Source of the DNA: Bacteroidia bacterium
GTDB taxonomy: Bacteria > Bacteroidota > Bacteroidia > Chitinophagales > UBA2359
Length of the DNA: 64,000 nucleotides
Reading direction: 5' to 3'
Assembly: GCA_030427245.1 (NCBI GenBank)
Contig: JAUHXA010000018.1
Coordinates: 40,777-104,776 of the forward strand
Shown here one piece after another: positions 1 to 64,000 of the stretch. Every line of letters begins with the position of its first letter. Within the stretch, counting starts at the first letter, position 1. The notes under the pieces were generated by a model. The model ran no database searches, had not been told where the DNA came from, and saw only the letters and a list, made by a program, of their open reading frames with translations. The position numbers and the translations under genes are program-made.

Positions 1-265
1 TGAAAGTAAACTCTTCCTCCCCTATAAAATCTGAAGGTTTTGTTCCTTTCCTGTACTTGGCAATCATGGCATTATCCATTTTCATGACCACATCTGATAA
101 ACCGTAGCAGAGTAATTGCTGTGTTACGACTATATGTCCCAAGTTCCATATCAGGTTGTTATTGAAGCCTTTCGGAATTTCATTCAATTGATCGATGGTC
201 AATCCTTTAACCGTAGAAAGCAAGTTTTGTCTGGTTGTTTCGAGTATTTCAAATTGTTTTTTCAT
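1..265 (-). CDS. DinB-like family protein (partial, runs off window start)
   Basis: Minus-strand frame from ATG at 265: MKKQFEILETTRQNLLSTVKGLTIDQLNEIPKGFNNNLIWNLGHIVVTQQLLCYGLSDVVMKMDNAM...; 'WNLGHIVVTQQLL' is DinB_2-like. Not in the supplied ORF track. Confidence 0.75.
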   Translation of the reverse strand, partial: MKKQFEILETTRQNLLSTVKGLTIDQLNEIPKGFNNNLIWNLGHIVVTQQLLCYGLSDVVMKMDNAMIAKYRKGTKPSDFIGEEEFTF

Positions 266-352
266 GTTTCAAAGATATAAAATACAACTACAAAAAAATT
301 CTTTCTTAGCTTTGTTTCCTTCACAAATTTCATATCGTAAATATTTCAATCA

Positions 353-1429
353 ATGAGTGAGAAAATAACTAATGAAAAAGACTCTGTAAAAACAGAGGTT
401 TCAGTTCCTACCCCAAAAGCGAAAAATGAAATCAAAAAAATTGCCGTTTTAACTTCTGGAGGTGATGCACCTGGTATGAATGCCTGTATTCGAGCAGTTG
501 TCAGAACAGCCCTGCACAACAATTTGAGAGTAGTAGGTGTGACACAAGGCTACAAGGGTTTGATAAAGGGAGCGGATTATTTTAAGGAGATGAAATCAGA
601 AGATGTGAGTAATATCATACATAGAGGTGGGACAATCCTCAAATCGGCTCGCTGTCTGGAATTTAAAGAAAACGCAGGAATGGAAAAAGCCTACCGAAAT
701 CTTGAAGCTCATGGAATCCATGCTGTTATAGCCATTGGAGGAGATGGAACTTTCAGAGGGGCACGCGAATTTTCGACTAAGTTTAATATTCCTTTCATTG
801 GAATACCTGGTACGATCGACAATGATTTGGCAAATACTGATTTTACGATTGGCTATGATACGGCATTGAATACAGTTATTGAAGCGATTGATAAAATACG
901 TGATACGGCAAGTTCACATGATCGTTTGTTTTTTATTGAAGTAATGGGGCGAGATGCAGGTTACATTGCCATCCGTACAGGTATTGCCTGTGGCGCAGAA
1001 GCGATTGTAATTCCTGAAAATGAGATCAACGTAGATGATTTGGTAGGAGAATTGGAGAGAGGTTTTCTACGAAAAAAGACATCAAGTATTATCGTAGTGG
1101 CCGAAGGGTACAAAGGAATTCACAAAGAAGGACAGGGTACTTTTGCGCTGGCAGAAGAAGTGAAAAATAAACTGAATAAAAATACAGAGTACGACATTCG
1201 AGTAACCGTATTGGGACATATTCAGAGAGGTGGACCGCCTACCTGCAAAGACAGAGTTTTGGCTACTAGATTGGGTGTAGCAGCAGTGGAAGGTTTGCTA
1301 AAAGGAGAAAGAAATGTCATGGCAGGCTTGAAGGAGAGAAAAGTCGCTTATTCTCCTCTCAAACATATCAGAAAGGATACGGGAGAAGTGACCAAAGAAT
1401 TATTGCGTTTGGCGAGTATTGTTGGGTAG
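353..1429 (+). CDS. pfkA: ATP-dependent 6-phosphofructokinase
   Basis: GGDAPGMNACIRAVVR, GGDGTFRGA, GIPGTIDND, VLGHIQRGGPPTCKDR motifs. Confidence 0.95.
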   Translation: MSEKITNEKDSVKTEVSVPTPKAKNEIKKIAVLTSGGDAPGMNACIRAVVRTALHNNLRVVGVTQGYKGLIKGADYFKEMKSEDVSNIIHRGGTILKSARCLEFKENAGMEKAYRNLEAHGIHAVIAIGGDGTFRGAREFSTKFNIPFIGIPGTIDNDLANTDFTIGYDTALNTVIEAIDKIRDTASSHDRLFFIEVMGRDAGYIAIRTGIACGAEAIVIPENEINVDDLVGELERGFLRKKTSSIIVVAEGYKGIHKEGQGTFALAEEVKNKLNKNTEYDIRVTVLGHIQRGGPPTCKDRVLATRLGVAAVEGLLKGERNVMAGLKERKVAYSPLKHIRKDTGEVTKELLRLASIVG

Positions 1430-1581
1430 TTGGAAACTACATCTATTATTCAGAGCATTATCATTTTCACAGGCTATTTTTATTTTTCATTCAAGGATTT
1501 ATTTGAATGAAGGTTTTGATTCCCAGTTTGAATTTGTATTTTGGCATTTGTTTTACTCATCATATCAATTTTATCCTGCCC

Positions 1582-3297
1582 ATGTCTCTAAAGCACGAAA
1601 TAGATGAACAAGGAGAATACAATTTTGTGATTCCCAATATTAAAGACTGGCCGATCTATGATGTAAATCAACAAAAAACCGAGTTTTTGCAGGACTTAAT
1701 AGCTCGTACAAAAGAAAAAATCAAAGAAATGGCGGGCAGTCCTAAAAAACTGCACGATATTTTGGCTCGGACTCGTTACCTCGAACAAATTCGAATTCAA
1801 GAAGAACCTTGGAGAGTGGACCCAAGTGACGACTGGAGATTTTGGCACAAAAAGGTGAGAAAAGTATTGCTAAAAAGCGCAACCCAACACAATTATGACA
1901 ACGGATTGAGTGCTTCTGAAGAGGCTATTTTTGATGACATCATCAGCCGTTATGCACACGAAATCGTAGGCAGTTTTCGCCCAAAAACTTATCATTTGGC
2001 GAGCAAAGTTTTGCCCCGTTTTCTCTCTCGATTACTCAATACTTTTTCTTCTCGAAAATTTTTCAAAGTCAAATACCGCCTCAAAGATCGCCTCAAAATA
2101 ACAGGGCAAATTGAATTGATTCGGGAATTGGCGACCAAAGGAACGCTAGTGGTTGTTCCTACACACTTCAGTAACTTAGATTCGGTGTTGGTAGGATGGT
2201 CTTTGCATACGATTGGCTTACCTGCCTTTTTGTATGGCGCAGGATTGAATTTGTTCAACAGTCGAATCTTCGGATATTTTATGAGTCGGTTAGGGGCGTA
2301 TCGTTTAGACCGAAGAAAGAAGAATCCTTTGTATATGGAAGCCCTCAAAATGTATTCACAAATTGTGGTAGAGCGAGGTTGTCACAGTCTGTTTTTTCCT
2401 GGAGGAACTCGTTCCCGATCAGGCTCAATTGAAACACGCTTGAAACTGGGGCTTTTGGGTACAATTGTCGAAGCTCAAAGGCGTAATTTTGTAGAAGATA
2501 TTCCCAAATATGGCAAGGAGCCTACTGACAGAGGCAACAAAGTCTTCATTGTTCCTTTGGTATTGAATTACCATTTTGTATTGGAAGCCAAACGATTGAT
2601 TGATCAACATTTGAAGCAAAGCGGCAAGGAGAAATACTACATTGACAAAGATGTATTTCCGAGCAGTAAGAAGGCTTATGAGTTTTTGGCGAGCATGGTT
2701 GGGGAACGCTCCGAAATCTTGCTTTCCTTTGGCAAACCTATTGACATATTTGGGCATCCTGTCGATTCAGAGGGCAATAGTTTAGATAGTAATGGCAATT
2801 TTGTTGATATCGAAAATTATTTTGTATCAAACGGTAAAATGAGTGAAGACAAGCAAAGAGATGAAGAATATACTCGTTTGTTGGGCGAACACATTTTGAA
2901 GCAGTTTTACCAATACAATGTAGTTATTTCCAGCGATTTGATTGCTTTTATAGCCTTTGAACTATTGAAGAAAAGAAATCCTAAATTTGATATTTTTGGC
3001 TTGCTCAGATTACCTGAAGAAGAACGAGTCATTGACTACAATGACTATATAGAAACAGTCGAAAAAATCAGAAAAGAACTGAATATTAGAGCAAAACTGG
3101 GAGAACTGCAAGTCGCAGATCACCTAAATACAGATATTCACCGCTTGGTCAATCATGGTCTGAGTAATATTGGATTGTACCATACCGAACGCCCTGTGCG
3201 AAAAACGGAAAATGGAGACATTACGAGTGACAACATGAATCTGCTTTATTATTATCACAATCGTTTGTTGGGTTATGAGTTGGAGAAATTGATATAG
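1582..3297 (+). CDS. 1-acyl-sn-glycerol-3-phosphate / glycerol-3-phosphate acyltransferase (PlsB-like)
   Basis: HX4D motif 'PTHFSNLDS', 'LGAYRLDRR', 'FFPGGTRSRSG'. ORF opens at 1507; in-frame ATG at 1582 (MSLKHEID) is a plausible start. Confidence 0.85.
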   Translation: MSLKHEIDEQGEYNFVIPNIKDWPIYDVNQQKTEFLQDLIARTKEKIKEMAGSPKKLHDILARTRYLEQIRIQEEPWRVDPSDDWRFWHKKVRKVLLKSATQHNYDNGLSASEEAIFDDIISRYAHEIVGSFRPKTYHLASKVLPRFLSRLLNTFSSRKFFKVKYRLKDRLKITGQIELIRELATKGTLVVVPTHFSNLDSVLVGWSLHTIGLPAFLYGAGLNLFNSRIFGYFMSRLGAYRLDRRKKNPLYMEALKMYSQIVVERGCHSLFFPGGTRSRSGSIETRLKLGLLGTIVEAQRRNFVEDIPKYGKEPTDRGNKVFIVPLVLNYHFVLEAKRLIDQHLKQSGKEKYYIDKDVFPSSKKAYEFLASMVGERSEILLSFGKPIDIFGHPVDSEGNSLDSNGNFVDIENYFVSNGKMSEDKQRDEEYTRLLGEHILKQFYQYNVVISSDLIAFIAFELLKKRNPKFDIFGLLRLPEEERVIDYNDYIETVEKIRKELNIRAKLGELQVADHLNTDIHRLVNHGLSNIGLYHTERPVRKTENGDITSDNMNLLYYYHNRLLGYELEKLI

Positions 3298-3367
3298 GGA
3301 GATAGGAAGAAGGAAATGAGAAGTGGGAGGAGAAAACGAGAATCATTCAAAATACAATATTTAAAAC

Positions 3368-4402
3368 ATGAGTTATTACGGTGTCATTGGTTCGGGAAAT
3401 TTTGGTACGGCTATGGCAAATGTCATGGCACTCAATGGAAAAGTATTGATTTATGTACGCCGACAAGAGGTATATGACAACATTTTGCATAAACGCTTCA
3501 ATAGAGGTCAAAAAATGCACCCCAATGTGCGTCCCACCTTGAGTCTGGAAGAAGTGGCCGAAAACTGCAAAATTATCGTTCCCTTAGTCCCTTCTTCCAA
3601 TTTTCGAGATATGATGAAAAAGGCTGCTCCCTGCCTTACACCTGAACACATTTTGATTCATGGAACAAAGGGGTTGGGTCTTAGCATTCCTTCAAAAACG
3701 GAGATGGACAAGGCGATTCCCCTACGACGAGAATACATCCAAACGATGAGTGACATCATACAACAAGAAAGTGTGGTCATTCGAGTTGGGTGTTTATCTG
3801 GCCCTAACCTTTCCAAGGAGATTGCCAACAATGAACCGACTGCAACAGTTGTGGCAAGTCGCTTTGATGAGGTAATTTCAAAGGGAAAGGAAGCTTTGAG
3901 AGGATCCATGTTTCGGGTTTATGGCAGTCATGATGTGCTGGGAGTCGAATTGGCAGGAGTATTGAAAAACATCATGGCCTTGGGAGCAGGTATGTTGAGA
4001 GGTTTGAATTTTGGTGAAAACTCCAAAGCTATGTTGATTTCTCGTGGCTTGGGCGAAATGATAAAACTCGGCAATGCATTAGGAGCAGATACGACTGCAT
4101 TTTTAGGTGTAGCAGGTGTAGGCGATTTGGTAGCAACTTGTTCAAGTCACCTCAGTCGCAACCATACAGTAGGATATCGCTTAGCAAAAGGAGAAGAATT
4201 GCAGGCGATTGTGACGGATATGAATCAAGTGGTGGAAGGTATCAAAACGGTACGAATAGCAAAAGGTATCGCAATGTATTACCAACTTGAACTGCCTATA
4301 GTAGAAGGATTGTATCGCGTTTTGTACGAAGGAGACAGCATAGCAAATTGTATGGAGTATCTGATGAGCCATGGTTTTGATAAGGATGTGGATTTTTATT
4401 AG
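3368..4402 (+). CDS. gpsA: NAD(P)H-dependent glycerol-3-phosphate dehydrogenase
   Basis: N-terminal GSGNFGTAMA, 'GVELAGVLKNIMALGAGM', 'GVAGVGDLVATCSSHLSRN'. Confidence 0.93.
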   Translation: MSYYGVIGSGNFGTAMANVMALNGKVLIYVRRQEVYDNILHKRFNRGQKMHPNVRPTLSLEEVAENCKIIVPLVPSSNFRDMMKKAAPCLTPEHILIHGTKGLGLSIPSKTEMDKAIPLRREYIQTMSDIIQQESVVIRVGCLSGPNLSKEIANNEPTATVVASRFDEVISKGKEALRGSMFRVYGSHDVLGVELAGVLKNIMALGAGMLRGLNFGENSKAMLISRGLGEMIKLGNALGADTTAFLGVAGVGDLVATCSSHLSRNHTVGYRLAKGEELQAIVTDMNQVVEGIKTVRIAKGIAMYYQLELPIVEGLYRVLYEGDSIANCMEYLMSHGFDKDVDFY

Positions 4403-4457
4403 TGTGATAAAGGTCAGCTTGCAAGCTAAAAGACGTACTAAGTGCAAAAAGAAACCG

Positions 4458-4465
4458 TAAATTTG
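4458..4465 (+). promoter_or_regulatory. candidate Bacteroidota -7 element TAAATTTG
   Basis: Matches TAnnTTTG; upstream of CDS at 4544; lies inside inverted repeat AGTGCAAA(4441-4448)/TTTGCACT(4462-4469). No clear -33 TTTG seen. Confidence 0.3.
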
Positions 4466-4543
4466 CACTCCTTTATATGAAAAGAACTTCCCATAAATGT
4501 GATTTCACATACTTCTAACATCATTGTCAAATTTTTATTAAGA

Positions 4544-6964
4544 ATGAACAGATTTGCGTTATTGTTATTAATAGGCTTCCTTTTTGCTTTGCCTTTCGGA
4601 GAAACGTATGCCCAAAAAAACATGTTTTTGTTTAGCCAATTGTCTTATGACCAAGGAGTCAACGATATTTGGGGCTATGTAGATTCACGAACCGAGGTCG
4701 AGTATGCTATTGTTGGTTTGGATAGGGCTATATCTATTGTCAGTTTGGCCAACCCTGCCAGCCCAAAAGAAGTTGCTCGTGTACCCGATGCCACTTCCTT
4801 ATGGCACGACATGAAGGTCTGGGGAGATTTTATCTATGTCACCAATGAAGGTGCTCAAGGTATGTTGATTATTGACGTTAGCAATTTGCCAGAAGTGACT
4901 TATTCACGCTGGAATGGTTCTGAAGATGTCAATTATCCCATCAATATGAACACAGCTCACAATATATACATTGACGAAAATGGATTTGGGTATATTTTTG
5001 GAGCAGATGTAGGTGTAGGTGGAGCGATTATTTTGGACTTGAATCAAGATCCTTTGAACCCTCCTATTGTTGGCATTTACGATACACGCTATATACACGA
5101 TGGCTATGTTCGAGACAACATCCTTTGGTCTGCCGAAATCAACGACGGAATATTGTCAGTGGTAGATGTATCCGACAAAGCGAATCCACAAGTTTTGGCT
5201 ACAACTTCTACTCCCAGTGATTTTACCCACAACTGTTGGTTGTCTGATGATGGCAATACGATTTACACAACTGATGAACGAGCCAATGCATTTATTGCAG
5301 CCTATGATGTCTCCGATTTGAGCGACATTCGAGAGTTGGATAGAGTACAGTCTAGCCCCGGTCAAAACGTTATTCCACACAATACTTTCGTAATAGGTGA
5401 TTTTTTGGTAACTTCTTATTACCGTGACGGTGTGACCGTACACGATGCAACCAATCCTGAATTCTTGGTAGAAGTTGGAAATTACGATACTTCGCCCAAC
5501 TTTGAAGGTGATGGCTTCAATGGTTGTTGGGGTGTATATCCTTATTTGCCTTCGGGCTTGGTGATTGCTTCGGATATGGAAGAAGGACTATTTGTAATCC
5601 AACCTTCTTATATTCGTGCCTGTTATATACAAGGTTCGGTAACAGATATGGCCACTGGAGCAAATATTGCAGGGGCGAAGGTGACGATTGAAGAAGTAGA
5701 TAAAACTTTTGAAACCGACTTTTCAGGAACTTATACAAATGGGATTCCCGATGCAGGTTTCTACACTGTTACGTTTTCTAAAATCGGCTACAAATCCGTC
5801 ACCTATGAAAATATTTTTCTTCAAAATGGTGAAACCCTCAATCTTTCAGCCAATTTGGAGGCTGCAAAAAGATTCAATCTATCGGGTACAGTGGTTGAAT
5901 CAGAAACTTCAAAAATCATATCAAACGCAAATATAGTTTTCAATCTAGAGGATTATTCCGTAGAAACAACGACTGATGCCTCCGGTGCATTTATGTTGCC
6001 CGATTTCTTAGAGGGTTCTTATGAGGTCATTGTCGGTAAATGGGGCTACAAAGTATTGACTTCAAATATAGACCTAAATGAGACAAGTGTAAATACTGTC
6101 TATGAATTAACAAAGGGATATCAAGATGATTTTACAGCTGATTTTGGTTGGACAGTAGAGAGCACAGCCTCCGCTGGTATTTGGGTAAGAGACATTCCCT
6201 TTGGAACCACTTCTGGAGGCTCATTCATGAACCCAAATGTAGATGTGGCTTCAGATGCTGGAAACAGTTGCTATGTGACTGGTAATTCGGCAAGTAGCAA
6301 TGTTGGAGCAGATGATGTAGATGGTGGATACACGCGCTTGATTTCTCCGATTTTTGACCTTAGCAGCTACGAAGATCCCGAAATCAGTTACTATCGTTGG
6401 TTCGCTAATGCTGGTGGACAAGGAGCTCCAAACGATGAATTGATTGTTACTTTGAGCAATGGAACAAAGGCACAAACAGTGGTCGAAATAGTCAATGCTT
6501 TTGATCCCAATGTCTCACAATGGCATCAAACAAAAATTAGGGTAAGCGATTATATGACTCCTACTGACAACATGCAAATTACTTTTGAGACCGCAGATGA
6601 AGATGGGATTCAAAATGGAGGAAACTTAGTTGAAGCGGGAGTAGATGCGTTTGACATTATTGACTTGGCAACAGTAGCAATTGAAGAAAAAATTGGCGAA
6701 AATACCTTGTCTGTCTTGGCATATCCCAATCCTTCAAAAGATGGCTTCAATATGGAATTGAGCGGTGTAAGTTTAGAAGTACTTCAACAACAAAATGCCC
6801 AATTGAGAGTTTTTAGTATCAACGGTCGTGAAGTTTTCAACGAAACAATTGACACTTCAAAACTCTATATTCCGAGAAATAATTTGAAAGCAGGAATATA
6901 CCTGTACGTCATTGAAGTGAATGGCGATTGGACTTCAAGAGGTGAATTATTGGTGCAAGATTAA
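4544..6964 (+). CDS. choice-of-anchor B / LVIVD-repeat protein with carboxypeptidase-regulatory-like domains and T9SS type A C-terminal signal
   Basis: Signal peptide MNRFALLLLIGFLFALPFGETYAQ; LVIVD-like blades; two CarboxypepD_reg-like repeats; C-term 'AYPNPSKDGFNMEL...LRVFSINGREVF...GIYLYVIEV'. Track start 4499. Confidence 0.85.
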   Translation: MNRFALLLLIGFLFALPFGETYAQKNMFLFSQLSYDQGVNDIWGYVDSRTEVEYAIVGLDRAISIVSLANPASPKEVARVPDATSLWHDMKVWGDFIYVTNEGAQGMLIIDVSNLPEVTYSRWNGSEDVNYPINMNTAHNIYIDENGFGYIFGADVGVGGAIILDLNQDPLNPPIVGIYDTRYIHDGYVRDNILWSAEINDGILSVVDVSDKANPQVLATTSTPSDFTHNCWLSDDGNTIYTTDERANAFIAAYDVSDLSDIRELDRVQSSPGQNVIPHNTFVIGDFLVTSYYRDGVTVHDATNPEFLVEVGNYDTSPNFEGDGFNGCWGVYPYLPSGLVIASDMEEGLFVIQPSYIRACYIQGSVTDMATGANIAGAKVTIEEVDKTFETDFSGTYTNGIPDAGFYTVTFSKIGYKSVTYENIFLQNGETLNLSANLEAAKRFNLSGTVVESETSKIISNANIVFNLEDYSVETTTDASGAFMLPDFLEGSYEVIVGKWGYKVLTSNIDLNETSVNTVYELTKGYQDDFTADFGWTVESTASAGIWVRDIPFGTTSGGSFMNPNVDVASDAGNSCYVTGNSASSNVGADDVDGGYTRLISPIFDLSSYEDPEISYYRWFANAGGQGAPNDELIVTLSNGTKAQTVVEIVNAFDPNVSQWHQTKIRVSDYMTPTDNMQITFETADEDGIQNGGNLVEAGVDAFDIIDLATVAIEEKIGENTLSVLAYPNPSKDGFNMELSGVSLEVLQQQNAQLRVFSINGREVFNETIDTSKLYIPRNNLKAGIYLYVIEVNGDWTSRGELLVQD

Positions 6965-7060
6965 GAGCTGCCCAAATAAATGATTCAGGCACAAACATTC
7001 TATTAAACTGTACGTACCTTTATATAGTCTAATCGGCGACATCATTTAATTAAGCCTCAT

Positions 7061-7098
7061 TTACGAGAACAGGGATGGTATATTCCTTGTTCTCGTAA
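7061..7098. other. stem-loop between genes (possible terminator or 5' leader structure)
   Basis: TTACGAGAACA (7061-7071) pairs perfectly with TGTTCTCGTAA (7088-7098); no downstream T-tract on + strand. Confidence 0.5.
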
Positions 7099-7135
7099 AA
7101 ACTTATATGTAGCAAGCCTAAATCTATTTATTCTA

Positions 7136-7987
7136 ATGAAGTTAAAATTTACCTACCTTATTTTTTTTATTGTATTTGTATCTGTAAGTACTCCTTCGCT
7201 TTGTCAACCTGTTGTTGCAGAAAGTGATGGCGAAACCCAACAAGAACTTCGTTATAGTTTTGTTTCTGAGAATCGCTTCAAAACCATTCACGAGTTAGAC
7301 GACCAGCACTTTTTTCCTGCAAAATACCAATTGGGACAAAAAGAAATTGTTCCTATTGAAGCGGGTGAAATGATGGTTTCTATTCTTACAGGAATGGTCG
7401 TCATTAGAGGTATAGAAAATTTGGGAACTTTTCACATTACCCAAAAAGAAAAGGATAGGGTAGGATATGTATATGAACTTATGAGCAAGGAGGGTAAAAC
7501 TGCTCGCTTCAAAGTAGTCATAGACCAAGAAAACTACATCAATCTTCTCTACTTTTACTCTAAAACTTTGGGTGAACACACTTTTTTCCTTGCCGAAAAA
7601 GAAGACCAAACCTTGGCTGCCGAAAAAAAGTTCTTTACTCCTAAATCAAAAATATTTGTTCGCTCTTATGGCAATTTAGTCGACAAAGAGGTAAAGCCCT
7701 ATACCATTGTCAAAGACCTTACTATCGCTAATAATCAAGAAAGAGTGATGATGGAAAGTCCTCTGTCTATAGATTTCAAAGAATATACTTGCAGTACTCC
7801 ACAAGGTACTTTTAACATCAAAGAAGCCAAAACCTATGAATACCGAACAGGCGAGTTTCCTTCGGTTCGTTCTCGCATCGAACTGTTTGTGAAAGAAAAA
7901 CCTAAGCGGATTTATATTTATCTTAGCTTCAAGCAAGAAATCGAATGTATCGAAATTGGAGATACTCGCTATTTTTTGATGCCTTGA
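7136..7987 (+). CDS. hypothetical secreted protein
   Basis: Signal peptide MKLKFTYLIFFIVFVSVSTPSLCQ; no recognised domain. Confidence 0.75.
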   Translation: MKLKFTYLIFFIVFVSVSTPSLCQPVVAESDGETQQELRYSFVSENRFKTIHELDDQHFFPAKYQLGQKEIVPIEAGEMMVSILTGMVVIRGIENLGTFHITQKEKDRVGYVYELMSKEGKTARFKVVIDQENYINLLYFYSKTLGEHTFFLAEKEDQTLAAEKKFFTPKSKIFVRSYGNLVDKEVKPYTIVKDLTIANNQERVMMESPLSIDFKEYTCSTPQGTFNIKEAKTYEYRTGEFPSVRSRIELFVKEKPKRIYIYLSFKQEIECIEIGDTRYFLMP

Positions 7988-8445
7988 CGATACTTCTCAT
8001 CTGTTCTGAGATTGGTTTCCATTTTAGAAAGCATGTTCAACATGTCTTCATACATCTTTTGCAAACTGTCTGGAACATGTGTGTAGTACTCAAAGGACTT
8101 TTTGAATTCTTCAAAATTCGTTTCGTGCAGGGCAAAAACTTGTTGATAGTATTCTTCAATAGGTACTTTGTGGACAGTAGTGTCTGCTTTTACCGATTGA
8201 ATATAGGCTTCTGCCAACTGAATATCGAGTAGCACTTTTTTCATTGTTTCAGGCTGAATTATATTTTCAGGTATTTGATAAGTAGCAGTCGCTTCCTCAT
8301 TCTTGCAACCCACCACTATCGTAATTAATAAGATTACACTGATAAAAATTTTCATTGAAATAGAGTCTTTCATAAGCTCATTTTTTGTGTTTGCATAGCA
8401 TTCGCTATTATTATACGGCAAATTAACAAATTTATCTTTGAACAC
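7969..8445 (-). CDS. DUF4296-like lipoprotein
   Basis: Lipobox-like 'ITIVVGCKN'; 'MKKVLLDIQLAEAYIQSVKAD...FEEFKKSFEYYTHVPDSLQKMYEDML' typical of DUF4296; 19-nt convergent overlap with preceding gene. Confidence 0.8.
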   Translation of the reverse strand: MFKDKFVNLPYNNSECYANTKNELMKDSISMKIFISVILLITIVVGCKNEEATATYQIPENIIQPETMKKVLLDIQLAEAYIQSVKADTTVHKVPIEEYYQQVFALHETNFEEFKKSFEYYTHVPDSLQKMYEDMLNMLSKMETNLRTDEKYRQGIKK

Positions 8446-8526
8446 TTTATCTTTGTAGTATTCATCAAGAAATATAATTATTTTTCTATTTATATTGTTT
8501 CTTAATTAAATAATAAACTGAGAGTT

Positions 8527-9078
8527 ATGTTTAAAAAAATCTTATTGGGTTTATTCTTATGTATGTTTGCTGCAACGGGTGTTTTTGCACAAGCTCAAAC
8601 CCAAGTACAAAGTATTGATAAATACAATGGTATGATTGATAAGGGAATTTCCGATAACGAATTGCAGTCACATACGCTGCGATTGAATGCGGGAGGGCAA
8701 CCTTGGACTGGCATTTTGAACTACACCGAAAACCTTTATTTCTACTTCGAAGCGAAAGCGGGAATCGTTGCCTTAAAGAAAATTTCTGTAAGTACAAAAG
8801 TAGCAGATCGAATGGGCTGGAAAGATTTTTTGTTTGATGACACTGGTAATTTGGTCAAACATTTCAGCATTTCGGATGCAACAAAAGCAAGTTCTCCAAG
8901 CTCACAGTATTACTTTTTGAGTAGCAAACTGGTCACTATTATTGATAGTGCAGGCACACGAAATCCCAATAATTTTGCGACTGAAGATATTCAAAAAGCA
9001 GTAGAGGTGCTTAATGAAGCCAAAGATTACAAAAAAGTATTTGACAGCATTGCCGCCATACAATTGGGCAATAAATAA
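8527..9078 (+). CDS. hypothetical secreted protein
   Basis: Signal peptide MFKKILLGLFLCMFAATGVFAQ. Confidence 0.7.
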   Translation: MFKKILLGLFLCMFAATGVFAQAQTQVQSIDKYNGMIDKGISDNELQSHTLRLNAGGQPWTGILNYTENLYFYFEAKAGIVALKKISVSTKVADRMGWKDFLFDDTGNLVKHFSISDATKASSPSSQYYFLSSKLVTIIDSAGTRNPNNFATEDIQKAVEVLNEAKDYKKVFDSIAAIQLGNK

Positions 9079-9167
9079 TTAATGCTTTGGATCAGAGAAG
9101 CGAGAGCAGAATGAACCGATTTTAGGAAACCTTGCATCTTTACTCTCTATTTTAATATGAAGACGAT

Positions 9168-9208
9168 AGATTTCAGAAATTTTCGCAATTTCTGAAATCT
9201 TTTTTTTT
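9168..9208 (+). terminator. Rho-independent terminator
   Basis: Perfect 14-bp stem AGATTTCAGAAATT (9168-9181)/AATTTCTGAAATCT (9187-9200), loop TTCGC, then a T-run. Confidence 0.85.
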
Positions 9209-9281
9209 ATGTAGTCTTGCTTCAATCTTCATTGAGCCTCCGCACTACTTCAAACTCCTCTTGGGCAAATCAAAAAAGGAA

Positions 9282-9926
9282 TTAACCTAAAATCCCCACC
9301 AATTTCTCCCAAAACTCGAAAGCAGTTTGATATCGAAAAGCAAAAATAAACAGCACGCCAAAGAGTGCCCCATAAAAATGGGCATCGTGAGCAACATTGT
9401 CTCGCCCCTGTTTATCCGCCCAATAAGAATAAGCCAAGTATCCAATTCCTAAGACAATGGCAGGCATAGGGATGGGAATGGGGAAAATAATCAAGGTCAT
9501 CCAAGGATTGAAAATAATGGCAACAAACAAAACGGCTGACACAGCGCCTGAAGCACCTAAGGCTCGATATACAGGATTGTCTTTATGGTTCATAAAAGAA
9601 ATAGAACTTGCGGCCACCATTCCCCCAAAATACAGAAGAAGATACAAGGTCACACCCATACTTCCAAAAAGTTCACTAAAATACCTTTCTACCATATCAC
9701 CAAAAAGATACAATGCCCACATATTGAAGAGCAAGTGCATCCAATCTGCATGAACAAATCCAGAACTTATGAAGCGATAGTAGTTGTTATTATGTGCCAT
9801 ATCATAAGGATATAGCAGCAATTTTTGCTTCAAAAGTGGATCATTGAAGGCTAAATAAGAAACAATACCTGTAATGACAATAATAAAAAGGGTCAGCATA
9901 AAATTTGTTTTTACTGCAAATAACAC
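9282..9926 (-). CDS. rhomboid family intramembrane serine protease
   Basis: 'ALGASGAVSAVLF' (GASG catalytic Ser), multiple TM segments, 'HADWMHLLFNMWALYLFG', C-terminal 'HFYGALFG'. Confidence 0.92.
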   Translation of the reverse strand: MLFAVKTNFMLTLFIIVITGIVSYLAFNDPLLKQKLLLYPYDMAHNNNYYRFISSGFVHADWMHLLFNMWALYLFGDMVERYFSELFGSMGVTLYLLLYFGGMVAASSISFMNHKDNPVYRALGASGAVSAVLFVAIIFNPWMTLIIFPIPIPMPAIVLGIGYLAYSYWADKQGRDNVAHDAHFYGALFGVLFIFAFRYQTAFEFWEKLVGILG

Positions 9927-9966
9927 GAATTTCGCAAAATATTTCTATTTAAAAATTCTTTTGCAA

Positions 9967-11841
9967 ATGAATAAGTTCCCAATACTGTGTTTTTTATTTG
10001 TTTTATTGTTTGCACTTCCTCTAAATGGATTGGATGCTCAAACTGTAATTTTTGATAGGTCTAAAAAAGGAAATGGAAAAATCAATAATAATAGACTTGG
10101 TATCAACGGAGCATATCATGCCAACCAAAATGGCAGGGGAGCTCGAAGTTTTTCGTCTTTTGAACAATACAAAAAATATTTTTTCAAAACCTATTGGGAT
10201 TTGAATCCAGAATATGCTTCTTATCTGGGATTGTCCAAATACGACATCCATTTAACCATTCCAAGTGAAGCCCAAAGGTCAGAAAGTATCGAAACTTATG
10301 GAACCCTTTTGAATGAACTTCAAGGATTTGAATTTAGTGAACTATCTAATGAAGATAAGACGGACTATTCTCTGATTAAGAATCAACTGGAGTCTTCAAT
10401 ATGGTATGATAAAGTTTTTCGCAGCTATGAATGGAATCCTTCTGTTTACAATATTGGTGGCAGTTTTGACCGATTGGTTAGCGACAAGGATATGCCTATT
10501 CCTGAAAAAATATATACGCTCTATCTCAAGATGCAACATGTACCCGCGTATTACAAAAATGCCATGCAAAACATCAAAAATCCCACTTTGGAGCATACGC
10601 AGTTGGCAGCTTTTCGAATAAGTGGCACTTTGGATGTGTTCGACAAAAAAATGAGGGATTTGATCACAAGTGCAAAAAAAGAAGACTGGGGAAGAGTCTC
10701 ACTTGTTGACTTTGAAAATCGTTTGTCAGAAGCAATTGCAGCTATCCAAACATTTGATATGTACTTAAATAAAAAACTATTGCCTCAATTAGAAAAAACC
10801 GAAAAGGCTCGTAGTTTTAGAATTGGGGAAGAACTGTTTAACAAAAAATTTCAATACGATATTCAATCAGGCTATACTGCAAAGGAATTGTACGACATTG
10901 CAGTGACTGAAAAAGGGGCGATTCACCAAAAAATGTTTGACATTGCAGATAGATTGTGGTCAAAATACTTTCCAACTACCAAAGCTCCCAATGACAAGTT
11001 AATGAAAGTGAGTCTTTTGATTGACGAAATTTCAACAAACCATGTGAAGCGAGAGGACTTTATGGAGGCCATCGAAAAACAACTGCCTGAGTTGGTTGCT
11101 TTTGTAAACGAAAAAGATTTACTCTATCTTGACCCCGAAAAACCTTTAGAGGTACGTGCTACGCCTGAATACATGCGAGGCACAGCAGGAGCTTCCATTT
11201 CTGCTCCAGGCCCCTTTGACAAAGATGCACCTACCTACTACAATGTGACTCCTCTTGACCACTATGATGATGAACAAGCCGAAAGTTACTTGAGAGAATA
11301 CAATCACTATATGCTTCAAATCTTGAACATACACGAAGCTATTCCAGGGCATTATGCTCAGTTGGTATATGCCAATCAGTCGCCGAGTTTGGTGAAAAGC
11401 ATTTTTGGAAATGGCGCAATGATTGAAGGTTGGGCGTGTTATACAGAACGAATGATGCTGGAGGAAGGGTATGGCAACCATGCACCTGAAATGTGGCTGA
11501 TGTACTACAAATGGAATTTGCGGATTGCCTGCAATACCATTTTGGATTATTCAGTGCATGTTTTGGACATGAGCAAAGAGGAAGCTTTGGAGCTATTGAT
11601 GAATGAGGCATTTCAAGAATTGACTGAGGCAGAAGCAAAATGGAGAAGAGCCCAATTGAGTCAGGTACAGCTTTGCAGCTATTTTGCAGGTTTGACCGAG
11701 ATTTACAATTTTCGGGAAGAAAGAAAAGCAGAGTTAGGTGCAGGGTTCAATTTGAAAGAATTCCATGAGACTTTTTTGAGTTTTGGGAGTGCGCCTGTGA
11801 AGGAGATCAAGTTGCTTATGACAAATAGTGGTAAGCAGTAA
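9967..11841 (+). CDS. DUF885 family (HExPGH metallo-carboxypeptidase-like) secreted protein
   Basis: 'HEAIPGHYAQL' motif; signal peptide MNKFPILCFLFVLLFALPLNGLDAQT. Track start 9874 overlaps the divergent rhomboid gene. Confidence 0.88.
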   Translation: MNKFPILCFLFVLLFALPLNGLDAQTVIFDRSKKGNGKINNNRLGINGAYHANQNGRGARSFSSFEQYKKYFFKTYWDLNPEYASYLGLSKYDIHLTIPSEAQRSESIETYGTLLNELQGFEFSELSNEDKTDYSLIKNQLESSIWYDKVFRSYEWNPSVYNIGGSFDRLVSDKDMPIPEKIYTLYLKMQHVPAYYKNAMQNIKNPTLEHTQLAAFRISGTLDVFDKKMRDLITSAKKEDWGRVSLVDFENRLSEAIAAIQTFDMYLNKKLLPQLEKTEKARSFRIGEELFNKKFQYDIQSGYTAKELYDIAVTEKGAIHQKMFDIADRLWSKYFPTTKAPNDKLMKVSLLIDEISTNHVKREDFMEAIEKQLPELVAFVNEKDLLYLDPEKPLEVRATPEYMRGTAGASISAPGPFDKDAPTYYNVTPLDHYDDEQAESYLREYNHYMLQILNIHEAIPGHYAQLVYANQSPSLVKSIFGNGAMIEGWACYTERMMLEEGYGNHAPEMWLMYYKWNLRIACNTILDYSVHVLDMSKEEALELLMNEAFQELTEAEAKWRRAQLSQVQLCSYFAGLTEIYNFREERKAELGAGFNLKEFHETFLSFGSAPVKEIKLLMTNSGKQ

Positions 11842-11893
11842 AAGTAGAATATAGAGAGAAGACATATCAAGAACGTCTTAAAATAATGGAGAA

Positions 11894-12061
11894 GTGAAGC
11901 AACGAAAAAAACACCATTTTCCGACTAAAGTATGTGTGGTTTGCGGGCGACCTTTCGATTGGCGCAAAAAATGGGCGAAAGATTGGGAAGAGGTAAAGTA
12001 TTGCAGCAAAGGCTGTCGCTCCAATAAAAATGACAAAAAACAACCGAATCAAAATCAATGA
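11894..12061 (+). CDS. DUF2256-like small zinc-ribbon protein
   Basis: GTG start; 55 aa VKQRKKHHFPTKVCVVCGRPFDWRKKWAKDWEEVKYCSKGCRSNKNDKKQPNQNQ; CxxCxRPFxWRKKW...VKYCSxxCR; ATGA overlap with next gene. Below ORF-track cutoff. Confidence 0.88.
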   Translation: MKQRKKHHFPTKVCVVCGRPFDWRKKWAKDWEEVKYCSKGCRSNKNDKKQPNQNQ

Positions 12062-12810
12062 ATAAACAGGACTTATTAAAACTATTGCTCTTCGTCTTAT
12101 TAGCCCCAATGATAGCGGCTTGTTTGAAAAAAGGAAGCGACGATCCTCTTTTGAGTTTTCGGACACGAACCATGCGTTTGGCTGGAGATTGGTCATTAAA
12201 AAAATTCACCTTGGATGAAAGGAGTGTGGTTCAAACGACGATTAACTTCAACAATACGACTTGCGATACGGCTGGTATTGCAGGTACTAAGACACAGAAC
12301 GAAACGGTGAACAATGAGTTTTCGGGGCAACAATTGAACAGCATTGTCAGCAATACAACGGCGGGTGTTGGAGAAACTTTTTTGTATGATATTGACTTTC
12401 AATACAATTTGGATATTGACAAGAAAGGAACCTATAAGTGTCAAGGGAGTTACAGCTATTTCGACAACAGCATTCAAGAACAAGTCAATGGCGGATTTAG
12501 TGTAAGGGACAATACTTGGTATTGGCGAAACGATAACCAATCTAAATCGGCCGTTACATTCGTCAATTTTCCCTTGATTGATGTGACGGCTATTCCGAAT
12601 ACGGGCGCACCTATCAGCTACAATGACCGCACATTTAACCTACTTCGATTGGCAAATAATGAGTTGGTGATGGAATATGCATCTTTGATTCAAGATACGA
12701 TTCAGCAAATCTCCAATCCTGTGGTCGACACTTCGTTGACGACTTGCATTCGCCGAACAACCACGATATCGAATGTGGAGGAGGATGCAGAGTGGGAGTT
12801 TGAGCAGTAG
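12058..12810 (+). CDS. hypothetical lipoprotein
   Basis: Lipobox-like 'LLAPMIAACLKK'; 4-nt ATGA overlap with upstream DUF2256-like gene. Confidence 0.75.
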   Translation: MNKQDLLKLLLFVLLAPMIAACLKKGSDDPLLSFRTRTMRLAGDWSLKKFTLDERSVVQTTINFNNTTCDTAGIAGTKTQNETVNNEFSGQQLNSIVSNTTAGVGETFLYDIDFQYNLDIDKKGTYKCQGSYSYFDNSIQEQVNGGFSVRDNTWYWRNDNQSKSAVTFVNFPLIDVTAIPNTGAPISYNDRTFNLLRLANNELVMEYASLIQDTIQQISNPVVDTSLTTCIRRTTTISNVEEDAEWEFEQ

Positions 12811-12832
12811 GTTATTGAAGGAGAACGCTTCA

Positions 12833-14842
12833 CTATTCCTTTTTCGACACCTGAAAGACCATCGTTGTCATCACATACAAAATAGCCGAAACGCCCAAAA
12901 CCAATCCAAAACCAATCCAATCACTCATCGGGTGCTCCAACAAAGCCATAACCCTCGGATTGCCCGATTGTGCCACAGGAATCGCTATTGCGATGCCAAT
13001 CAATGCCTCTCCTGTAATCAAGCCCGAAGCAAACAACAAACCCGCTTGTTCGCTATTTGATTTTTTCACGTCAAACTCTTCGTAATCCGTTGTAGCCTGA
13101 TTCTTCGCATGATAGCGGCTCACCATCCATGCCAAAATACCACCCAACATAATCGCACTATCCAAATCAAAAGGCAGGTACAAACCTACTGCCACCGCCA
13201 ATACAGGGAGGCGAAAATCCGAACCTCGTTTTTCTTGGTAAATATCCGCCAAAATGACCAATACACCAATCAATGCACCAATCGTAATGATGCCCCACGG
13301 CAAATTACCACCAAAAACCCCGTCTGCTACGCTTTGCATCAAGGTCGCCTGAGGTGCTGCCAAAGCATCGGGTTGAAGATCCGTTTTTGGACCAAAACCA
13401 TAAGCCTGATTCAATTGAGAAAGCACAAAAGGAATTGTCAATGCTGCTGCTGCTACACCAACAAACTGCATAATCTGCTGTTTATAGGGCGTTGCCCCTA
13501 ACAAGTAACCAGACTTCAAATCCTGCATATTGTCTCCTGCAATTGCCGCCGCACAACACACTACTGCACCAATCAAAATCGCAGCAGCAGGGCCTTTTGC
13601 CGAACCTGTTCCAATCAATAAAAGCAGAAGTAAAGAAGAAGTAAAAACCGTCGCAATCGTTACCCCCGAAATTGGATTGTTAGAACTTCCCACCAATCCA
13701 GCCATGTATCCCGCCACTGCCGAAAACAAAAATCCTGCAATGACCATGATAACCACCATAAACAGCGTAACCGAGGCCATATTGATTTCACGTTGGTAAA
13801 TCAAAAAAATCGGTACCATCATCACCAAAATCCCTATCAGCACCAAGTGCATCGGTATGTCTTTTTCTGTACGCAGTAAAACAATATTTTCGTCCTTTTT
13901 ATTAAAAGCACTCAACCCTTCTTTTACCGCACCTACCAAGGCATGACGAATGCTCACCAATGCCCAAAGTCCACCGACCAACATCGCTCCAACGCCCAAA
14001 TATCGCAGCTTATAACTCCAAAGTGTACCGCCCACTGTTACAGCCGAAACATCCTTAGCCGAAGCCAATTTCCCAGCAGCCACTAATTCGTTTACCGTTT
14101 CGTCGTAGCCAAACATCGCAATATATAAAGGCGCTGCAATCCACCAAGTAATCGCCCCACCCATAAATACCAAAGTCGAAATGCGTATCCCTACGATATA
14201 ACCTACTGCCACCAAAGCAGGAGAAGTATTCATTCCAAAATAGGCGTACCCTTTGTTGCCCAAAACCGTTGCTTTCTCCAAAATCCCTTCCCACAATTTG
14301 AAGCCCTGTTCGCACAACTTCAATAAGGCTCCAATCAAACCGCCTGCCAACAAAAACTTGATGAAATTGCCGCCTTCTGTTCCAGACTTCAACACTTCTG
14401 CCGTAGCAATCCCCTCTGGAAACTTCAATTTTTGTTTCACAATCAGCGCATTTCGCAAAGGAATGGTAAACAAAACACCCAAAATACCTCCACACAGAGC
14501 AATCGCAGCCGTCTCGAAATAATCAAAATCTGCCCAATACCCCATCAATATCAAGGCTGGAAAAGTAAAAATCACTCCTGCTGCCAATGATTCACCAGCT
14601 GAAGCTGCTGTTTGCACAGCATTGTTTTCGAGGATGTTGGAGTTTCGGAAAATTCGGAGAACTGCCATAGAGATGACGGCAGCAGGAATAGAGGCTGCTA
14701 CGGTGAGCCCTGCAAACAAACCCAAATAGGTATTTGCAGCCGCCAATAAAATGGATAAAATAATTCCCAAAATTACCCCTTTGACAGTGATTTCAGGCAA
14801 AACCGTTTGCGGTTTAATATACGGCTTATGATCTTCGTTCAT
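12833..14842 (-). CDS. OPT family oligopeptide transporter
   Basis: 'ANTYLGLFAGLTVAASIPAAVISMAVLR', 'GNKGYAYFGMNTSPALVAVGYIVG'; many TM helices. Confidence 0.92.
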   Translation of the reverse strand: MNEDHKPYIKPQTVLPEITVKGVILGIILSILLAAANTYLGLFAGLTVAASIPAAVISMAVLRIFRNSNILENNAVQTAASAGESLAAGVIFTFPALILMGYWADFDYFETAAIALCGGILGVLFTIPLRNALIVKQKLKFPEGIATAEVLKSGTEGGNFIKFLLAGGLIGALLKLCEQGFKLWEGILEKATVLGNKGYAYFGMNTSPALVAVGYIVGIRISTLVFMGGAITWWIAAPLYIAMFGYDETVNELVAAGKLASAKDVSAVTVGGTLWSYKLRYLGVGAMLVGGLWALVSIRHALVGAVKEGLSAFNKKDENIVLLRTEKDIPMHLVLIGILVMMVPIFLIYQREINMASVTLFMVVIMVIAGFLFSAVAGYMAGLVGSSNNPISGVTIATVFTSSLLLLLLIGTGSAKGPAAAILIGAVVCCAAAIAGDNMQDLKSGYLLGATPYKQQIMQFVGVAAAALTIPFVLSQLNQAYGFGPKTDLQPDALAAPQATLMQSVADGVFGGNLPWGIITIGALIGVLVILADIYQEKRGSDFRLPVLAVAVGLYLPFDLDSAIMLGGILAWMVSRYHAKNQATTDYEEFDVKKSNSEQAGLLFASGLITGEALIGIAIAIPVAQSGNPRVMALLEHPMSDWIGFGLVLGVSAILYVMTTMVFQVSKKE

Positions 14843-15184
14843 CTTATGTTTTAATAATGTTCACAAAAAAGTAGTAAGGTAAGAGCGTAAAAATAACCAT
14901 TTTGAAACAAACCCTCTATTTCTGCCTTTAATTTTACAAAAGCATGTTCCCATTCTATTTCCAAAATATGCACCTAATTTTCATTGTTCGGCTATCCAAT
15001 TACCAAAACAGCAAAAAATTTGGAGGATAAAGAAACCTTTACTTCCTTCAAAATCGTTATTATTCATGTAATTTCGACAAACGAATTGTACTAAAATATT
15101 CTAAAACACAAAAAAGAACGAAACATCCATTGTTAAATAATCATTGTAAGTTCCATTTGACCTTTAAAAAACAAAAATAAACAA

Positions 15185-15757
15185 ATGAAAAAATTAACTT
15201 ATTTATTGACACTATTAGTAGTCATTTGCTTTACAAGCTTCAATACCCAAGCACAAAATGCGCCCGAGAAAAAAGGATTTGATAAAAGTCGCTTATTTAC
15301 AGGCGGAAACATCGGTTTGAGCTTCTCCAACAACTACTCTTTTATTGAAGTCTCTCCTATTATTGGCTACTATTTTACCGACAAGTTTTCGGCAGGATTG
15401 GGGCCTTCCTATCAGTACCACAAGTTTGGGTTTTACGATTTTAGCTTTAATATTATTGGCGCTCGAACCTTTGCCAGGTATGATATTTTAGACAATATTT
15501 TTCTACATGGAGAGTACGGAGTTTTCTCTTACAAAGATGATTCTGACAACTCTCGGCAGAGTTTTTCGATGTTGCCTATTGGAGGAGGATACCGTCAGTA
15601 TATGGGACGAACTTCTATCTATGCAATGGCACTGTACGATATGTTTTATGCCAAAAACAAGGACAACCAAAACCTATTTTACTATGCAGGTTTGAACAAT
15701 GGAATACGCACCAACAATGGTTGGATTTTCAGATTTGGGGTGAATTTTGGATTTTAA
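15185..15757 (+). CDS. outer membrane beta-barrel protein
   Basis: Signal peptide then alternating amphipathic strands; terminal aromatic '...WIFRFGVNFGF'. Confidence 0.8.
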   Translation: MKKLTYLLTLLVVICFTSFNTQAQNAPEKKGFDKSRLFTGGNIGLSFSNNYSFIEVSPIIGYYFTDKFSAGLGPSYQYHKFGFYDFSFNIIGARTFARYDILDNIFLHGEYGVFSYKDDSDNSRQSFSMLPIGGGYRQYMGRTSIYAMALYDMFYAKNKDNQNLFYYAGLNNGIRTNNGWIFRFGVNFGF

Positions 15758-15765
15758 ATGAATGA

Positions 15766-15814
15766 GATGTAGGATGTAGGATGTAGGATGTAGGATGTAG
15801 GATGTAGGATGTAG
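15766..15814. repeat. heptamer tandem array (GATGTAG)x7
   Basis: Seven perfect consecutive copies counted directly. Confidence 0.97.
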
Positions 15815-15841
15815 GATAATGAGGAACAATTTCCCAATAAT

Positions 15842-15982
15842 ATGGTTCTTTGAAAAAAGTTGGTTTTAGATTTTTGAAGTTTTCCTTTTTGAAAGGCAGA
15901 CACTTATTTCACTGTCCTTCAATTTTTTAACACTAAACTTCAAAAATGTTTCTTGTTACCAAGCAAATTTTCAAAGAACCAT
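15842..15982. repeat. 141-bp imperfect palindromic element
   Basis: Terminal 15-bp perfect inverted repeat ATGGTTCTTTGAAAA/TTTTCAAAGAACCAT plus inner TTTTTGAAGTTT/AAACTTCAAAAA. Confidence 0.8.
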
Positions 15983-15997
15983 TCATTTTAACCCTCA

Positions 15998-16143
15998 GTA
16001 CAGGACAAAACTATATTTGAAGCGAAAGACCTTATAGGTTTAACCTCTAAAAGCATGTACAGGTTTGATAATCTGATTAAATTACATAAACAAAAACCTA
16101 TAAGGTTTGAAAGTCATGCTCAATAAAACGTTTTGTCCTGTAC
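15998..16143. repeat. 146-bp palindromic MITE-like element, family 2 copy 1
   Basis: 14-bp perfect TIR GTACAGGACAAAAC/GTTTTGTCCTGTAC; inner ACCTTATAGGTTT/AAACCTATAAGGT; related to 23617-23760. Confidence 0.8.
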
Positions 16144-16154
16144 AAATGTTCCAA

Positions 16155-16310
16155 CTAACTAATTCTCAATTGATTAACATCTCTCTTCTCGTATCCATAA
16201 GGGCAATGCTTGCAGCCATTTTTGCAGCAATAGCCCCTTTCCTTCAAATATTTTTCGGTCAGTACCATTAGACCTTCTTCATTGAAGTAAAAATCTATTC
16301 CTTCCTTCAA
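16155..16310 (-). CDS. DUF5522-like small cysteine-rich protein
   Basis: 51 aa from TTG at 16310: (M)KEGIDFYFNEEGLMVLTEKYLKERGYCCKNGCKHCPYGYEKRDVNQLRIS; GYCCxxGCxHCPYGY signature. No in-frame ATG upstream, start uncertain; below ORF-track cutoff. Confidence 0.82.
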   Translation of the reverse strand: MKEGIDFYFNEEGLMVLTEKYLKERGYCCKNGCKHCPYGYEKRDVNQLRIS

Positions 16311-16337
16311 TTTACACTTTTTTAATGACCATTACTT

Positions 16338-16385
16338 TTAGATTTTAGAAGCAAGAGGTGTACACCTCTTGCTTCTAAAATCTAA
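16338..16385. repeat. perfect 48-bp palindrome directly after rseP stop
   Basis: TTAGATTTTAGAAGCAAGAGGTGT|ACACCTCTTGCTTCTAAAATCTAA, 24-bp arms, no spacer. Confidence 0.95.
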
Positions 16386-17705
16386 TTATTTAAAGAGCTT
16401 GTAAATATCTATTCCAAAGGCGAACACCATCAACGCCATAATCAACACAAAGCCAAATATTTGTGCTTTTTCTAAAAACTCGTCACTCAAGGCTCTACCA
16501 GTCACCATTTCGACCAACAAAAAGACCATGTGTCCACCATCTAAGGCAGGAATTGGTAAGATGTTCATAAATGCCAATACAAAGGACAACAATCCGGTGA
16601 GAAACCAAAAACGATCCCAATCCCATATAGGACCATAAATCTTTGCAATGCCAATCGGACTTGCCAAAGATTCAGTCACCTTTAACTTACCCGAAAACAA
16701 CATTCCAAAACTCACCACCTGAGCTGCAATCAAGTCGTAGCCTTCACGATAGCTGTAGTGAAATGATTTGCCCCAATCGTAAGGCGCAAAATCGTATTTA
16801 TCTCTGGAAGTTTCTATCTCGGGTTGAAAACCCAAACGACCTCCTGTATCTACTCTCGCCTCTAATACAACAGGCTGTCCACCACGATTGACCTTCACCG
16901 CCACCGTATCTTCTTTGTGCGCTTTCAGTGCTTCTTGAAGAATCGGAAAATTTTTGATTTCGGTATTTTCTACTTGTACAATCACATCGCCAGCTTTCAT
17001 ACCTGCCTTCTCTGCTCCAGAATCTGGTGCAACGGCTACCACCGAGATGGTTTCATACATCGGCGAAATAAAAGGTTGTCGAATGTTTTTGTGAAAATCA
17101 CTTGGTAAGGCGATTTCTTCAATTTGCCCATTTGAGTGTTGAACAGTAATTGAATTCCCCAAGTACAAATTGGTTGACACACACTCACGAAATCTTTCAG
17201 GCGTATTTCCACTTACTGCAATGATTTTATCTCCTGTCTGAACGCCAATCTCTTGTGCCGTTTCGTAGGCATAGACACCGTGTTTATTCAATTCACTTAC
17301 AGGCAAATAGTCCACTTTGAAAACATGCAAGTACATCGCAAAAATCAAAATACCTGTAATGATGTTCATTACAATCCCACCAATCATCACAATGAATCGC
17401 TGCCATGCTGGTTTTGCTCTAAATTCCCATTCTTCAGGTTCAGGCGACAAATCTTTGGCTTCCTGCGTTTCGTCAATCATTCCCGCTATCTGAACATATC
17501 CTCCAAGCGGCAACCAACCAATTCCGTATTCTGTATCTCCAATTTGCTTAGACCATATTTTTTTGCCCCAAGCATCAAAGAAAATGTAAAATTTGTTGAC
17601 CCGCATTCCAAAAGCCTTTGCAGCCATAAAATGCCCCAATTCATGCACGAATACCAAAAGTGATAATCCTGCAATCAACTGTGTCGTCATGACAATTGTA
17701 CCCAT
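16386..17705 (-). CDS. rseP: RIP (site-2) metalloprotease RseP
   Basis: 'FVHELGHFMAAKAFGM' HExxH, PDZ region 'GAEKAGMKAGDVIVQVENTEI', 'NILPIPALDGGHMVFLL'. Confidence 0.94.
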   Translation of the reverse strand: MGTIVMTTQLIAGLSLLVFVHELGHFMAAKAFGMRVNKFYIFFDAWGKKIWSKQIGDTEYGIGWLPLGGYVQIAGMIDETQEAKDLSPEPEEWEFRAKPAWQRFIVMIGGIVMNIITGILIFAMYLHVFKVDYLPVSELNKHGVYAYETAQEIGVQTGDKIIAVSGNTPERFRECVSTNLYLGNSITVQHSNGQIEEIALPSDFHKNIRQPFISPMYETISVVAVAPDSGAEKAGMKAGDVIVQVENTEIKNFPILQEALKAHKEDTVAVKVNRGGQPVVLEARVDTGGRLGFQPEIETSRDKYDFAPYDWGKSFHYSYREGYDLIAAQVVSFGMLFSGKLKVTESLASPIGIAKIYGPIWDWDRFWFLTGLLSFVLAFMNILPIPALDGGHMVFLLVEMVTGRALSDEFLEKAQIFGFVLIMALMVFAFGIDIYKLFK

Positions 17706-17908
17706 ATTATTAATTTATTTATTTTGTTCTATTTGAAGTGCAAAGTTAGTGTTTTTAACAGGGAACAGAAAGGGAATGTTCCATTCACACATTTTTTTTG
17801 AAATCATCAAATATCAGACAGCATCTACTTTAGACTTTGGACAAGGGAGCAGAGAGGTGAGAAAAGAGATTTAAGATGTAGGATTACATGATTTTTGAAG
17901 TATGATTT

Positions 17909-19402
17909 TCAAAACTTCTCTAATTCCTCCACAATTTTCCTATCATTCGACAAATGCGGCAACTTATTTTGTCCACCCAATTTGCCAATTGATTTTTGAT
18001 AAGCCTTAAAAACACCCTTTTTGACTGTCCGAATCTTCAAAGGTTGCAAAATCCCTCCTCGAATCAAATCTGCATAATAACTATTTTGCCGCACCAAGGA
18101 TGCATCTATCTTTGCAGCAAAAGCAGGCAAATCACTCGGCATTTGCTCAAATTCAATATACCATTCGTGAAAAGGCGTTTCATAAATAGTATCTATCTTC
18201 GGTGCAATGGTAAAATCGTTCACCAAAGCATCCGATTCTTCAACCGCTTCCTTCAATGCCGTTTCGACCTCCTTCCCTATCACATGTTCTCCAAAAGCCG
18301 AAATAAAATGTTTGATGCGACCTGTGACGACTAATTTTGGGGGCTGCAAAGAAACAAATCGCACTGTATCTCCCAAAATATACCCCCAAAGTCCTGCATT
18401 GTTGTGAATAATGATGGCATAATTCACACCAATCTCTACCTCTTTAATACTCAATCTAGTAGGCTTTTCTGCAAAAATTTCACTTGCAGGAACAAACTCA
18501 TAAAAAATGCCCGAATTGACGGTCAATAAAAGACTTTCTTCTCGGTAATCGTTTTGGTAAGCAATCAAACCTTCTGAAGCCGCATATAATTCGAGTGTAT
18601 CAATTTTCCCTCCAATCGTTGCCTCCATTTTGGCTTGGTAAGGCGCAAAATTCACTCCACCATGAACCATTAATCGAAAATCTGGAAACAACTCTTTTGC
18701 CTTTTTGCCGCTTTTTTCCTGCAATCTTTCAAAAAACATCAACATCCACGGTGGAATCCCGCTGACCATTGACACATTTTCTTGCAAGGCAGTATCAATA
18801 ATGGCTTCCAATTTTTCTTCCCAATCTTCAATACAGTTCATTTCGTAATCGGGAATTTTGTTTTTCTGCAAGTAGTTGGGAATGTGATGGTTTACAATAC
18901 CTGAAAGTCGTCCTATTTTGATGCCATTCTTATCCGTCAGTGCTGGACTGCCCGACAAAAACACCATTTTACGGCTCGTGAAAGTTTCGGTGATTTGGGT
19001 ATGGTGTATATAATGCAGTAGCATCGTCCGAGTCGACTCTATGTGATTGGGAATTGAAGCTTTGGTGACAGGAATGTATTTAGTGCCAGAAGTTGTTCCC
19101 GAAGTTTTGGCGAAATAAAGCGGCTTCCCTTTCCACAAAACATTTTTCTCTCCTTCAATAACTCGCTCAATATAAGGCTTCAATGCCTCGTAATCCTTTA
19201 AGGGTACTGCATCTTTGAAGTCAGCATAGGATTGTATATCATTGAAGTGATGGTCTTTGGCAAAAGCGGTTTTATTATTAGTTGTTTTGACCAAATGTGT
19301 CAAAATTTGTTGCTGAAGGGCAATGTATTGACGGCTTTCATTTTCCGTCTTTCGAACTGCATAAGCTGCCCAATTTTTAGCTATTGAAGATTTTAGGCTC
19401 AT
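17909..19402 (-). CDS. GH3 auxin-responsive promoter family (acyl-adenylate-forming) protein
   Basis: 'FAKTSGTTSGTKYIPVT', 'YAASEGLIAYQ', 'GLWGYILGDTVRFVSLQPPKLVVTGRIKHFISAFGEHV'. Confidence 0.92.
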   Translation of the reverse strand: MSLKSSIAKNWAAYAVRKTENESRQYIALQQQILTHLVKTTNNKTAFAKDHHFNDIQSYADFKDAVPLKDYEALKPYIERVIEGEKNVLWKGKPLYFAKTSGTTSGTKYIPVTKASIPNHIESTRTMLLHYIHHTQITETFTSRKMVFLSGSPALTDKNGIKIGRLSGIVNHHIPNYLQKNKIPDYEMNCIEDWEEKLEAIIDTALQENVSMVSGIPPWMLMFFERLQEKSGKKAKELFPDFRLMVHGGVNFAPYQAKMEATIGGKIDTLELYAASEGLIAYQNDYREESLLLTVNSGIFYEFVPASEIFAEKPTRLSIKEVEIGVNYAIIIHNNAGLWGYILGDTVRFVSLQPPKLVVTGRIKHFISAFGEHVIGKEVETALKEAVEESDALVNDFTIAPKIDTIYETPFHEWYIEFEQMPSDLPAFAAKIDASLVRQNSYYADLIRGGILQPLKIRTVKKGVFKAYQKSIGKLGGQNKLPHLSNDRKIVEELEKF

Positions 19403-19613
19403 AATATTCTATCAAACTTTAAAGAGTCAAAATTATCAGCGTTCTCTGTGTTATCCTCTTAATCTCTGATTTTTTTTTCACATTTTTTCCAAACTCAAAA
19501 ACACATGCGTCTAAAATGGGCGAAACAACGACTGTAACACTTCAAATAAATAGAAAGCATTGCAGTCCATCACAAAAAAACAATTTTTTAAAAAAACTTA
19601 AATACCTCTTATC

Positions 19614-20162
19614 ATGACAAATTCAAAAAGTATCTTCAACCAAGTATTCACTTTGATTGCTCTTTTCGTATTGACCACATTATCTATCAGCAATGTATCG
19701 GCTCATACAGCAGATACAGAAATGACACAAAACCAAATCACCAACCAAATTGCAGTAGAAAACGATTTGACAGTGACTGCAAGCCCGTTTACTCCAATGA
19801 ATCCAAACTTTTATAGTCCTGCTGCAATGGGCATCAAGATAAAAATCAAGATTATCATCATCATCAAAAAGAAAAAGAAAAAAGGCGTAGTTGAAGCAGT
19901 TGGAATCAGAGTACCTCAAGAAAGTAAAACTATAGAATTGGCATCCAATGAAATTCTATTAGAAGTATCAAGAGAAGGAAACAGCTTTTTGATGCGACCA
20001 CTCAAAGGAGAATTTGCCAACAGTATTATTATATTTCAAGAAGGATTCAAAGTAAGTAAAGAAGTGTCCTTGAAGTTGGGTAGCAAAGAACCCTTTGCAT
20101 TGAAGGCTGCACAAAAAGGCATCAGGGTAAATACCTTAGGTAATTTTGAAATCCAAGATTAA
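19614..20162 (+). CDS. hypothetical secreted protein with K/I homopolymeric stretch
   Basis: Signal-peptide-like N-terminus (FTLIALFVLTTLSISNVSAHT); contains GIKIKIKIIIIIKKKKKKG. Confidence 0.7.
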   Translation: MTNSKSIFNQVFTLIALFVLTTLSISNVSAHTADTEMTQNQITNQIAVENDLTVTASPFTPMNPNFYSPAAMGIKIKIKIIIIIKKKKKKGVVEAVGIRVPQESKTIELASNEILLEVSREGNSFLMRPLKGEFANSIIIFQEGFKVSKEVSLKLGSKEPFALKAAQKGIRVNTLGNFEIQD

Positions 20163-20217
20163 ATTTGAATTGAATGAACCTATTGGAATCAAATAGACAA
20201 ATTTAAAAAAACAAAAC

Positions 20218-20263
20218 TCTCCATTTTACGATTGCAGTAAAATGGAGAGCTTTTGGTTTTTAT
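20218..20263 (+). terminator. Rho-independent terminator
   Basis: 13-bp perfect stem CTCTCCATTTTAC/GTAAAATGGAGAG, loop GATTGCA, T-rich tail. Confidence 0.85.
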
Positions 20264-20547
20264 TGTGTGTATGCCTTGGGCATGAAAGCTAATCAAATGT
20301 TTATGATTAAATGATTATTTAGTTCATGGTAAACTCGATATGAACTTCAATACTTAGTATAGAATCATCAAATTGTATTTTCTCTCAGTTCTAAATTGGA
20401 ACACAAAAAGATATTTGCAAATCTCATTTTTTTTCTTTATCTTCGGAAAAATGCATACCAACTTACTCCTCAAATTCCATTGATTATATTTGCTTTATAA
20501 GCAATTATTTTTCATAAATTTTATTTCACATCAAAACCCCAAAAATC

Positions 20548-21321
20548 ATGATCAACATTTTTGCAAAACGAGCAAAATGGGCATTCAGTTTGGTATTCAT
20601 TTTAATTGTCACTTTTTCCTATGCAGGTAGTCGAGAAATTGGCGGTTATGTCGATCAAGCAGAAAGTCGCTTTGTTCGAAACGTTTGGAACTTCATCAAA
20701 AACTTTCAAACAAGTCAAACTATTGGTTCTCACAGTTGGAAATATTACCAATATTACTGGGCAGAACCCTACCAATTTACAGGATCTTCACACGACAACT
20801 ATGTAGATGCAATGGATTTGGCTTATGTAGCTGGACATGGCAATTATCACTACATTCAAACAAATCAAAGTACTGGTCAAGGAGTCAATATAAAAAATGT
20901 TCCTCCTTATGGTGACAGTGGAGACGATTTGGAGTGGATGATTATTGAATCTTGTTATACCGTATCATCAGCTCCTGAAAAAGCAAATTGGTGGAGTGAC
21001 TATTCCAACATGTTTGGTGGACTACATCAACTGATAGGATTTCATACCTTGAGTCATTCCGACAATGGCATTCCCAACAACTACGCAAACAAACTTAAAA
21101 ACAATGGTTATCTATGGCAGTCTTGGTTTGATGCGGTCAATGAGGAACGTTGGTGGATTTTCAATCCGTCTTATTATGATGATCAATATGGCAGTAATTA
21201 CCCCTATCCAGGTTTGGCAAGTGCCATTGTAGCAAAGGGTTGTAAATACGATCGCCTTGGATCTTATGCAGCTGATCCCCCCGCAGGTACTTCAGGAATG
21301 CAAACTTTCTGGCAGTATTGA
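20548..21321 (+). CDS. secreted DUF6345-like protein (putative caspase-like/clan CD fold)
   Basis: Signal peptide; 'LAYVAGHGNYHYI' and 'DLEWMIIESCYTV' His/Cys pair; 'GGLHQLIGFHT'. Confidence 0.7.
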   Translation: MINIFAKRAKWAFSLVFILIVTFSYAGSREIGGYVDQAESRFVRNVWNFIKNFQTSQTIGSHSWKYYQYYWAEPYQFTGSSHDNYVDAMDLAYVAGHGNYHYIQTNQSTGQGVNIKNVPPYGDSGDDLEWMIIESCYTVSSAPEKANWWSDYSNMFGGLHQLIGFHTLSHSDNGIPNNYANKLKNNGYLWQSWFDAVNEERWWIFNPSYYDDQYGSNYPYPGLASAIVAKGCKYDRLGSYAADPPAGTSGMQTFWQY

Positions 21322-21382
21322 TACTATCACTACATCAAGTTCAGTCATATTAAATCTTTAGTTCATAATAAAAATAACAACA

Positions 21383-22420
21383 GTGAAACATATATATAAA
21401 ACATCATTTTTGATAGGCTCATTGATGCTTTTGGGACTATTCGTTATGTCTTCTCGATACATGAATCCCTCCACTGGAGATGAATTAGCATCTTACGAAC
21501 CCAGCGTATATAAAAACCTGATTACCTATACCAAAGGCGATTTGTTTGTTTTTGAAACAGAAAAACCTTCTTCTAAAAAGATAGCTCAGTTTAGCGAAAA
21601 ATCGGGTCAATTACTACGCAACCAACTCTCTGTGCCTACCATTAGAAGTAACGAGGTCATGGTACGTGCAAAATCAGATGAAACTGCTTTTTTTGAGGCA
21701 AATCTCTCTGAAGGTAAGTTGGCCTTCAATAAAGGAATGAAAAATTATTTGGAAGAAGGGGGTCGTGAATTACCTTCACAGGCAAGTGCCAATAAGGCTT
21801 CTCTTCAATTTATCCATGAAAGCGGGCTAGCACCCGAAAATAAGGAAGAATTAGTAATGATGCATTCAGGTGGTTTGCGAACTTCCTTTGCAGGTTCTAA
21901 TAAAACGATAGATGTATTGAGAACTGTGACCTATGGACGCTTGCTAGACGGTGTTCCTGTGTATGGTGCAGGTTCTAAAATCATCGTACAAGTAGGAAAC
22001 AAAGGAGAAATTGTCGGTGCTACTTCACGTTGGAAAAAAGTGCAAGAAACCTCCAAGAAAAGGGTTGGAGAAGTAGAGATGAAAAGTGCCCGAGATGCAG
22101 AAGTAGAAATGAAAAGACGACTACTGACCGAATTTGGAAAAGAAGCAAAATCCAAACTTGAAAATATGGCACTTGCTTATTATGATGGGGCGGGAACTCA
22201 TATCCAACCTGCTTACTTTTTTCAGGTCAAAGTGATGATTCCCCAAGTAAACAACGCACCTCCTGTCAGGTTTGACTATATGGGCATCATTCCTGCACTT
22301 GCCAATTCGCCTGAAAGAATTGAAGTGATGGATACGCCAAAGGAAGCTTCCCAAATCAAAAAGTTATCTTCTAAACCTACTTTAGATGTTCGAGAAAAAA
22401 ATCCGCGAGATATTGAATAA
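21383..22420 (+). CDS. hypothetical secreted protein with FTP/PepSY-propeptide-like region
   Basis: GTG start, signal/anchor N-term; 'RLLDGVPVYGAGSKIIVQVGNKGEIVGATSRWKKV' resembles the thermolysin propeptide (FTP) pattern. Confidence 0.6.
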   Translation: MKHIYKTSFLIGSLMLLGLFVMSSRYMNPSTGDELASYEPSVYKNLITYTKGDLFVFETEKPSSKKIAQFSEKSGQLLRNQLSVPTIRSNEVMVRAKSDETAFFEANLSEGKLAFNKGMKNYLEEGGRELPSQASANKASLQFIHESGLAPENKEELVMMHSGGLRTSFAGSNKTIDVLRTVTYGRLLDGVPVYGAGSKIIVQVGNKGEIVGATSRWKKVQETSKKRVGEVEMKSARDAEVEMKRRLLTEFGKEAKSKLENMALAYYDGAGTHIQPAYFFQVKVMIPQVNNAPPVRFDYMGIIPALANSPERIEVMDTPKEASQIKKLSSKPTLDVREKNPRDIE

Positions 22421-22595
22421 CACTATCTTGTGTTCTATAACACATTGCTAATTTATAGCCACTAATCATATTTTAGACTTTGAACGAAGGAGTATTGAGG
22501 CAAGAAATAAAATATTAATTGGTTATCATGTTTTACATCTTGCCTCCTATTTCACAATCCTTAGATTTAAAATTAAGTTATTAGCGAGAAGAATT

Positions 22596-22633
22596 GCAGT
22601 ACTGGTTTTGTCATTTTGCTCAACCAGTACTGC
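22596..22633. other. 12-bp stem-loop
   Basis: GCAGTACTGGTT (22596-22607)/AACCAGTACTGC (22622-22633), 14-nt loop. Confidence 0.7.
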
Positions 22634-22670
22634 TTATTTCAACCAGTAAGTCAAAATAATACGTAGTTAC

Positions 22671-23018
22671 ATGAGAAGTATTCTATCCAGTGTTTTATTT
22701 AGCTTATCTTGCTGTGTATTCAGCTTATTTTTGTTGGCAACAGATTGCCAAAATAAAACCAACAACAACCAAACTCAAGAAACATCCCAACCCAATACTT
22801 CTACTCCTCCAAGTGGATACGAGAAACCAACTATTCCTAAGCCAATCCCTATAGAAAATTTGGATAAAGACTGTTATGAGGCAGTTAACAACACCGAATC
22901 TATCCCCTGTCCTGACGTATATGCCCCTGTTTGTGGCTGCGATAATAAAAACTATAGCAATGCTTGTCAGGCTAAAAGGGAAGGAATCAAAAAGTGGACG
23001 GAGGGAAATTGTAAGTAG
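22671..23018 (+). CDS. lipoprotein with Kazal-type serine protease inhibitor domain
   Basis: 'CPDVYAPVCGCDNKNYSNACQAKREGIKKWTEGNC' Kazal pattern; hydrophobic N-terminus ending in LLATDC. Confidence 0.88.
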   Translation: MRSILSSVLFSLSCCVFSLFLLATDCQNKTNNNQTQETSQPNTSTPPSGYEKPTIPKPIPIENLDKDCYEAVNNTESIPCPDVYAPVCGCDNKNYSNACQAKREGIKKWTEGNCK

Positions 23019-23154
23019 TACTTCAAAATTAGAAGGTAGAAAATCCGCAACGTGATTTTATTGCAGGAGTTGAAGTGATTTATCCAAACTTTTGACCTTT
23101 CTAGGCGTTACATTTGCGAACAATCATTTCACAAAATTTAATCACATTTATCTC

Positions 23155-23592
23155 ATGAAAAGAAAAGCAACAGCCGTTTGGCAAGGCACAGGAACAGAAG
23201 GTACAGGAACGCTCACTTCTCCAAGTGGCGTATTGAAGGAAACCCCTTACAACTTTAAAGCAAGATTCAAGAATGAGGACGGAAAGGATGGCACTAATCC
23301 CGAAGAACTCATTGCAGCCTCACACGCAGGTTGTTTTACAATGGCTTTGAGTTTTGCGATAGCAAATGAAGGACATGCAGCCGATAAGTTGGATACAACT
23401 GCTACCGTCTCAATTGAAAAAGTAGAGGATGGCTTTGCAATTACAGGCATTGTGTTGGACTTGAAGGGAAAGGTAAGCGGCATGAGTAAGGAAAAGTTCA
23501 CCGAATTGGCAAATGGCGCTAAAGCGGGCTGTCCAATTTCAAAAGCATTGAGTAGCGTACCTATCAGCTTGAATGTGAGTTTTGAAGAATAA
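23155..23592 (+). CDS. OsmC family peroxiredoxin
   Basis: 'NPEELIAASHAGCFTMALSFAI' and 'AKAGCPISKAL' conserved Cys pair; track start 23092. Confidence 0.92.
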   Translation: MKRKATAVWQGTGTEGTGTLTSPSGVLKETPYNFKARFKNEDGKDGTNPEELIAASHAGCFTMALSFAIANEGHAADKLDTTATVSIEKVEDGFAITGIVLDLKGKVSGMSKEKFTELANGAKAGCPISKALSSVPISLNVSFEE

Positions 23593-23616
23593 TAATAGTG
23601 TATATAACTCACTTAT

Positions 23617-23760
23617 GTACACGACAAAAGTATGTATATAGAGTAAAACCTTATAGGTTACTTTTTAAAAGTTCGTACACATTTAATTATTTATATAAAA
23701 CACTGATAGAAAAATCACAATATTTAATTTTAAAATAACATAGAACGTTTTGCCCTATGC
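23617..23760. repeat. 144-bp palindromic MITE-like element, family 2 copy 2
   Basis: Ends GTACACGACAAAAG / CGTTTTGCCCTATGC; ACCTTATAGGTT at offset 31 exactly as in copy 1 (15998). Confidence 0.65.
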
Positions 23761-23961
23761 TATTTTTTTATATCCAAATTTGATTAATGGCTCTTCTTAC
23801 AACCATTAACAACCTTTTCCTATCTATAAAAATAGGCAATAAATTTTAATAATTTATTACTAATTTATTAAAAACCTAATTTCCTCGTAACTTGTTTTAA
23901 TACATGGAATTTCTTCCTATATTTGGCTTCTTAAAATTACAGCCATTTTAATACAAAATTG

Positions 23962-24903
23962 ATGAAAGAAGGATATGTCTACATTGCATTGAACTTAGTA
24001 AATGAACCAGATAAAGTAAAAATTGGATTTACTGCAAAAGAGCCGAATCAAAGAGCAAAAGATTTGAAAACAGAGGGAATGACTGGAAAATTTACTGCAA
24101 TCTATTGGATTCAAACGCCTTATTATAAGGAGTTTGAAAAAAGAGTTCATGCGAAGCTGAGAAGATATAGACATGCAAAGACAGAATTTTTCCGACTTTC
24201 TTCAAAAAAAGCTATTGATAAATTACAACAGTTTTGGAGCGAATTTGAGAAAGAACTAAATGTAAATCAAGGTATTGTTGTAAAAGATTTGAAACAAAAA
24301 ACACAAATAATTAAATGGTGGGAAAGCCTTGATTATCATTGGCGAAGAACATTTGTTAAAAACATCCCTTTGAATTTCGAGCCTACCGAGCAAGAACTTC
24401 TTGATGGTTTAATCAATGCTGTCTTGCACACAAATGATAAATCTTTGAAAAGAAAAATAGCGAAATGGATAGTTGATCCTAACTATAAGCGAAAAATCAA
24501 AGAATACTACAAAGAAGATTTAAACTACGCTCAAAGAATAGAATTTATATCCCATATAGATAAAACACCTTCTTTTGAAGAACTTAAACAAATACTTAGT
24601 TTAGAAAATCTTAACTGTTTTAATAATAATCAAATAAACATCTTATTTCCAGTTAAATCACTAAGAAAACTAAAACGCATTGATGCCTCTAATACTAAAA
24701 TAAAAAGTATTGAAGAATTGAGTGAACTAAAGTGTTTAGTAAAAGTTGCAATCAATCAAACACAAATAATAAGTTTAGCACCATTATATAAACACAAAAA
24801 AAACTTAACTATTAGTTGTGTCGGTTGCCCTATAAGTCGAAGCGAAAAAGAAAGAATTGTGAGAGAAACTGGAAACTGTATAATCAAAGAATCTTTTATG
24901 TGA
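23962..24903 (+). CDS. GIY-YIG (T5orf172-like) nuclease-domain protein with leucine-rich C-terminus
   Basis: 'EGYVYIALN...DKVKIGFTA...RAKDLKTEG...FEKRVHAKLRRYRHAKTEFFRL'; C-term 'LRKLKRIDASNTKIKSIEELSELKCLVKVAINQTQIISLAPL'. TTG alternative start at 23959. Confidence 0.82.
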   Translation: MKEGYVYIALNLVNEPDKVKIGFTAKEPNQRAKDLKTEGMTGKFTAIYWIQTPYYKEFEKRVHAKLRRYRHAKTEFFRLSSKKAIDKLQQFWSEFEKELNVNQGIVVKDLKQKTQIIKWWESLDYHWRRTFVKNIPLNFEPTEQELLDGLINAVLHTNDKSLKRKIAKWIVDPNYKRKIKEYYKEDLNYAQRIEFISHIDKTPSFEELKQILSLENLNCFNNNQINILFPVKSLRKLKRIDASNTKIKSIEELSELKCLVKVAINQTQIISLAPLYKHKKNLTISCVGCPISRSEKERIVRETGNCIIKESFM

Positions 24904-24940
24904 AAAAATATTCCGATTAATCTACTAATCACCAAAAAAC

Positions 24941-27900
24941 CTACTCTATAACAACCTCATCCACAAAAATCCAACATTTACCCCCAGCCCCTTTGTGCCA
25001 ATACGGAACCTCACCCCGATTTTTGGCGACTACCTTTACATATCGAGCCGTTTGATGCAGCTCTGCCACATAGTGTTTCACCTCCGACCCCTCCAACATT
25101 TCGACAGGAATCGCTGCTGTTTTGATGGTTTTCACCTCCTCAAAGTCTTTGCCATTGTTGGAGAGAGAGAAAGTAACCGAAGTCGGCAGAAAAATCCACG
25201 AATTTTGGTCTCGAAGACAACCTAGTGTGAGTCGGTGAATGTCCTGTTCTTTGCCCAAGTCAATCACCGCTTCCATATCAACGCCTTCATATCCCTGCCA
25301 TGAACCCGTCCGAAAATCGGAAGGCGCACGGATAAAATCAATCAAAGCCAAATCGCCACCGCCCGAATATTGTGGAGCATATTCCGTAAACAGTTTGATA
25401 TTTCGGTTTTCGGGGATTTTGAAGAATTTGGCTTCCATCGTTTGACTCTTCTTGCCGTTCTTTTTGGCTGCAAAAAACCTTAAAGTAATGCTTTCTTCAA
25501 TGAGTATAGGATTTTGATAAACAGGAGATTCCATTGTTGGTTCGCTTCCGTCCATTGTATAGTGAATCGCATCATCGCCCAAAACCGTTCCCAGTTCTAT
25601 AGTCGTTGATTCCATAAACGTTCTGTCGCCTTTTGCTACAAACGGAACAGGCACAATCAAATGTTCGGTAATGGCAGAAGTCGGCATATCTCGGCTGCTG
25701 CTTCCCCATTTTTCATTGGGTTTGTCGCCCATTTCAAAGACCAAAACACCGCCTTTCACCATATCTTCATGTCGCAAAAAAGAAGCCGTAAAAATTTGGT
25801 CATTGAAGGTCGCTCGCTGAATGTATTTGTTCTGACGAGAATTGTTTTTCGCTTCAATAACAAACTGTTTTCCATTCGGCAAGTTGATGGTTGCTTTGTC
25901 GAAAAGCGGTGAGCCAATCGCATAGATATTTTGGGCAGGGGTGACGGGATACATACCCATTGCAGACCAAACATACCAAGCCGACATTTGCCCACAATCC
26001 TCATTGCCCGATAGACCATCAGGTTTGTTTTGATACATTTCCTCCATGATTTGCCGCACCTTTTCCTGTGTTTTCCATGGTTTTCCGACATAGTTGTAGA
26101 GGTAGGCGATGTGGTGACTCGGCTCGTTGCCGTGGGCATATTGACCAATCAAACCCGTGATGTCTGCCTGTTCTCGTCCCGAAGTACCCGAATCTGCCGC
26201 AAAAATGGCATCCAAACGAGCATCCAAAACCGACTTGCCGCCCAAGAGTTGAATCCATCCTGCAATGTCTTGTGGCACATAATAGCTGTATTGCCAAGCA
26301 TTTGCCTCGGTATAATTGAAGTTTACCTCCGAAGGTTCAAAGGGCTGCCACCAAGTTTGGTTTAATTTGGCTCGCATAAATTGGGTTTCTGGGTCAAAAA
26401 CATTTTTGTAGGATTGACTGCGCTGCAAAAAGTATTGGTAGTCCTCCATTTTGCCCAAGTCCTTTGCCATCTGGGCAATACACCAATCGTCATAGGCATA
26501 CTCCAATGTCTTGGAAACCGATTCTGATTCCGACTCCGAAGGAATGTAACCCAATGTTTTGTAAGCCTCCAAACCCAAGTGATTCTGCTCCGCACTGTGT
26601 TTCATCGCTTCAAAAGCCAATTCCACATCATAATTTCGAATCCCTTTGAAGTAAGCATCTGCAATAACAGGAATCGCATGATAGCCAATCATACAACCTG
26701 TATAATTGCTCGCCAATTCCCAAATCGGTAAAATCCCACCTTCACGATATTGCGACAAAAAAGTGCGGATAAAATCGTTGGTTCGGTCAGGTTCTATCAA
26801 CGTGTAAAGCGGATTTGCCGCCCGATAAGTGTCCCAAAGCGAAAACACCGTATAGCGGTCAAAGCCCTCGGCAGTGTGAATTTGATTGTCCATGCCTCGG
26901 TATTTTCCGTCCACATCCGTAAAGAGATTGGGCGCAATCATCGTGTGGTAGAGAGCGGTGTAAAAAATGGTTTTTTGGTCTTCTGTTCCTCCTTCAATTT
27001 GGATTTTATTCAGTTGTTGAAGCCAGTCCGCCTGTGTTTCTTCCTTTGAAAAGTCCACTATCCAATCTTTTGAGCCTCGTGAGCTGTGTGGCATTTCTTC
27101 CTGTAAATTTTTTCTCGCTCCTTCAATGCTCACCGCCGAAATACCCACCTTTGCCATGATGATTTCATTCTCCTCGCCCTCCACATTTGCGTCAAATTTG
27201 ACATAGCCCTTTACATTTGTTCCTTTCAATTCCTTTGCTCCAATCTTAATGGTTTCGTCCAGTGCCAAACCAAATTGTTTGAAGGGTTTGGAGAATTGTA
27301 CCACAAAATAAATGTGTTGTTCTTTTGCCCAGGCATCCGAAATGCGGTAACCCTCTATTTCGCTGTCGTTTACGACCTTCAAGGAAGCCTCCAAAACCTT
27401 GTCTCGATGCAACAAGTCTATGATGATGTTGGCATCTGCTGTCTTAGGGAAAGTGTATTGGTGATGGGCTGTACGCTTTTTGGCGGCTAACCTAACATCA
27501 ATATTGTAGCTTGTCAGATAAGTGTGGTAATAGCCTGCGGTCGCATCCTCTCGGAAGTGACTGAAAGCCGAACGATATCCCCTTTCGCCATCCACACCAT
27601 TGTTGAGCGTCACCGTTCCAACAGTCGGCATCAACAATACATCGCCATAATCCGATACACCCGTTCCACTCAAATGCGTGTGACTGAATCCATATATCAA
27701 GCTATCGCTGTAATGGTATGCCGAACAACCATCCCAACCTTCTAAACGGGTGTCGGGACTGACTTGCACCATACCGAAAGGCGCTGTCGCACCGGGATAG
27801 GTATGTCCATGCCCGCCTGTACCGATGAAAGGGTTGACGTATTTTAGGTAGTCTTGCAGGTTTTCTTCGGGAATTTGGTAGGTAATTGAGTTTGTTGTTG

Positions 27901-27979
27901 GTTGATTAGCAGTATTATTGTTGCAGCCAACAACAGATAGGAGTATTAAAAATTGAAGGACTATTGCAGTATGTTTCAT
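24941..27979 (-). CDS. GH92 family glycosyl hydrolase (alpha-mannosidase-like) lipoprotein with F5/8-type C-terminal domain
   Basis: 'VNPFIGTGGHGHTYPGATAPFGMVQVSPDT', 'SGNEDCGQMSAWYVWSAMGMYPVTP'; lipobox LLSVVGC. Confidence 0.95.
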   Translation of the reverse strand: MKHTAIVLQFLILLSVVGCNNNTANQPTTNSITYQIPEENLQDYLKYVNPFIGTGGHGHTYPGATAPFGMVQVSPDTRLEGWDGCSAYHYSDSLIYGFSHTHLSGTGVSDYGDVLLMPTVGTVTLNNGVDGERGYRSAFSHFREDATAGYYHTYLTSYNIDVRLAAKKRTAHHQYTFPKTADANIIIDLLHRDKVLEASLKVVNDSEIEGYRISDAWAKEQHIYFVVQFSKPFKQFGLALDETIKIGAKELKGTNVKGYVKFDANVEGEENEIIMAKVGISAVSIEGARKNLQEEMPHSSRGSKDWIVDFSKEETQADWLQQLNKIQIEGGTEDQKTIFYTALYHTMIAPNLFTDVDGKYRGMDNQIHTAEGFDRYTVFSLWDTYRAANPLYTLIEPDRTNDFIRTFLSQYREGGILPIWELASNYTGCMIGYHAIPVIADAYFKGIRNYDVELAFEAMKHSAEQNHLGLEAYKTLGYIPSESESESVSKTLEYAYDDWCIAQMAKDLGKMEDYQYFLQRSQSYKNVFDPETQFMRAKLNQTWWQPFEPSEVNFNYTEANAWQYSYYVPQDIAGWIQLLGGKSVLDARLDAIFAADSGTSGREQADITGLIGQYAHGNEPSHHIAYLYNYVGKPWKTQEKVRQIMEEMYQNKPDGLSGNEDCGQMSAWYVWSAMGMYPVTPAQNIYAIGSPLFDKATINLPNGKQFVIEAKNNSRQNKYIQRATFNDQIFTASFLRHEDMVKGGVLVFEMGDKPNEKWGSSSRDMPTSAITEHLIVPVPFVAKGDRTFMESTTIELGTVLGDDAIHYTMDGSEPTMESPVYQNPILIEESITLRFFAAKKNGKKSQTMEAKFFKIPENRNIKLFTEYAPQYSGGGDLALIDFIRAPSDFRTGSWQGYEGVDMEAVIDLGKEQDIHRLTLGCLRDQNSWIFLPTSVTFSLSNNGKDFEEVKTIKTAAIPVEMLEGSEVKHYVAELHQTARYVKVVAKNRGEVPYWHKGAGGKCWIFVDEVVIE

Positions 27980-28276
27980 TTTGCAGTGCTGTTATTTTCC
28001 TTCAAATGTCGCCAAAATATGCCGATAAGAAATTAAGTTTTGTAAGATTTTTAAATATTCATTTGCAGGATTGTTTGTTAATACTTATTTTTGAATAGGA
28101 TTGATTAGGCAAAATTGTAAGCATTCAAAACATAGATACAAAAAGCAGTACAATCAACTATTCAGAAGGCGGCAAAAAAGAAATTTGAAGCAAGGGAAGC
28201 CTTTTGACTTGAATAAAAATACGCATATAGAATATTGGTGGTAAAATACAAAGCTTTGAACATAGGCTACAGAAAA

Positions 28277-29944
28277 TTACCGAATCAAAACAGACCGACT
28301 CACCGCCTGTCCACCCGCTTCAATCCGATAAATATACTGACCTGCAGGAAGATAAGTCGAACCAGAAGGGCGAAGAATAGCCTGATGTGTCCCTGTTAAT
28401 TGATAATCGTTCACCAAAGTCGCAACGACCTGACCCGCCAAATTGTGAATGTCCAAACGGACATGAGCCGAATAAGGCAAAGTGTAGTGAATCAATACTT
28501 GACGACTGCCATCATAGCGAGCCTGATGTTCAATCGCCAATTTTTGAGTCGAATCAATAGAAGTGCCTCCAATGCAATCCAATCCCAAATCACCGATTCG
28601 ATTGAAGTCGTGACCCAACACATTATCCACCGTTTCTGCATCAATACATAGCCAATTCTCCATAATGGTCGCATAAATTTCTCTGAAATCGGTGTGAAAT
28701 TTCAAATTCCCAACCTCATCTACATCCTGCAAATCGGGCGCAGTTCCCACAAAACCATTGCCATTTAAGCCTCCTCCAAAAAGCATCAAAGGCGCAGCTG
28801 CACCATGATCTGTGCCGTTTGAACCATTTTGTTCGATGCGACGACCAAACTCAGAATAGGTCATTGCCAACACTTTATCCTCCAAACCTGCTACCGCCAA
28901 ATCCGCAAAAAAATCACTCAAACCACCTGCCAAATTGTTCATTAGGTTGGGGTGATTGTTAGGTTGATTGGCATGAGTATCAAAACCGCCCAATTCGACC
29001 ATAAACAACTTTGTGCCTAAATCGCCCTTAATTAACCGAGCCACCAAAGACAATTGATCTCCCAATTGAGTGCTGTAGTCTACGCTATTCGTCCCTGCAT
29101 CATATGCCTCTTTGATAACTCCAGCATACACAAAAGTCGCATTGGCAACCGTCCGTAAGAAACTCAATTGGTCGCCCACCAAACATTCAGGAACATCTTG
29201 TGTATCGTAGAGTGCGCCATTTTGAGCGATTTCAAACAATTGTTCAGGATTGTTCACCACCACCGACAAATTATTTAAGCCCTCTTTGAAAACCAAATTG
29301 CCCGAACCTCCAATCTGTACGGCTGGCGGAACAGCGGGCGGATTGGTCAAATAATCGGGATATTCACCACTCAAATATCGCCCCAACCAACCGTCTTGCA
29401 CGATGTCATTGGCATCACTCGCACTTGCCCAAATATCGGAGGAGCGAAAATGCGACAAGTTTTGATTGGGATAACCCACACTGTGCACGACCTTCATTTG
29501 TCCTTCTTGCCAAAGTGATTGCAGAGAATTCATATAATTTGGCATTCCAAATTCGGGACTGAGGGCGGTAATCGCATTGGTTGGAACTGCAATCGTTGGG
29601 CGCAAGCTCGAATACGTTCCATAATCGAAAGTCGGAATCACCATATTCAAGCCATCATTGCCGCCCTTCAATCGAATCAATACCAAGATTCTATCTGTTT
29701 CTGCTTCGCTCAAAGCCTTCAAAAAAGGTGAAGGAGCTGCTGCGCTGATTGGCGTTTTACCGAGCATCATGGACATTCCCCCTGCAATACCCAAGCCCTT
29801 CAAAAAACCCCGACGGGACCAATTGCGGTGTGCTTGTTCGTGGGCAATTCCATCTTCCAATCGGCTGCCATCGTATTGTTGTTTTTTTGCAGCTCGAAGC
29901 TTGGATTGAAGTAATTGAAGGTGTTTTTTATATTGATTTGACAT
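28277..29944 (-). CDS. DUF1501 domain-containing protein with T9SS-like C-terminal signal
   Basis: Twin-Arg-like 'SRRGFLKGLGIAGGMSMMLG'; 'GGFDTHANQPNNHPNLM', 'YSEFGRRIEQNGSNGTDHGAAAPL'; C-term '...AGQYIYRIEAGGQAVSRSVLIR'. Confidence 0.94.
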   Translation of the reverse strand: MSNQYKKHLQLLQSKLRAAKKQQYDGSRLEDGIAHEQAHRNWSRRGFLKGLGIAGGMSMMLGKTPISAAAPSPFLKALSEAETDRILVLIRLKGGNDGLNMVIPTFDYGTYSSLRPTIAVPTNAITALSPEFGMPNYMNSLQSLWQEGQMKVVHSVGYPNQNLSHFRSSDIWASASDANDIVQDGWLGRYLSGEYPDYLTNPPAVPPAVQIGGSGNLVFKEGLNNLSVVVNNPEQLFEIAQNGALYDTQDVPECLVGDQLSFLRTVANATFVYAGVIKEAYDAGTNSVDYSTQLGDQLSLVARLIKGDLGTKLFMVELGGFDTHANQPNNHPNLMNNLAGGLSDFFADLAVAGLEDKVLAMTYSEFGRRIEQNGSNGTDHGAAAPLMLFGGGLNGNGFVGTAPDLQDVDEVGNLKFHTDFREIYATIMENWLCIDAETVDNVLGHDFNRIGDLGLDCIGGTSIDSTQKLAIEHQARYDGSRQVLIHYTLPYSAHVRLDIHNLAGQVVATLVNDYQLTGTHQAILRPSGSTYLPAGQYIYRIEAGGQAVSRSVLIR

Positions 29945-30115
29945 TATTTTATTATTTAATTTTGAAGTTTTGAGAAATCTATTGGGGAAAAAATAACTTT
30001 GATTTTCAATCGAGCTTTCAAACTAATGTGGATTCGGTAAGTCCGTAGGACTTAAATATTTGTAGAAAAAATCAAAAGCTAATCAAAGAAATCTATTGGA
30101 GTTCAACTCCTAATT

Positions 30116-30248
30116 CATACTACTGTACATTTTTAATTCAACCACAAAAGGTACAAAGAAAACAAAAGTAAAGAACTGAAACTTAACAGCGTCTTTTGTG
30201 CCCTTTTGATACTTTTGTGGTTCAAAAATCATTTTGTACAGTAGTATG
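30116..30248. mobile_element. 133-bp MITE (family 1), copy A
   Basis: 14-bp TIR CATACTACTGTACA/TGTACAGTAGTATG; flanked by perfect 9-bp direct repeats CTCCTAATT (30107-30115 and 30249-30257). Confidence 0.93.
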
Positions 30249-30596
30249 CTCCTAATTATGATTCAAAAAACAAACGGGTAATATATATAAATTGCTTTAT
30301 GCTTTATTCTTACAAATCAATTGATTTGGAACTAAACAATACATTTAAAACACTTTACCCGTTTCAAATTTCGTCTAATCTACTCACAAGATTTCCCGAG
30401 GTTTCGGGACAGGCATTACAGAATGACAAATAAAGAGGGTGTCATATTGTAAATATCCTGTGAGAAAATATCAATAAATTGTATCCAATGGATAAATTCT
30501 GATAAAAACAAAAAGCTAAAAATATCGGATAAATTTTTGAGAAACCTCATACATTCATTAAATTTTAAGAGCTAATTACCAGTCCACCAATCACCA

Positions 30597-32054
30597 TCAT
30601 CCCAACTGAAATTCTGGTAACTGCGATACATGAATCAGCAAAAGAGCAACCATCACATCCACATATTCCCAATCCAAATTCCACAATCCCTCGTCAAAAT
30701 AATTTTGAGGTACTTCAAACTTGAAAACTTCAGTAGCCACCTCATAGGCATTTTCTGATTGCAGTCCATTGACCACAAAATGATCGACAATGCTTCGGGT
30801 GATAAAAGCGGGGTCATTGGAATTATTCGACAAAGTTTTGGCGAAAGTCACCAATTCGGGGCTGTAATTTTCGTAGATGTAACCGACATAAGCCTGAATA
30901 TACTGCCAACGTCCTGTCAAAGTAGCGGAGGTAATCCAACTTTTGTCGCCTTGCCAACCTGCCACATCCACAGGCTCAAACAATTGCTGCCCCAAACCAC
31001 CTGCGCCATAGCCCAAAAACTGCACAATATCAGTGCCGTAGGTGAAATTGGTATCGTTCAAAAAACTCACCAACAGCACCAAAGGGCTTTTGATTTGCGT
31101 ACCGATATTAGCTTCATCAAAAAAGTGTTCACTCTTGAACAATTGCCGAAAAACAGGCGCTAATTCAAAATCGTTGTTTTTGAAAGTTTCCGCCAAACCG
31201 TTTACAATTTCTACATCAACTTCAATTCCCACAAAATGCTTGTAAATCTTAGTGCAAATATGTTGGGCAACTTCGTTGGCTCGCTGTTCAAACAATATAT
31301 CGTGTACATCTTCATAACCCCAATTGCCCGTTTGACCGAAAATCGTTTTTGTTCCGTTGTCGTGGCGAGGTGCGAAAAAGATGGATTCACTACAGCCAAC
31401 AGGTATAACCCAACCTGTCAAAGCCCTTGCTGTTTCGGTGATATCATCTTGGGTATAGCCCTTGTCTTGACCAAGCGTAAAAAGTTCGTAAAGTTCCCGA
31501 GCATAGTTTTCGTTGGGATTGTCTTTGTCGTTTTGAACTCCATTTAAATAGACCAACATTGCAGGAGTTTTACCCATTTCTTCGGTGAAAATCTTGAAGT
31601 TGCCGAGGGCGTATTGTTGCAGTATTTTGTGATAAGAATAAAGCTGTGGAGGACAAACATAGGTTTCCAATTCGGTGACAAAATGATTGTGCCAAAAAAG
31701 CATCAATCGTTCCCGAAAACTATTGGTTGCCATCGCCTCCAAAGATACCGTTGTCCACTCCAAAAGATGGTCTTGTACCACATCAATATCCACCTGATAA
31801 TCTTCTACTGTCCAATCTTTCCAGCTAGGTGCATTGGGCAAGGGCTCGTTGGTGGCATTGTCAATCATTTGGTCGACTAAATCCAAAGGATTGGCTTCCA
31901 AAGCTGCTTCAATTTGTGAATGAGATGCGCCAAAGCCCAAACGTCGCAGGAGGTGCATGGCTTTTTTTCGATTCCAAGGGTTTGTTGAGTTGGGAATGTA
32001 AGGAGCTAAAGTGCCTGTCGTACAATCGTTCATCAGTAAGGTTTCGCTAAACAT
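30597..32054 (-). CDS. DUF1800 domain-containing protein
   Basis: 'AMHLLRRLGFGASHSQIEAAL', 'RERLMLFWHNHFVTE', 'NENYARELYELFTLG', 'ITETARALTGW'. In-frame ATG at 32036 is an alternative start. Confidence 0.95.
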   Translation of the reverse strand: MFSETLLMNDCTTGTLAPYIPNSTNPWNRKKAMHLLRRLGFGASHSQIEAALEANPLDLVDQMIDNATNEPLPNAPSWKDWTVEDYQVDIDVVQDHLLEWTTVSLEAMATNSFRERLMLFWHNHFVTELETYVCPPQLYSYHKILQQYALGNFKIFTEEMGKTPAMLVYLNGVQNDKDNPNENYARELYELFTLGQDKGYTQDDITETARALTGWVIPVGCSESIFFAPRHDNGTKTIFGQTGNWGYEDVHDILFEQRANEVAQHICTKIYKHFVGIEVDVEIVNGLAETFKNNDFELAPVFRQLFKSEHFFDEANIGTQIKSPLVLLVSFLNDTNFTYGTDIVQFLGYGAGGLGQQLFEPVDVAGWQGDKSWITSATLTGRWQYIQAYVGYIYENYSPELVTFAKTLSNNSNDPAFITRSIVDHFVVNGLQSENAYEVATEVFKFEVPQNYFDEGLWNLDWEYVDVMVALLLIHVSQLPEFQLG

Positions 32055-32208
32055 GAATTGTTAGGGTTGGTGAAGAAAAAGAGTTGTTGGGAAGAGAGAG
32101 GGGTTGTATTGCAGTGATGAATTTACTAAAATCTGAGGACATACGCAAATATTAAAGATTGAACCCGTCAATGGTAACACCAGTACAATTTGTATAACAC
32201 ACTATAAA

Positions 32209-33213
32209 TCAAGACAACCTAAAATACTGATGTTGTACAAACTCCAATATCAAAGATTGAATTTTCTTAGGCGTATGAAAAGAACTGATAGAAACCAAAA
32301 CCTGCGCCCTCTCCTTTTCAAACAAACGAGAAAGATCCTGCAAATAAGTACCGTATATCTCTCGCCCAATTTTTTTGGGATTGTTACAAAACCATTCAAA
32401 AGCCACTCCATTTTCAGCTAACAAACGAGCGATTTTTTTGCCTCGATGTCCCGCCCCCCATATCACAAGCGGCAAATCAGTATCGTAATCTTGCTCCAAA
32501 AAATGACGGATTTTCAAATCCAAAAAACGGTTATCCGAATAGTGTTCATCTGTTCTCGATGTACGAGTGGGGTAATCCCGCCAAAGATGTACCACTTTTT
32601 TGACCGCAGCTATTTTCAAGCCCTTTTTTCGGAACCGAAAAGCAAGGTCGTAATCCTCCGGATATACTTCTGCTTCAAAGCCTCCACACAATTCAAAGTC
32701 TGTTCGATGAATCATCCAACAGGGCGAAGGAATACTACATTCTTTGTAAATATCCGAAAAATTGGAGGCAGACAAGGTGAGTTTGTTCAGCCATGTCGCA
32801 TATTGAAGATAACCATTTCCTACGCCAGCCGCACTAAAATATTTCACCAAACCCACTGCTATATGACCTTTGCCTTTTGATTGCAATTGTTCAAGCATTA
32901 GTTCTAACTTGTCCAAAATCATCACATCATCCGCATCCATACGGCTGATATACTGTCCCGAAGATGCTCCATAAGCCTTCTGCAAAGCCTTGATTATCCC
33001 TCTGCCATCATTCTTCAATACTTTGATGCGTTGGTCTTTGCGTGAATAATCGAGTAAAATACGGAAGCTATTGTCCTCCGAATGATCATCCACTACCACC
33101 AGCTCCCAATCCTTCAAGGTTTGATGTAAAATAGACTCCACACACTCTTCAATAAAAGCCTCTGCATTTTTCATTGGCATGAGGATACTCACAATCGGCT
33201 TGTTCATAAACAC
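32209..33213 (-). CDS. glycosyltransferase family 2 protein
   Basis: 'VSILMPMKNAEAFIEECVESILHQTLKDWELVVVDDHSEDNS', 'YISRMDADD'. Confidence 0.93.
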   Translation of the reverse strand: MFMNKPIVSILMPMKNAEAFIEECVESILHQTLKDWELVVVDDHSEDNSFRILLDYSRKDQRIKVLKNDGRGIIKALQKAYGASSGQYISRMDADDVMILDKLELMLEQLQSKGKGHIAVGLVKYFSAAGVGNGYLQYATWLNKLTLSASNFSDIYKECSIPSPCWMIHRTDFELCGGFEAEVYPEDYDLAFRFRKKGLKIAAVKKVVHLWRDYPTRTSRTDEHYSDNRFLDLKIRHFLEQDYDTDLPLVIWGAGHRGKKIARLLAENGVAFEWFCNNPKKIGREIYGTYLQDLSRLFEKERAQVLVSISSFHTPKKIQSLILEFVQHQYFRLS

Positions 33214-33220
33214 TTTGATA

Positions 33221-34147
33221 TTATTGAAAAACCACCATCTTCATTCCTTTAAACTCATAATACAAAACGGGTAAATCAAACACTACCTCTTCAGTAGAAG
33301 TACAATCTTCATTAGAAATGCAAACCAAAAAATCCTTCAATATTTGCAATTTTCCAAAGGCGATTTCGGATGAACCATGTGCGCCAAAAAGTCGGTAGTC
33401 GGGATCCAAAATAGAAATGAGGTAATCAATACTTTCTTCATACAGAGGTAAATCCGCATTGTCAAACACAAACAAAACGCCATTGTAGAGGTAATCACCC
33501 AAAAAGGCAAACTTGTTGGTTTTATCAATAATAGCGATTGATTCAGAAGCATGTCCTTGTATATTAACCAATTGAATTATACGGTTTCCCATATCAATAT
33601 CGGTATTGACAGGAAGCCATTCCGTAACTTGTACTTTTGAAGGATATATGCCCGAAAACAAATCTTCCTTTGTGAAATGATAAACATCGTTTTCATCCAC
33701 TTTTTGACGCAACAACGGTAGATCGGGGAAAGCAACCCTATCAAATTCTGCAATATTTTGGTTGTGGTCAAAATGAAAATGAGAAAGCAATAAAGTAATA
33801 GGTAAATCTGTCAATCCTTCAATAGTCGCTTTGATTTTCGAGCCGTTTTCTGCTGGATTCTCACCCGATCCTGTATCAAACATCAACGCTTTTTCTTCCC
33901 CGACCAGCAAATAACTAACATTCCCCTGCGAACTTTTGGGTTCTTCGAGAATGTAGGCATCAGGATTCAACCCTCTGACTATAAACCAATCTGGAGTAGT
34001 AACGGGTGGTTTGATTACAATTGGAGGTGGGCCATCATCGTCCTTATTGCAGGAGTTGGTCGCTATCAGAAAAAAACATAAAAATAATGAGCAGATAAAA
34101 ATACCGTATTTATTTCCATATAGAAAGAATAGTTGATTCGTTTTCAT
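33221..34147 (-). CDS. MBL-fold metallo-hydrolase lipoprotein
   Basis: 'LLLSHFHFDHNQN' HxHxDH; hydrophobic N-term with FLIATNSCN. Confidence 0.9.
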   Translation of the reverse strand: MKTNQLFFLYGNKYGIFICSLFLCFFLIATNSCNKDDDGPPPIVIKPPVTTPDWFIVRGLNPDAYILEEPKSSQGNVSYLLVGEEKALMFDTGSGENPAENGSKIKATIEGLTDLPITLLLSHFHFDHNQNIAEFDRVAFPDLPLLRQKVDENDVYHFTKEDLFSGIYPSKVQVTEWLPVNTDIDMGNRIIQLVNIQGHASESIAIIDKTNKFAFLGDYLYNGVLFVFDNADLPLYEESIDYLISILDPDYRLFGAHGSSEIAFGKLQILKDFLVCISNEDCTSTEEVVFDLPVLYYEFKGMKMVVFQ

Positions 34148-34243
34148 CTGTTTATTTTTCGTTTTTGAAGGTTTGTTTGTAAATGTAGTAAATTAAACTC
34201 GTTTCAAAAGCAATTTTCCTATTGCTTTCTTTATTTTTGGAAC

Positions 34244-35671
34244 ATGGAAAACGACATCAAAAAAGCTTACCAACCCAACGAATTTCGCCAAAAAGGGCAT
34301 CAACTGGTAGATATATTGGCAGATTATTTGGAGCGTTCCCAAAATCGGCAAGACATTCCCATATCTGCCTTGATTCCTCCTGAGGAAATGTTTGCAGAAC
34401 TGAATGTTGATTTAAGTAGAGCTTCAACCGACCCCATTGAAGTCCTTTACAAAACCCTTTTGGAGCATACTACGCACCTCCAACATCCGCGTTATGTGGG
34501 ACATCAGGTGAGTTCTCCCATTCCCTTGAGTGGCTTGTCTGAAATGTTGACAGGCGTGCTGAATGGCAGTGGCTCAATGTATGAAATGAGTGCATCGGGG
34601 GCTGCAATGGACAAAATCGTAGTCGGTTTTCTGCTCCAAAAATGCGGTTTTGGTGAGTCGGCAAATGGTATTTTAACTTCTGGCGGTTCTCTCGGAAACT
34701 TGACCGCACTTTTGGCTGCAAGGCAAGCAATGTCGGGCTTCGATGCGTGGGAAGAAGGTGTGGAGGGAAATTTGGCGGTCATGGTGTCAAATGAATCCCA
34801 TTATTCGGTGAGTCGTGCGGTGAAAATCATGGGTTTGGGCGAAAAAGGAATGGTAAAAATTCCGACCCAAGATGATTTTCGGGTTGATACTTCAAAATTG
34901 GAAATTACCTATCAAGAGGCTTTGAAGCAAGGCAAAAAAATCATCGCAGTAGTCGGCAATGCGTGTTCTACTTCAACGGGTTCTTTTGACGATTTGGAGG
35001 CTTTGGCGGATTTCTGCAAAAAGCATGGGCTTTGGCTACACATTGACGCAGCGCATGGCGGCGGATTGTTGCTTTCTGACAAGTACAAACATCTATTGAA
35101 GGGAATCGAAAAGGCGGATTCGGTGGTAATTGACTTCCACAAAATGATGTTGTTCCCCTCTTTGGTGACAGCCGTTTTGTTTCAGAATGGTCAAACTTCA
35201 ATGAAGTCTTTTACCCAAAAAGCAGATTATTTGGCGGTCAAAGAAGGGGCTGACAATTGGTTTGATTTTTTAAATAGAACGATTGAATGTACTCGACCGA
35301 TGATGGGTGTTCGGGTTTATACCGTTTTGCGAACCTATGGCAGTCAGGCAATTGGAAACTATGTGACGGACATTATTGACTTGACCAAACAGTTTGCCCA
35401 ACGCATCGAAGCAAGCAACGATTTTGAAATAGCCATTCAACCTTCTTGCAATATTTTGTGTTTTCGATATTTACCTTCAAATGGTGAGGACATCAATGCA
35501 TTCAATGCTAAGTTGCGTTTGAAAATGCTGGAGGACGGTCGGTTTTACATCGTTCAAACCACCATTAGAGGTCAGATTTACTTGCGGGTTTCTTTGATGA
35601 ATCCGTTCACAACGATTGAAGATTTGGAAGAGTTGTTGGAGAAGTTGAGGGAATTGGGATGTAGGATGTAG
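34244..35671 (+). CDS. PLP-dependent aromatic-L-amino-acid-type decarboxylase
   Basis: 'LTSGGSLGNLTALLAAR', 'HIDAAHGG', 'VVIDFHKMMLFP'; stop codon lies in the heptamer array. Confidence 0.9.
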   Translation: MENDIKKAYQPNEFRQKGHQLVDILADYLERSQNRQDIPISALIPPEEMFAELNVDLSRASTDPIEVLYKTLLEHTTHLQHPRYVGHQVSSPIPLSGLSEMLTGVLNGSGSMYEMSASGAAMDKIVVGFLLQKCGFGESANGILTSGGSLGNLTALLAARQAMSGFDAWEEGVEGNLAVMVSNESHYSVSRAVKIMGLGEKGMVKIPTQDDFRVDTSKLEITYQEALKQGKKIIAVVGNACSTSTGSFDDLEALADFCKKHGLWLHIDAAHGGGLLLSDKYKHLLKGIEKADSVVIDFHKMMLFPSLVTAVLFQNGQTSMKSFTQKADYLAVKEGADNWFDFLNRTIECTRPMMGVRVYTVLRTYGSQAIGNYVTDIIDLTKQFAQRIEASNDFEIAIQPSCNILCFRYLPSNGEDINAFNAKLRLKMLEDGRFYIVQTTIRGQIYLRVSLMNPFTTIEDLEELLEKLRELGCRM

Positions 35672-35706
35672 GATGTAGGATGTAGGATGTAGGATGTAGG
35701 ATGTAG
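35658..35706. repeat. heptamer tandem array (GATGTAG)x7
   Basis: Seven perfect copies; overlaps 3' end of upstream CDS. Confidence 0.97.
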
Positions 35707-35727
35707 AACGTATAATTATTTTATATC

Positions 35728-35753
35728 ATTCATATAATATTTATTATATGAAT
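35728..35753. other. AT-rich near-perfect palindrome between convergent genes
   Basis: ATTCATATAATA / TATTATATGAAT with 2-nt spacer. Confidence 0.8.
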
Positions 35754-35765
35754 TTTACACCTAAA

Positions 35766-36170
35766 TTATAGTATTTTCGGCAAAAAAACAACCAAACCAA
35801 TCACCACAGCTCCCAAAGTCGCCAATACCACTGCTCCTGCTGCAATATCCTTCACTTTACCCGCCAATTCGTGGTAATCGGGACTGACCAAATCGGTCAA
35901 TAGTTCGATACTCGTATTGAACATTTCGGCTACCCACACTCCTATTATCGCAAAAACAATCAAACACCATTCTGTTGTATTGATTTGCAGTACGATTCCC
36001 GCAGCAACAACTACAATTGCAGCCAACAAATGAATTTGCATATTTAACTCATGACGAAAAACTTGATACACACCTTTGAAGGCATAACCAAAGCTTTGGT
36101 AAAGTCGTTTGGGAGAGAAAATATTTGTGTTGCGTTTTGGTGTTGGGGTGTTCATGTGTTTGGATTTCAT
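35766..36170 (-). CDS. diacylglycerol kinase family protein
   Basis: 'FRHELNMQIHLLAA', 'EMFNTSIELLTDLVSPDYHELAGKVKDIAAGAVVLA'. Confidence 0.93.
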   Translation of the reverse strand: MKSKHMNTPTPKRNTNIFSPKRLYQSFGYAFKGVYQVFRHELNMQIHLLAAIVVVAAGIVLQINTTEWCLIVFAIIGVWVAEMFNTSIELLTDLVSPDYHELAGKVKDIAAGAVVLATLGAVVIGLVVFLPKIL

Positions 36171-36292
36171 TCAAGGAGTTAGAACTTAAGTATCAGATAA
36201 AATTGTGATTTTGAATTTTTGATTCGTTGATTTACTTTAATTCAAGGTATCAGGTATCCGATACCTTTTGACCAAATAGATTCATTTAGAAC

Positions 36293-37819
36293 CTAAATCG
36301 AACCATTTGCTGAGAAAAACTCAATCAAATCACTCGCCAGAATATTTCCCTTCAAATTGGCTGCAATATCGCCTGCTTGTCCATGTAGATACACGCCCAA
36401 AATAGCCGCTTCTTTGGAGGAATAACCCTGTGCTACAAATCCTGCAATAATACCCGTCAAGACATCGCCACTTCCCGCTGTTCCCATAGCAGGGTTTCCA
36501 GTCGAATTGAAGTAAATCGAGCCATTAGAGCAAGCGATTGCAGTATGTGCGCCTTTGACAAGCAAGACAATGCCGTATTTTTGTGCTATTCCTCTTTGCT
36601 TCTCTAATCTTTCAAAATCGTTTTTCGTTTGGCCCGCCAATCGCTCAAATTCTTTGGGATGAGGAGTCAAAATACTGCCTTTCGGAACATATTGAAGCCA
36701 ATCGTTTTGAGCGATGATGTTCAAAGCATCTGCATCTAAAACCAAAGCTTGTTTTGCCGTTTGTAGCAATTGAAGGAGTGCCTCTTGTGTACTTTGGCTT
36801 TGCCCAATTCCAGGCCCTATGGCTATGGCTTGGTACTTTGTTTTTTTAGAACTACTGGAATCCGAATTTTCTATGGAAGGAATTTTAGAAATACAGTAAT
36901 CATCCAAATCGGTCAAGCACATCACTTCGGGTACAGAAATTTGCAGAATATTATAGCCACATTTAGGGACATAAGCCGTCACCAAACCTGACCCTGCCTT
37001 CAATGTAGCCTTACTTGTCAAAACCGCTGCTCCAATTTTGCCGTAACTTCCCGCCAAAATCAAGGCATGACCACTTGTTCCCTTGTGACTGAATTTATCT
37101 TTGGGCTTTCTTATGGCAGCAATATCTTGGGCTTCGAGGTAATGGTAAGGTGTTGATGTTTTGGTTATGAAATCGGGATGCAAACCGATGTCAACCCAAT
37201 ACCATTCGCCTACATATTTGTGGTTTTGAGGTAGTAAAAAAGCCAATTTTGGAAATTGAAATGAAATGGTGTAATCCGCTTCAATCACGACACTTTCGCT
37301 TTGACGGTCTGCATACAAGCCCGAAGGAATGTCTACGGCTACCCTTTTGGCAGCAGAATCATTTATTTTTTGGATGATTTCGGCAGTGAATCCTGTAATC
37401 GGGCGACTCAAACCCGACCCAAAAATAGCATCAATAATCACATCCGTTTTACGGATTTTTGGAAAATCCTTTGAGGCAGGAAGATTCTTAACAGAAACAG
37501 GATCTTCTGTCTGCTTCTGCAATCTCTGCTCATTGAATCGAAAATCGTCCGAACTGTTGTCACTGAATCGAATGATGTGTACTTCAACTTTGTAAAGCAA
37601 ATTGTTCAACATTCGTGCGATACACAAACCATCTCCCCCATTGTTGCCGATTCCACAGAAAATGTGAATGGTTTGGTCATATTGAAAGGCAAATTTTTGT
37701 TCGAACCACTCGACAAATGCTTTAGAAGCTCGCTCCATCAAGTCAATAGAGGAAATCGGTTCGTGTTGAATCGTATAATTATCGGCTGCTCGAATCTGTT
37801 TGACATTGAAGATTTTCAT
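36293..37819 (-). CDS. nnr: bifunctional NAD(P)H-hydrate epimerase / ADP-dependent NAD(P)H-hydrate dehydratase
   Basis: 'IFCGIGNNGGDGLCIAR', 'SHKGTSGHALILAGSYGKIGAAVLTSKATLKAGSGLVT', 'GTAGSGDVLTGIIAGFVAQG'; start MKIFNVKQ at 37819 (track 37894). Confidence 0.93.
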   Translation of the reverse strand: MKIFNVKQIRAADNYTIQHEPISSIDLMERASKAFVEWFEQKFAFQYDQTIHIFCGIGNNGGDGLCIARMLNNLLYKVEVHIIRFSDNSSDDFRFNEQRLQKQTEDPVSVKNLPASKDFPKIRKTDVIIDAIFGSGLSRPITGFTAEIIQKINDSAAKRVAVDIPSGLYADRQSESVVIEADYTISFQFPKLAFLLPQNHKYVGEWYWVDIGLHPDFITKTSTPYHYLEAQDIAAIRKPKDKFSHKGTSGHALILAGSYGKIGAAVLTSKATLKAGSGLVTAYVPKCGYNILQISVPEVMCLTDLDDYCISKIPSIENSDSSSSKKTKYQAIAIGPGIGQSQSTQEALLQLLQTAKQALVLDADALNIIAQNDWLQYVPKGSILTPHPKEFERLAGQTKNDFERLEKQRGIAQKYGIVLLVKGAHTAIACSNGSIYFNSTGNPAMGTAGSGDVLTGIIAGFVAQGYSSKEAAILGVYLHGQAGDIAANLKGNILASDLIEFFSANGSI

Positions 37820-37829
37820 AGATTTTCTT

Positions 37830-39764
37830 TTACTGCAAACTTTGTAAATATTCTTGTGAAACATTAAAACCCAATGACTTCGCTTTTTGTGCATCCTGCA
37901 ATGCTTGTGCCTTGTTCCCCATTTTTAGATAGGATTCAGAACGTTTGATATATGCTTGTCCATTTTGAGGGCTCAACTGCAAAGTCCTATTGAAGTCTTG
38001 TAGGGCGGCTTGATTTTGCTGCAAATTTTGATAGGCAATTCCTCTGTACAAATATGCCTTTGCATCACTTGGACGTAGCTGAATGTGCTGTGTGAAAAAT
38101 GGAATAGAGGCTTGAAAATTTTGTTCTATGCTCAACAAAATAGCTTTATTCAGCACCGCATCTGCATTATCGGGATTGATAGACAGTGCTTTCTCAGTTG
38201 CTTCAAGGCTTTTGCTATATTCTTGCTGCTGAAAATAAACTCCTCCAATGTTGATGTAGGGGCGTTCATCTTTCGCATTTATCGAAATTGCCAATTGTGA
38301 ATCGGCCAAAGACTTGTCGAATTCTCCAATTTTTCGGTAAAGATTGCCTCTACCTATCAAAGCATCAAAATATTTGGGATTCAATTCCAGTGCTTTATTG
38401 AAGTCTGTAAGTGCTTTGTCCAATTTTTCTAATTCATTGAAGTAAGCGCCTCGATTATTGAGAGCAACCACCGAATGAGGATATTTTTGAATTGCATCTG
38501 TCCAAATCACCTCATCGTTTTTCCAAATTTTGGTACGCTCAAAAGTCAAAGCCGATAAGACTACAATGTATAAGGTTGCAATAATTGCAGCGATGGTTTT
38601 TGTTCGAGTTTGCATCAATCTATCAAAACCATAACCCAAAATGATGAAAATTCCAATGTAGGGAATATAGGTGTATCGGTCTGCCATGATTGCTGAACCT
38701 ACCGTAAGGACTTGCAATACCAATAGGATGTTGATAATAAAAAATGCCATTCCCAAAGCTACAACTTTTGTATATCTCCAAGAGTACCAAATCCCTGCGA
38801 TTAGAACCGATGCTGCAATGGGCATGATTTGAAAAATGGTTGGTAGTGATGTCGCTGAATTGGGGTAAGGGTAAAAAGCAGACAGCTTGAAGGGTAATAA
38901 GGCTTTGACAACATACATTACGAATCCATAAGAGACATACACAATTTTTTGGAAGAAAGTAAAAGTATCTATTGCTCCAATGGCTTTTGGAGATTGGGTA
39001 TATATGGTTACTATTCCCATGATAAGTGAAACAATGAAAAAGGGAATTTTTGGGGTGATGATTTTTTGCCAATTCCAGCGTTTTTTGTCGCTACTGCTTT
39101 GTTGATACCTCCAATAATCCAAAAGCATCAACACAACAGGAAAAACAACGGCAGCAGGCTTGGACAAAACCGAAAGCAAAAACCAAAGAAATGTCCATCC
39201 ATACAAACCTTGCTCTCGTTTGACCCGATATTGAAGGTAGGAAATCAAGCCCAGCAAAAAGAAAAAGGCATATAAAACGTCTTTTCGTTCTGCTATCCAT
39301 GCCACCGATTCTACGTGCATAGGGTGAATACCAAACAAAATAGCCGCCACAAATGCGACCCATTTTTTGCCCTTGCTCAACAACCAAACAAAGTAAAACA
39401 CCAGACCAACATTCAATACATGAAGCAGTAGGTTAACCAAATGATAACCAAAAGCATCTGCACCCGAAAGTTGATAATTGAGAAATAAAGACAGCATGGT
39501 AATGGGATGGTAATTCCCTGCAATGGGCTGCGAAAAAATAGCTTTTAGATTGGCGACACTCCACTGAAAGAGCATGGGGTTTTCGGTGACATAGAGGTTG
39601 TCATCCCAATTCGTGAAGCCATTTTGGAGACTTGGCAAAAAGGCAATAAAGGTAGATATAACGGCTAAAAGCATCCATTTGTTAATCTGTATATTTTGCC
39701 ACCAAGGCTTTGAAGACTTGTGTTTTGGTTTGGTTTGGATGTTTTTTTTTCGTTGGGTTGCCAT
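37830..39764 (-). CDS. multi-TM glycosyltransferase-like protein with C-terminal TPR repeats (TMTC-like)
   Basis: N-terminal TM helices, 'NYHPITMLSLFLNYQLSG', 'ILFGIHPMHVESVAWIAERKDVLYAFFFLLGL'; then TPR repeats. Confidence 0.88.
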   Translation of the reverse strand: MATQRKKNIQTKPKHKSSKPWWQNIQINKWMLLAVISTFIAFLPSLQNGFTNWDDNLYVTENPMLFQWSVANLKAIFSQPIAGNYHPITMLSLFLNYQLSGADAFGYHLVNLLLHVLNVGLVFYFVWLLSKGKKWVAFVAAILFGIHPMHVESVAWIAERKDVLYAFFFLLGLISYLQYRVKREQGLYGWTFLWFLLSVLSKPAAVVFPVVLMLLDYWRYQQSSSDKKRWNWQKIITPKIPFFIVSLIMGIVTIYTQSPKAIGAIDTFTFFQKIVYVSYGFVMYVVKALLPFKLSAFYPYPNSATSLPTIFQIMPIAASVLIAGIWYSWRYTKVVALGMAFFIINILLVLQVLTVGSAIMADRYTYIPYIGIFIILGYGFDRLMQTRTKTIAAIIATLYIVVLSALTFERTKIWKNDEVIWTDAIQKYPHSVVALNNRGAYFNELEKLDKALTDFNKALELNPKYFDALIGRGNLYRKIGEFDKSLADSQLAISINAKDERPYINIGGVYFQQQEYSKSLEATEKALSINPDNADAVLNKAILLSIEQNFQASIPFFTQHIQLRPSDAKAYLYRGIAYQNLQQNQAALQDFNRTLQLSPQNGQAYIKRSESYLKMGNKAQALQDAQKAKSLGFNVSQEYLQSLQ

Positions 39765-39784
39765 TCCGTAAAAATACTATAAAA

Positions 39785-40939
39785 TCAATCTTCGTCAAAC
39801 CAATCTTCCAACAAGCTGAGGGGTTCGTCCATGCTCTGTTTCACCTTCAATAGCCATCCAGGAGTAATAAGGCGATGTTTCATGGCGTGCTGGGCGGCCT
39901 CAAAACTATCGTCAAATAAGAAGACGGGAACTTCCTCTTCCTGTTCCGCAAGTGCAATAACCCGTTCATTTCGTTTGCGGTCCTCTACTTTTCGGATGTA
40001 AATAGCTGCAATTCGATTGGGAAAAGCACGGGCGACTTCAAAGTAAATATCAAGGTCTTTTTCGCCACTGTCGCCAATCAAAATAAATTGAAGGGAAGGA
40101 TAACTCAGCAAAATTCGGAGTACTTCGTTGTGTTTGTGGGTTTTGTATTTTCTTGCATCCTCATTTTTATGTATTCCAAAATCTCGCAAGAAAATTGGGC
40201 CTTTGGGGATGTCGTTGTGATCCAAAAATTCTTCCAATAAGTCATACAAGTTCCAAGGACTGTTGGAGACATAGAATATGGGATTGTTTTGTTCGCCATC
40301 TCTCCCCTTTCGCAATGCCCAGTAAAATGCTGCGACCCCTTTGAAGGCAAGACGGGAATAAGCATTCTTGAAGAAGGTATGGTACAACATTCGGCTTTTG
40401 GAGACGACATCTGTTTTGATAACGGTATCGTCCATGTCGCTGATAATGCCAAATTGGGTATCGGGAATAGGAGTAAGAATTTCGCCAGTTGTCACTATTG
40501 TACCATCAAAAGGAACTGGTGCATCCAACAATTCTATTTTGAGAGGCTGCCACAGGGTTTTGTGAATAGAAGGAGTCGGGAGTTCGGTGTTGAGAATGTA
40601 ATAGCCTTCTTCATCGGTTGTGAGATCAAATGTATGTTCGTCGAAACTCACTTGAACATGAGCATTTGGGATTTCGTCGCTTTCAAAGCGTTTGTAAACA
40701 TTCACAAAATTTTTCCATTTTCCATCCTCCAAATTCGGTACAATCTCAGGGTTTTCAAGGACACGACCTCTGCAATACAAACGCTTACCATTGCAGTAGC
40801 CTCGATAAGGGACAACTTGCAGTTCTCCAATACTTCTGTTGCGAGTTCCAATATTCAATTTTAATTCATCAAAACGAACTTCGATTTGTTCTAATTTTTT
40901 CCAGAGATGATCTTTCCAAGTGGTCATAGGGAATAACAA
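39785..40939 (-). CDS. App1-like phosphatidate phosphatase domain protein (DUF2183)
   Basis: 'GIISDMDDTVIKTDVVS', 'FYVSNSPWNLYDLLEEFL', 'LIGDSGEKDLDIYFEVARAFPNRIAAIYIRKV'. Confidence 0.92.
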   Translation of the reverse strand: MLFPMTTWKDHLWKKLEQIEVRFDELKLNIGTRNRSIGELQVVPYRGYCNGKRLYCRGRVLENPEIVPNLEDGKWKNFVNVYKRFESDEIPNAHVQVSFDEHTFDLTTDEEGYYILNTELPTPSIHKTLWQPLKIELLDAPVPFDGTIVTTGEILTPIPDTQFGIISDMDDTVIKTDVVSKSRMLYHTFFKNAYSRLAFKGVAAFYWALRKGRDGEQNNPIFYVSNSPWNLYDLLEEFLDHNDIPKGPIFLRDFGIHKNEDARKYKTHKHNEVLRILLSYPSLQFILIGDSGEKDLDIYFEVARAFPNRIAAIYIRKVEDRKRNERVIALAEQEEEVPVFLFDDSFEAAQHAMKHRLITPGWLLKVKQSMDEPLSLLEDWFDED

Positions 40940-41010
40940 TAGTGAATGAAAAGTGTACTATATGGTGAATGAAAGAACGCCTAAAATGTTCAGATATGTA
41001 AAAGGAAGGA

Positions 41011-41060
41011 TAAAAAGAAAACCCTCAAGGCGTTTTATTGAAAAAATGTCCTTGAGGGTT
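41011..41060 (-). terminator. Rho-independent terminator of tRNA cluster
   Basis: AACCCTCAAGG (41020-41030)/CCTTGAGGGTT (41050-41060); on minus strand followed by TTTTCTTTTTA. Confidence 0.8.
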
Positions 41061-41094
41061 GAGAAATAAAATAGAGAGTAATCATCAAAATCAG

Positions 41095-41167
41095 AGCGAA
41101 AGACGAGATTCGAACTCGCGACCCCAACCTTGGCAAGGTTGTGCTCTACCAGCTGAGCTACTTTCGC
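41095..41167 (-). tRNA. tRNA-Gly(GCC)
   Basis: Minus: GCGAAAGTAGCTCAGCTGGTAGAGCACAACCTTGCCAAGGTTGGGGTCGCGAGTTCGAATCTCGTCTTTCGCT; cloverleaf, anticodon loop TTGCCAA. Confidence 0.96.
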
Positions 41168-41256
41168 TTGTTGTCATTAACAAACTTGACAAACATTCAC
41201 AAAGCAAAGATACCGCTTTATTCTCGAATTTATGCTTTGTATTCGTTTTTTCTTTG

Positions 41257-41342
41257 TGCCCCAGGTGGGACTCGAACCCACACGACCCGTAAAGGTCACA
41301 GGATTTTAAGTCCTGCGTGTCTACCAATTCCACCACCAGGGC
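41257..41342 (-). tRNA. tRNA-Leu(TAA)
   Basis: Minus: GCCCTGGTGGTGGAATTGGTAGACACGCAGGACTTAAAATCCTGTGACCTTTACGGGTCGTGTGGGTTCGAGTCCCACCTGGGGCA; long variable arm, anticodon loop CTTAAAA. Confidence 0.96.
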
Positions 41343-41364
41343 GACCATTTCTTATAAAGAACGG

Positions 41365-41437
41365 AGCGAAAGACGAGATTCGAACTCGCGACCCCAACCT
41401 TGGCAAGGTTGTGCTCTACCAGCTGAGCTACTTTCGC
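41365..41437 (-). tRNA. tRNA-Gly(GCC), second identical copy
   Basis: Same 73 nt as 41095-41167. Confidence 0.96.
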
Positions 41438-41737
41438 TTTTTATTGAGAAAAAATGCCAATCTCTCAATTGGGCTGCAAATATAAAACAATTCACAAAAC
41501 AGAAAGAAGAATTGTTCAATATTTTTTTTTCATTGTAAAAAAATCTATCGCTTAAACAGGGGCAAGAATGATTTAGTTCCGCTGTGATTCAATATTTTAT
41601 CACAGATTTCGCAGATATTTCAGATGTCACAGATAAACAATCGTTTGGATAGTTGGAATATAAAAAACATAAAATATTGATAAACAAAATTTTATGTTAA
41701 GAACTGCGAAATATAAGCTTATTGACCAAAAAACTCT

Positions 41738-43411
41738 TTAAACAAGAATTGTCTGCGGAATCCCATCCAAAAGATAGGCATCATTGAAGTATTTTCGCAA
41801 AAAAATCATGGGATTTTCCCATAAGAATTTGCGAATATAATGGGTTGGAGTTTTGTCAAAAACAAGCTCTTTGTACCTATTAATCTGCACATTATCAGAG
41901 TCGGGCATTGCTAAACGTTCTTCCCAATGTGCCACAAAGTCCGCCTCCATGTCCTTGAATCCTGCCGCATTTTCATACAAATCTACTGGATTGATCAAAC
42001 CTTCGTAATCACTCCCCAAACAGACATGATTCCATGCTTTTTCGCTTCCATAGGTGGCGATAATGTGTAGTAATTGATTGAAGATAACCGAGATACAAAC
42101 ACTCTTGGCCTTCATTTTTTCAGCTTTGTTTTTCTTCCATGCGTTGTAAGTGTCCATATCTGTTGTGAGTGCATCTGCGGGAAGTTTTTTACCCAATATT
42201 CGGCGTTCATCAATCATCAACCCAATCAATCCATCGCTGTTGATAATCGTGCGGATTTCGTCGTCAAAGAGATTGATGTCTCCCAAATTGAAGGTAGATT
42301 TTTTCTTATCTTTCTTTTTGGGTGGTTTCGTCTTTGCCTCCAAGATAGATTTTCTGCCGTTGACGCCTGCATGACTGCAAATAATCGGAATCGGCTGATC
42401 TTTGTATTTGGTTTGCAGAAGCTGATAGTAGTCTACTCGTGCCTGTGCGCTTAGATGCTTGACATCTATCAAAATGCTTCGGTATTTATTCCCTCCTTTT
42501 TGAAAACGCATCAACAGCAATTCCAATGCTTTTCTGCCAAAAGGAGTAATTCCCATTTCAAAATATTTTGTACCGTTTACCTTTCCTTTTTGGTGAAGTA
42601 GCCAACCTAAAGCGTTTATTGGGAACTCAAATGTTTGGGCATGTCCAGACAAATGATTGTAAAAATGGTGTGCAAAGGTGACGAAAAAAGGAGGATGTTG
42701 CCACTCTGTTTTCACCTTCAATATATTGGCTAAGAGTTGTTTTTGAAACTCTTTGAAGTATTTGGAATTTTTCTTTTTCTCCTCTTTTACCATATTCACT
42801 ACTTTGCCTTTTTTTGTCCGAATATCGTTGGCAAAAGAGTGTGCGCCTTCAATAGACAACACAATTGGGAACAGTTTTTTGTCGGTGCGATTTAAGGCTA
42901 TTTCCAATTCATTGTAACTGTTCACCAATTCAAACTCATGCCCTGTCTTTGGCGATTTACTTTTCGATTTCTCTAAATCACTAAGGTATTGGTATTCAGA
43001 CTCCAATTGTTGAAAGTATGACTGCTTCAAGCTCTGTAGTTCATTGATTCGAGTCACATCAAAGCCCGAAATATAAGCGATAAACTTGTCAAAGTTTAGA
43101 AAGTTGGTACCAAAAAGCCCTTCGTTTTCCTGTTTTTTTCCTCGTGTCACAAAACCTCTTTCGAGCGGATACAATGCCAAACACAAAGAACGTACCTTTC
43201 CTTCAATAGCGGCATCTAAATGTATTTGAGAGTTGAAGACGCTGCCTACATCAATTTTTACCTTTTTTAAAATTTCAAAAATTTTTACCTTTTCTTCCTC
43301 ATTTGGCTCTCGTAGTGTCCAAATATCTATATCGGGAATTTTTCCATTTTTGTCTTTGTCATTGAAGGGTTTGAAACTTGGATGGGCATGTAGGTCAAAG
43401 ATTGCAGACAT
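41738..43411 (-). CDS. membrane-dipeptidase-like (peptidase M19-type) amidohydrolase
   Basis: 'AIFDLHAHPSF', 'IICSHAGVNGRKS', 'HVCLGSDYEGLINP'; start MSAIFDLHAHP at 43411 (track 43510). Confidence 0.75.
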   Translation of the reverse strand: MSAIFDLHAHPSFKPFNDKDKNGKIPDIDIWTLREPNEEEKVKIFEILKKVKIDVGSVFNSQIHLDAAIEGKVRSLCLALYPLERGFVTRGKKQENEGLFGTNFLNFDKFIAYISGFDVTRINELQSLKQSYFQQLESEYQYLSDLEKSKSKSPKTGHEFELVNSYNELEIALNRTDKKLFPIVLSIEGAHSFANDIRTKKGKVVNMVKEEKKKNSKYFKEFQKQLLANILKVKTEWQHPPFFVTFAHHFYNHLSGHAQTFEFPINALGWLLHQKGKVNGTKYFEMGITPFGRKALELLLMRFQKGGNKYRSILIDVKHLSAQARVDYYQLLQTKYKDQPIPIICSHAGVNGRKSILEAKTKPPKKKDKKKSTFNLGDINLFDDEIRTIINSDGLIGLMIDERRILGKKLPADALTTDMDTYNAWKKNKAEKMKAKSVCISVIFNQLLHIIATYGSEKAWNHVCLGSDYEGLINPVDLYENAAGFKDMEADFVAHWEERLAMPDSDNVQINRYKELVFDKTPTHYIRKFLWENPMIFLRKYFNDAYLLDGIPQTILV

Positions 43412-43536
43412 AATTTGAGATTTGAAGATGTGCATGAAAAATATGTCTAAAGTAAAACATTTTTTTGAGACAAACAATAAGTCCTTTTTTTGCAAGTTTT
43501 GCTCTTCCATAGAATCACCGAGTTCTGCTTATCGCT

Positions 43537-46140
43537 ATGCCGATTAAAAAACAATGTCTATTTTTCCGATACAATTGTTTTATTTCGATATATTGCACCT
43601 TATTCTTTCTATTGAGCCAACAACCACCAAAATTATTGCAGACTTCTTTCTTCAAAATATCATTTTACCCTTGGGCCATTTGCATTCTATGTTTTTTTAG
43701 TTTGCAGACTATTGTGGCTCAAAATACTGATATAGAACTCCTTTCTGCTCCTCCAGAAGATAGTCTTAGGACTGAAATATCAGAGTACAATTTTGAGGAG
43801 AAAGATGAAAAAGGTAAAATAACTGTAATAGAATTGGACTACAATTTCCAAAAAGCTGCTATCAATCAGTATGTATATCATTTAGAAAATGAATCTTCTA
43901 AATTTGCCTTTCAAGATTTTTCGATAGATGATGTCCTTCAAAAAAGCACGCAAGAGGAAGGATTTGAGAAAGGATCAATACAAGCAGAAAATCATGGAAT
44001 CACCAAACACAGCTATTGGTATTTATTGAAGTTGAAGAATTTAAATGCCAAGCCATTGGAGTTGATGCTGGAAGTGGATTGGGCATTAATAGATGAAATA
44101 ATTTGTTATGAAGTAAGTGACAGCAATCAACTAGAAATACATTATGCGATTGGGAGAACAGAACAGCATGATAAATGGGAAGTACCCTTTCGAAATCCTG
44201 TATTGGAATTGGGTTTGGATGTCAAAGAAAGTAAAACCTACCTTATCAAACTTTCGAGCAAACGTTTCTTTATTACTCCTATCAACCTGTATACTGCCAA
44301 AGCTTTTGATCGCTACAAAGACAACAATTATCTGCTCATTGGCTTGTTTTATGGGATGATATTAGTGATGGTATTTTACCATTTGTTTCTCTATTTTTCG
44401 ATTGGTGACATTGCTTATTTATATTATACCTTTTATATCATCAGTTTTTTCCTCTTTCAGGCGAGTTTTGATGGCATGGCATTCCAATATTTTTACCCTT
44501 CCTCAACTGTATGGATTGACTATGCTTTAGATGTGTATATTTATTCTACTCTTTTGTTCTTTCTCATGTTTGTTCGCACCTACCTTCAGGTCAAGCAACA
44601 CTATGCACATTTGATTTTATTCTTCAATGGCTTGATACTTTCTATTTTTGTAATTGGAGTATTGTCTCTTACCTTCGATTACAAGGTTAGATTTTGTATC
44701 CAAGAATTAGCTTTTGTATTGACAGCCATATTGATGATTTATACAGGCGTGCATTATTTCCGTCACAAAGAACTTCCTGTTCGGTACTATTTCTTGGCTA
44801 TCATTCCTTTGTTTTTAGGAACTATTTGGTTGTTGTTGATGCTAAATGATTTGATAGCACATGATTTTTTTAGCCAACACTTGTATCAAATCGGTTTTGG
44901 GATAGAATTATTATTAACTTCTTTGAACTTAGGCGAACGATTCAATTTGGTAAAAGCAGAAAAAGAGACCGCCGAAGCAAAGCAGAAAATTTCGGAAAAA
45001 ATCGTCAATCTCACCAGTAGTTTTAGTGCCAATGTAGAACTGAAAACGGCCTGTCAAGCACTTGCTGAAAATGTAACTACATTTATTCAGTTTGATGCTT
45101 TGTTTATTCTTTTAAAACAAACAGACGGTAAAGACTTTCACCTCCCCTATCAAATCAATGAAGAAGAATTGGTAGGAGATGAATTATTGGAGAAAGTTCA
45201 AAATTTGGTTACTTTTAATGAGTATGAATCCGTTGAAGTAATCAATAATATCAGCAATGATATCCAACAAACATTGATTTTTCCGTTGAGTTTCAAAGAA
45301 CAAACTGGAGGATATGTGATTTGCTTCAATAAGGCGGGAGATGCGGTTCCTTCTCAAACGGCTTTAGAAATTTGTGCCAATGTCATTGCCCAAAGTAGTG
45401 TTGCCCTTCAACGGGCGGATCTTTGGACTCAATTGAAGGAAAGTCGGGCAAAATTTGAGTCTTTAAGAGAAGAGTTGGATCAATTTACTTACATGGTTTC
45501 TCACGATCTGAGAGAACCTTTGCGTACAATTGCGAGTTTTATTAAAGTATTGGATAAACACTATGGTAAAAAAATAGATGATGCGGGCAATGAACTGATG
45601 CACTATGTCAGCAATGGTGCTATGCGAATGCAACTGATGATTGATAGTTTATTGAAGTATGCTCGACTTAGCAAGGAAGTAACTTTGAAAAAAATGCCTA
45701 TCCAAAGTGCAATTGACCAAGCAATTTCCAACTTGAGCCAACGTATTCACGAACATCATGCCCGAATAGAAGTTAATGTGTCTCACGAAGTATTTGGTAA
45801 TGAACAACAGTTGATACAATTGTTTCAAAACCTTATCAGTAATGCGATTAAGTATCAGCGAGAAGATATACTACCTGTGATTCTCATTGACGAAAAAGTA
45901 AAGGATGGAAGAGTAATCATTGAAGTAGCAGACAATGGTGTGGGGATTGCTCCTGAAAATTATGATAGAATATTTGAGATTTTCAGCAGATTGGAAAATA
46001 AATATTCGACCGATAGTGCTGGCATTGGCTTATCTATTTGCAAAAAAATAATGGACAATCACGAAGGGAAAATTTGGCTGGAATCTACGATGAACCAAGG
46101 AACCAGTTTTTTTCTTTCTTTTAAAAATGGTAGTTTGTAA
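43537..46140 (+). CDS. sensor histidine kinase with 7TMR-DISM region
   Basis: DISMED2-like N-term 'YWYLLKLKNL', 7 TM-like segments, 'FTYMVSHDLREPLRTIASFIKVLDKHY', HATPase 'NLISNAIKYQ...EVADNGVGIAPENYDRIFEIFSRL...GIGLSICKKIMDNHEGKIWLES'. Confidence 0.92.
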   Translation: MPIKKQCLFFRYNCFISIYCTLFFLLSQQPPKLLQTSFFKISFYPWAICILCFFSLQTIVAQNTDIELLSAPPEDSLRTEISEYNFEEKDEKGKITVIELDYNFQKAAINQYVYHLENESSKFAFQDFSIDDVLQKSTQEEGFEKGSIQAENHGITKHSYWYLLKLKNLNAKPLELMLEVDWALIDEIICYEVSDSNQLEIHYAIGRTEQHDKWEVPFRNPVLELGLDVKESKTYLIKLSSKRFFITPINLYTAKAFDRYKDNNYLLIGLFYGMILVMVFYHLFLYFSIGDIAYLYYTFYIISFFLFQASFDGMAFQYFYPSSTVWIDYALDVYIYSTLLFFLMFVRTYLQVKQHYAHLILFFNGLILSIFVIGVLSLTFDYKVRFCIQELAFVLTAILMIYTGVHYFRHKELPVRYYFLAIIPLFLGTIWLLLMLNDLIAHDFFSQHLYQIGFGIELLLTSLNLGERFNLVKAEKETAEAKQKISEKIVNLTSSFSANVELKTACQALAENVTTFIQFDALFILLKQTDGKDFHLPYQINEEELVGDELLEKVQNLVTFNEYESVEVINNISNDIQQTLIFPLSFKEQTGGYVICFNKAGDAVPSQTALEICANVIAQSSVALQRADLWTQLKESRAKFESLREELDQFTYMVSHDLREPLRTIASFIKVLDKHYGKKIDDAGNELMHYVSNGAMRMQLMIDSLLKYARLSKEVTLKKMPIQSAIDQAISNLSQRIHEHHARIEVNVSHEVFGNEQQLIQLFQNLISNAIKYQREDILPVILIDEKVKDGRVIIEVADNGVGIAPENYDRIFEIFSRLENKYSTDSAGIGLSICKKIMDNHEGKIWLESTMNQGTSFFLSFKNGSL

Positions 46141-46310
46141 TCTATTTTGGACTAAAGATGTGAGAAACATGATGTAGAATATAAAAAACTTAATTATCAA
46201 TCGCTTACTCATTTTACCTTCAATCACAAATTATCATTTTATTAACAACTCACGTTCTTGCTTAATAGTCTAAAGTTAACAAAACAATACAGCCATACAA
46301 CAATAAAGCA

Positions 46311-46913
46311 ATGCAAAATACATCTCCTCTTCAAGTCGGGCTTACAGGTGGAATCGGGAGCGGAAAAACGACTGTCAGCCGCTTCTTTGATACTTTGGGC
46401 ATACCTATTTATTATGCCGACAATGCAGCTAAGTGGTTGATGCAAAACGATTCCATACTGGTGAGTGCAATAAAAACCGCATTTGGAGAAGATATTTATA
46501 ACCATGACCAAGTATTGGATCGCCAAAAATTAGCTTCTATCGTCTTCAATGATCTCAAAGCCCTTCGACGTTTGGAAAGTTTGGTACATCCTGCCGTATT
46601 TCGTCACGGTCAAGAATGGGCTGCCCAATACCCAGAAGTACCCTATATTATCCGAGAAGCTGCCCTTACATTCGAGAGTGGTTCATACAAAATGTTGGAC
46701 AAGGTTATCACCGTTTTTGCGCCCAAAGAAATTCGCATTCAACGAGTTTTGCAGCGAGATAACACAAATAAAGAAGCGATTGAAGCACGAATGGACAAAC
46801 AATGGAAGGACGAGCGAAAAATAGAGTTGGCGGATTTTGTGATTGTCAATGATGGAACACAATTCCTTATTCCCCAAGTACTAAAAATCCACAAGCAACT
46901 TTTGGAGTTGTAA
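46311..46913 (+). CDS. coaE: dephospho-CoA kinase
   Basis: 'VGLTGGIGSGKTTVSRFFDTLGIPIYYADNAAK', 'LESLVHPAVF'. Confidence 0.95.
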   Translation: MQNTSPLQVGLTGGIGSGKTTVSRFFDTLGIPIYYADNAAKWLMQNDSILVSAIKTAFGEDIYNHDQVLDRQKLASIVFNDLKALRRLESLVHPAVFRHGQEWAAQYPEVPYIIREAALTFESGSYKMLDKVITVFAPKEIRIQRVLQRDNTNKEAIEARMDKQWKDERKIELADFVIVNDGTQFLIPQVLKIHKQLLEL

Positions 46914-46950
46914 ACTATACTTTTTGATTTTATTTACCTTAGTAAAAAAG

Positions 46951-47031
46951 AAAAAATAACTTCCCGACCGATATTCCCCTTTTGAAAGGGGGTGGGGTAT
47001 GTTAGCAAAAGAAAACGGGGAGTTATTTTTT
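46951..47031. repeat. 81-bp inverted-repeat element with central CCCCTTTTGAAAGGGGG hairpin
   Basis: AAAAAATAACTTCCCG (46951-46966) vs CGGGGAGTTATTTTTT (47016-47031), 15/16 complementary; inner palindrome 46976-46992. Confidence 0.65.
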
Positions 47032-47183
47032 TACCGTTACTTAAATCTGTTTTTTTCTTAGATTATCCATAATAATAGTTCTATCATTCATATTTATTAT
47101 TTTTGTTTTATTAAATTTGGAACGATATTTCGTGTAACTCATGAACTTCACTCAATGTTCAATTCACCTTGTAAAATACATGT

Positions 47184-47558
47184 ATGATAAATTTAATGTT
47201 AATAGATGACGATAAGCTATCGGCACTTATCGCAAGCAAAATGTTGGAAAGAGCAACGGGAAAGTTTGATGTGAGCGTTTATTACACCGCCATATCCGCT
47301 TTAGAAGCCCTCAAGAACAGTCAAGAACTACCCGACGCCATCTTATTGGATATTAACATGCCCCAAATTGATGGTTGGACATTTTTAGAATATCTCAACA
47401 AGATGGACATATTCATGGATGTAATCATGCTGACTGCTTCTGTTTATGAAGATGATATGCAAAAAGCAAAAGAATATCCACAAGTAAAAGGATTTTTTCA
47501 AAAACCCCTGAGTAAAGAGAAAATCCTCAAACTATTGAAATATTATAATCGTCCATAA
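47184..47558 (+). CDS. response regulator (receiver domain only)
   Basis: 'INLMLIDDDKLSALIASKML', 'DAILLDINMPQIDGWTFLEYL', 'VIMLTAS', 'GFFQKPLS'. Confidence 0.93.
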   Translation: MINLMLIDDDKLSALIASKMLERATGKFDVSVYYTAISALEALKNSQELPDAILLDINMPQIDGWTFLEYLNKMDIFMDVIMLTASVYEDDMQKAKEYPQVKGFFQKPLSKEKILKLLKYYNRP

Positions 47559-47620
47559 TGCGAAAAATTTAATGTCAAACTCCAAAAATCATACATTCAC
47601 TAAAAATAGGTGGGTTTCAA

Positions 47621-48979
47621 ATGTTGCTCAATATTAGTGAACTTCAAAACCCACCAATATTGAGCGATATGTTTTATTTGACCATTCTTCAATACTATTT
47701 TCAATTTCGTTTTCAAGCCACTTTTTCCAATAGAAAGGATTTAGAAGAATGGCAAGAACGACAAATCGAAAGAATGTTAAGAAAAATTCAAACCAATTCC
47801 CCTTACTACAAAGAACAACTTCAAAAACATTCCAATTGGCGGCAAATTCCTACAATCCAAAAAAAACAATGGATGCAGGAATTTGACCGCATCAATACAT
47901 TAAATATCCAAAAACAAGCAGCTCTCAAAGTCGCCTTGCAAGCAGAAACAAGTAGAAACTTCAGTTCTAAACTGGGAAAAAATACCGTAGGACTCTCTTC
48001 TGGCACTTCTGGAAACAGAGGTTTGTTTGTGGTAACTCCCAAAGAACGAGCGCAATGGGTCGCTTATGTCCTACATAAAATATTATCTCCCCTACAATGG
48101 CAAAAACGAAAAATTGCCTTTTTTCTTCGATCAAACAGCAATCTCTACAATTCTATGCAATCTCTTTTGTTTCGTTTTCGTTTTTTTGACCTTAAAAAGA
48201 GATTCGAAGAAAACCTTCTTCAATTAAATGAATATCAACCCGATATACTTGTTGCACCCGCCTCTGTTCTGCGGCACATTGCCAAAGAACAACAAGCTCA
48301 AACCATAAATATTCATCCCGAAAAAATACTCTCCGTAGCCGAAATATTGGAGCAAGAAGATGCCGATTTTATTCAATCCGTTTTCCAACAAATTATTCAT
48401 CAGGCCTATCAATGCACAGAAGGTTTTCTAGCCGTAACGTGTGAATATGGTATTTTGCACTTCAATGAAGACATCATCAAAATCGAACGTCAATACATTG
48501 ACGATGAGAAAAAACGCTATCATCCTATCATAACTGACTTCAATCGAATTGGACAACCCATCATTCGTTACTTACTGAATGACATAGTAATAGACAAAAT
48601 AGAACCCTGTCAATGTGGGTCTATTTTCCAGGCAATTGACCACATTGAAGGGCGATCGGATGATGTTTTTTACTTTAAAAACAAAGAAGGAAAAATCGTT
48701 ACCATTTATCCAGATTTCATTCGCCGAGCGGTGATTCTTCCCGATACAAGTATGGAAGAATATGTGGTGGAACAACTTTCACTGCAACAAATTCATGTTT
48801 TCATTCACACTTCTCATTTTCTTCAAGACCAGCAAACGCTTTTCTCGTCCTTACTGCAACTTTTTGAAGAGTACGGCATTGCAGATATCAAATTATCATT
48901 TTTTAATCAAATGCCTGTATTGAAGGATGAAAAATTGAGACGGGTGAAGCGGAGTTTTGAGATTTATACAAAAAAATAA
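47621..48979 (+). CDS. phenylacetate-CoA-ligase-like adenylate-forming enzyme
   Basis: 'TVGLSSGTSGNRGLFVVTPKERAQW', 'QCTEGFLAVTCEYG', 'PIIRYLLNDIV...CQCGSIFQAIDHIEGRSDDVFYF'. Confidence 0.85.
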   Translation: MLLNISELQNPPILSDMFYLTILQYYFQFRFQATFSNRKDLEEWQERQIERMLRKIQTNSPYYKEQLQKHSNWRQIPTIQKKQWMQEFDRINTLNIQKQAALKVALQAETSRNFSSKLGKNTVGLSSGTSGNRGLFVVTPKERAQWVAYVLHKILSPLQWQKRKIAFFLRSNSNLYNSMQSLLFRFRFFDLKKRFEENLLQLNEYQPDILVAPASVLRHIAKEQQAQTINIHPEKILSVAEILEQEDADFIQSVFQQIIHQAYQCTEGFLAVTCEYGILHFNEDIIKIERQYIDDEKKRYHPIITDFNRIGQPIIRYLLNDIVIDKIEPCQCGSIFQAIDHIEGRSDDVFYFKNKEGKIVTIYPDFIRRAVILPDTSMEEYVVEQLSLQQIHVFIHTSHFLQDQQTLFSSLLQLFEEYGIADIKLSFFNQMPVLKDEKLRRVKRSFEIYTKK

Positions 48980-48989
48980 AACTTCATCT

Positions 48990-49122
48990 CATACTACTGT
49001 ACAAAATGATTTTTGAACCACAAAAGTATCAAAAGGGCACAAAAGAGATAGATGAATTTCAGTTCTTTACTTTTGTTTTCTTTGTGCCTTTTGTGGTTGG
49101 ATTAAAAATGTACAGTAGTATG
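48990..49122. mobile_element. 133-bp MITE (family 1), copy B (inverted relative to copy A)
   Basis: Same TIRs; perfect 9-bp direct repeats ACTTCATCT (48981-48989 and 49123-49131); hand alignment to copy A has about 9 mismatches in 133 bp. Confidence 0.93.
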
Positions 49123-49180
49123 ACTTCATCTACCAAACCCAGTTAAAACTACTTTGGAAAAAGTATGCTGTACTTTTGAA

Positions 49181-49819
49181 TTACCTCTGAAATACATAAA
49201 ATTTCCCCACCAAAGGTTTACCATTTGCGGGAGTTAACTTCCAATAATACAAGCCATTGGGGTAATTCTCTTTGGGCTGCAACGAAACACTATATGCTTT
49301 CTCACCTTTCGGCAACAAGGCTCTAAAAACCCTTCCTTTGTGGTTTCGGATACTCAAATCGGCTGACTCAGTGAGCGCTTCTTCTAATTCAAAATCAAGC
49401 TGATTGAAGCAAAGCGCATTAGGAGTAGGCTTGTTTACTTTTATTTCTATTCTACCTAATTTCCGATATGCTATTTGGTTTTTTAGCAATCGCTCCATAG
49501 AAGGAATTTCCACAGCCTCCGCCATGAGTTTTTCCAAAATACGCTCTATATCTTGAGGATTGTCAGAAAGGGTAAAGTTACCTTTTGGGGAAACATTCAA
49601 GAGTGGGTGTGAAGGTAAGTCTGAATAATTCAATTCGGCAATGGCATCATACAGAACTACAATCAAGCTGCTGCAAAAGCTGCAATCATTTACGTGTTGC
49701 TGCAATGAATCGGGTAGTTTTTCGACTTTTTCCAACTGCATTGCATCCGCATATAGGGTTCTCCCTATTGTGTTTAGGTGACCTTCTTCATCAAAATATT
49801 TAGAGTAGTTTTGCTGCAT
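49181..49819 (-). CDS. putative zinc-finger anti-sigma-like protein
   Basis: 'LPDSLQQHVNDCSFCSSLIVVLYDA' HxxxCxxC; downstream of sigma-like gene on same strand. Confidence 0.6.
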   Translation of the reverse strand: MQQNYSKYFDEEGHLNTIGRTLYADAMQLEKVEKLPDSLQQHVNDCSFCSSLIVVLYDAIAELNYSDLPSHPLLNVSPKGNFTLSDNPQDIERILEKLMAEAVEIPSMERLLKNQIAYRKLGRIEIKVNKPTPNALCFNQLDFELEEALTESADLSIRNHKGRVFRALLPKGEKAYSVSLQPKENYPNGLYYWKLTPANGKPLVGKFYVFQR

Positions 49820-49906
49820 AGGACTGATGTTTAATGGGAGTTAAAAATTTCCACTCATTTTTTTAACGTTCTTTTAGATGCCTTTCGGCAAGTTTCATGC
49901 TTTTTT

Positions 49907-51022
49907 CTAACGAATTTGATAATAAGCATAGACAATATCTCCAAACCATTGGTAAGCGTATTTCGCAACTGCTCTATCCTTGTTTATTTTTTGAAGCAAC
50001 ATATTGTAGGTAGCTTTTTTTTGAAGGCTTTGGGTCAGTTCTCTATCTATCAAGGTTAGCACCAATAATTTCGCCATGAGTTGATTACGTTGTCGGGTAA
50101 ACCATTTTCGGAGTGTATCGGCATTGGCTTGTTTGCCTTCCCACCTATTGATGTATTGGTTGAGTTTCTGCCAAATTTGCCCTGAACTTTCTTGCTGATA
50201 ATCGTTTCCAAAAAAATCCAACAACTGATTCACCTCTTTTGTAGTTAGCTGCAAAGCTTGTATATCCGCTGGGTAGAGTAGTAAAAAATAATTGGTTTTC
50301 AAGCACAATTCAAACTTTAGGCGATTATTGAAGGAATACAGACACAAAATCTGATTCATTCGGTGGATTTGCTGCGAAAGGTTCATTTCGTCTGAAAGCT
50401 GCTCGAATGGATTGCTGGAAGCATCACTTTTGTGTGCTATCAAAGGAGCTTTGAGTTCGAGCTGTTGACTATTTTTTTGGGTTCGATAGAGCGAACGATA
50501 GAGGTCGGTGAACAAATTTTTGACGACCCGATAGAGAAAAGTCCGAAAGAGTGTCTCGTTGGTAGATTCAAATTTTGACAACTGACCACTCTGCAGTTTT
50601 TCGAGTAGTTTTTGCTGAGTCCATTGCAGAACATCTTCGCTGTCTTGGGCTTTGAAAAAGTCGGTTTGCACCAAATAGTCCAATCTTGCACTGATATAAG
50701 GCAGATACTTCAATATCAGTTGAGGAGATTTTTGGTCGAGTAATTGCAGGTCCAATAAGTCATTGCAGATAGTCTGTGTACATTCGACCAACAGTGTCAA
50801 AACATAGGTTTCTCCTTCGGCTTTTTTCTGAAATTTCGCCAAGCGAGTAGGTAATCTTTGGAAGACCATTGTTGTTATCATCTCCTCTTCACTTTCAGAA
50901 ATTGCTTTTTCTTTCCAAAACCGATTGACCAACTGCTCCACTACCTTTTTGTATTTCCAAATCAGTTGTTGAGGCTGTTGGGCTAAAAGTATTTCATCTT
51001 CTTTCTGTTTGTTTAGAGCCAC
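49907..51022 (-). CDS. sigma-70-family-like protein
   Basis: 'TNETLFRTFLYRVVKNLFTDLYRSLYRTQKN' resembles sigma region 2; region 4 not obvious. Confidence 0.6.
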   Translation of the reverse strand: MALNKQKEDEILLAQQPQQLIWKYKKVVEQLVNRFWKEKAISESEEEMITTMVFQRLPTRLAKFQKKAEGETYVLTLLVECTQTICNDLLDLQLLDQKSPQLILKYLPYISARLDYLVQTDFFKAQDSEDVLQWTQQKLLEKLQSGQLSKFESTNETLFRTFLYRVVKNLFTDLYRSLYRTQKNSQQLELKAPLIAHKSDASSNPFEQLSDEMNLSQQIHRMNQILCLYSFNNRLKFELCLKTNYFLLLYPADIQALQLTTKEVNQLLDFFGNDYQQESSGQIWQKLNQYINRWEGKQANADTLRKWFTRQRNQLMAKLLVLTLIDRELTQSLQKKATYNMLLQKINKDRAVAKYAYQWFGDIVYAYYQIR

Positions 51023-51170
51023 AGAGATTGTTTTTTTTAAGAGTAAAGATGTGAAATAAGTTTTTTTTCAAAAAAATAAAACCAAAGTTTCCGAGTCCTT
51101 TTTTCAATCCGTTTAAAGAGGTCGTATTTCAAAAACAACTTTATTAAACCTCATTAAACAGATTTTAATC

Positions 51171-52217
51171 ATGCACAATTTAAGAAATCTTTTAGTAATT
51201 ACAGTTCTCACTATTTTCAGTTTGTTCCTCACCCAAACTGCCGAAGCCCAAAAAAGAAAGCTCGTAGGAGGCAAGGATTTGGTCATTACTTGGGGCGAAC
51301 TCGTTGCGAATGGAAAAATCACAAACAATAGAGCGCCCTACAAAGTAAACTTCAAAGTAAGAAATTATGGAATGCAGAATGTTCAAAATCGCACACGAGT
51401 TGCCCTTCAATTGGTACAGTATCCTCTGAACAACAACAATGGCTCGGTCATAAAGGATTATCTACTAAATGCTCCAATGGGTGATGTGCATTTTGAAACC
51501 AATCCCTTAGCCAGCAATCAAGAACAAGCTTATACGGCTTACATTCCACGAGGACTGCCCGTTGGCTACCGCTACCAAGTAGAACTCAAAGTGGATGCCT
51601 GCCTGAATCAAAGAGATGCAGAATCTTGTAGAGTGGAAGAAACCATTGAAGACAACAATCACTACCGCTTAAAAGACCTCATCCTCAATTTTCCTTTGAA
51701 AACTACATCCTCTTCTATTCCTACGGATTTACCCAATTCCAACTTCAATATTCCTGTATTCAATCCTCAAGGCAACAATGCCTTGGTAAATGGAAAAGAC
51801 TTGAGAATTACTTGGGGAGAAACCATTCCAAATGGCGCAGTACGCAATAACAGAGCGCCTTATAAAATAAACTTCAAGGTAAAAAACTTTGGAACACAAG
51901 ATGTAGCTGCCAGAACACAAGTAGTCTTGAATTTGGTACAGTACCCGTTAGACAACAACAATGGTCGAGTTATGACAAGTTTGTTGGCGGATAGAGAGGG
52001 TAGCAACTACGACAACTTTGAAACAACACCCTTAGCAAGTGGTCAGGAAAGACCATTCACTGCCCATATTCCAAATGGCTTGCCAACAGGGTACCGCTAT
52101 AAAATGGAAATCAAAGTGGATGGTTGTATGGGCGAACGAGATGATGCGCCTTGTAGAGTGAATGAAAGCAGTGAAATCAACAATCACCTTGAATTGCCCG
52201 AACTTAGAGTTCAGTAA
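51171..52217 (+). CDS. secreted protein with two ~140-aa tandem repeats (CARDB/Ig-like)
   Basis: 'GKDLVITWGELVANGKITNNRAPYKVNFKVRNYG...' and 'GKDLRITWGETIPNGAVRNNRAPYKINFKVKNFG...'; signal peptide ending TAEAQ. Confidence 0.8.
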   Translation: MHNLRNLLVITVLTIFSLFLTQTAEAQKRKLVGGKDLVITWGELVANGKITNNRAPYKVNFKVRNYGMQNVQNRTRVALQLVQYPLNNNNGSVIKDYLLNAPMGDVHFETNPLASNQEQAYTAYIPRGLPVGYRYQVELKVDACLNQRDAESCRVEETIEDNNHYRLKDLILNFPLKTTSSSIPTDLPNSNFNIPVFNPQGNNALVNGKDLRITWGETIPNGAVRNNRAPYKINFKVKNFGTQDVAARTQVVLNLVQYPLDNNNGRVMTSLLADREGSNYDNFETTPLASGQERPFTAHIPNGLPTGYRYKMEIKVDGCMGERDDAPCRVNESSEINNHLELPELRVQ

Positions 52218-52328
52218 ATTGAACATAGGCATCGGATGCTTCAAATCTGGATAAACCAAATACATAACCAAATTCAGTTATCAATAAAAGAAAGTATTCG
52301 ATACCTGCTAACTTCCAATAAAAACAAG

Positions 52329-52362
52329 GTCTGCTATTTTTCTAAGAGATAGCAGACTTTTA
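52329..52362 (+). terminator. stem-loop terminator-like element
   Basis: GTCTGCTAT (52329-52337)/ATAGCAGAC (52349-52357) then TTTTA. Confidence 0.6.
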
Positions 52363-52417
52363 GGGTTGACGTTTCTGCTTCGGTTTCTTATATTTGGAAT
52401 AGCAAAATCACCAAACA

Positions 52418-55400
52418 ATGAAAAAAACATCCACTCAAATAGAAGCACTTCAACAAAAGTTAGCAGCTTATCTACTCCAGGCAGATGAATTGTTCGAGCA
52501 AGAAAAATTTGAAGAAAGTCTGAAAACAACTACGAAAACCCTCCAACTAATAGAACAGGAAAGTGCCGATATGCCAAATATAAAGATAAGTCTTTACAAT
52601 TTGCAGGGGCATATTTATTTCTGCAAAACACAGTATAAAAAATCGTTTACTAATTACGAAACTGCTTTAAACTTGCAGTTACTTCTCACCCAACCTAACC
52701 TTGCCGAAAAAGCCAAGGCCCTTTTGGGGCTTGGGCAATCGGGAATGTACAGCGAAAAAGTAAAAGATAAATCACTGGCTTACTTAGAGGAATCCCTAAA
52801 AATCGCTTTAGAAAACAACTACACCCAATGTCTTTCTGACATTTACAATGCCATCGGAAATTATCACCAATTGAAGGGGAACTGGGAAGAATCCTTGCAT
52901 TTTCTGCACAAGGTCATTGAAGTACAAAACGACCTGTATGGACAAGTCACCATTCCTGTCTATTTTATCAATATTGCTTCGATATACAGCTTGAAGGGAG
53001 CGCATGGAAAATCCATTCAATATGCTTACAAAGCCCTACAAATAGTCAAACAAGAGAACAAAGAAGGAACGAATGATGCAGCCATTACCTATTCGTTTTT
53101 GGGGCGAGAATACATCTATCAAGACCAATTTGAGAAAGGATTGAGCTACTGTCACAAAGCTTTCGATATTTGGAAAAAATTGTTTGGAGAAAAACACCAA
53201 GCCATTGGCTATGTATTGGATATGATGGCTTCTGCCTATTTTTACCAAGAGAAATTTGAAGAAGCCCTCCCCTACTTCAAAAAAGCATTGCAGATTTATC
53301 AAAGCATATTTGACAAAAAATCCGCCGAAGTAGCCTTATTCAATAAGCGAGTAGGCTTGTGTTTATTTAAGATGGGAAAAATTGAAGACGCATTTCCCTA
53401 CTACCAACAAGCAGAAAAAATCTTGGCAAAACACCCTCAATTGTATCAAAACCAAATCACCTCTACTTATCGCTATCTTGCTAAATATCACCGCATTAAA
53501 GAGAACTATATAGAAGCACTTCAATACTTCCAAAAAGGTATCGTCAGTCTATTGCCCTCCTTCAATGAGGATGCCATATACAGCCTACCCAGTGTAGAAG
53601 AAGCATATCCCAACCAAGAATTTTTTAGACTCGTGAACAACAAAGCTGCTACGTTTTACGAGAAATACTTGAAGGAAAAAGCTCAGAATAAAGGAAACTT
53701 GAAGGACTTGAAAGCTGCCTATCAAACCTACCTATATGCCTGCCTGATAATCGACTGTATGAGGAAAGATTACAGTACCGAAATGTCTAATTTTCTGTTG
53801 AACCGTGAATCTACTACAATCTATGGTCAGAGTATTGAAGTTTGTCACGCATTTTTTGAACAAAGCCAAAATGCACTATACATACACAAGGCATTTTCCC
53901 TATCGGAACAAGAAAAAGTGCATCTACTCAAAACCGCTATCAATGAAGTAGAAGCCAAAACCAAAGCCCACATTCCCCAAAACCTGCTTCAACAAGAACT
54001 TCAATACCAAAAAGAAATCACCCAATTGAAAGACAATCTTTTGAAGGTCAGTAATCAGCACAATTCAACAAATGAAGACGAAGTCGTTTCCATCGAAAGT
54101 CGGTTGTTTGATTTGAACCATCAATACGAAAAATTGATTCACCAATTTGAAAAGGATTATCCCAAATATTATCAACTCAAATACAACTCACAACTGGCAA
54201 ATATAGACAGTATTCAATCCTATTTGCGGCAAAAAAACCAAGCAGCCTTTGCCGAAAAAACAAACCTTCGACAAATACTTATTTCCTATTTTGTGAGTGA
54301 AACCTACATTTACATTTTCAAAATAACAGCCGACACTTACAGCCTTCAAAAGGTGGAAAAACCTGCTCACTTCCATCAACTCATTATAGGATTCAACAAA
54401 GCCATCAACAGTGTTGAAATAGAAGATTTTTTAGAAACAGCCATAGAATTGTACGATTTGTTAATTACTCCCCTTCAATTGGAGAAAAGCCCAAAACAAC
54501 CTTCAAACCTGACCATTCTTCGCCACGATGTGCTGCATTACCTCCCCTTCGATGCGCTGTTTTTCCCGCCTGCAAACCGAGATTTTGAAGCAGCAGAAAT
54601 ATACGACTTCCACGATTTGGACTACCTCATTTACCACTTCAACATTGCTTATCATTATTCCGCTACCCTACTCCTACACAGCGAAAAGAGACAACAACAC
54701 ACCAACCAACAAGCCGCCACTTTTTTGGGCTTTGCACCTGTGAATTTTGTCACCAACACTACCGAAAAAAACGAATTAACGCTGGAAAGTTATCGAGGAA
54801 AAAGCAAAGTTTTCAGAAACAAAAATTGGGGCGAAAACATCTTAGGCAACTTGCCCAATACAGCCATTGAAGTAGAGGAAGTCTATCAGCTTTTTCACCA
54901 ACAAAAACTCTCTGCCAAAGCTTTTTTATACGATGCTGCCTCCAAGCAAAACCTCTTTGAAGAAGCCTCCAAACACAAATATGTCCTGATTTCTACACAT
55001 GGTTTCCAATACGATGAAACGGGAAATTTGACGGGCATTTATCTAGCAAATGGAGGCGAGGAAATCGACAATCAAACCCTTGAAGAAGCAAGTGAAAAAA
55101 GAGGAACAAACCCATCTCAACTATCCAAAAACTCCAATACTATACTCACCACCTCCGAATCTTATCTGCTTTCGCTTCAAGCAGATTTGGTCGTTTTGAG
55201 TAGTTGCAGCAGTGGCATTGGTAGATTGCAGAAAGGAGAAGGGATGATGGCGATGCACCGAGGTTTTTTGTATGCAGGAGCAAGCAATATTATTTTTACC
55301 CAATTCGATATTCCTGATGAAATGAGTAGCCTCTTGATCAAAAAACTATTTGCCGCTATTTTAGAAGGAAACACCTACACTGCGGCTTTGCGGAAAGCCA

Positions 55401-55471
55401 AACTGCACATTCTCAAACAAGAGGGCGTGAGTCCGCAAGATTGGGCAGCTTTTGCTTTGATTGGTAGGTGA
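52418..55471 (+). CDS. TPR repeat + CHAT domain (caspase-like) protein
   Basis: Multiple TPRs; CHAT block 'KYVLISTHGFQYDETGNLTGIYLA' and 'ADLVVLSSCSSGIGRLQKGEGMMAMHRGFLYAGASNIIFTQFDIPDEMSSLLIKKLF'. Confidence 0.93.
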   Translation: MKKTSTQIEALQQKLAAYLLQADELFEQEKFEESLKTTTKTLQLIEQESADMPNIKISLYNLQGHIYFCKTQYKKSFTNYETALNLQLLLTQPNLAEKAKALLGLGQSGMYSEKVKDKSLAYLEESLKIALENNYTQCLSDIYNAIGNYHQLKGNWEESLHFLHKVIEVQNDLYGQVTIPVYFINIASIYSLKGAHGKSIQYAYKALQIVKQENKEGTNDAAITYSFLGREYIYQDQFEKGLSYCHKAFDIWKKLFGEKHQAIGYVLDMMASAYFYQEKFEEALPYFKKALQIYQSIFDKKSAEVALFNKRVGLCLFKMGKIEDAFPYYQQAEKILAKHPQLYQNQITSTYRYLAKYHRIKENYIEALQYFQKGIVSLLPSFNEDAIYSLPSVEEAYPNQEFFRLVNNKAATFYEKYLKEKAQNKGNLKDLKAAYQTYLYACLIIDCMRKDYSTEMSNFLLNRESTTIYGQSIEVCHAFFEQSQNALYIHKAFSLSEQEKVHLLKTAINEVEAKTKAHIPQNLLQQELQYQKEITQLKDNLLKVSNQHNSTNEDEVVSIESRLFDLNHQYEKLIHQFEKDYPKYYQLKYNSQLANIDSIQSYLRQKNQAAFAEKTNLRQILISYFVSETYIYIFKITADTYSLQKVEKPAHFHQLIIGFNKAINSVEIEDFLETAIELYDLLITPLQLEKSPKQPSNLTILRHDVLHYLPFDALFFPPANRDFEAAEIYDFHDLDYLIYHFNIAYHYSATLLLHSEKRQQHTNQQAATFLGFAPVNFVTNTTEKNELTLESYRGKSKVFRNKNWGENILGNLPNTAIEVEEVYQLFHQQKLSAKAFLYDAASKQNLFEEASKHKYVLISTHGFQYDETGNLTGIYLANGGEEIDNQTLEEASEKRGTNPSQLSKNSNTILTTSESYLLSLQADLVVLSSCSSGIGRLQKGEGMMAMHRGFLYAGASNIIFTQFDIPDEMSSLLIKKLFAAILEGNTYTAALRKAKLHILKQEGVSPQDWAAFALIGR

Positions 55472-55588
55472 AAGAGGATTAAAACTCACACATTCTATGT
55501 CATTTTCTTAGTTAAAAACGATAAATGTAAAACCAAGAATGGAAATAATAAGACCTGATTTGGTCATCAATGAAAAAGTAACATCTTA

Positions 55589-57403
55589 TTACTTCCCATA
55601 CAAAACTTTCGATTTCAAAGTTCTTCCTTTTTTAGAAGCATCTCTATTTTCACCCCACCAATGCCGATGTCTTCTATGAAAAGCCGCCGCTTTTCCCTGC
55701 AATTTGGTACGCCTGCCTTTACGCAAGACAACCAATTCGATAGAAGTTTTTGGAGGCGGGTCATACAGTTGTGGAAGGTAGTCGTTGATATTGGAGGTTT
55801 TGATGGGTGTATCGTCTATCGACAACAGTACATCTCCATTGAAGAGGTTCAATTCATTTTGACGCACATTTCTGAATCGTACATGCCCTTTTTTGTAGTC
55901 GGGAAAAAGCGAAAAATGCCCAAAAGTTCCCGCTTCTTCGATGTATTCTTCTAAATAGTCCATGCCCATTGCAGCAGCCAATTCTTGAAAATACAGTACT
56001 TTTTTTCCTTCAAGGTGGTCTTCAATAAAATTTGCAATTTGGGGGTGTGATAATCCCACAATTTCTTCAAACAGTTGGTCTTCTTCAAAGGGTTTTGCAG
56101 CTCCATATTCGCTCGCCAACTGTTGTATGATAGCAGGTAGACTTTTGTCCCCATTGGTCAGTTTTTGGATTTCGATGTCCAAGGCAAAGGCGGTCAAGGC
56201 TCCTTGCTGATACAAATAATTGTAGTTGTATTGGTATTTGGGTGTGAAAATGCGTTCACTCATTTGGGTTAAAGATTGCGGTGATTGGGCTTCAATCAGT
56301 TTGAGTTTTTTACTAATTTCTGCAAAAAATTCGGTTTCACTAATCAGTTCACTTCGCAGGAGAGACAGTAAGGTGAAGTATTCGGTCACACCTTCGTAGA
56401 GCCACAAATGTTTGGACATTTCCCGATGTCCAAAACCCGCAAGATGTACCTTTTCGCTATGCAGACTATGTGGAGTTAAGAGGTGTAAAAGTTCGTGAGA
56501 AGCAATACGCTGTACGATTTTTTTGAGACGCTTACCATTTTTGATTTCGGGCAGTAAGTAGAAGGAGGAACTCCCACACATCAGCCCTCCGTATTGTGCC
56601 AATCCGCTCTTTGCTGCAAGTGACGGGTCGGCAAAATACAACACAAAGGTGTATTCTGAGAGGGGTAATTCACCCATAAAATCGGCAACAGATTGTACCA
56701 CTTTTTTCAAGTCATAATACAATGTACGAGTTGTTACTTTCCCGCTTTCGGAATAGGCTGCAATGCGAATTTTGGTTTTTCCATTCAATGAAAAACTAAT
56801 GGTATCAGGTTGGGCATACAAAATGGGATTTTTGAAGAGATCAAGATAATCGTTTACTTCAAAAACATCTAGGGTGTCAGATTGCAGCTTTGCAGTCAAG
56901 GAAGTAGCCCCGTAGAGATGTTTGGGCTTTTCGATTTTTACTTCAAATGGCAAATCGTACATTCGATGAAAATAGGCATAAAATCCTCGGTGACTGATAA
57001 GATAAGCAGGGGATTGGCTTTGGGAAACGCTGGGAAAATCAGGTTTTAGCCAATAATTGATACGCTTCAATCGGTGGGCTTTGCCAATTTCGATACCATC
57101 GTTTTGGACATATTTGAAGGGCAGTATCTTTCCGTTTTCGTCTAAGGGTTCAAATCGTTCTAAACGTTCGCTGATGGGAATGGATTTTTGTGCGCCAAAT
57201 TCGCCACTTGGAAAAACGTAGGTGGCATATTTTGTTTCGATTGAAGGAGGAATGACACTTACTTTTAGAGGTTTGTGAGAATCTTCATTGAGGTGAATGG
57301 TTATTTGATATTTTTTTTGAGCAGCAAATACCATTGAAGAGTATTGTTGTAACAACAATATTACCAATAGGTATAGATGTATTTTTTTGACATTAAAATT
57401 CAT
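55589..57403 (-). CDS. M61-like gluzincin metallopeptidase with C-terminal PDZ domain
   Basis: 'IASHELLHLLTPHSLH' HExxH with downstream 'LWLYEGVTEYFTLL'; PDZ 'LFNGDVLLSIDDTPIKTSNINDYL'. Confidence 0.88.
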   Translation of the reverse strand: MNFNVKKIHLYLLVILLLQQYSSMVFAAQKKYQITIHLNEDSHKPLKVSVIPPSIETKYATYVFPSGEFGAQKSIPISERLERFEPLDENGKILPFKYVQNDGIEIGKAHRLKRINYWLKPDFPSVSQSQSPAYLISHRGFYAYFHRMYDLPFEVKIEKPKHLYGATSLTAKLQSDTLDVFEVNDYLDLFKNPILYAQPDTISFSLNGKTKIRIAAYSESGKVTTRTLYYDLKKVVQSVADFMGELPLSEYTFVLYFADPSLAAKSGLAQYGGLMCGSSSFYLLPEIKNGKRLKKIVQRIASHELLHLLTPHSLHSEKVHLAGFGHREMSKHLWLYEGVTEYFTLLSLLRSELISETEFFAEISKKLKLIEAQSPQSLTQMSERIFTPKYQYNYNYLYQQGALTAFALDIEIQKLTNGDKSLPAIIQQLASEYGAAKPFEEDQLFEEIVGLSHPQIANFIEDHLEGKKVLYFQELAAAMGMDYLEEYIEEAGTFGHFSLFPDYKKGHVRFRNVRQNELNLFNGDVLLSIDDTPIKTSNINDYLPQLYDPPPKTSIELVVLRKGRRTKLQGKAAAFHRRHRHWWGENRDASKKGRTLKSKVLYGK

Positions 57404-57516
57404 TTTACAAAGATAAGATTTTATATTTCAAGACAGTTATTTGAATACCTGTTGTAATTCACTTGAATGAATCATTCTACTTTTGTATATTGTCCCTCTA
57501 TCCAATAAGTCCATAT

Positions 57517-60500
57517 ATGAATTTTATAGGGGATTCAGAGTTACTGTTTGAAGGTCGTAATACATTCATTTATTTGAAGAAAGAAACTTCCGATAGCCCA
57601 CCTGTGGTTATCAAGGTCTTAAAAGAAGACTACCCTGCTCCAAGGTACATACAACAGTTTAACAATGAATATAACATTACTCATCAACTAGATATTGTAG
57701 GAATTCGCAAAGTCATCGAACAAAAACAATTGGATACGGGTCATTACACATTGTTGTTAAAATACATAGAAGGAGTAACACTCAAGCAATTTGCCCAACA
57801 AAAAACCATTTCTATTCAAGCTTTCCTAAGGGTTGCTTTACAAATTGTCAAAACAATAGGTCAGCTTCACGACCAAAACATCATTCATAAAGACATCAAT
57901 AGCAACAACATAATCATTGAGCCTAATAGTTTAAAGGCAACAATTATTGACTTTGGTATTTCGACTAAAATAGACTTAAAAACTTCCTATACAAGCAATC
58001 CTCAAAGTCTGGAAGGCACGCTTTCATATATTTCGCCCGAACAGACAGGTCGAATGAATAGAAGGATAGATTACCGAACAGATCTTTATTCATTGGGAGT
58101 GACATTTTACGAATTACTGACGGGAAAATTACCTTTTTTACATGCAGATCCTATCAAGTTGATTCACCAGCATTTGGCACTAACTCCCAATCCACCGCAT
58201 TTTATTCGGATAGATATCCCCTATCAGATATCAGAAATTATATTAAAACTACTTGCCAAAAATGCAGAATCTCGCTACCAGTCTGCTTTTGGTCTTCAAA
58301 AAGATTTGGAAAAGTGCTTATTGCAGCTCCAAAAGGATGGTACAATAGAATCTTTTCCCTTGGCCTCCTCTGATTTACCCAATAAATTCAACATCCCAGA
58401 AAAATTATATAGTCGGGAAACTTTTGTAGAGCAATTAATTGAAGCTTTTCACTTTGTTAATGAAGGGAACAGCAGCTTGGTGCTGATTTCTGGAAATGCA
58501 GGAGTTGGAAAAACGGCCTTGGTTTCCCAACTTCATGAGCCCATTACGGGTAAAGAAGCGATTTTTGTGACGGGAAAATTTGACAAATCACAAAATAGTA
58601 AACCCTATCTGGGCTTCATACAGGTTATCGAAGAGTACATAGAACAGTTGTTGGTTGAAGATGAAATGACCATAGAAAAACAGAAGAAAAAGATTTTGCG
58701 TGCCATTGGCGAGATGGGACAAATACTACTCCATTTTATTCCCAAACTGAAACTGATAATAGATGAGCCAACGGAAGCATTGACAATGGTAAACAAAGAG
58801 ACTCAAAATCTTTTGCATTTTGTATTCTATAATTTCATTAAGATAATCGCTCAAAAGGAACACCCTTTGGTGATTTTTTTGGATGATTTACAATGGGCAG
58901 ACAAATCTTCCTTGAAATTGTTAGAGCAATTGAGCAGTCAAGAAAAAATTCCTTATTTGCTAATGATAGGGGCATATAGGACTGAAAAGTTACACAACTC
59001 CCATTTTGCGGCTCTCCAGAATATAAAAGAAAATGCGCCTCATATCAAAGAAATCAAACTAACTCCCTTAAAGATTGAAGCAGTTCAACAGTTTATAGCA
59101 GATGCTTTATATACGACTACAAAAGAGTGTCAAACTCTTGCAGAGCTGGTTTGGAGTAAAACAAATGGCAATCCTTTTTTCATGATTCAATTTTTGAAGT
59201 CACTGTATGAAGAAGGTTTACTGCGGTTTAAGTTAGTTCCTCCAAATCTTCAGTCAAAAGAAAATATTCTCTACAAATGGGAATGGAATATGTCTGCTAT
59301 TCGTCAGCGAAACATTACGGACAATGTGGTGCGCTTGTTGGCAGAACGAGTAAAAAAACTGTTACCCGAAACTCAACGAGTACTTCAATTTGCAGCGTGT
59401 ATAGGGAATCGTTTTGATTTAGAACTACTCTCTCTTGCTTATGAACACTCTCTTGATGAAACAACTAAAGCACTGCAAGAGGCATTTGAAGAAGGATTGG
59501 TCATTCCTACAGATGAAAACCTTCTTTATTCTGAAAATGTGTATGAGTCAAAAAATATTGAATATAAGTTTACACATAATCAAATTCGCAAGGCGATTTA
59601 TGCCTTTATTCCTAATTTATATAAAAAAAATATTCACTGGAAAATTGGTCATCTACTCCAAGAAAGAAATACAAAGACACCGCAACCTCAACAAATTTTT
59701 GAGATTGTCCAACAATTGAACAAAGCTATTGACACCATAGAGGATACTCAAAAAAGAATTGAACTGGTCGAATTGAATATGCAGGCAGGTGAAAAATCTA
59801 AGGCTTCTATCGCTTTTGATTTGGCTTACCAGTACTTTGATACCGCTGTTTCATTACTGCCCGACAATAGTTGGAAAAAACACTATGACTTAACTCTTTC
59901 GCTGCACAACCAAAAAGCAGAAGTCGCGTACTTGAGCGGAAAAATGGAGGATGCTGAAAGTATCTTAAATGAAATATTAGAAAATACTCAGACTACGCTG
60001 GACAATGCAATGGCTTGGCGAATCAAACTCTTGGTTCACAAAGCAAAGGGAGAAATTCATGAGACTATCTTAGCGGGCATAAAGGCTTTGAAAAACTTGG
60101 GCTTACATATTTCGGTCAAGGAAAAGAAATATGTCGCTTTTTGGGAAATAATCAAAACCGATTATTTACTGAAAAAACATCTTCCCAACAAAATTGAAGC
60201 GCTTCCTACAATGACGGATCCGAAGCAGCTTGTAATCATAGATATATTGCATCAATTGATGCCTGCCTCTTATTTATATGGGCACAATTTGTTTCCGATG
60301 ATTATTTGTAAACTGATTGCCTTGTCGCTCAAACATGGAATAAATTCTTACTTACCCCTTGCATTGTTGACTTATGCTTCCCTGTGTATCAATTTTCGGA
60401 AACAGATAAAAAAAGGATATAACTATGGCGAAATGGCCCTTTCACTTAGTGATAAGCTAGAAGGGGAAAACAACCGGGTGAAAGTTGTCAGTATTTTCCA

Positions 60501-62751
60501 TAGTTTCGTGTATTATTGGCAAAATCCTTTACATCGTTCTTTACCAAAACTAATAGAATCTTACAATCGTTTTTTGGCATTGGGAGATTTTGAGTTTGCA
60601 GGAATTTCGATTGCTACTTATATCAGTTATGGCTTTTTCTCTGATAGGAACTTGATAAACCTCCGCAAAAAGGCCATAAATTATTATGAAGTTGTAAAAT
60701 TCTTGCAAGTGATGAATCCCATTCATCGGATACAAATCTTTCTGCAAGTTATTCATAACTTAAGTAATGTTACGGATAATCCTACAACGTTAGCGGGTGA
60801 TTTTTTTGACGAAAAATCTACTGTTGCTCTACTAAAAGCAAACAAAAGCCATTTCGCACTTTTTGTTTACAATTCCATCAAAATCCAATTATTCTATTTA
60901 TTTGGGAATTATAAAAAAGCATATGAATTCGCACAAGAATTTGATGTGTATCAAACGGCAGGAACGAATAGTATGTTTTCATACTATGTTTTTTGTACTT
61001 ACAACGCTTTAGCTCATTTGGCTGCTTATCCAGAAATAAGCAAAAAGGAACAACGAGAAGCATTACAAAACGTAAAAACATGGCAGAATAAATTAAAAAT
61101 TTGGAAAAACCATGATCCTGACAATCACGCACATCGTTGGCATCTCATTGAAGCGGAATATTTTCGCATTATACAAAAGCCTAAAAAGGCGATAAAACAT
61201 TATCGAAAAGCAATTTCTCTTTCTGAGCAAAACGGCTTTATTAGTTTTGAAGCTCTTGGAAATGAACTATTGGGAAAATATTACTTGAAACAAAATGATG
61301 AGGATTTTGCAGAATTCTACCTACAAAAAGCCTTGATGAATTATCGGCAATGGGGCGCATTGACCAAAGCAGAACAATTGGTAAACGATTATCCACAGCA
61401 GCTAGCCCATACTGTTTATTCCTCCACTACTGCGAGGTCTTATAGTCTGTCTTCTTGGAGTCGTCAAAGCAATGAATCAACTGGAGGTCAATCCCAATCG
61501 GTGAATGCTGCTGATTTAGTGCAAATTTCCCAAGACTTGTTGGGCGAAATTGAGTATTCTAAGCTTTTGGAAAAGCTAATGATTCATTCGCTGGACCACA
61601 CAGGTGCTCAAATAGGTTATTTGATGCTGGTGAATGAGAAACGAATAAGTGTAGAGGCCAAATCAAAAACTTACAGTCTAAATGAAGAATACAAAGAAAT
61701 TGAAATTATACCTTCTATTCCCTTGAAAAAATGGGAAAAAGGCATTGCACATGTGATTATCAACTATGTGATGCGAACACAACAGCCCTTACTGCTTGAC
61801 AACGCCCAAAAGGATGAAAGATTCAAAAAAGATACTTATATCATCCAAAACGAAATCCTCTCTGTGTTTTGTCTTCCAATTCTTAAAAATGAGAAAATCA
61901 TTGGATTAATTTATCTAGAGAACAACCTAACTACCAATGCTTTTTCTAGAGAAAGGCTAAGGTTAATGAAGGTCTTATCAACTCAAATCGCCATTGCTTT
62001 AGAAAATACTCAACTCTACCAAGCTTTGCTACTGCGTGCGGAAGGAGAACAGTCAATTAGCAATCGTTTATTAGAAAAGAACAAAGATTTGCAGCAGTTT
62101 ACTTACATTACTTCTCACAATCTGCGAGAGCCTGTCTCTAATCTACTGGGTTTACTCGAACTCTATAATAAGGAGAATTTAGAAGATCCTATTAATCAAA
62201 TCGTCTTAGACGGTTTCCACGAAGTTGCACATAATATGGATAATATGTTGAGAGATTTGAATCGTGTAATTGCTGCAAAGAAGAAAGCAGAACCACCAAG
62301 AGAACAAGTGATTTTTGCTGAAGTACTGAATCAAATTCAACAAACTTTAAAAACACAAATTCAAGAAAAAAATCCGACTATTCGATTAGATTTTGAAAAA
62401 GAGGATATATTGTCCGTAAAAAGTTATGTGCATAGTATATTATACAATCTATTTAGCAATGCGCTGAAATATTATTCTACAAAAAGAAAACTCATAATAG
62501 ACATTCGCACCAAAGTTGTCAATCAAAATACGGTTTACATAAGTATTTCTGACAATGGATTAGGAATTGATTTAGAGATAAATAAAGCCGATTTATTTAG
62601 ACCTTATACTCGTTTTCATCCCGAAATTGAGGGAAAAGGTTTGGGACTTCATCTCGTCAAAGCGCATATAGAAAATATGAATGGAAAGATCGAAGTAGAA
62701 AGTGAGGTAGACGAAGGAACTACTTTCCACATTTATCTACCCCTACAGTAG
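57517..62751 (+). CDS. Ser/Thr kinase + AAA ATPase + TPR-like + GAF + histidine kinase (PknK-like multidomain sensor)
   Basis: 'IIHKDINSNNIIIEPNSLKATIIDFGIS', Walker A 'SGNAGVGKTALVSQ', Walker B 'LVIFLDDLQWADKSS', GAF, 'FTYITSHNLREPVSNLLGL', 'ISDNGLGIDLE...GKGLGLHLVKAHIENMNGKIEVES'; track start 57463. Confidence 0.93.
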   Translation: MNFIGDSELLFEGRNTFIYLKKETSDSPPVVIKVLKEDYPAPRYIQQFNNEYNITHQLDIVGIRKVIEQKQLDTGHYTLLLKYIEGVTLKQFAQQKTISIQAFLRVALQIVKTIGQLHDQNIIHKDINSNNIIIEPNSLKATIIDFGISTKIDLKTSYTSNPQSLEGTLSYISPEQTGRMNRRIDYRTDLYSLGVTFYELLTGKLPFLHADPIKLIHQHLALTPNPPHFIRIDIPYQISEIILKLLAKNAESRYQSAFGLQKDLEKCLLQLQKDGTIESFPLASSDLPNKFNIPEKLYSRETFVEQLIEAFHFVNEGNSSLVLISGNAGVGKTALVSQLHEPITGKEAIFVTGKFDKSQNSKPYLGFIQVIEEYIEQLLVEDEMTIEKQKKKILRAIGEMGQILLHFIPKLKLIIDEPTEALTMVNKETQNLLHFVFYNFIKIIAQKEHPLVIFLDDLQWADKSSLKLLEQLSSQEKIPYLLMIGAYRTEKLHNSHFAALQNIKENAPHIKEIKLTPLKIEAVQQFIADALYTTTKECQTLAELVWSKTNGNPFFMIQFLKSLYEEGLLRFKLVPPNLQSKENILYKWEWNMSAIRQRNITDNVVRLLAERVKKLLPETQRVLQFAACIGNRFDLELLSLAYEHSLDETTKALQEAFEEGLVIPTDENLLYSENVYESKNIEYKFTHNQIRKAIYAFIPNLYKKNIHWKIGHLLQERNTKTPQPQQIFEIVQQLNKAIDTIEDTQKRIELVELNMQAGEKSKASIAFDLAYQYFDTAVSLLPDNSWKKHYDLTLSLHNQKAEVAYLSGKMEDAESILNEILENTQTTLDNAMAWRIKLLVHKAKGEIHETILAGIKALKNLGLHISVKEKKYVAFWEIIKTDYLLKKHLPNKIEALPTMTDPKQLVIIDILHQLMPASYLYGHNLFPMIICKLIALSLKHGINSYLPLALLTYASLCINFRKQIKKGYNYGEMALSLSDKLEGENNRVKVVSIFHSFVYYWQNPLHRSLPKLIESYNRFLALGDFEFAGISIATYISYGFFSDRNLINLRKKAINYYEVVKFLQVMNPIHRIQIFLQVIHNLSNVTDNPTTLAGDFFDEKSTVALLKANKSHFALFVYNSIKIQLFYLFGNYKKAYEFAQEFDVYQTAGTNSMFSYYVFCTYNALAHLAAYPEISKKEQREALQNVKTWQNKLKIWKNHDPDNHAHRWHLIEAEYFRIIQKPKKAIKHYRKAISLSEQNGFISFEALGNELLGKYYLKQNDEDFAEFYLQKALMNYRQWGALTKAEQLVNDYPQQLAHTVYSSTTARSYSLSSWSRQSNESTGGQSQSVNAADLVQISQDLLGEIEYSKLLEKLMIHSLDHTGAQIGYLMLVNEKRISVEAKSKTYSLNEEYKEIEIIPSIPLKKWEKGIAHVIINYVMRTQQPLLLDNAQKDERFKKDTYIIQNEILSVFCLPILKNEKIIGLIYLENNLTTNAFSRERLRLMKVLSTQIAIALENTQLYQALLLRAEGEQSISNRLLEKNKDLQQFTYITSHNLREPVSNLLGLLELYNKENLEDPINQIVLDGFHEVAHNMDNMLRDLNRVIAAKKKAEPPREQVIFAEVLNQIQQTLKTQIQEKNPTIRLDFEKEDILSVKSYVHSILYNLFSNALKYYSTKRKLIIDIRTKVVNQNTVYISISDNGLGIDLEINKADLFRPYTRFHPEIEGKGLGLHLVKAHIENMNGKIEVESEVDEGTTFHIYLPLQ

Positions 62752-62942
62752 ACTTTAGACGAAAGAATAGGGATGCGAGAGGCTGCAATTTTGTCTTCAT
62801 ACTCTTGCTTCTCTTCTCCCGAATACAATAGTTTTGGGTTTTTAAGTGAATATTCTTTTATTTGTGCATTGAATTGAAGCCTTTCTTCATATCTTGTATT
62901 TTTATTCATTCAATCACTAAAACATTAAACAAATAATTAACA

Positions 62943-63413
62943 ATGACTAGGAGAGTAAAACTCGGTACAGGCATCGGAGACATTAAATTTGGGATGACCT
63001 CATCCGATATTGTAAATTTATTAGGACAGCCCGATGACACCGAAAATGAAACCCACGAAGACGGTAGCACTACCCAAACACTGGTCTATGAGGAGTTGGG
63101 TTTGTTGTTTGACTTCGGTTCTGTTGACAACTTCAAGTTGAATAGTATTTCTATCAATGCAGAAGATATCTCAGTAGATAGATTGATAAGAGTAGGCTTA
63201 AGTAAACAAAAGGTCTTTGACTTTGTAGATGAGCTTGATTGGGGCGACGGAGAATTGGAGGATATCAGCCCTGAAGACGACAATGTAGTTATTGAAGTTA
63301 TTTGGTTTGACCAAGTAAATGTCAGTATATGGCTGGAAGATGATGAAGTCTATGAAATTGAATTTGGACCATTTTGGAAGGATGAAGATCATTTCTTATG
63401 GCCTAAATTGTAG
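62943..63413 (+). CDS. hypothetical acidic cytoplasmic protein (BamE/SmpA-like N-terminal motif)
   Basis: 'GTGIGDIKFGMTSSDIVNLLGQPDDTE'; no signal peptide. Confidence 0.65.
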   Translation: MTRRVKLGTGIGDIKFGMTSSDIVNLLGQPDDTENETHEDGSTTQTLVYEELGLLFDFGSVDNFKLNSISINAEDISVDRLIRVGLSKQKVFDFVDELDWGDGELEDISPEDDNVVIEVIWFDQVNVSIWLEDDEVYEIEFGPFWKDEDHFLWPKL

Positions 63414-63430
63414 TACATGAACCAATAGAA

Positions 63431-63463
63431 ACATCTGTTGGGCTTTGAAAATCCAACAGATGT
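63431..63463 (+). terminator. Rho-independent-type terminator
   Basis: ACATCTGTTGG/CCAACAGATGT 11-bp stem followed by CTTCCTTTTCC. Confidence 0.75.
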
Positions 63464-63486
63464 CTTCCTTTTCCAATATTCCTTCC

Positions 63487-63840
63487 TTACTTTTTTACAA
63501 AGAAATAAATCGTGATAAGTGCCATCACAGTATGCAAAACTCCTGGTGCAAATTCGTTTGCCCCTCCTCCGTTGTAGCCAATAAAAATAGCTATTGCAAC
63601 ACCTGTATGAAATACGATAAAAGTATTTAAAAACGACTTTTTCAAGTCGTGACTGTCAAAACTTCGCCATACTTGAAGGGCAAAGTATCCTACCGCTAAT
63701 GCTGCTGCTCCATACATTCGTGCCATTGTAACACCAATAGAAGAAGCATCTGCTAGGGTTGGCAACATTTGTGGCATACAAAACAGAATGATTCCTGCAA
63801 GAATTTCTAAAATGGCTGTAAATAATACAAAATTTTTCAT
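63487..63840 (-). CDS. small integral membrane protein, function unknown
   Basis: Four hydrophobic segments; 'ARMYGAAALAVGYFALQVW'. Confidence 0.7.
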   Translation of the reverse strand: MKNFVLFTAILEILAGIILFCMPQMLPTLADASSIGVTMARMYGAAALAVGYFALQVWRSFDSHDLKKSFLNTFIVFHTGVAIAIFIGYNGGGANEFAPGVLHTVMALITIYFFVKK

Positions 63841-64000
63841 GATGGATTTTGGTTTAATTTCGTCTGAAGAAGTACCGTTTATTTTTTGATAGGATTTTAT
63901 AGTAAAATCTATACTGGCATTAACGGTAATGCCTATATCCGATGTTACTCGGACTACTTTAAAAACTATACACCAAAGGAGAAATGGGATAACTCTTTGC

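Follow-up and report, generated by a model that had tools for sequence, protein, structure and literature searches.

A 133-bp gene-less repeat in a Bacteroidota genome is a MITE of probable IS4-family parentage

The named elements nearest to the transposase considered here as parent are ISAba1 and ISDra1. ISAba1, an IS4-family insertion sequence (IS) of Acinetobacter, is 1,180 bp long and has 15-bp inverted repeats and a 9-bp duplication (PMC3498117). Two IS4 subgroups have similar dimensions: IS4Sa, with ends CA------T, direct repeats (DR) of 8–10 and lengths of 1,150–1,750 bp, and IS10, with DR 9, lengths of 1,200–1,350 bp and ends CT (De Palmenaer 2008, PMC2266710). Among MITEs, the closest described cases are BrickBuilt and MITE293/464/700 of Porphyromonas gingivalis (PMC4596501), which, like the MITEs reported here, belong to Bacteroidota, share their ends with ISs, and have unrelated interiors and internal repeats. 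Unlike in the present MITEs, the ISPg elements with which they share ends belong to other families; their target-site duplications (TSDs) are short and inconsistent, and of 19 copies only 4 have both ends intact.

In the window (the whole 64,000-nucleotide stretch of Bacteroidia bacterium DNA that was analysed), a non-autonomous MITE of 133 bp occupies positions 30116–30248 on the + strand, between a DUF1501 gene (28277–29944, minus strand) and a DUF1800 gene (30597–32054, minus strand). The 9-bp sequence CTCCTAATT stands immediately on both sides of it (30107–30115 and 30249–30257, no strand), a match expected by chance with a probability of ~8e-6 given the base composition. The left 14-bp TIR, CATACTACTGTACA (30116–30129, +), the presumed transposase-binding end, and the right TIR, which reads TGTACAGTAGTATG on the + strand (30235–30248, −), are 100% complementary. 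Nested within them is an imperfect inverted repeat, whose 21-nt arms, TTCAACCACAAAAGGTACAAA (30137–30157, +) and TTTGATACTTTTGTGGTTCAA (30205–30225, +), are 81% complementary. The element contains no ORF of useful length and thus no coding capacity. The earlier note had described the element, its perfect duplication and TIRs, its nested repeats, its lack of an ORF and its two neighbours, and each of these descriptions holds. The copy differs from the family consensus at 7 positions, of which four are consecutive and lie in the central loop (element positions 73–76, 30188–30191, +). As a single strand, it folds far better than shuffled sequences (z −5.3 as DNA, −6.5 as RNA), and a search of Rfam with the 133 bp gave no credible match, the sub-threshold hits being miRNA-like hairpins of which the best is far below the gathering score. 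A second copy lies at 48990–49122 on the minus strand, flanked by TSD ACTTCATCT (48981–48989 and 49123–49131).

The element is dispersed throughout its own genome. The exact TIR 14-mer occurs 86 times genome-wide versus 0 times for a reversed control, and a genome search returned 149 candidates, 40 of which are near full-length copies. Sampled sequence contains 7 copies per 452 kb, which extrapolates to ~100 copies in the 7.58-Mb genome. Among 50 full-length copies, the 9-bp TSD is exact in 32 and has at most one mismatch in 42, compared with 0 of 9,802 shuffled flank pairs, and duplication lengths of 7, 8, 10 or 11 bp each account for no more than one copy. The target site is preferred and symmetric, A-N-[AT.....AT]-N-T: an A stands two bases before the duplication in 34 of 42 copies and a T two bases after it in 30 of 42, with AT...AT at the edges of the duplication. 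The 50 copies differ from the consensus at 1–14 positions each and form 92 near-identical pairs. Insertions favour intergenic sites, with 35 of 44 outside ORFs of 100 aa versus 24% of positions chosen at random within the flanks of these sites, and in some cases a copy splits a reading frame that would run further without it. The earlier note held that the element is mobilised in trans, a view that two copies alone or identical flanks would have undermined; the ~100 dispersed copies, whose flanks differ at every site, bear it out, and no such transposase was detected in either the window or the assembly. In its length (within the 50–1000 bp range), its lack of a transposase gene, its TIRs, its constant TSDs and its dispersed copies, the element is a MITE; ends in common with an autonomous element are found in relatives, not in its own assembly. 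No full-length copy was found in 19 other genomes of the same family; since the genomes searched included no second species of its own genus, no empty orthologous site came to light. Matches in G003, G008 and G018 proved to be partial inner-arm or end pieces. Plasmid and viral collections likewise yielded no full MITE.

Other repeats were observed in the same material. A second MITE family of ~154 bp is present in the window (15994–16147) and elsewhere in the genome (G000:C173:6192–6345); its ends, CTCAGTACAGGACAAAAC, are close to CTAAGTACAGGACAAAA, the ends of a distant IS4-type IS in G303, and a 9-bp TSD, AGCAATAAT, was read by eye around the C173 copy. A repeat of ~105 bp with inverted ends TTTAGTAAAAAAGAAAAAATAACTC (window 46938–47045) has at least 9 copies in 388 kb of the genome. 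A 224-bp element with ends GTGCCTGAACGGAAA and TTTCCGTTCAAGCAC (L086:446–669, also in L241, L226 and L007) is 100% identical in its four copies, which have 6–7 bp flanking duplications, and looks recently active; one copy sits within a broken IS4-like transposase gene. The genome's own IS1634-family IS (G000:C146) lies between identical 397-bp direct repeats (L085:716–1112 and 3112–3508), both of which include a truncated 133-bp MITE. For IS1549 and IS1634, duplications that are long and variable (8–514 bp) have been reported without a mechanism (PMC2266710).

ISs with nearly the same ends are present in related genomes. Eighteen further genomes of the order have the ends CAYACTACTGKACAT, and a 17-base end pattern was found in 19 of 399 order genomes, nearly all of family f18, versus ~5 single matches in total for the reversed control. 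In a scan of the collection, a Phaeodactylibacter MAG yielded a 132-bp element with identical ends, another interior and TSD AGTTTTGTG, and many further elements of 49 to 236 bp with ends CAYACTACTGGACA, mostly with 9-bp TSDs; none of the transposases of this MAG has matching ends, and no evident transposase stands beside its unpaired ends. Two end pairs ~1.19 kb apart were found. The first, in G341, delimits a 1,190-bp IS whose 9-bp TSD, ACGGACTCT, is perfect and whose intact transposase of 372 aa is encoded by one ORF; the second, in G183, delimits an element of 1,193 bp with a frameshifted transposase gene and no TSD. The ends of both are identical to those of the window MITE at 15 of 16 positions, the difference being at position 11 (T in the MITE, G in the ISs). 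A search with the G341 protein added an intact IS in G307, a 1,191-bp contig by itself, an intact 1,255-bp IS in G165 with TSD CCTTCTAAT, a homologue in G219 and, in the same family as the window genome, the G008 IS described below. Within G165, a 153-bp MITE has both ends in common with the IS, as well as the subterminal stretches GGCATGATTTT and GAAAAGCA. Two plasmid-borne ISs, of Spirosoma (ends CAGACTACTGGACATT) and Persicobacter (ends CATACAGCTAGACATT), each with a perfect 9-bp TSD and with ends of the matching kind, were found by protein alone, so that the support they give does not depend on the search by ends. Genomes with the ends and genomes with the transposase overlap in 6 cases versus 0.86 expected (p=7e-5, a value that ignores shared ancestry within f18), and 5 of 7 genomes with a close homologue are in the overlap.

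The G341 transposase matches Pfam DDE_Tnp_1 (E=5e-13, 49.7 bits versus a cut-off of 23), and its best NCBIfam model is IS4_2 at 112 bits; this score is under the model's cut-off of 152, so that the subgroup placement is loose. In the transposase alignment, the catalytic residues D100, D164 and E269 and the YREK motif (Y-2-R-3-E-6-K, in G341 YVKRWRIECLFFHLK) are conserved, the catalytic columns being invariant. The 9-bp duplications of the G341, G165, Spirosoma and Persicobacter ISs lie within the ~8–13 bp range of the IS4 family. Because the relatives' ISs with such ends and 9-bp TSDs encode an IS4-type transposase, and because the G165 pair shares sequence, sequence evidence places the window element among the MITEs of the IS4 family, with ISAba1/ISDra1-type elements as its closest kin. 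Of the families that the earlier note had considered compatible, IS4 was thus the right one; the ends of the ISs found here presumably differ from those of IS1. The ISAba1 transposase is ~30% identical to that of the G341-type IS over the matched part, and the two ISs are similar in length; ISAba1 differs in having two overlapping ORFs with a frameshift in place of a single ORF, and matching ends were not found in the ISAba1 copy checked. With ends CATACTACT, DR 9 and lengths of 1,190–1,255 bp, the parent ISs resemble IS4Sa, a weak fit since the IS4Sa end consensus comprises only three bases. They agree with IS10 in DR 9 and depart from it in having ends CA rather than CT; CT ends occur only among more distant relatives (CTAAGTACAGGACAAA in G303). 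IS10 and IS50 use a hairpin-intermediate cut-and-paste chemistry. Supports in the transposase tree are too low to decide the IS4 subgroup, and a PDB sequence search with the transposase returned nothing meaningful.

The own assembly contains no homologue of the parent transposase in a protein search or in a profile search at E≤1, and for this reason the actual helper was not seen. Its DDE_Tnp_1 matches number three, one IS1634-family IS and two IS4-like remnants, and the ends of all three, including the IS4_1 remnant in C78 and the remnant in C145, mismatch those of the MITE. All unpaired exact TIRs in the genome belong to diverged or truncated MITEs. One end pair in L060, 1,225 bp apart with 2 mismatches, has no transposase between its ends and takes its right end from a MITE copy, and is therefore a chance pairing. 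A full IS with the same TIRs, for which the earlier note had proposed a search, is consequently not found in this genome; relatives such as G341 have one with the near-identical ends described above.

We consider it highly probable (about 0.92) that the element is an IS4-family MITE mobilised in trans by the DDE transposase of a ~1.2-kb parent IS that the genome has since lost or the assembly fails to include. A trans-acting transposase would bind the two 14-bp ends of the gene-less MITE, move it and insert it where the target strands are cut with a 9-bp stagger, and gap repair would produce the 9-bp duplication. The parent would have the ends CAYACTACTGGACAT and encode a transposase of 370–390 aa; G341, G307 and G165 have intact ISs of this kind, and G183 a broken one. 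The MITE would have spread to ~100 copies, mostly intergenic, and the parent would afterwards have disappeared from the genome, if it is not simply missing from the assembly. We infer that the window copy was moved by a transposase of the G341-type class.

How the MITE came to this genome admits a variant of the same explanation, in which it arrived horizontally and was amplified by a briefly present helper, for example one borne on a plasmid. The 19 same-family genomes without a full-length relative, the frequency of the ends in f18, an interior apparently related to those of Phaeodactylibacter MITEs (G061, score z 3.3–4.7) and the IS relatives on Spirosoma and Persicobacter plasmids all fit such an arrival, which we regard as a possible history, if the less likely one: the plasmid collection gave no MITE match, and G008, of the same family, has a related IS of 1,232 bp with ends CACACCGCTATACATT and a TSD with one mismatch, so that vertical inheritance followed by loss is just as possible. 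A mover of another family with similar ends, such as the own IS1634-family IS or an unrecognised IS, is improbable; that IS is the sole intact own DDE_Tnp_1 transposase seen, but IS1634 duplications are 5–6 bp or long and variable rather than a constant 9 bp (PMC2266710), the own copy is flanked by the 397-bp direct repeat and has mismatching ends, and every IS found with matching ends, across several genomes and records, encodes an IS4-type transposase. That the 133 bp is an immobile structural RNA or regulatory hairpin, as its strong folding and its position between two genes, like the largely intergenic positions of the other copies, might suggest, is refuted as the main explanation by the TSDs and is highly unlikely given the ~100 copies at unrelated sites, the copies that break reading frames, the lack of a full-length copy in the 19 family genomes and the Rfam result.

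Elements with the ends of this MITE have many unrelated interiors of 49–422 bp, mostly not mutually alignable. Most of the interiors are strongly palindromic: folding z is below −3 in 21 of 29 interiors versus 2 of 28 flanking stretches. The interior of the window MITE resembles one G061 class (with CACAGAG repeats) and G287 (score z 3.3–5.4) and no others, and has no recognisable derivation from an IS interior. In sampled sequence, it is always accompanied by the ends, and a motif of the G183 interior is confined to end-bounded elements. The interiors either diverge very fast with pairing kept or get replaced. We tentatively propose, at somewhat less than even odds, that this group of Bacteroidota has a single IS4-type transposase system in which the evolving unit is the constant end pair, while the unrelated palindromic interiors between the ends are acquired or exchanged again and again; a hairpin interior may be favoured. 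At the two extremes of size, 49-bp elements in G061 (L111:1466–1514 and L113:1466–1514, one with TSD CTGCGGCAC) consist of little more than the two ends and are possibly the smallest form this system moves, and elements of 392–393 bp in G263 (L164, L165 and L158), with the same ends and 9-bp TSDs, have several nested palindromes and very strong folding (z −16.7 for L165).

IS-derived MITEs are already known as a kind. The papers searched seem to contain no description of this particular MITE family, of the IS that is its parent or of the exchange of palindromic interiors, and ISfinder may list the parent IS. An unannotated repeat of ~100 copies can now be placed in a transposase family, with intact parent ISs named as candidate helpers. 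It belongs to a MITE superfamily that extends over about a dozen genera, in which the ends are constant and the interiors change yet remain palindromic, so that the origin of the interiors and selection for hairpins become testable by comparison.

Follow-up and report, generated by a model that had tools for sequence, protein, structure and literature searches.

De Palmenaer et al. (2008, PMC2266710) have characterized the IS4Sa subgroup of insertion sequences (IS) by a length of 1150–1750 bp, ends of the form CA------T, target-site duplications (TSDs) of 8–10 bp and Y. The MITEs of P. gingivalis (BrickBuilt and MITE464/PgRS) have near-identical terminal inverted repeats (TIRs) around unrelated interiors, and these TIRs match those of resident IS (PMC4596501). 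MITECca01 of Cardinium is about 240 bp long and carries the ends of an IS982-family element, its apparent source (PMC9769881). A non-autonomous IS-derived element of Acinetobacter, MITEAba12, is reported as a MITE (PMC6382973). The repeat considered here occurs as two copies, A and B, in the window, that is, the whole 64-kb stretch of DNA that was analysed.

The 133-bp repeat and its copies in the host genome

The repeat is bounded by perfect TIRs of 14 bp (CATACTACTGTACA), and its two copies in the window have the following features.

48990–49122, + strand: MITE copy B, 133 bp, without a gene
48981–48989, no strand: left target-site duplication of copy B, ACTTCATCT
49123–49131, no strand: right target-site duplication of copy B, ACTTCATCT
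48990–49003, + strand: left terminal inverted repeat of copy B, CATACTACTGTACA
49109–49122, − strand (reverse): right terminal inverted repeat of copy B, CATACTACTGTACA
49016–49026, + strand: left arm of the inner palindrome of copy B, AACCACAAAAG
49088–49098, − strand: right arm of the inner palindrome of copy B (CTTTTGTGGTT on the + strand)
49047–49056, + strand: subfamily-diagnostic loop block of copy B, element positions 58–67, where A and B differ
30116–30248, − strand: MITE copy A, 133 bp, reversed, of the subfamily with ACGCTGTTAAGT in the loop
30107–30115, no strand: target-site duplication of copy A, CTCCTAATT
30249–30257, no strand: target-site duplication of copy A, CTCCTAATT

The original prediction had read copies A and B as independent insertions of one MITE family. 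Its coordinates, length, orientation and TSDs were all right, and the reading is borne out by the fixed length of 133 bp, the TIRs, the differing 9-bp TSDs and the lack of coding capacity, since the single open frame that spans the element is too short for a transposase. The roughly nine mismatches it gave between copy B and the reverse complement of copy A proved to be exactly 9 in 133, seven of them within element positions 58–67 and the others at 97 and 111. The element folds far better than dinucleotide shuffles of itself (z of −7.1 and −8.6, one per strand). Elsewhere, the window contains perfect 7-bp tandem arrays with the common unit GGATGTA at 15766–15817 and 35657–35706, about 20 kb apart, and nearly identical tRNA-Gly(gcc) genes at 41094–41167 and 41363–41437 on either side of a tRNA-Leu(taa) gene.

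The host assembly (G000) consists of 7.58 Mb in 187 contigs. It contains 10 copies identical to B and dozens more at 95–97% identity, and the resemblance of A and B is therefore not a matter of chance. Collection of the genomic copies, as had been proposed, yielded about 83 distinct ones after deduplication of the fetched loci, of which 67 are full length and 62 exactly 133 bp. The accompanying check for TSDs at the exact ends came out in favour of the family, with a perfect 9-bp duplication in 39 of the 67 full-length copies and a single mismatch in 10 more (49 of 67 with at most one). TIR counts in the host assembly at up to two mismatches (201, minus 36 in the control) agree with the copy number, and all the exact 14-mer TIR matches read there lie within intact or truncated copies of the element. 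Target sites are rich in A and T and form a weak palindrome, roughly T-W-A-T-[A-T-N5-A-T]-W-T-N-A, with the TSD in brackets. In one truncated copy (L098:1640-1746, on contig C4), the inner part has the opposite orientation to the outer arms on either side of it, as though it had been flipped at the AACCACAAAAG repeats.

The element was absent from all 60 related genomes searched; within this sample, its interior is therefore restricted to the species or its near relatives. Short matches in relatives (L060–L063) share only the inner ACCACAAAG words with the element, and those in another genome (CATACTACTGC in G001) are repeated, apparently coding sequence that does not contain it. BLAST of the MITE against phages and plasmids gave no match. 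The repeat shows the features of a MITE, namely a length within 50–1000 bp without a transposase, TIRs, TSDs of fixed length and high copy number; an autonomous partner sharing these ends, which the genome of a MITE usually but not necessarily contains, was not found there. We conclude firmly that the 133-bp repeat is a genuine mobile element, non-coding and of MITE type. The family is new, the tested 14-mer TIR sequences not being found in the literature searched, and its kind is ordinary.

Shared ends and IS4-type elements in Bacteroidota

A search for the exact 14-mer in 399 genomes of the order gave scattered single matches, and only one genome (G200) had three. Two of these three are elements of 121–123 bp with the same ends, 9-bp TSDs and an unrelated interior. 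Among the matches listed for selected genomes and for the GTDB collection, the end CAYACTACTGKACATTTT occurs in Saprospiraceae, Lewinellaceae (including Neolewinella antarctica and N. aurantiaca), Phaeodactylibacter, other Chitinophagales, Microscillaceae, Bernardetiaceae and Cytophagales. At least 70 distinct elements of 71–436 bp have these ends and a 9-bp TSD with no more than one mismatch. Their interiors form at least 23 clusters that show no mutual similarity at the chosen threshold, the window family being entered as its consensus. The most interesting and unusual feature is this sharing of ends by many unrelated, mostly palindromic, exchangeable interiors. Nested palindromes that include GACCTATAAGGTTTTTGGAAACC words occur in two larger elements (L222:6976-7411 and L292:3078-3470, 393–436 bp) whose ends and TSDs are the same. 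Six TIR matches in viral contigs had no partner end and were set aside. Two viral contigs (L372 near 5612 and L375 near 6343) carry free-standing hairpins of MITE-interior words (AACCACAAAGGCACAAAG and its inverted partner) without CATACTACTG ends.

The first parent-type element was found in N. antarctica as a complete IS of 1190 bp on a contig of 1191 bp (L325), with the ends CATACTACTAGACATTTT and CACACTACTAGACATTTT and a single transposase of 371 aa that matches NF033591 (IS4_2) at E 7e-37, below the curated cut-off, and PF01609 at 7e-17. Four other contigs of this species end inside copies of the IS, and their flanks pair as perfect 9-bp TSDs (GGAGGCAAG and GTTTTTGGC); the IS therefore makes 9-bp TSDs. 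Perfect 9-bp TSDs also flank complete relatives, whose ends are related too, at L357 (ACGGACTCT) and L360 (CCTTCTAAT), in Persicobacter (L366 and L369), in Spirosoma (L367, with CAGACTACTGGACA ends) and in Bernardetia (L368, with TACAGTACTGGACA ends), which brings the complete elements to six, in addition to the two joined pairs of contigs. An element in a genome from the same family as the window's (L361 in G008) has CACACCGCTATACATT ends and a TSD with one mismatch. The parent-type IS are 1190–1255 bp long, most have CAYACTACT on both sides, and eight of the nine transposases aligned carry the YREK signature Y-2-R-3-E-6-K. As regards the ends, which otherwise have the form CA------T, the Bernardetia copy (TACAGTACT) is an exception. 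The parent type fits IS4Sa, an assignment made by tabulated features as distinct from tree placement with ISfinder members.

The ends of the IS and of the MITEs agree over 19 bp in N. aurantiaca (CACACTACTCTACATTTTT), and in N. antarctica each zero-mismatch pair of MITE ends combines a CAC end with a CAT end, as the IS itself does. An IS with exactly CATACTACTGTACA was not found, the IS elements seen differing at position 10 or 11. Similarity between MITE and IS is limited to about 14–19 bp of the ends, and the MITEs are therefore not simple internal deletions of the IS elements seen. Other candidates were rejected. In the host genome, an IS1634 element (L113), an IS4 remnant (L115) and a pseudogene (L114) were examined, none of which has the TIR at both ends, and matches to NF033592 (IS4_1) in G200, G316 and G388 are without the TIR. 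An exact direct duplication of 397 bp (L113:716-1112 and 3112-3508, on contig C146) flanks the IS1634-family element (562 aa, NF033559 at 1.6e-118) and includes a fragment of the 133-bp MITE; long, variable duplications are reported for IS1634 in the title of a study cited in PMC2266710.

The repeat, a non-autonomous MITE, was very probably mobilised by an IS4-family transposase of IS4Sa type that was supplied in trans. This reading draws on sequence comparison, namely the TIRs, the 9-bp TSDs, the copy number, the subfamilies and the presence in related Bacteroidota of IS4-family elements that share these ends and this TSD length. The transposase, acting in trans, would recognise ends of about 14–19 bp (CAYACTACTRKACATTTT and variants), and each move would duplicate 9 bp at a weakly palindromic site rich in A and T. 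Because no gene for it was detected in the host assembly, we infer the resident enzyme, whose gene may have been lost or may lie in an assembly gap. Its interior is an exchangeable palindrome, in our view tolerated or kept as harmless between genes, and copies would survive mainly at intergenic, especially convergent, positions.

Placement, hairpins and alternative explanations

Copies appear to avoid genes and to favour convergent intergenic gaps. Only eight of 62 classifiable sites lie inside a called ORF, though coding sequence makes up about 87% of the window. There are 19 copies in convergent gaps, compared with 4 in divergent ones (p = 3e-5 relative to the intergenic lengths in the window), figures that rest on crudely called ORFs and on one 64-kb window as the baseline. 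Of the 35 sites that lie no more than 40 nt from the end of a gene, 25 adjoin a 3' end and 10 a 5' end. Copy B itself directly follows a stop codon at 48979, and the opposite gene ends at 49181.

The original prediction had raised the question of whether the repeat acts as a terminator or small RNA, an idea that finds no support here. Functional RNAs or regulatory hairpins of this kind (bidirectional terminators or small RNAs), spread and kept by selection for the hairpin, would agree with the strong folding of the element, with the excess of convergent over divergent sites and of 3' over 5' ends, and with the folding of 18 of the 23 unrelated interiors at z below −2 (median −5.0). Against them, a scan of 48900–49250 detected neither a U-run terminator, with its GC-rich stem and following T-run, nor a promoter-like site, and none of the Rfam families came close to its gathering score. 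Copies in tandem gaps, moreover, show no preference for 3' ends (11 vs 20), and avoidance of genes and promoters accounts for the placement equally well. Loss of harmful insertions explains the placement at least as well as a role in termination.

The same prediction had taken the concentration of divergence in the loop to suggest constraint on the stem arms. Among the 62 full-length copies used for the divergence analysis, the central block is indeed more diverse (0.117 at the central 12 positions vs 0.019 in the rest of the interior), but this reflects a small number of shared variants by which subfamilies are distinguished (AGATGGTTGAAT with 26 copies, AGATAGATGAAT with 11, AGGTTATTGAAT with 9, and others). 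Copy B belongs to the subfamily of 11 copies and copy A to a small one (ACGCTGTT...) of three full copies. Private (singleton) changes per position amount to 0.44 in the loop vs 0.28 in the arms (p = 0.32), and to 0.68 in the TIRs. A check for covariation in the stems, also proposed at that time, had a negative outcome. At the predicted pairs 237 cells are changed; in 114 of them the pairing is lost, in 123 a one-sided substitution leaves it compatible, and in no case is there a compensatory (double) change of the sort expected of a structured RNA. With loop variants shared by subfamily, no significant excess of private changes and no compensatory changes, the inferred stem constraint is unsupported. 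Selection for a functional RNA or regulatory hairpin is an unlikely account of the family.

Target duplications of 9 bp can also be produced by IS1, the IS903 group of IS5 and ISLre2. Mobilisation by one of these other DDE families would be in line with the lack of a detected IS4Sa-type transposase in the host assembly, but we consider it quite improbable, since in its ends, TSD length and conserved end positions the repeat agrees with IS4Sa-type elements of several genera, and the loci read contain no other transposase bearing these ends. Copying of the repeat as a REP/BIME by a RAYT (Y1 HUH) transposase, which a short palindromic intergenic repeat in high copy might suggest, is scarcely credible, because REP/RAYT elements are recognised by the absence of target duplication and Y1 HUH enzymes are not known to make any, whereas here perfect 9-bp TSDs with perfect TIRs point to a DDE cut-and-paste enzyme and the same ends are found on an IS4-family element.

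Comparison with known systems

With mobilisation by an IS4Sa-type transposase, the repeat would gain a type of mobilising partner. A testable rule also follows, in which these ends together with a 9-bp duplication mark IS4Sa-driven MITEs across Bacteroidota, many of them seemingly unrelated by interior, and with this rule a large class of hairpins between genes could be annotated. It raises the question of why palindromes predominate among interiors that share one set of ends. One tentative answer, which we regard as possible though rather doubtful, is that the IS4Sa-type end pair has repeatedly captured hairpins from a broader class of free-standing repeats (with words such as ACCACAAAGGCACAAAG, ACGCAAAGACGCAAAG, ACACATAGGCACATAG and CACGCAGAT), at least one of which is also known without the ends, so that the hairpin would be a selected, exchangeable cargo and not debris of the parent IS.

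MITEAba12 is reported to be a non-autonomous, IS-derived bacterial MITE, like the element in the window non-autonomous, with a host among the Moraxellaceae instead. MITECca01 is likewise a short, non-coding MITE of Bacteroidota with IS-like ends and high copy number, but it differs in its size of about 240 bp and in its IS982-family ends and apparent derivation. The parent-type elements resemble IS4Sa in their size of 1190–1255 bp, CA------T ends, 9-bp TSD and full YREK, whereas the window element differs in having no transposase. The MITEs of P. gingivalis, also in Bacteroidota, offer a smaller precedent, with common ends over unrelated interiors as here. Those elements have IS5-family ends, tandem-repeat interiors and no uniform 9-bp TSDs, whereas the family described here has a probable parent of IS4 type and interiors that are mostly hairpins.
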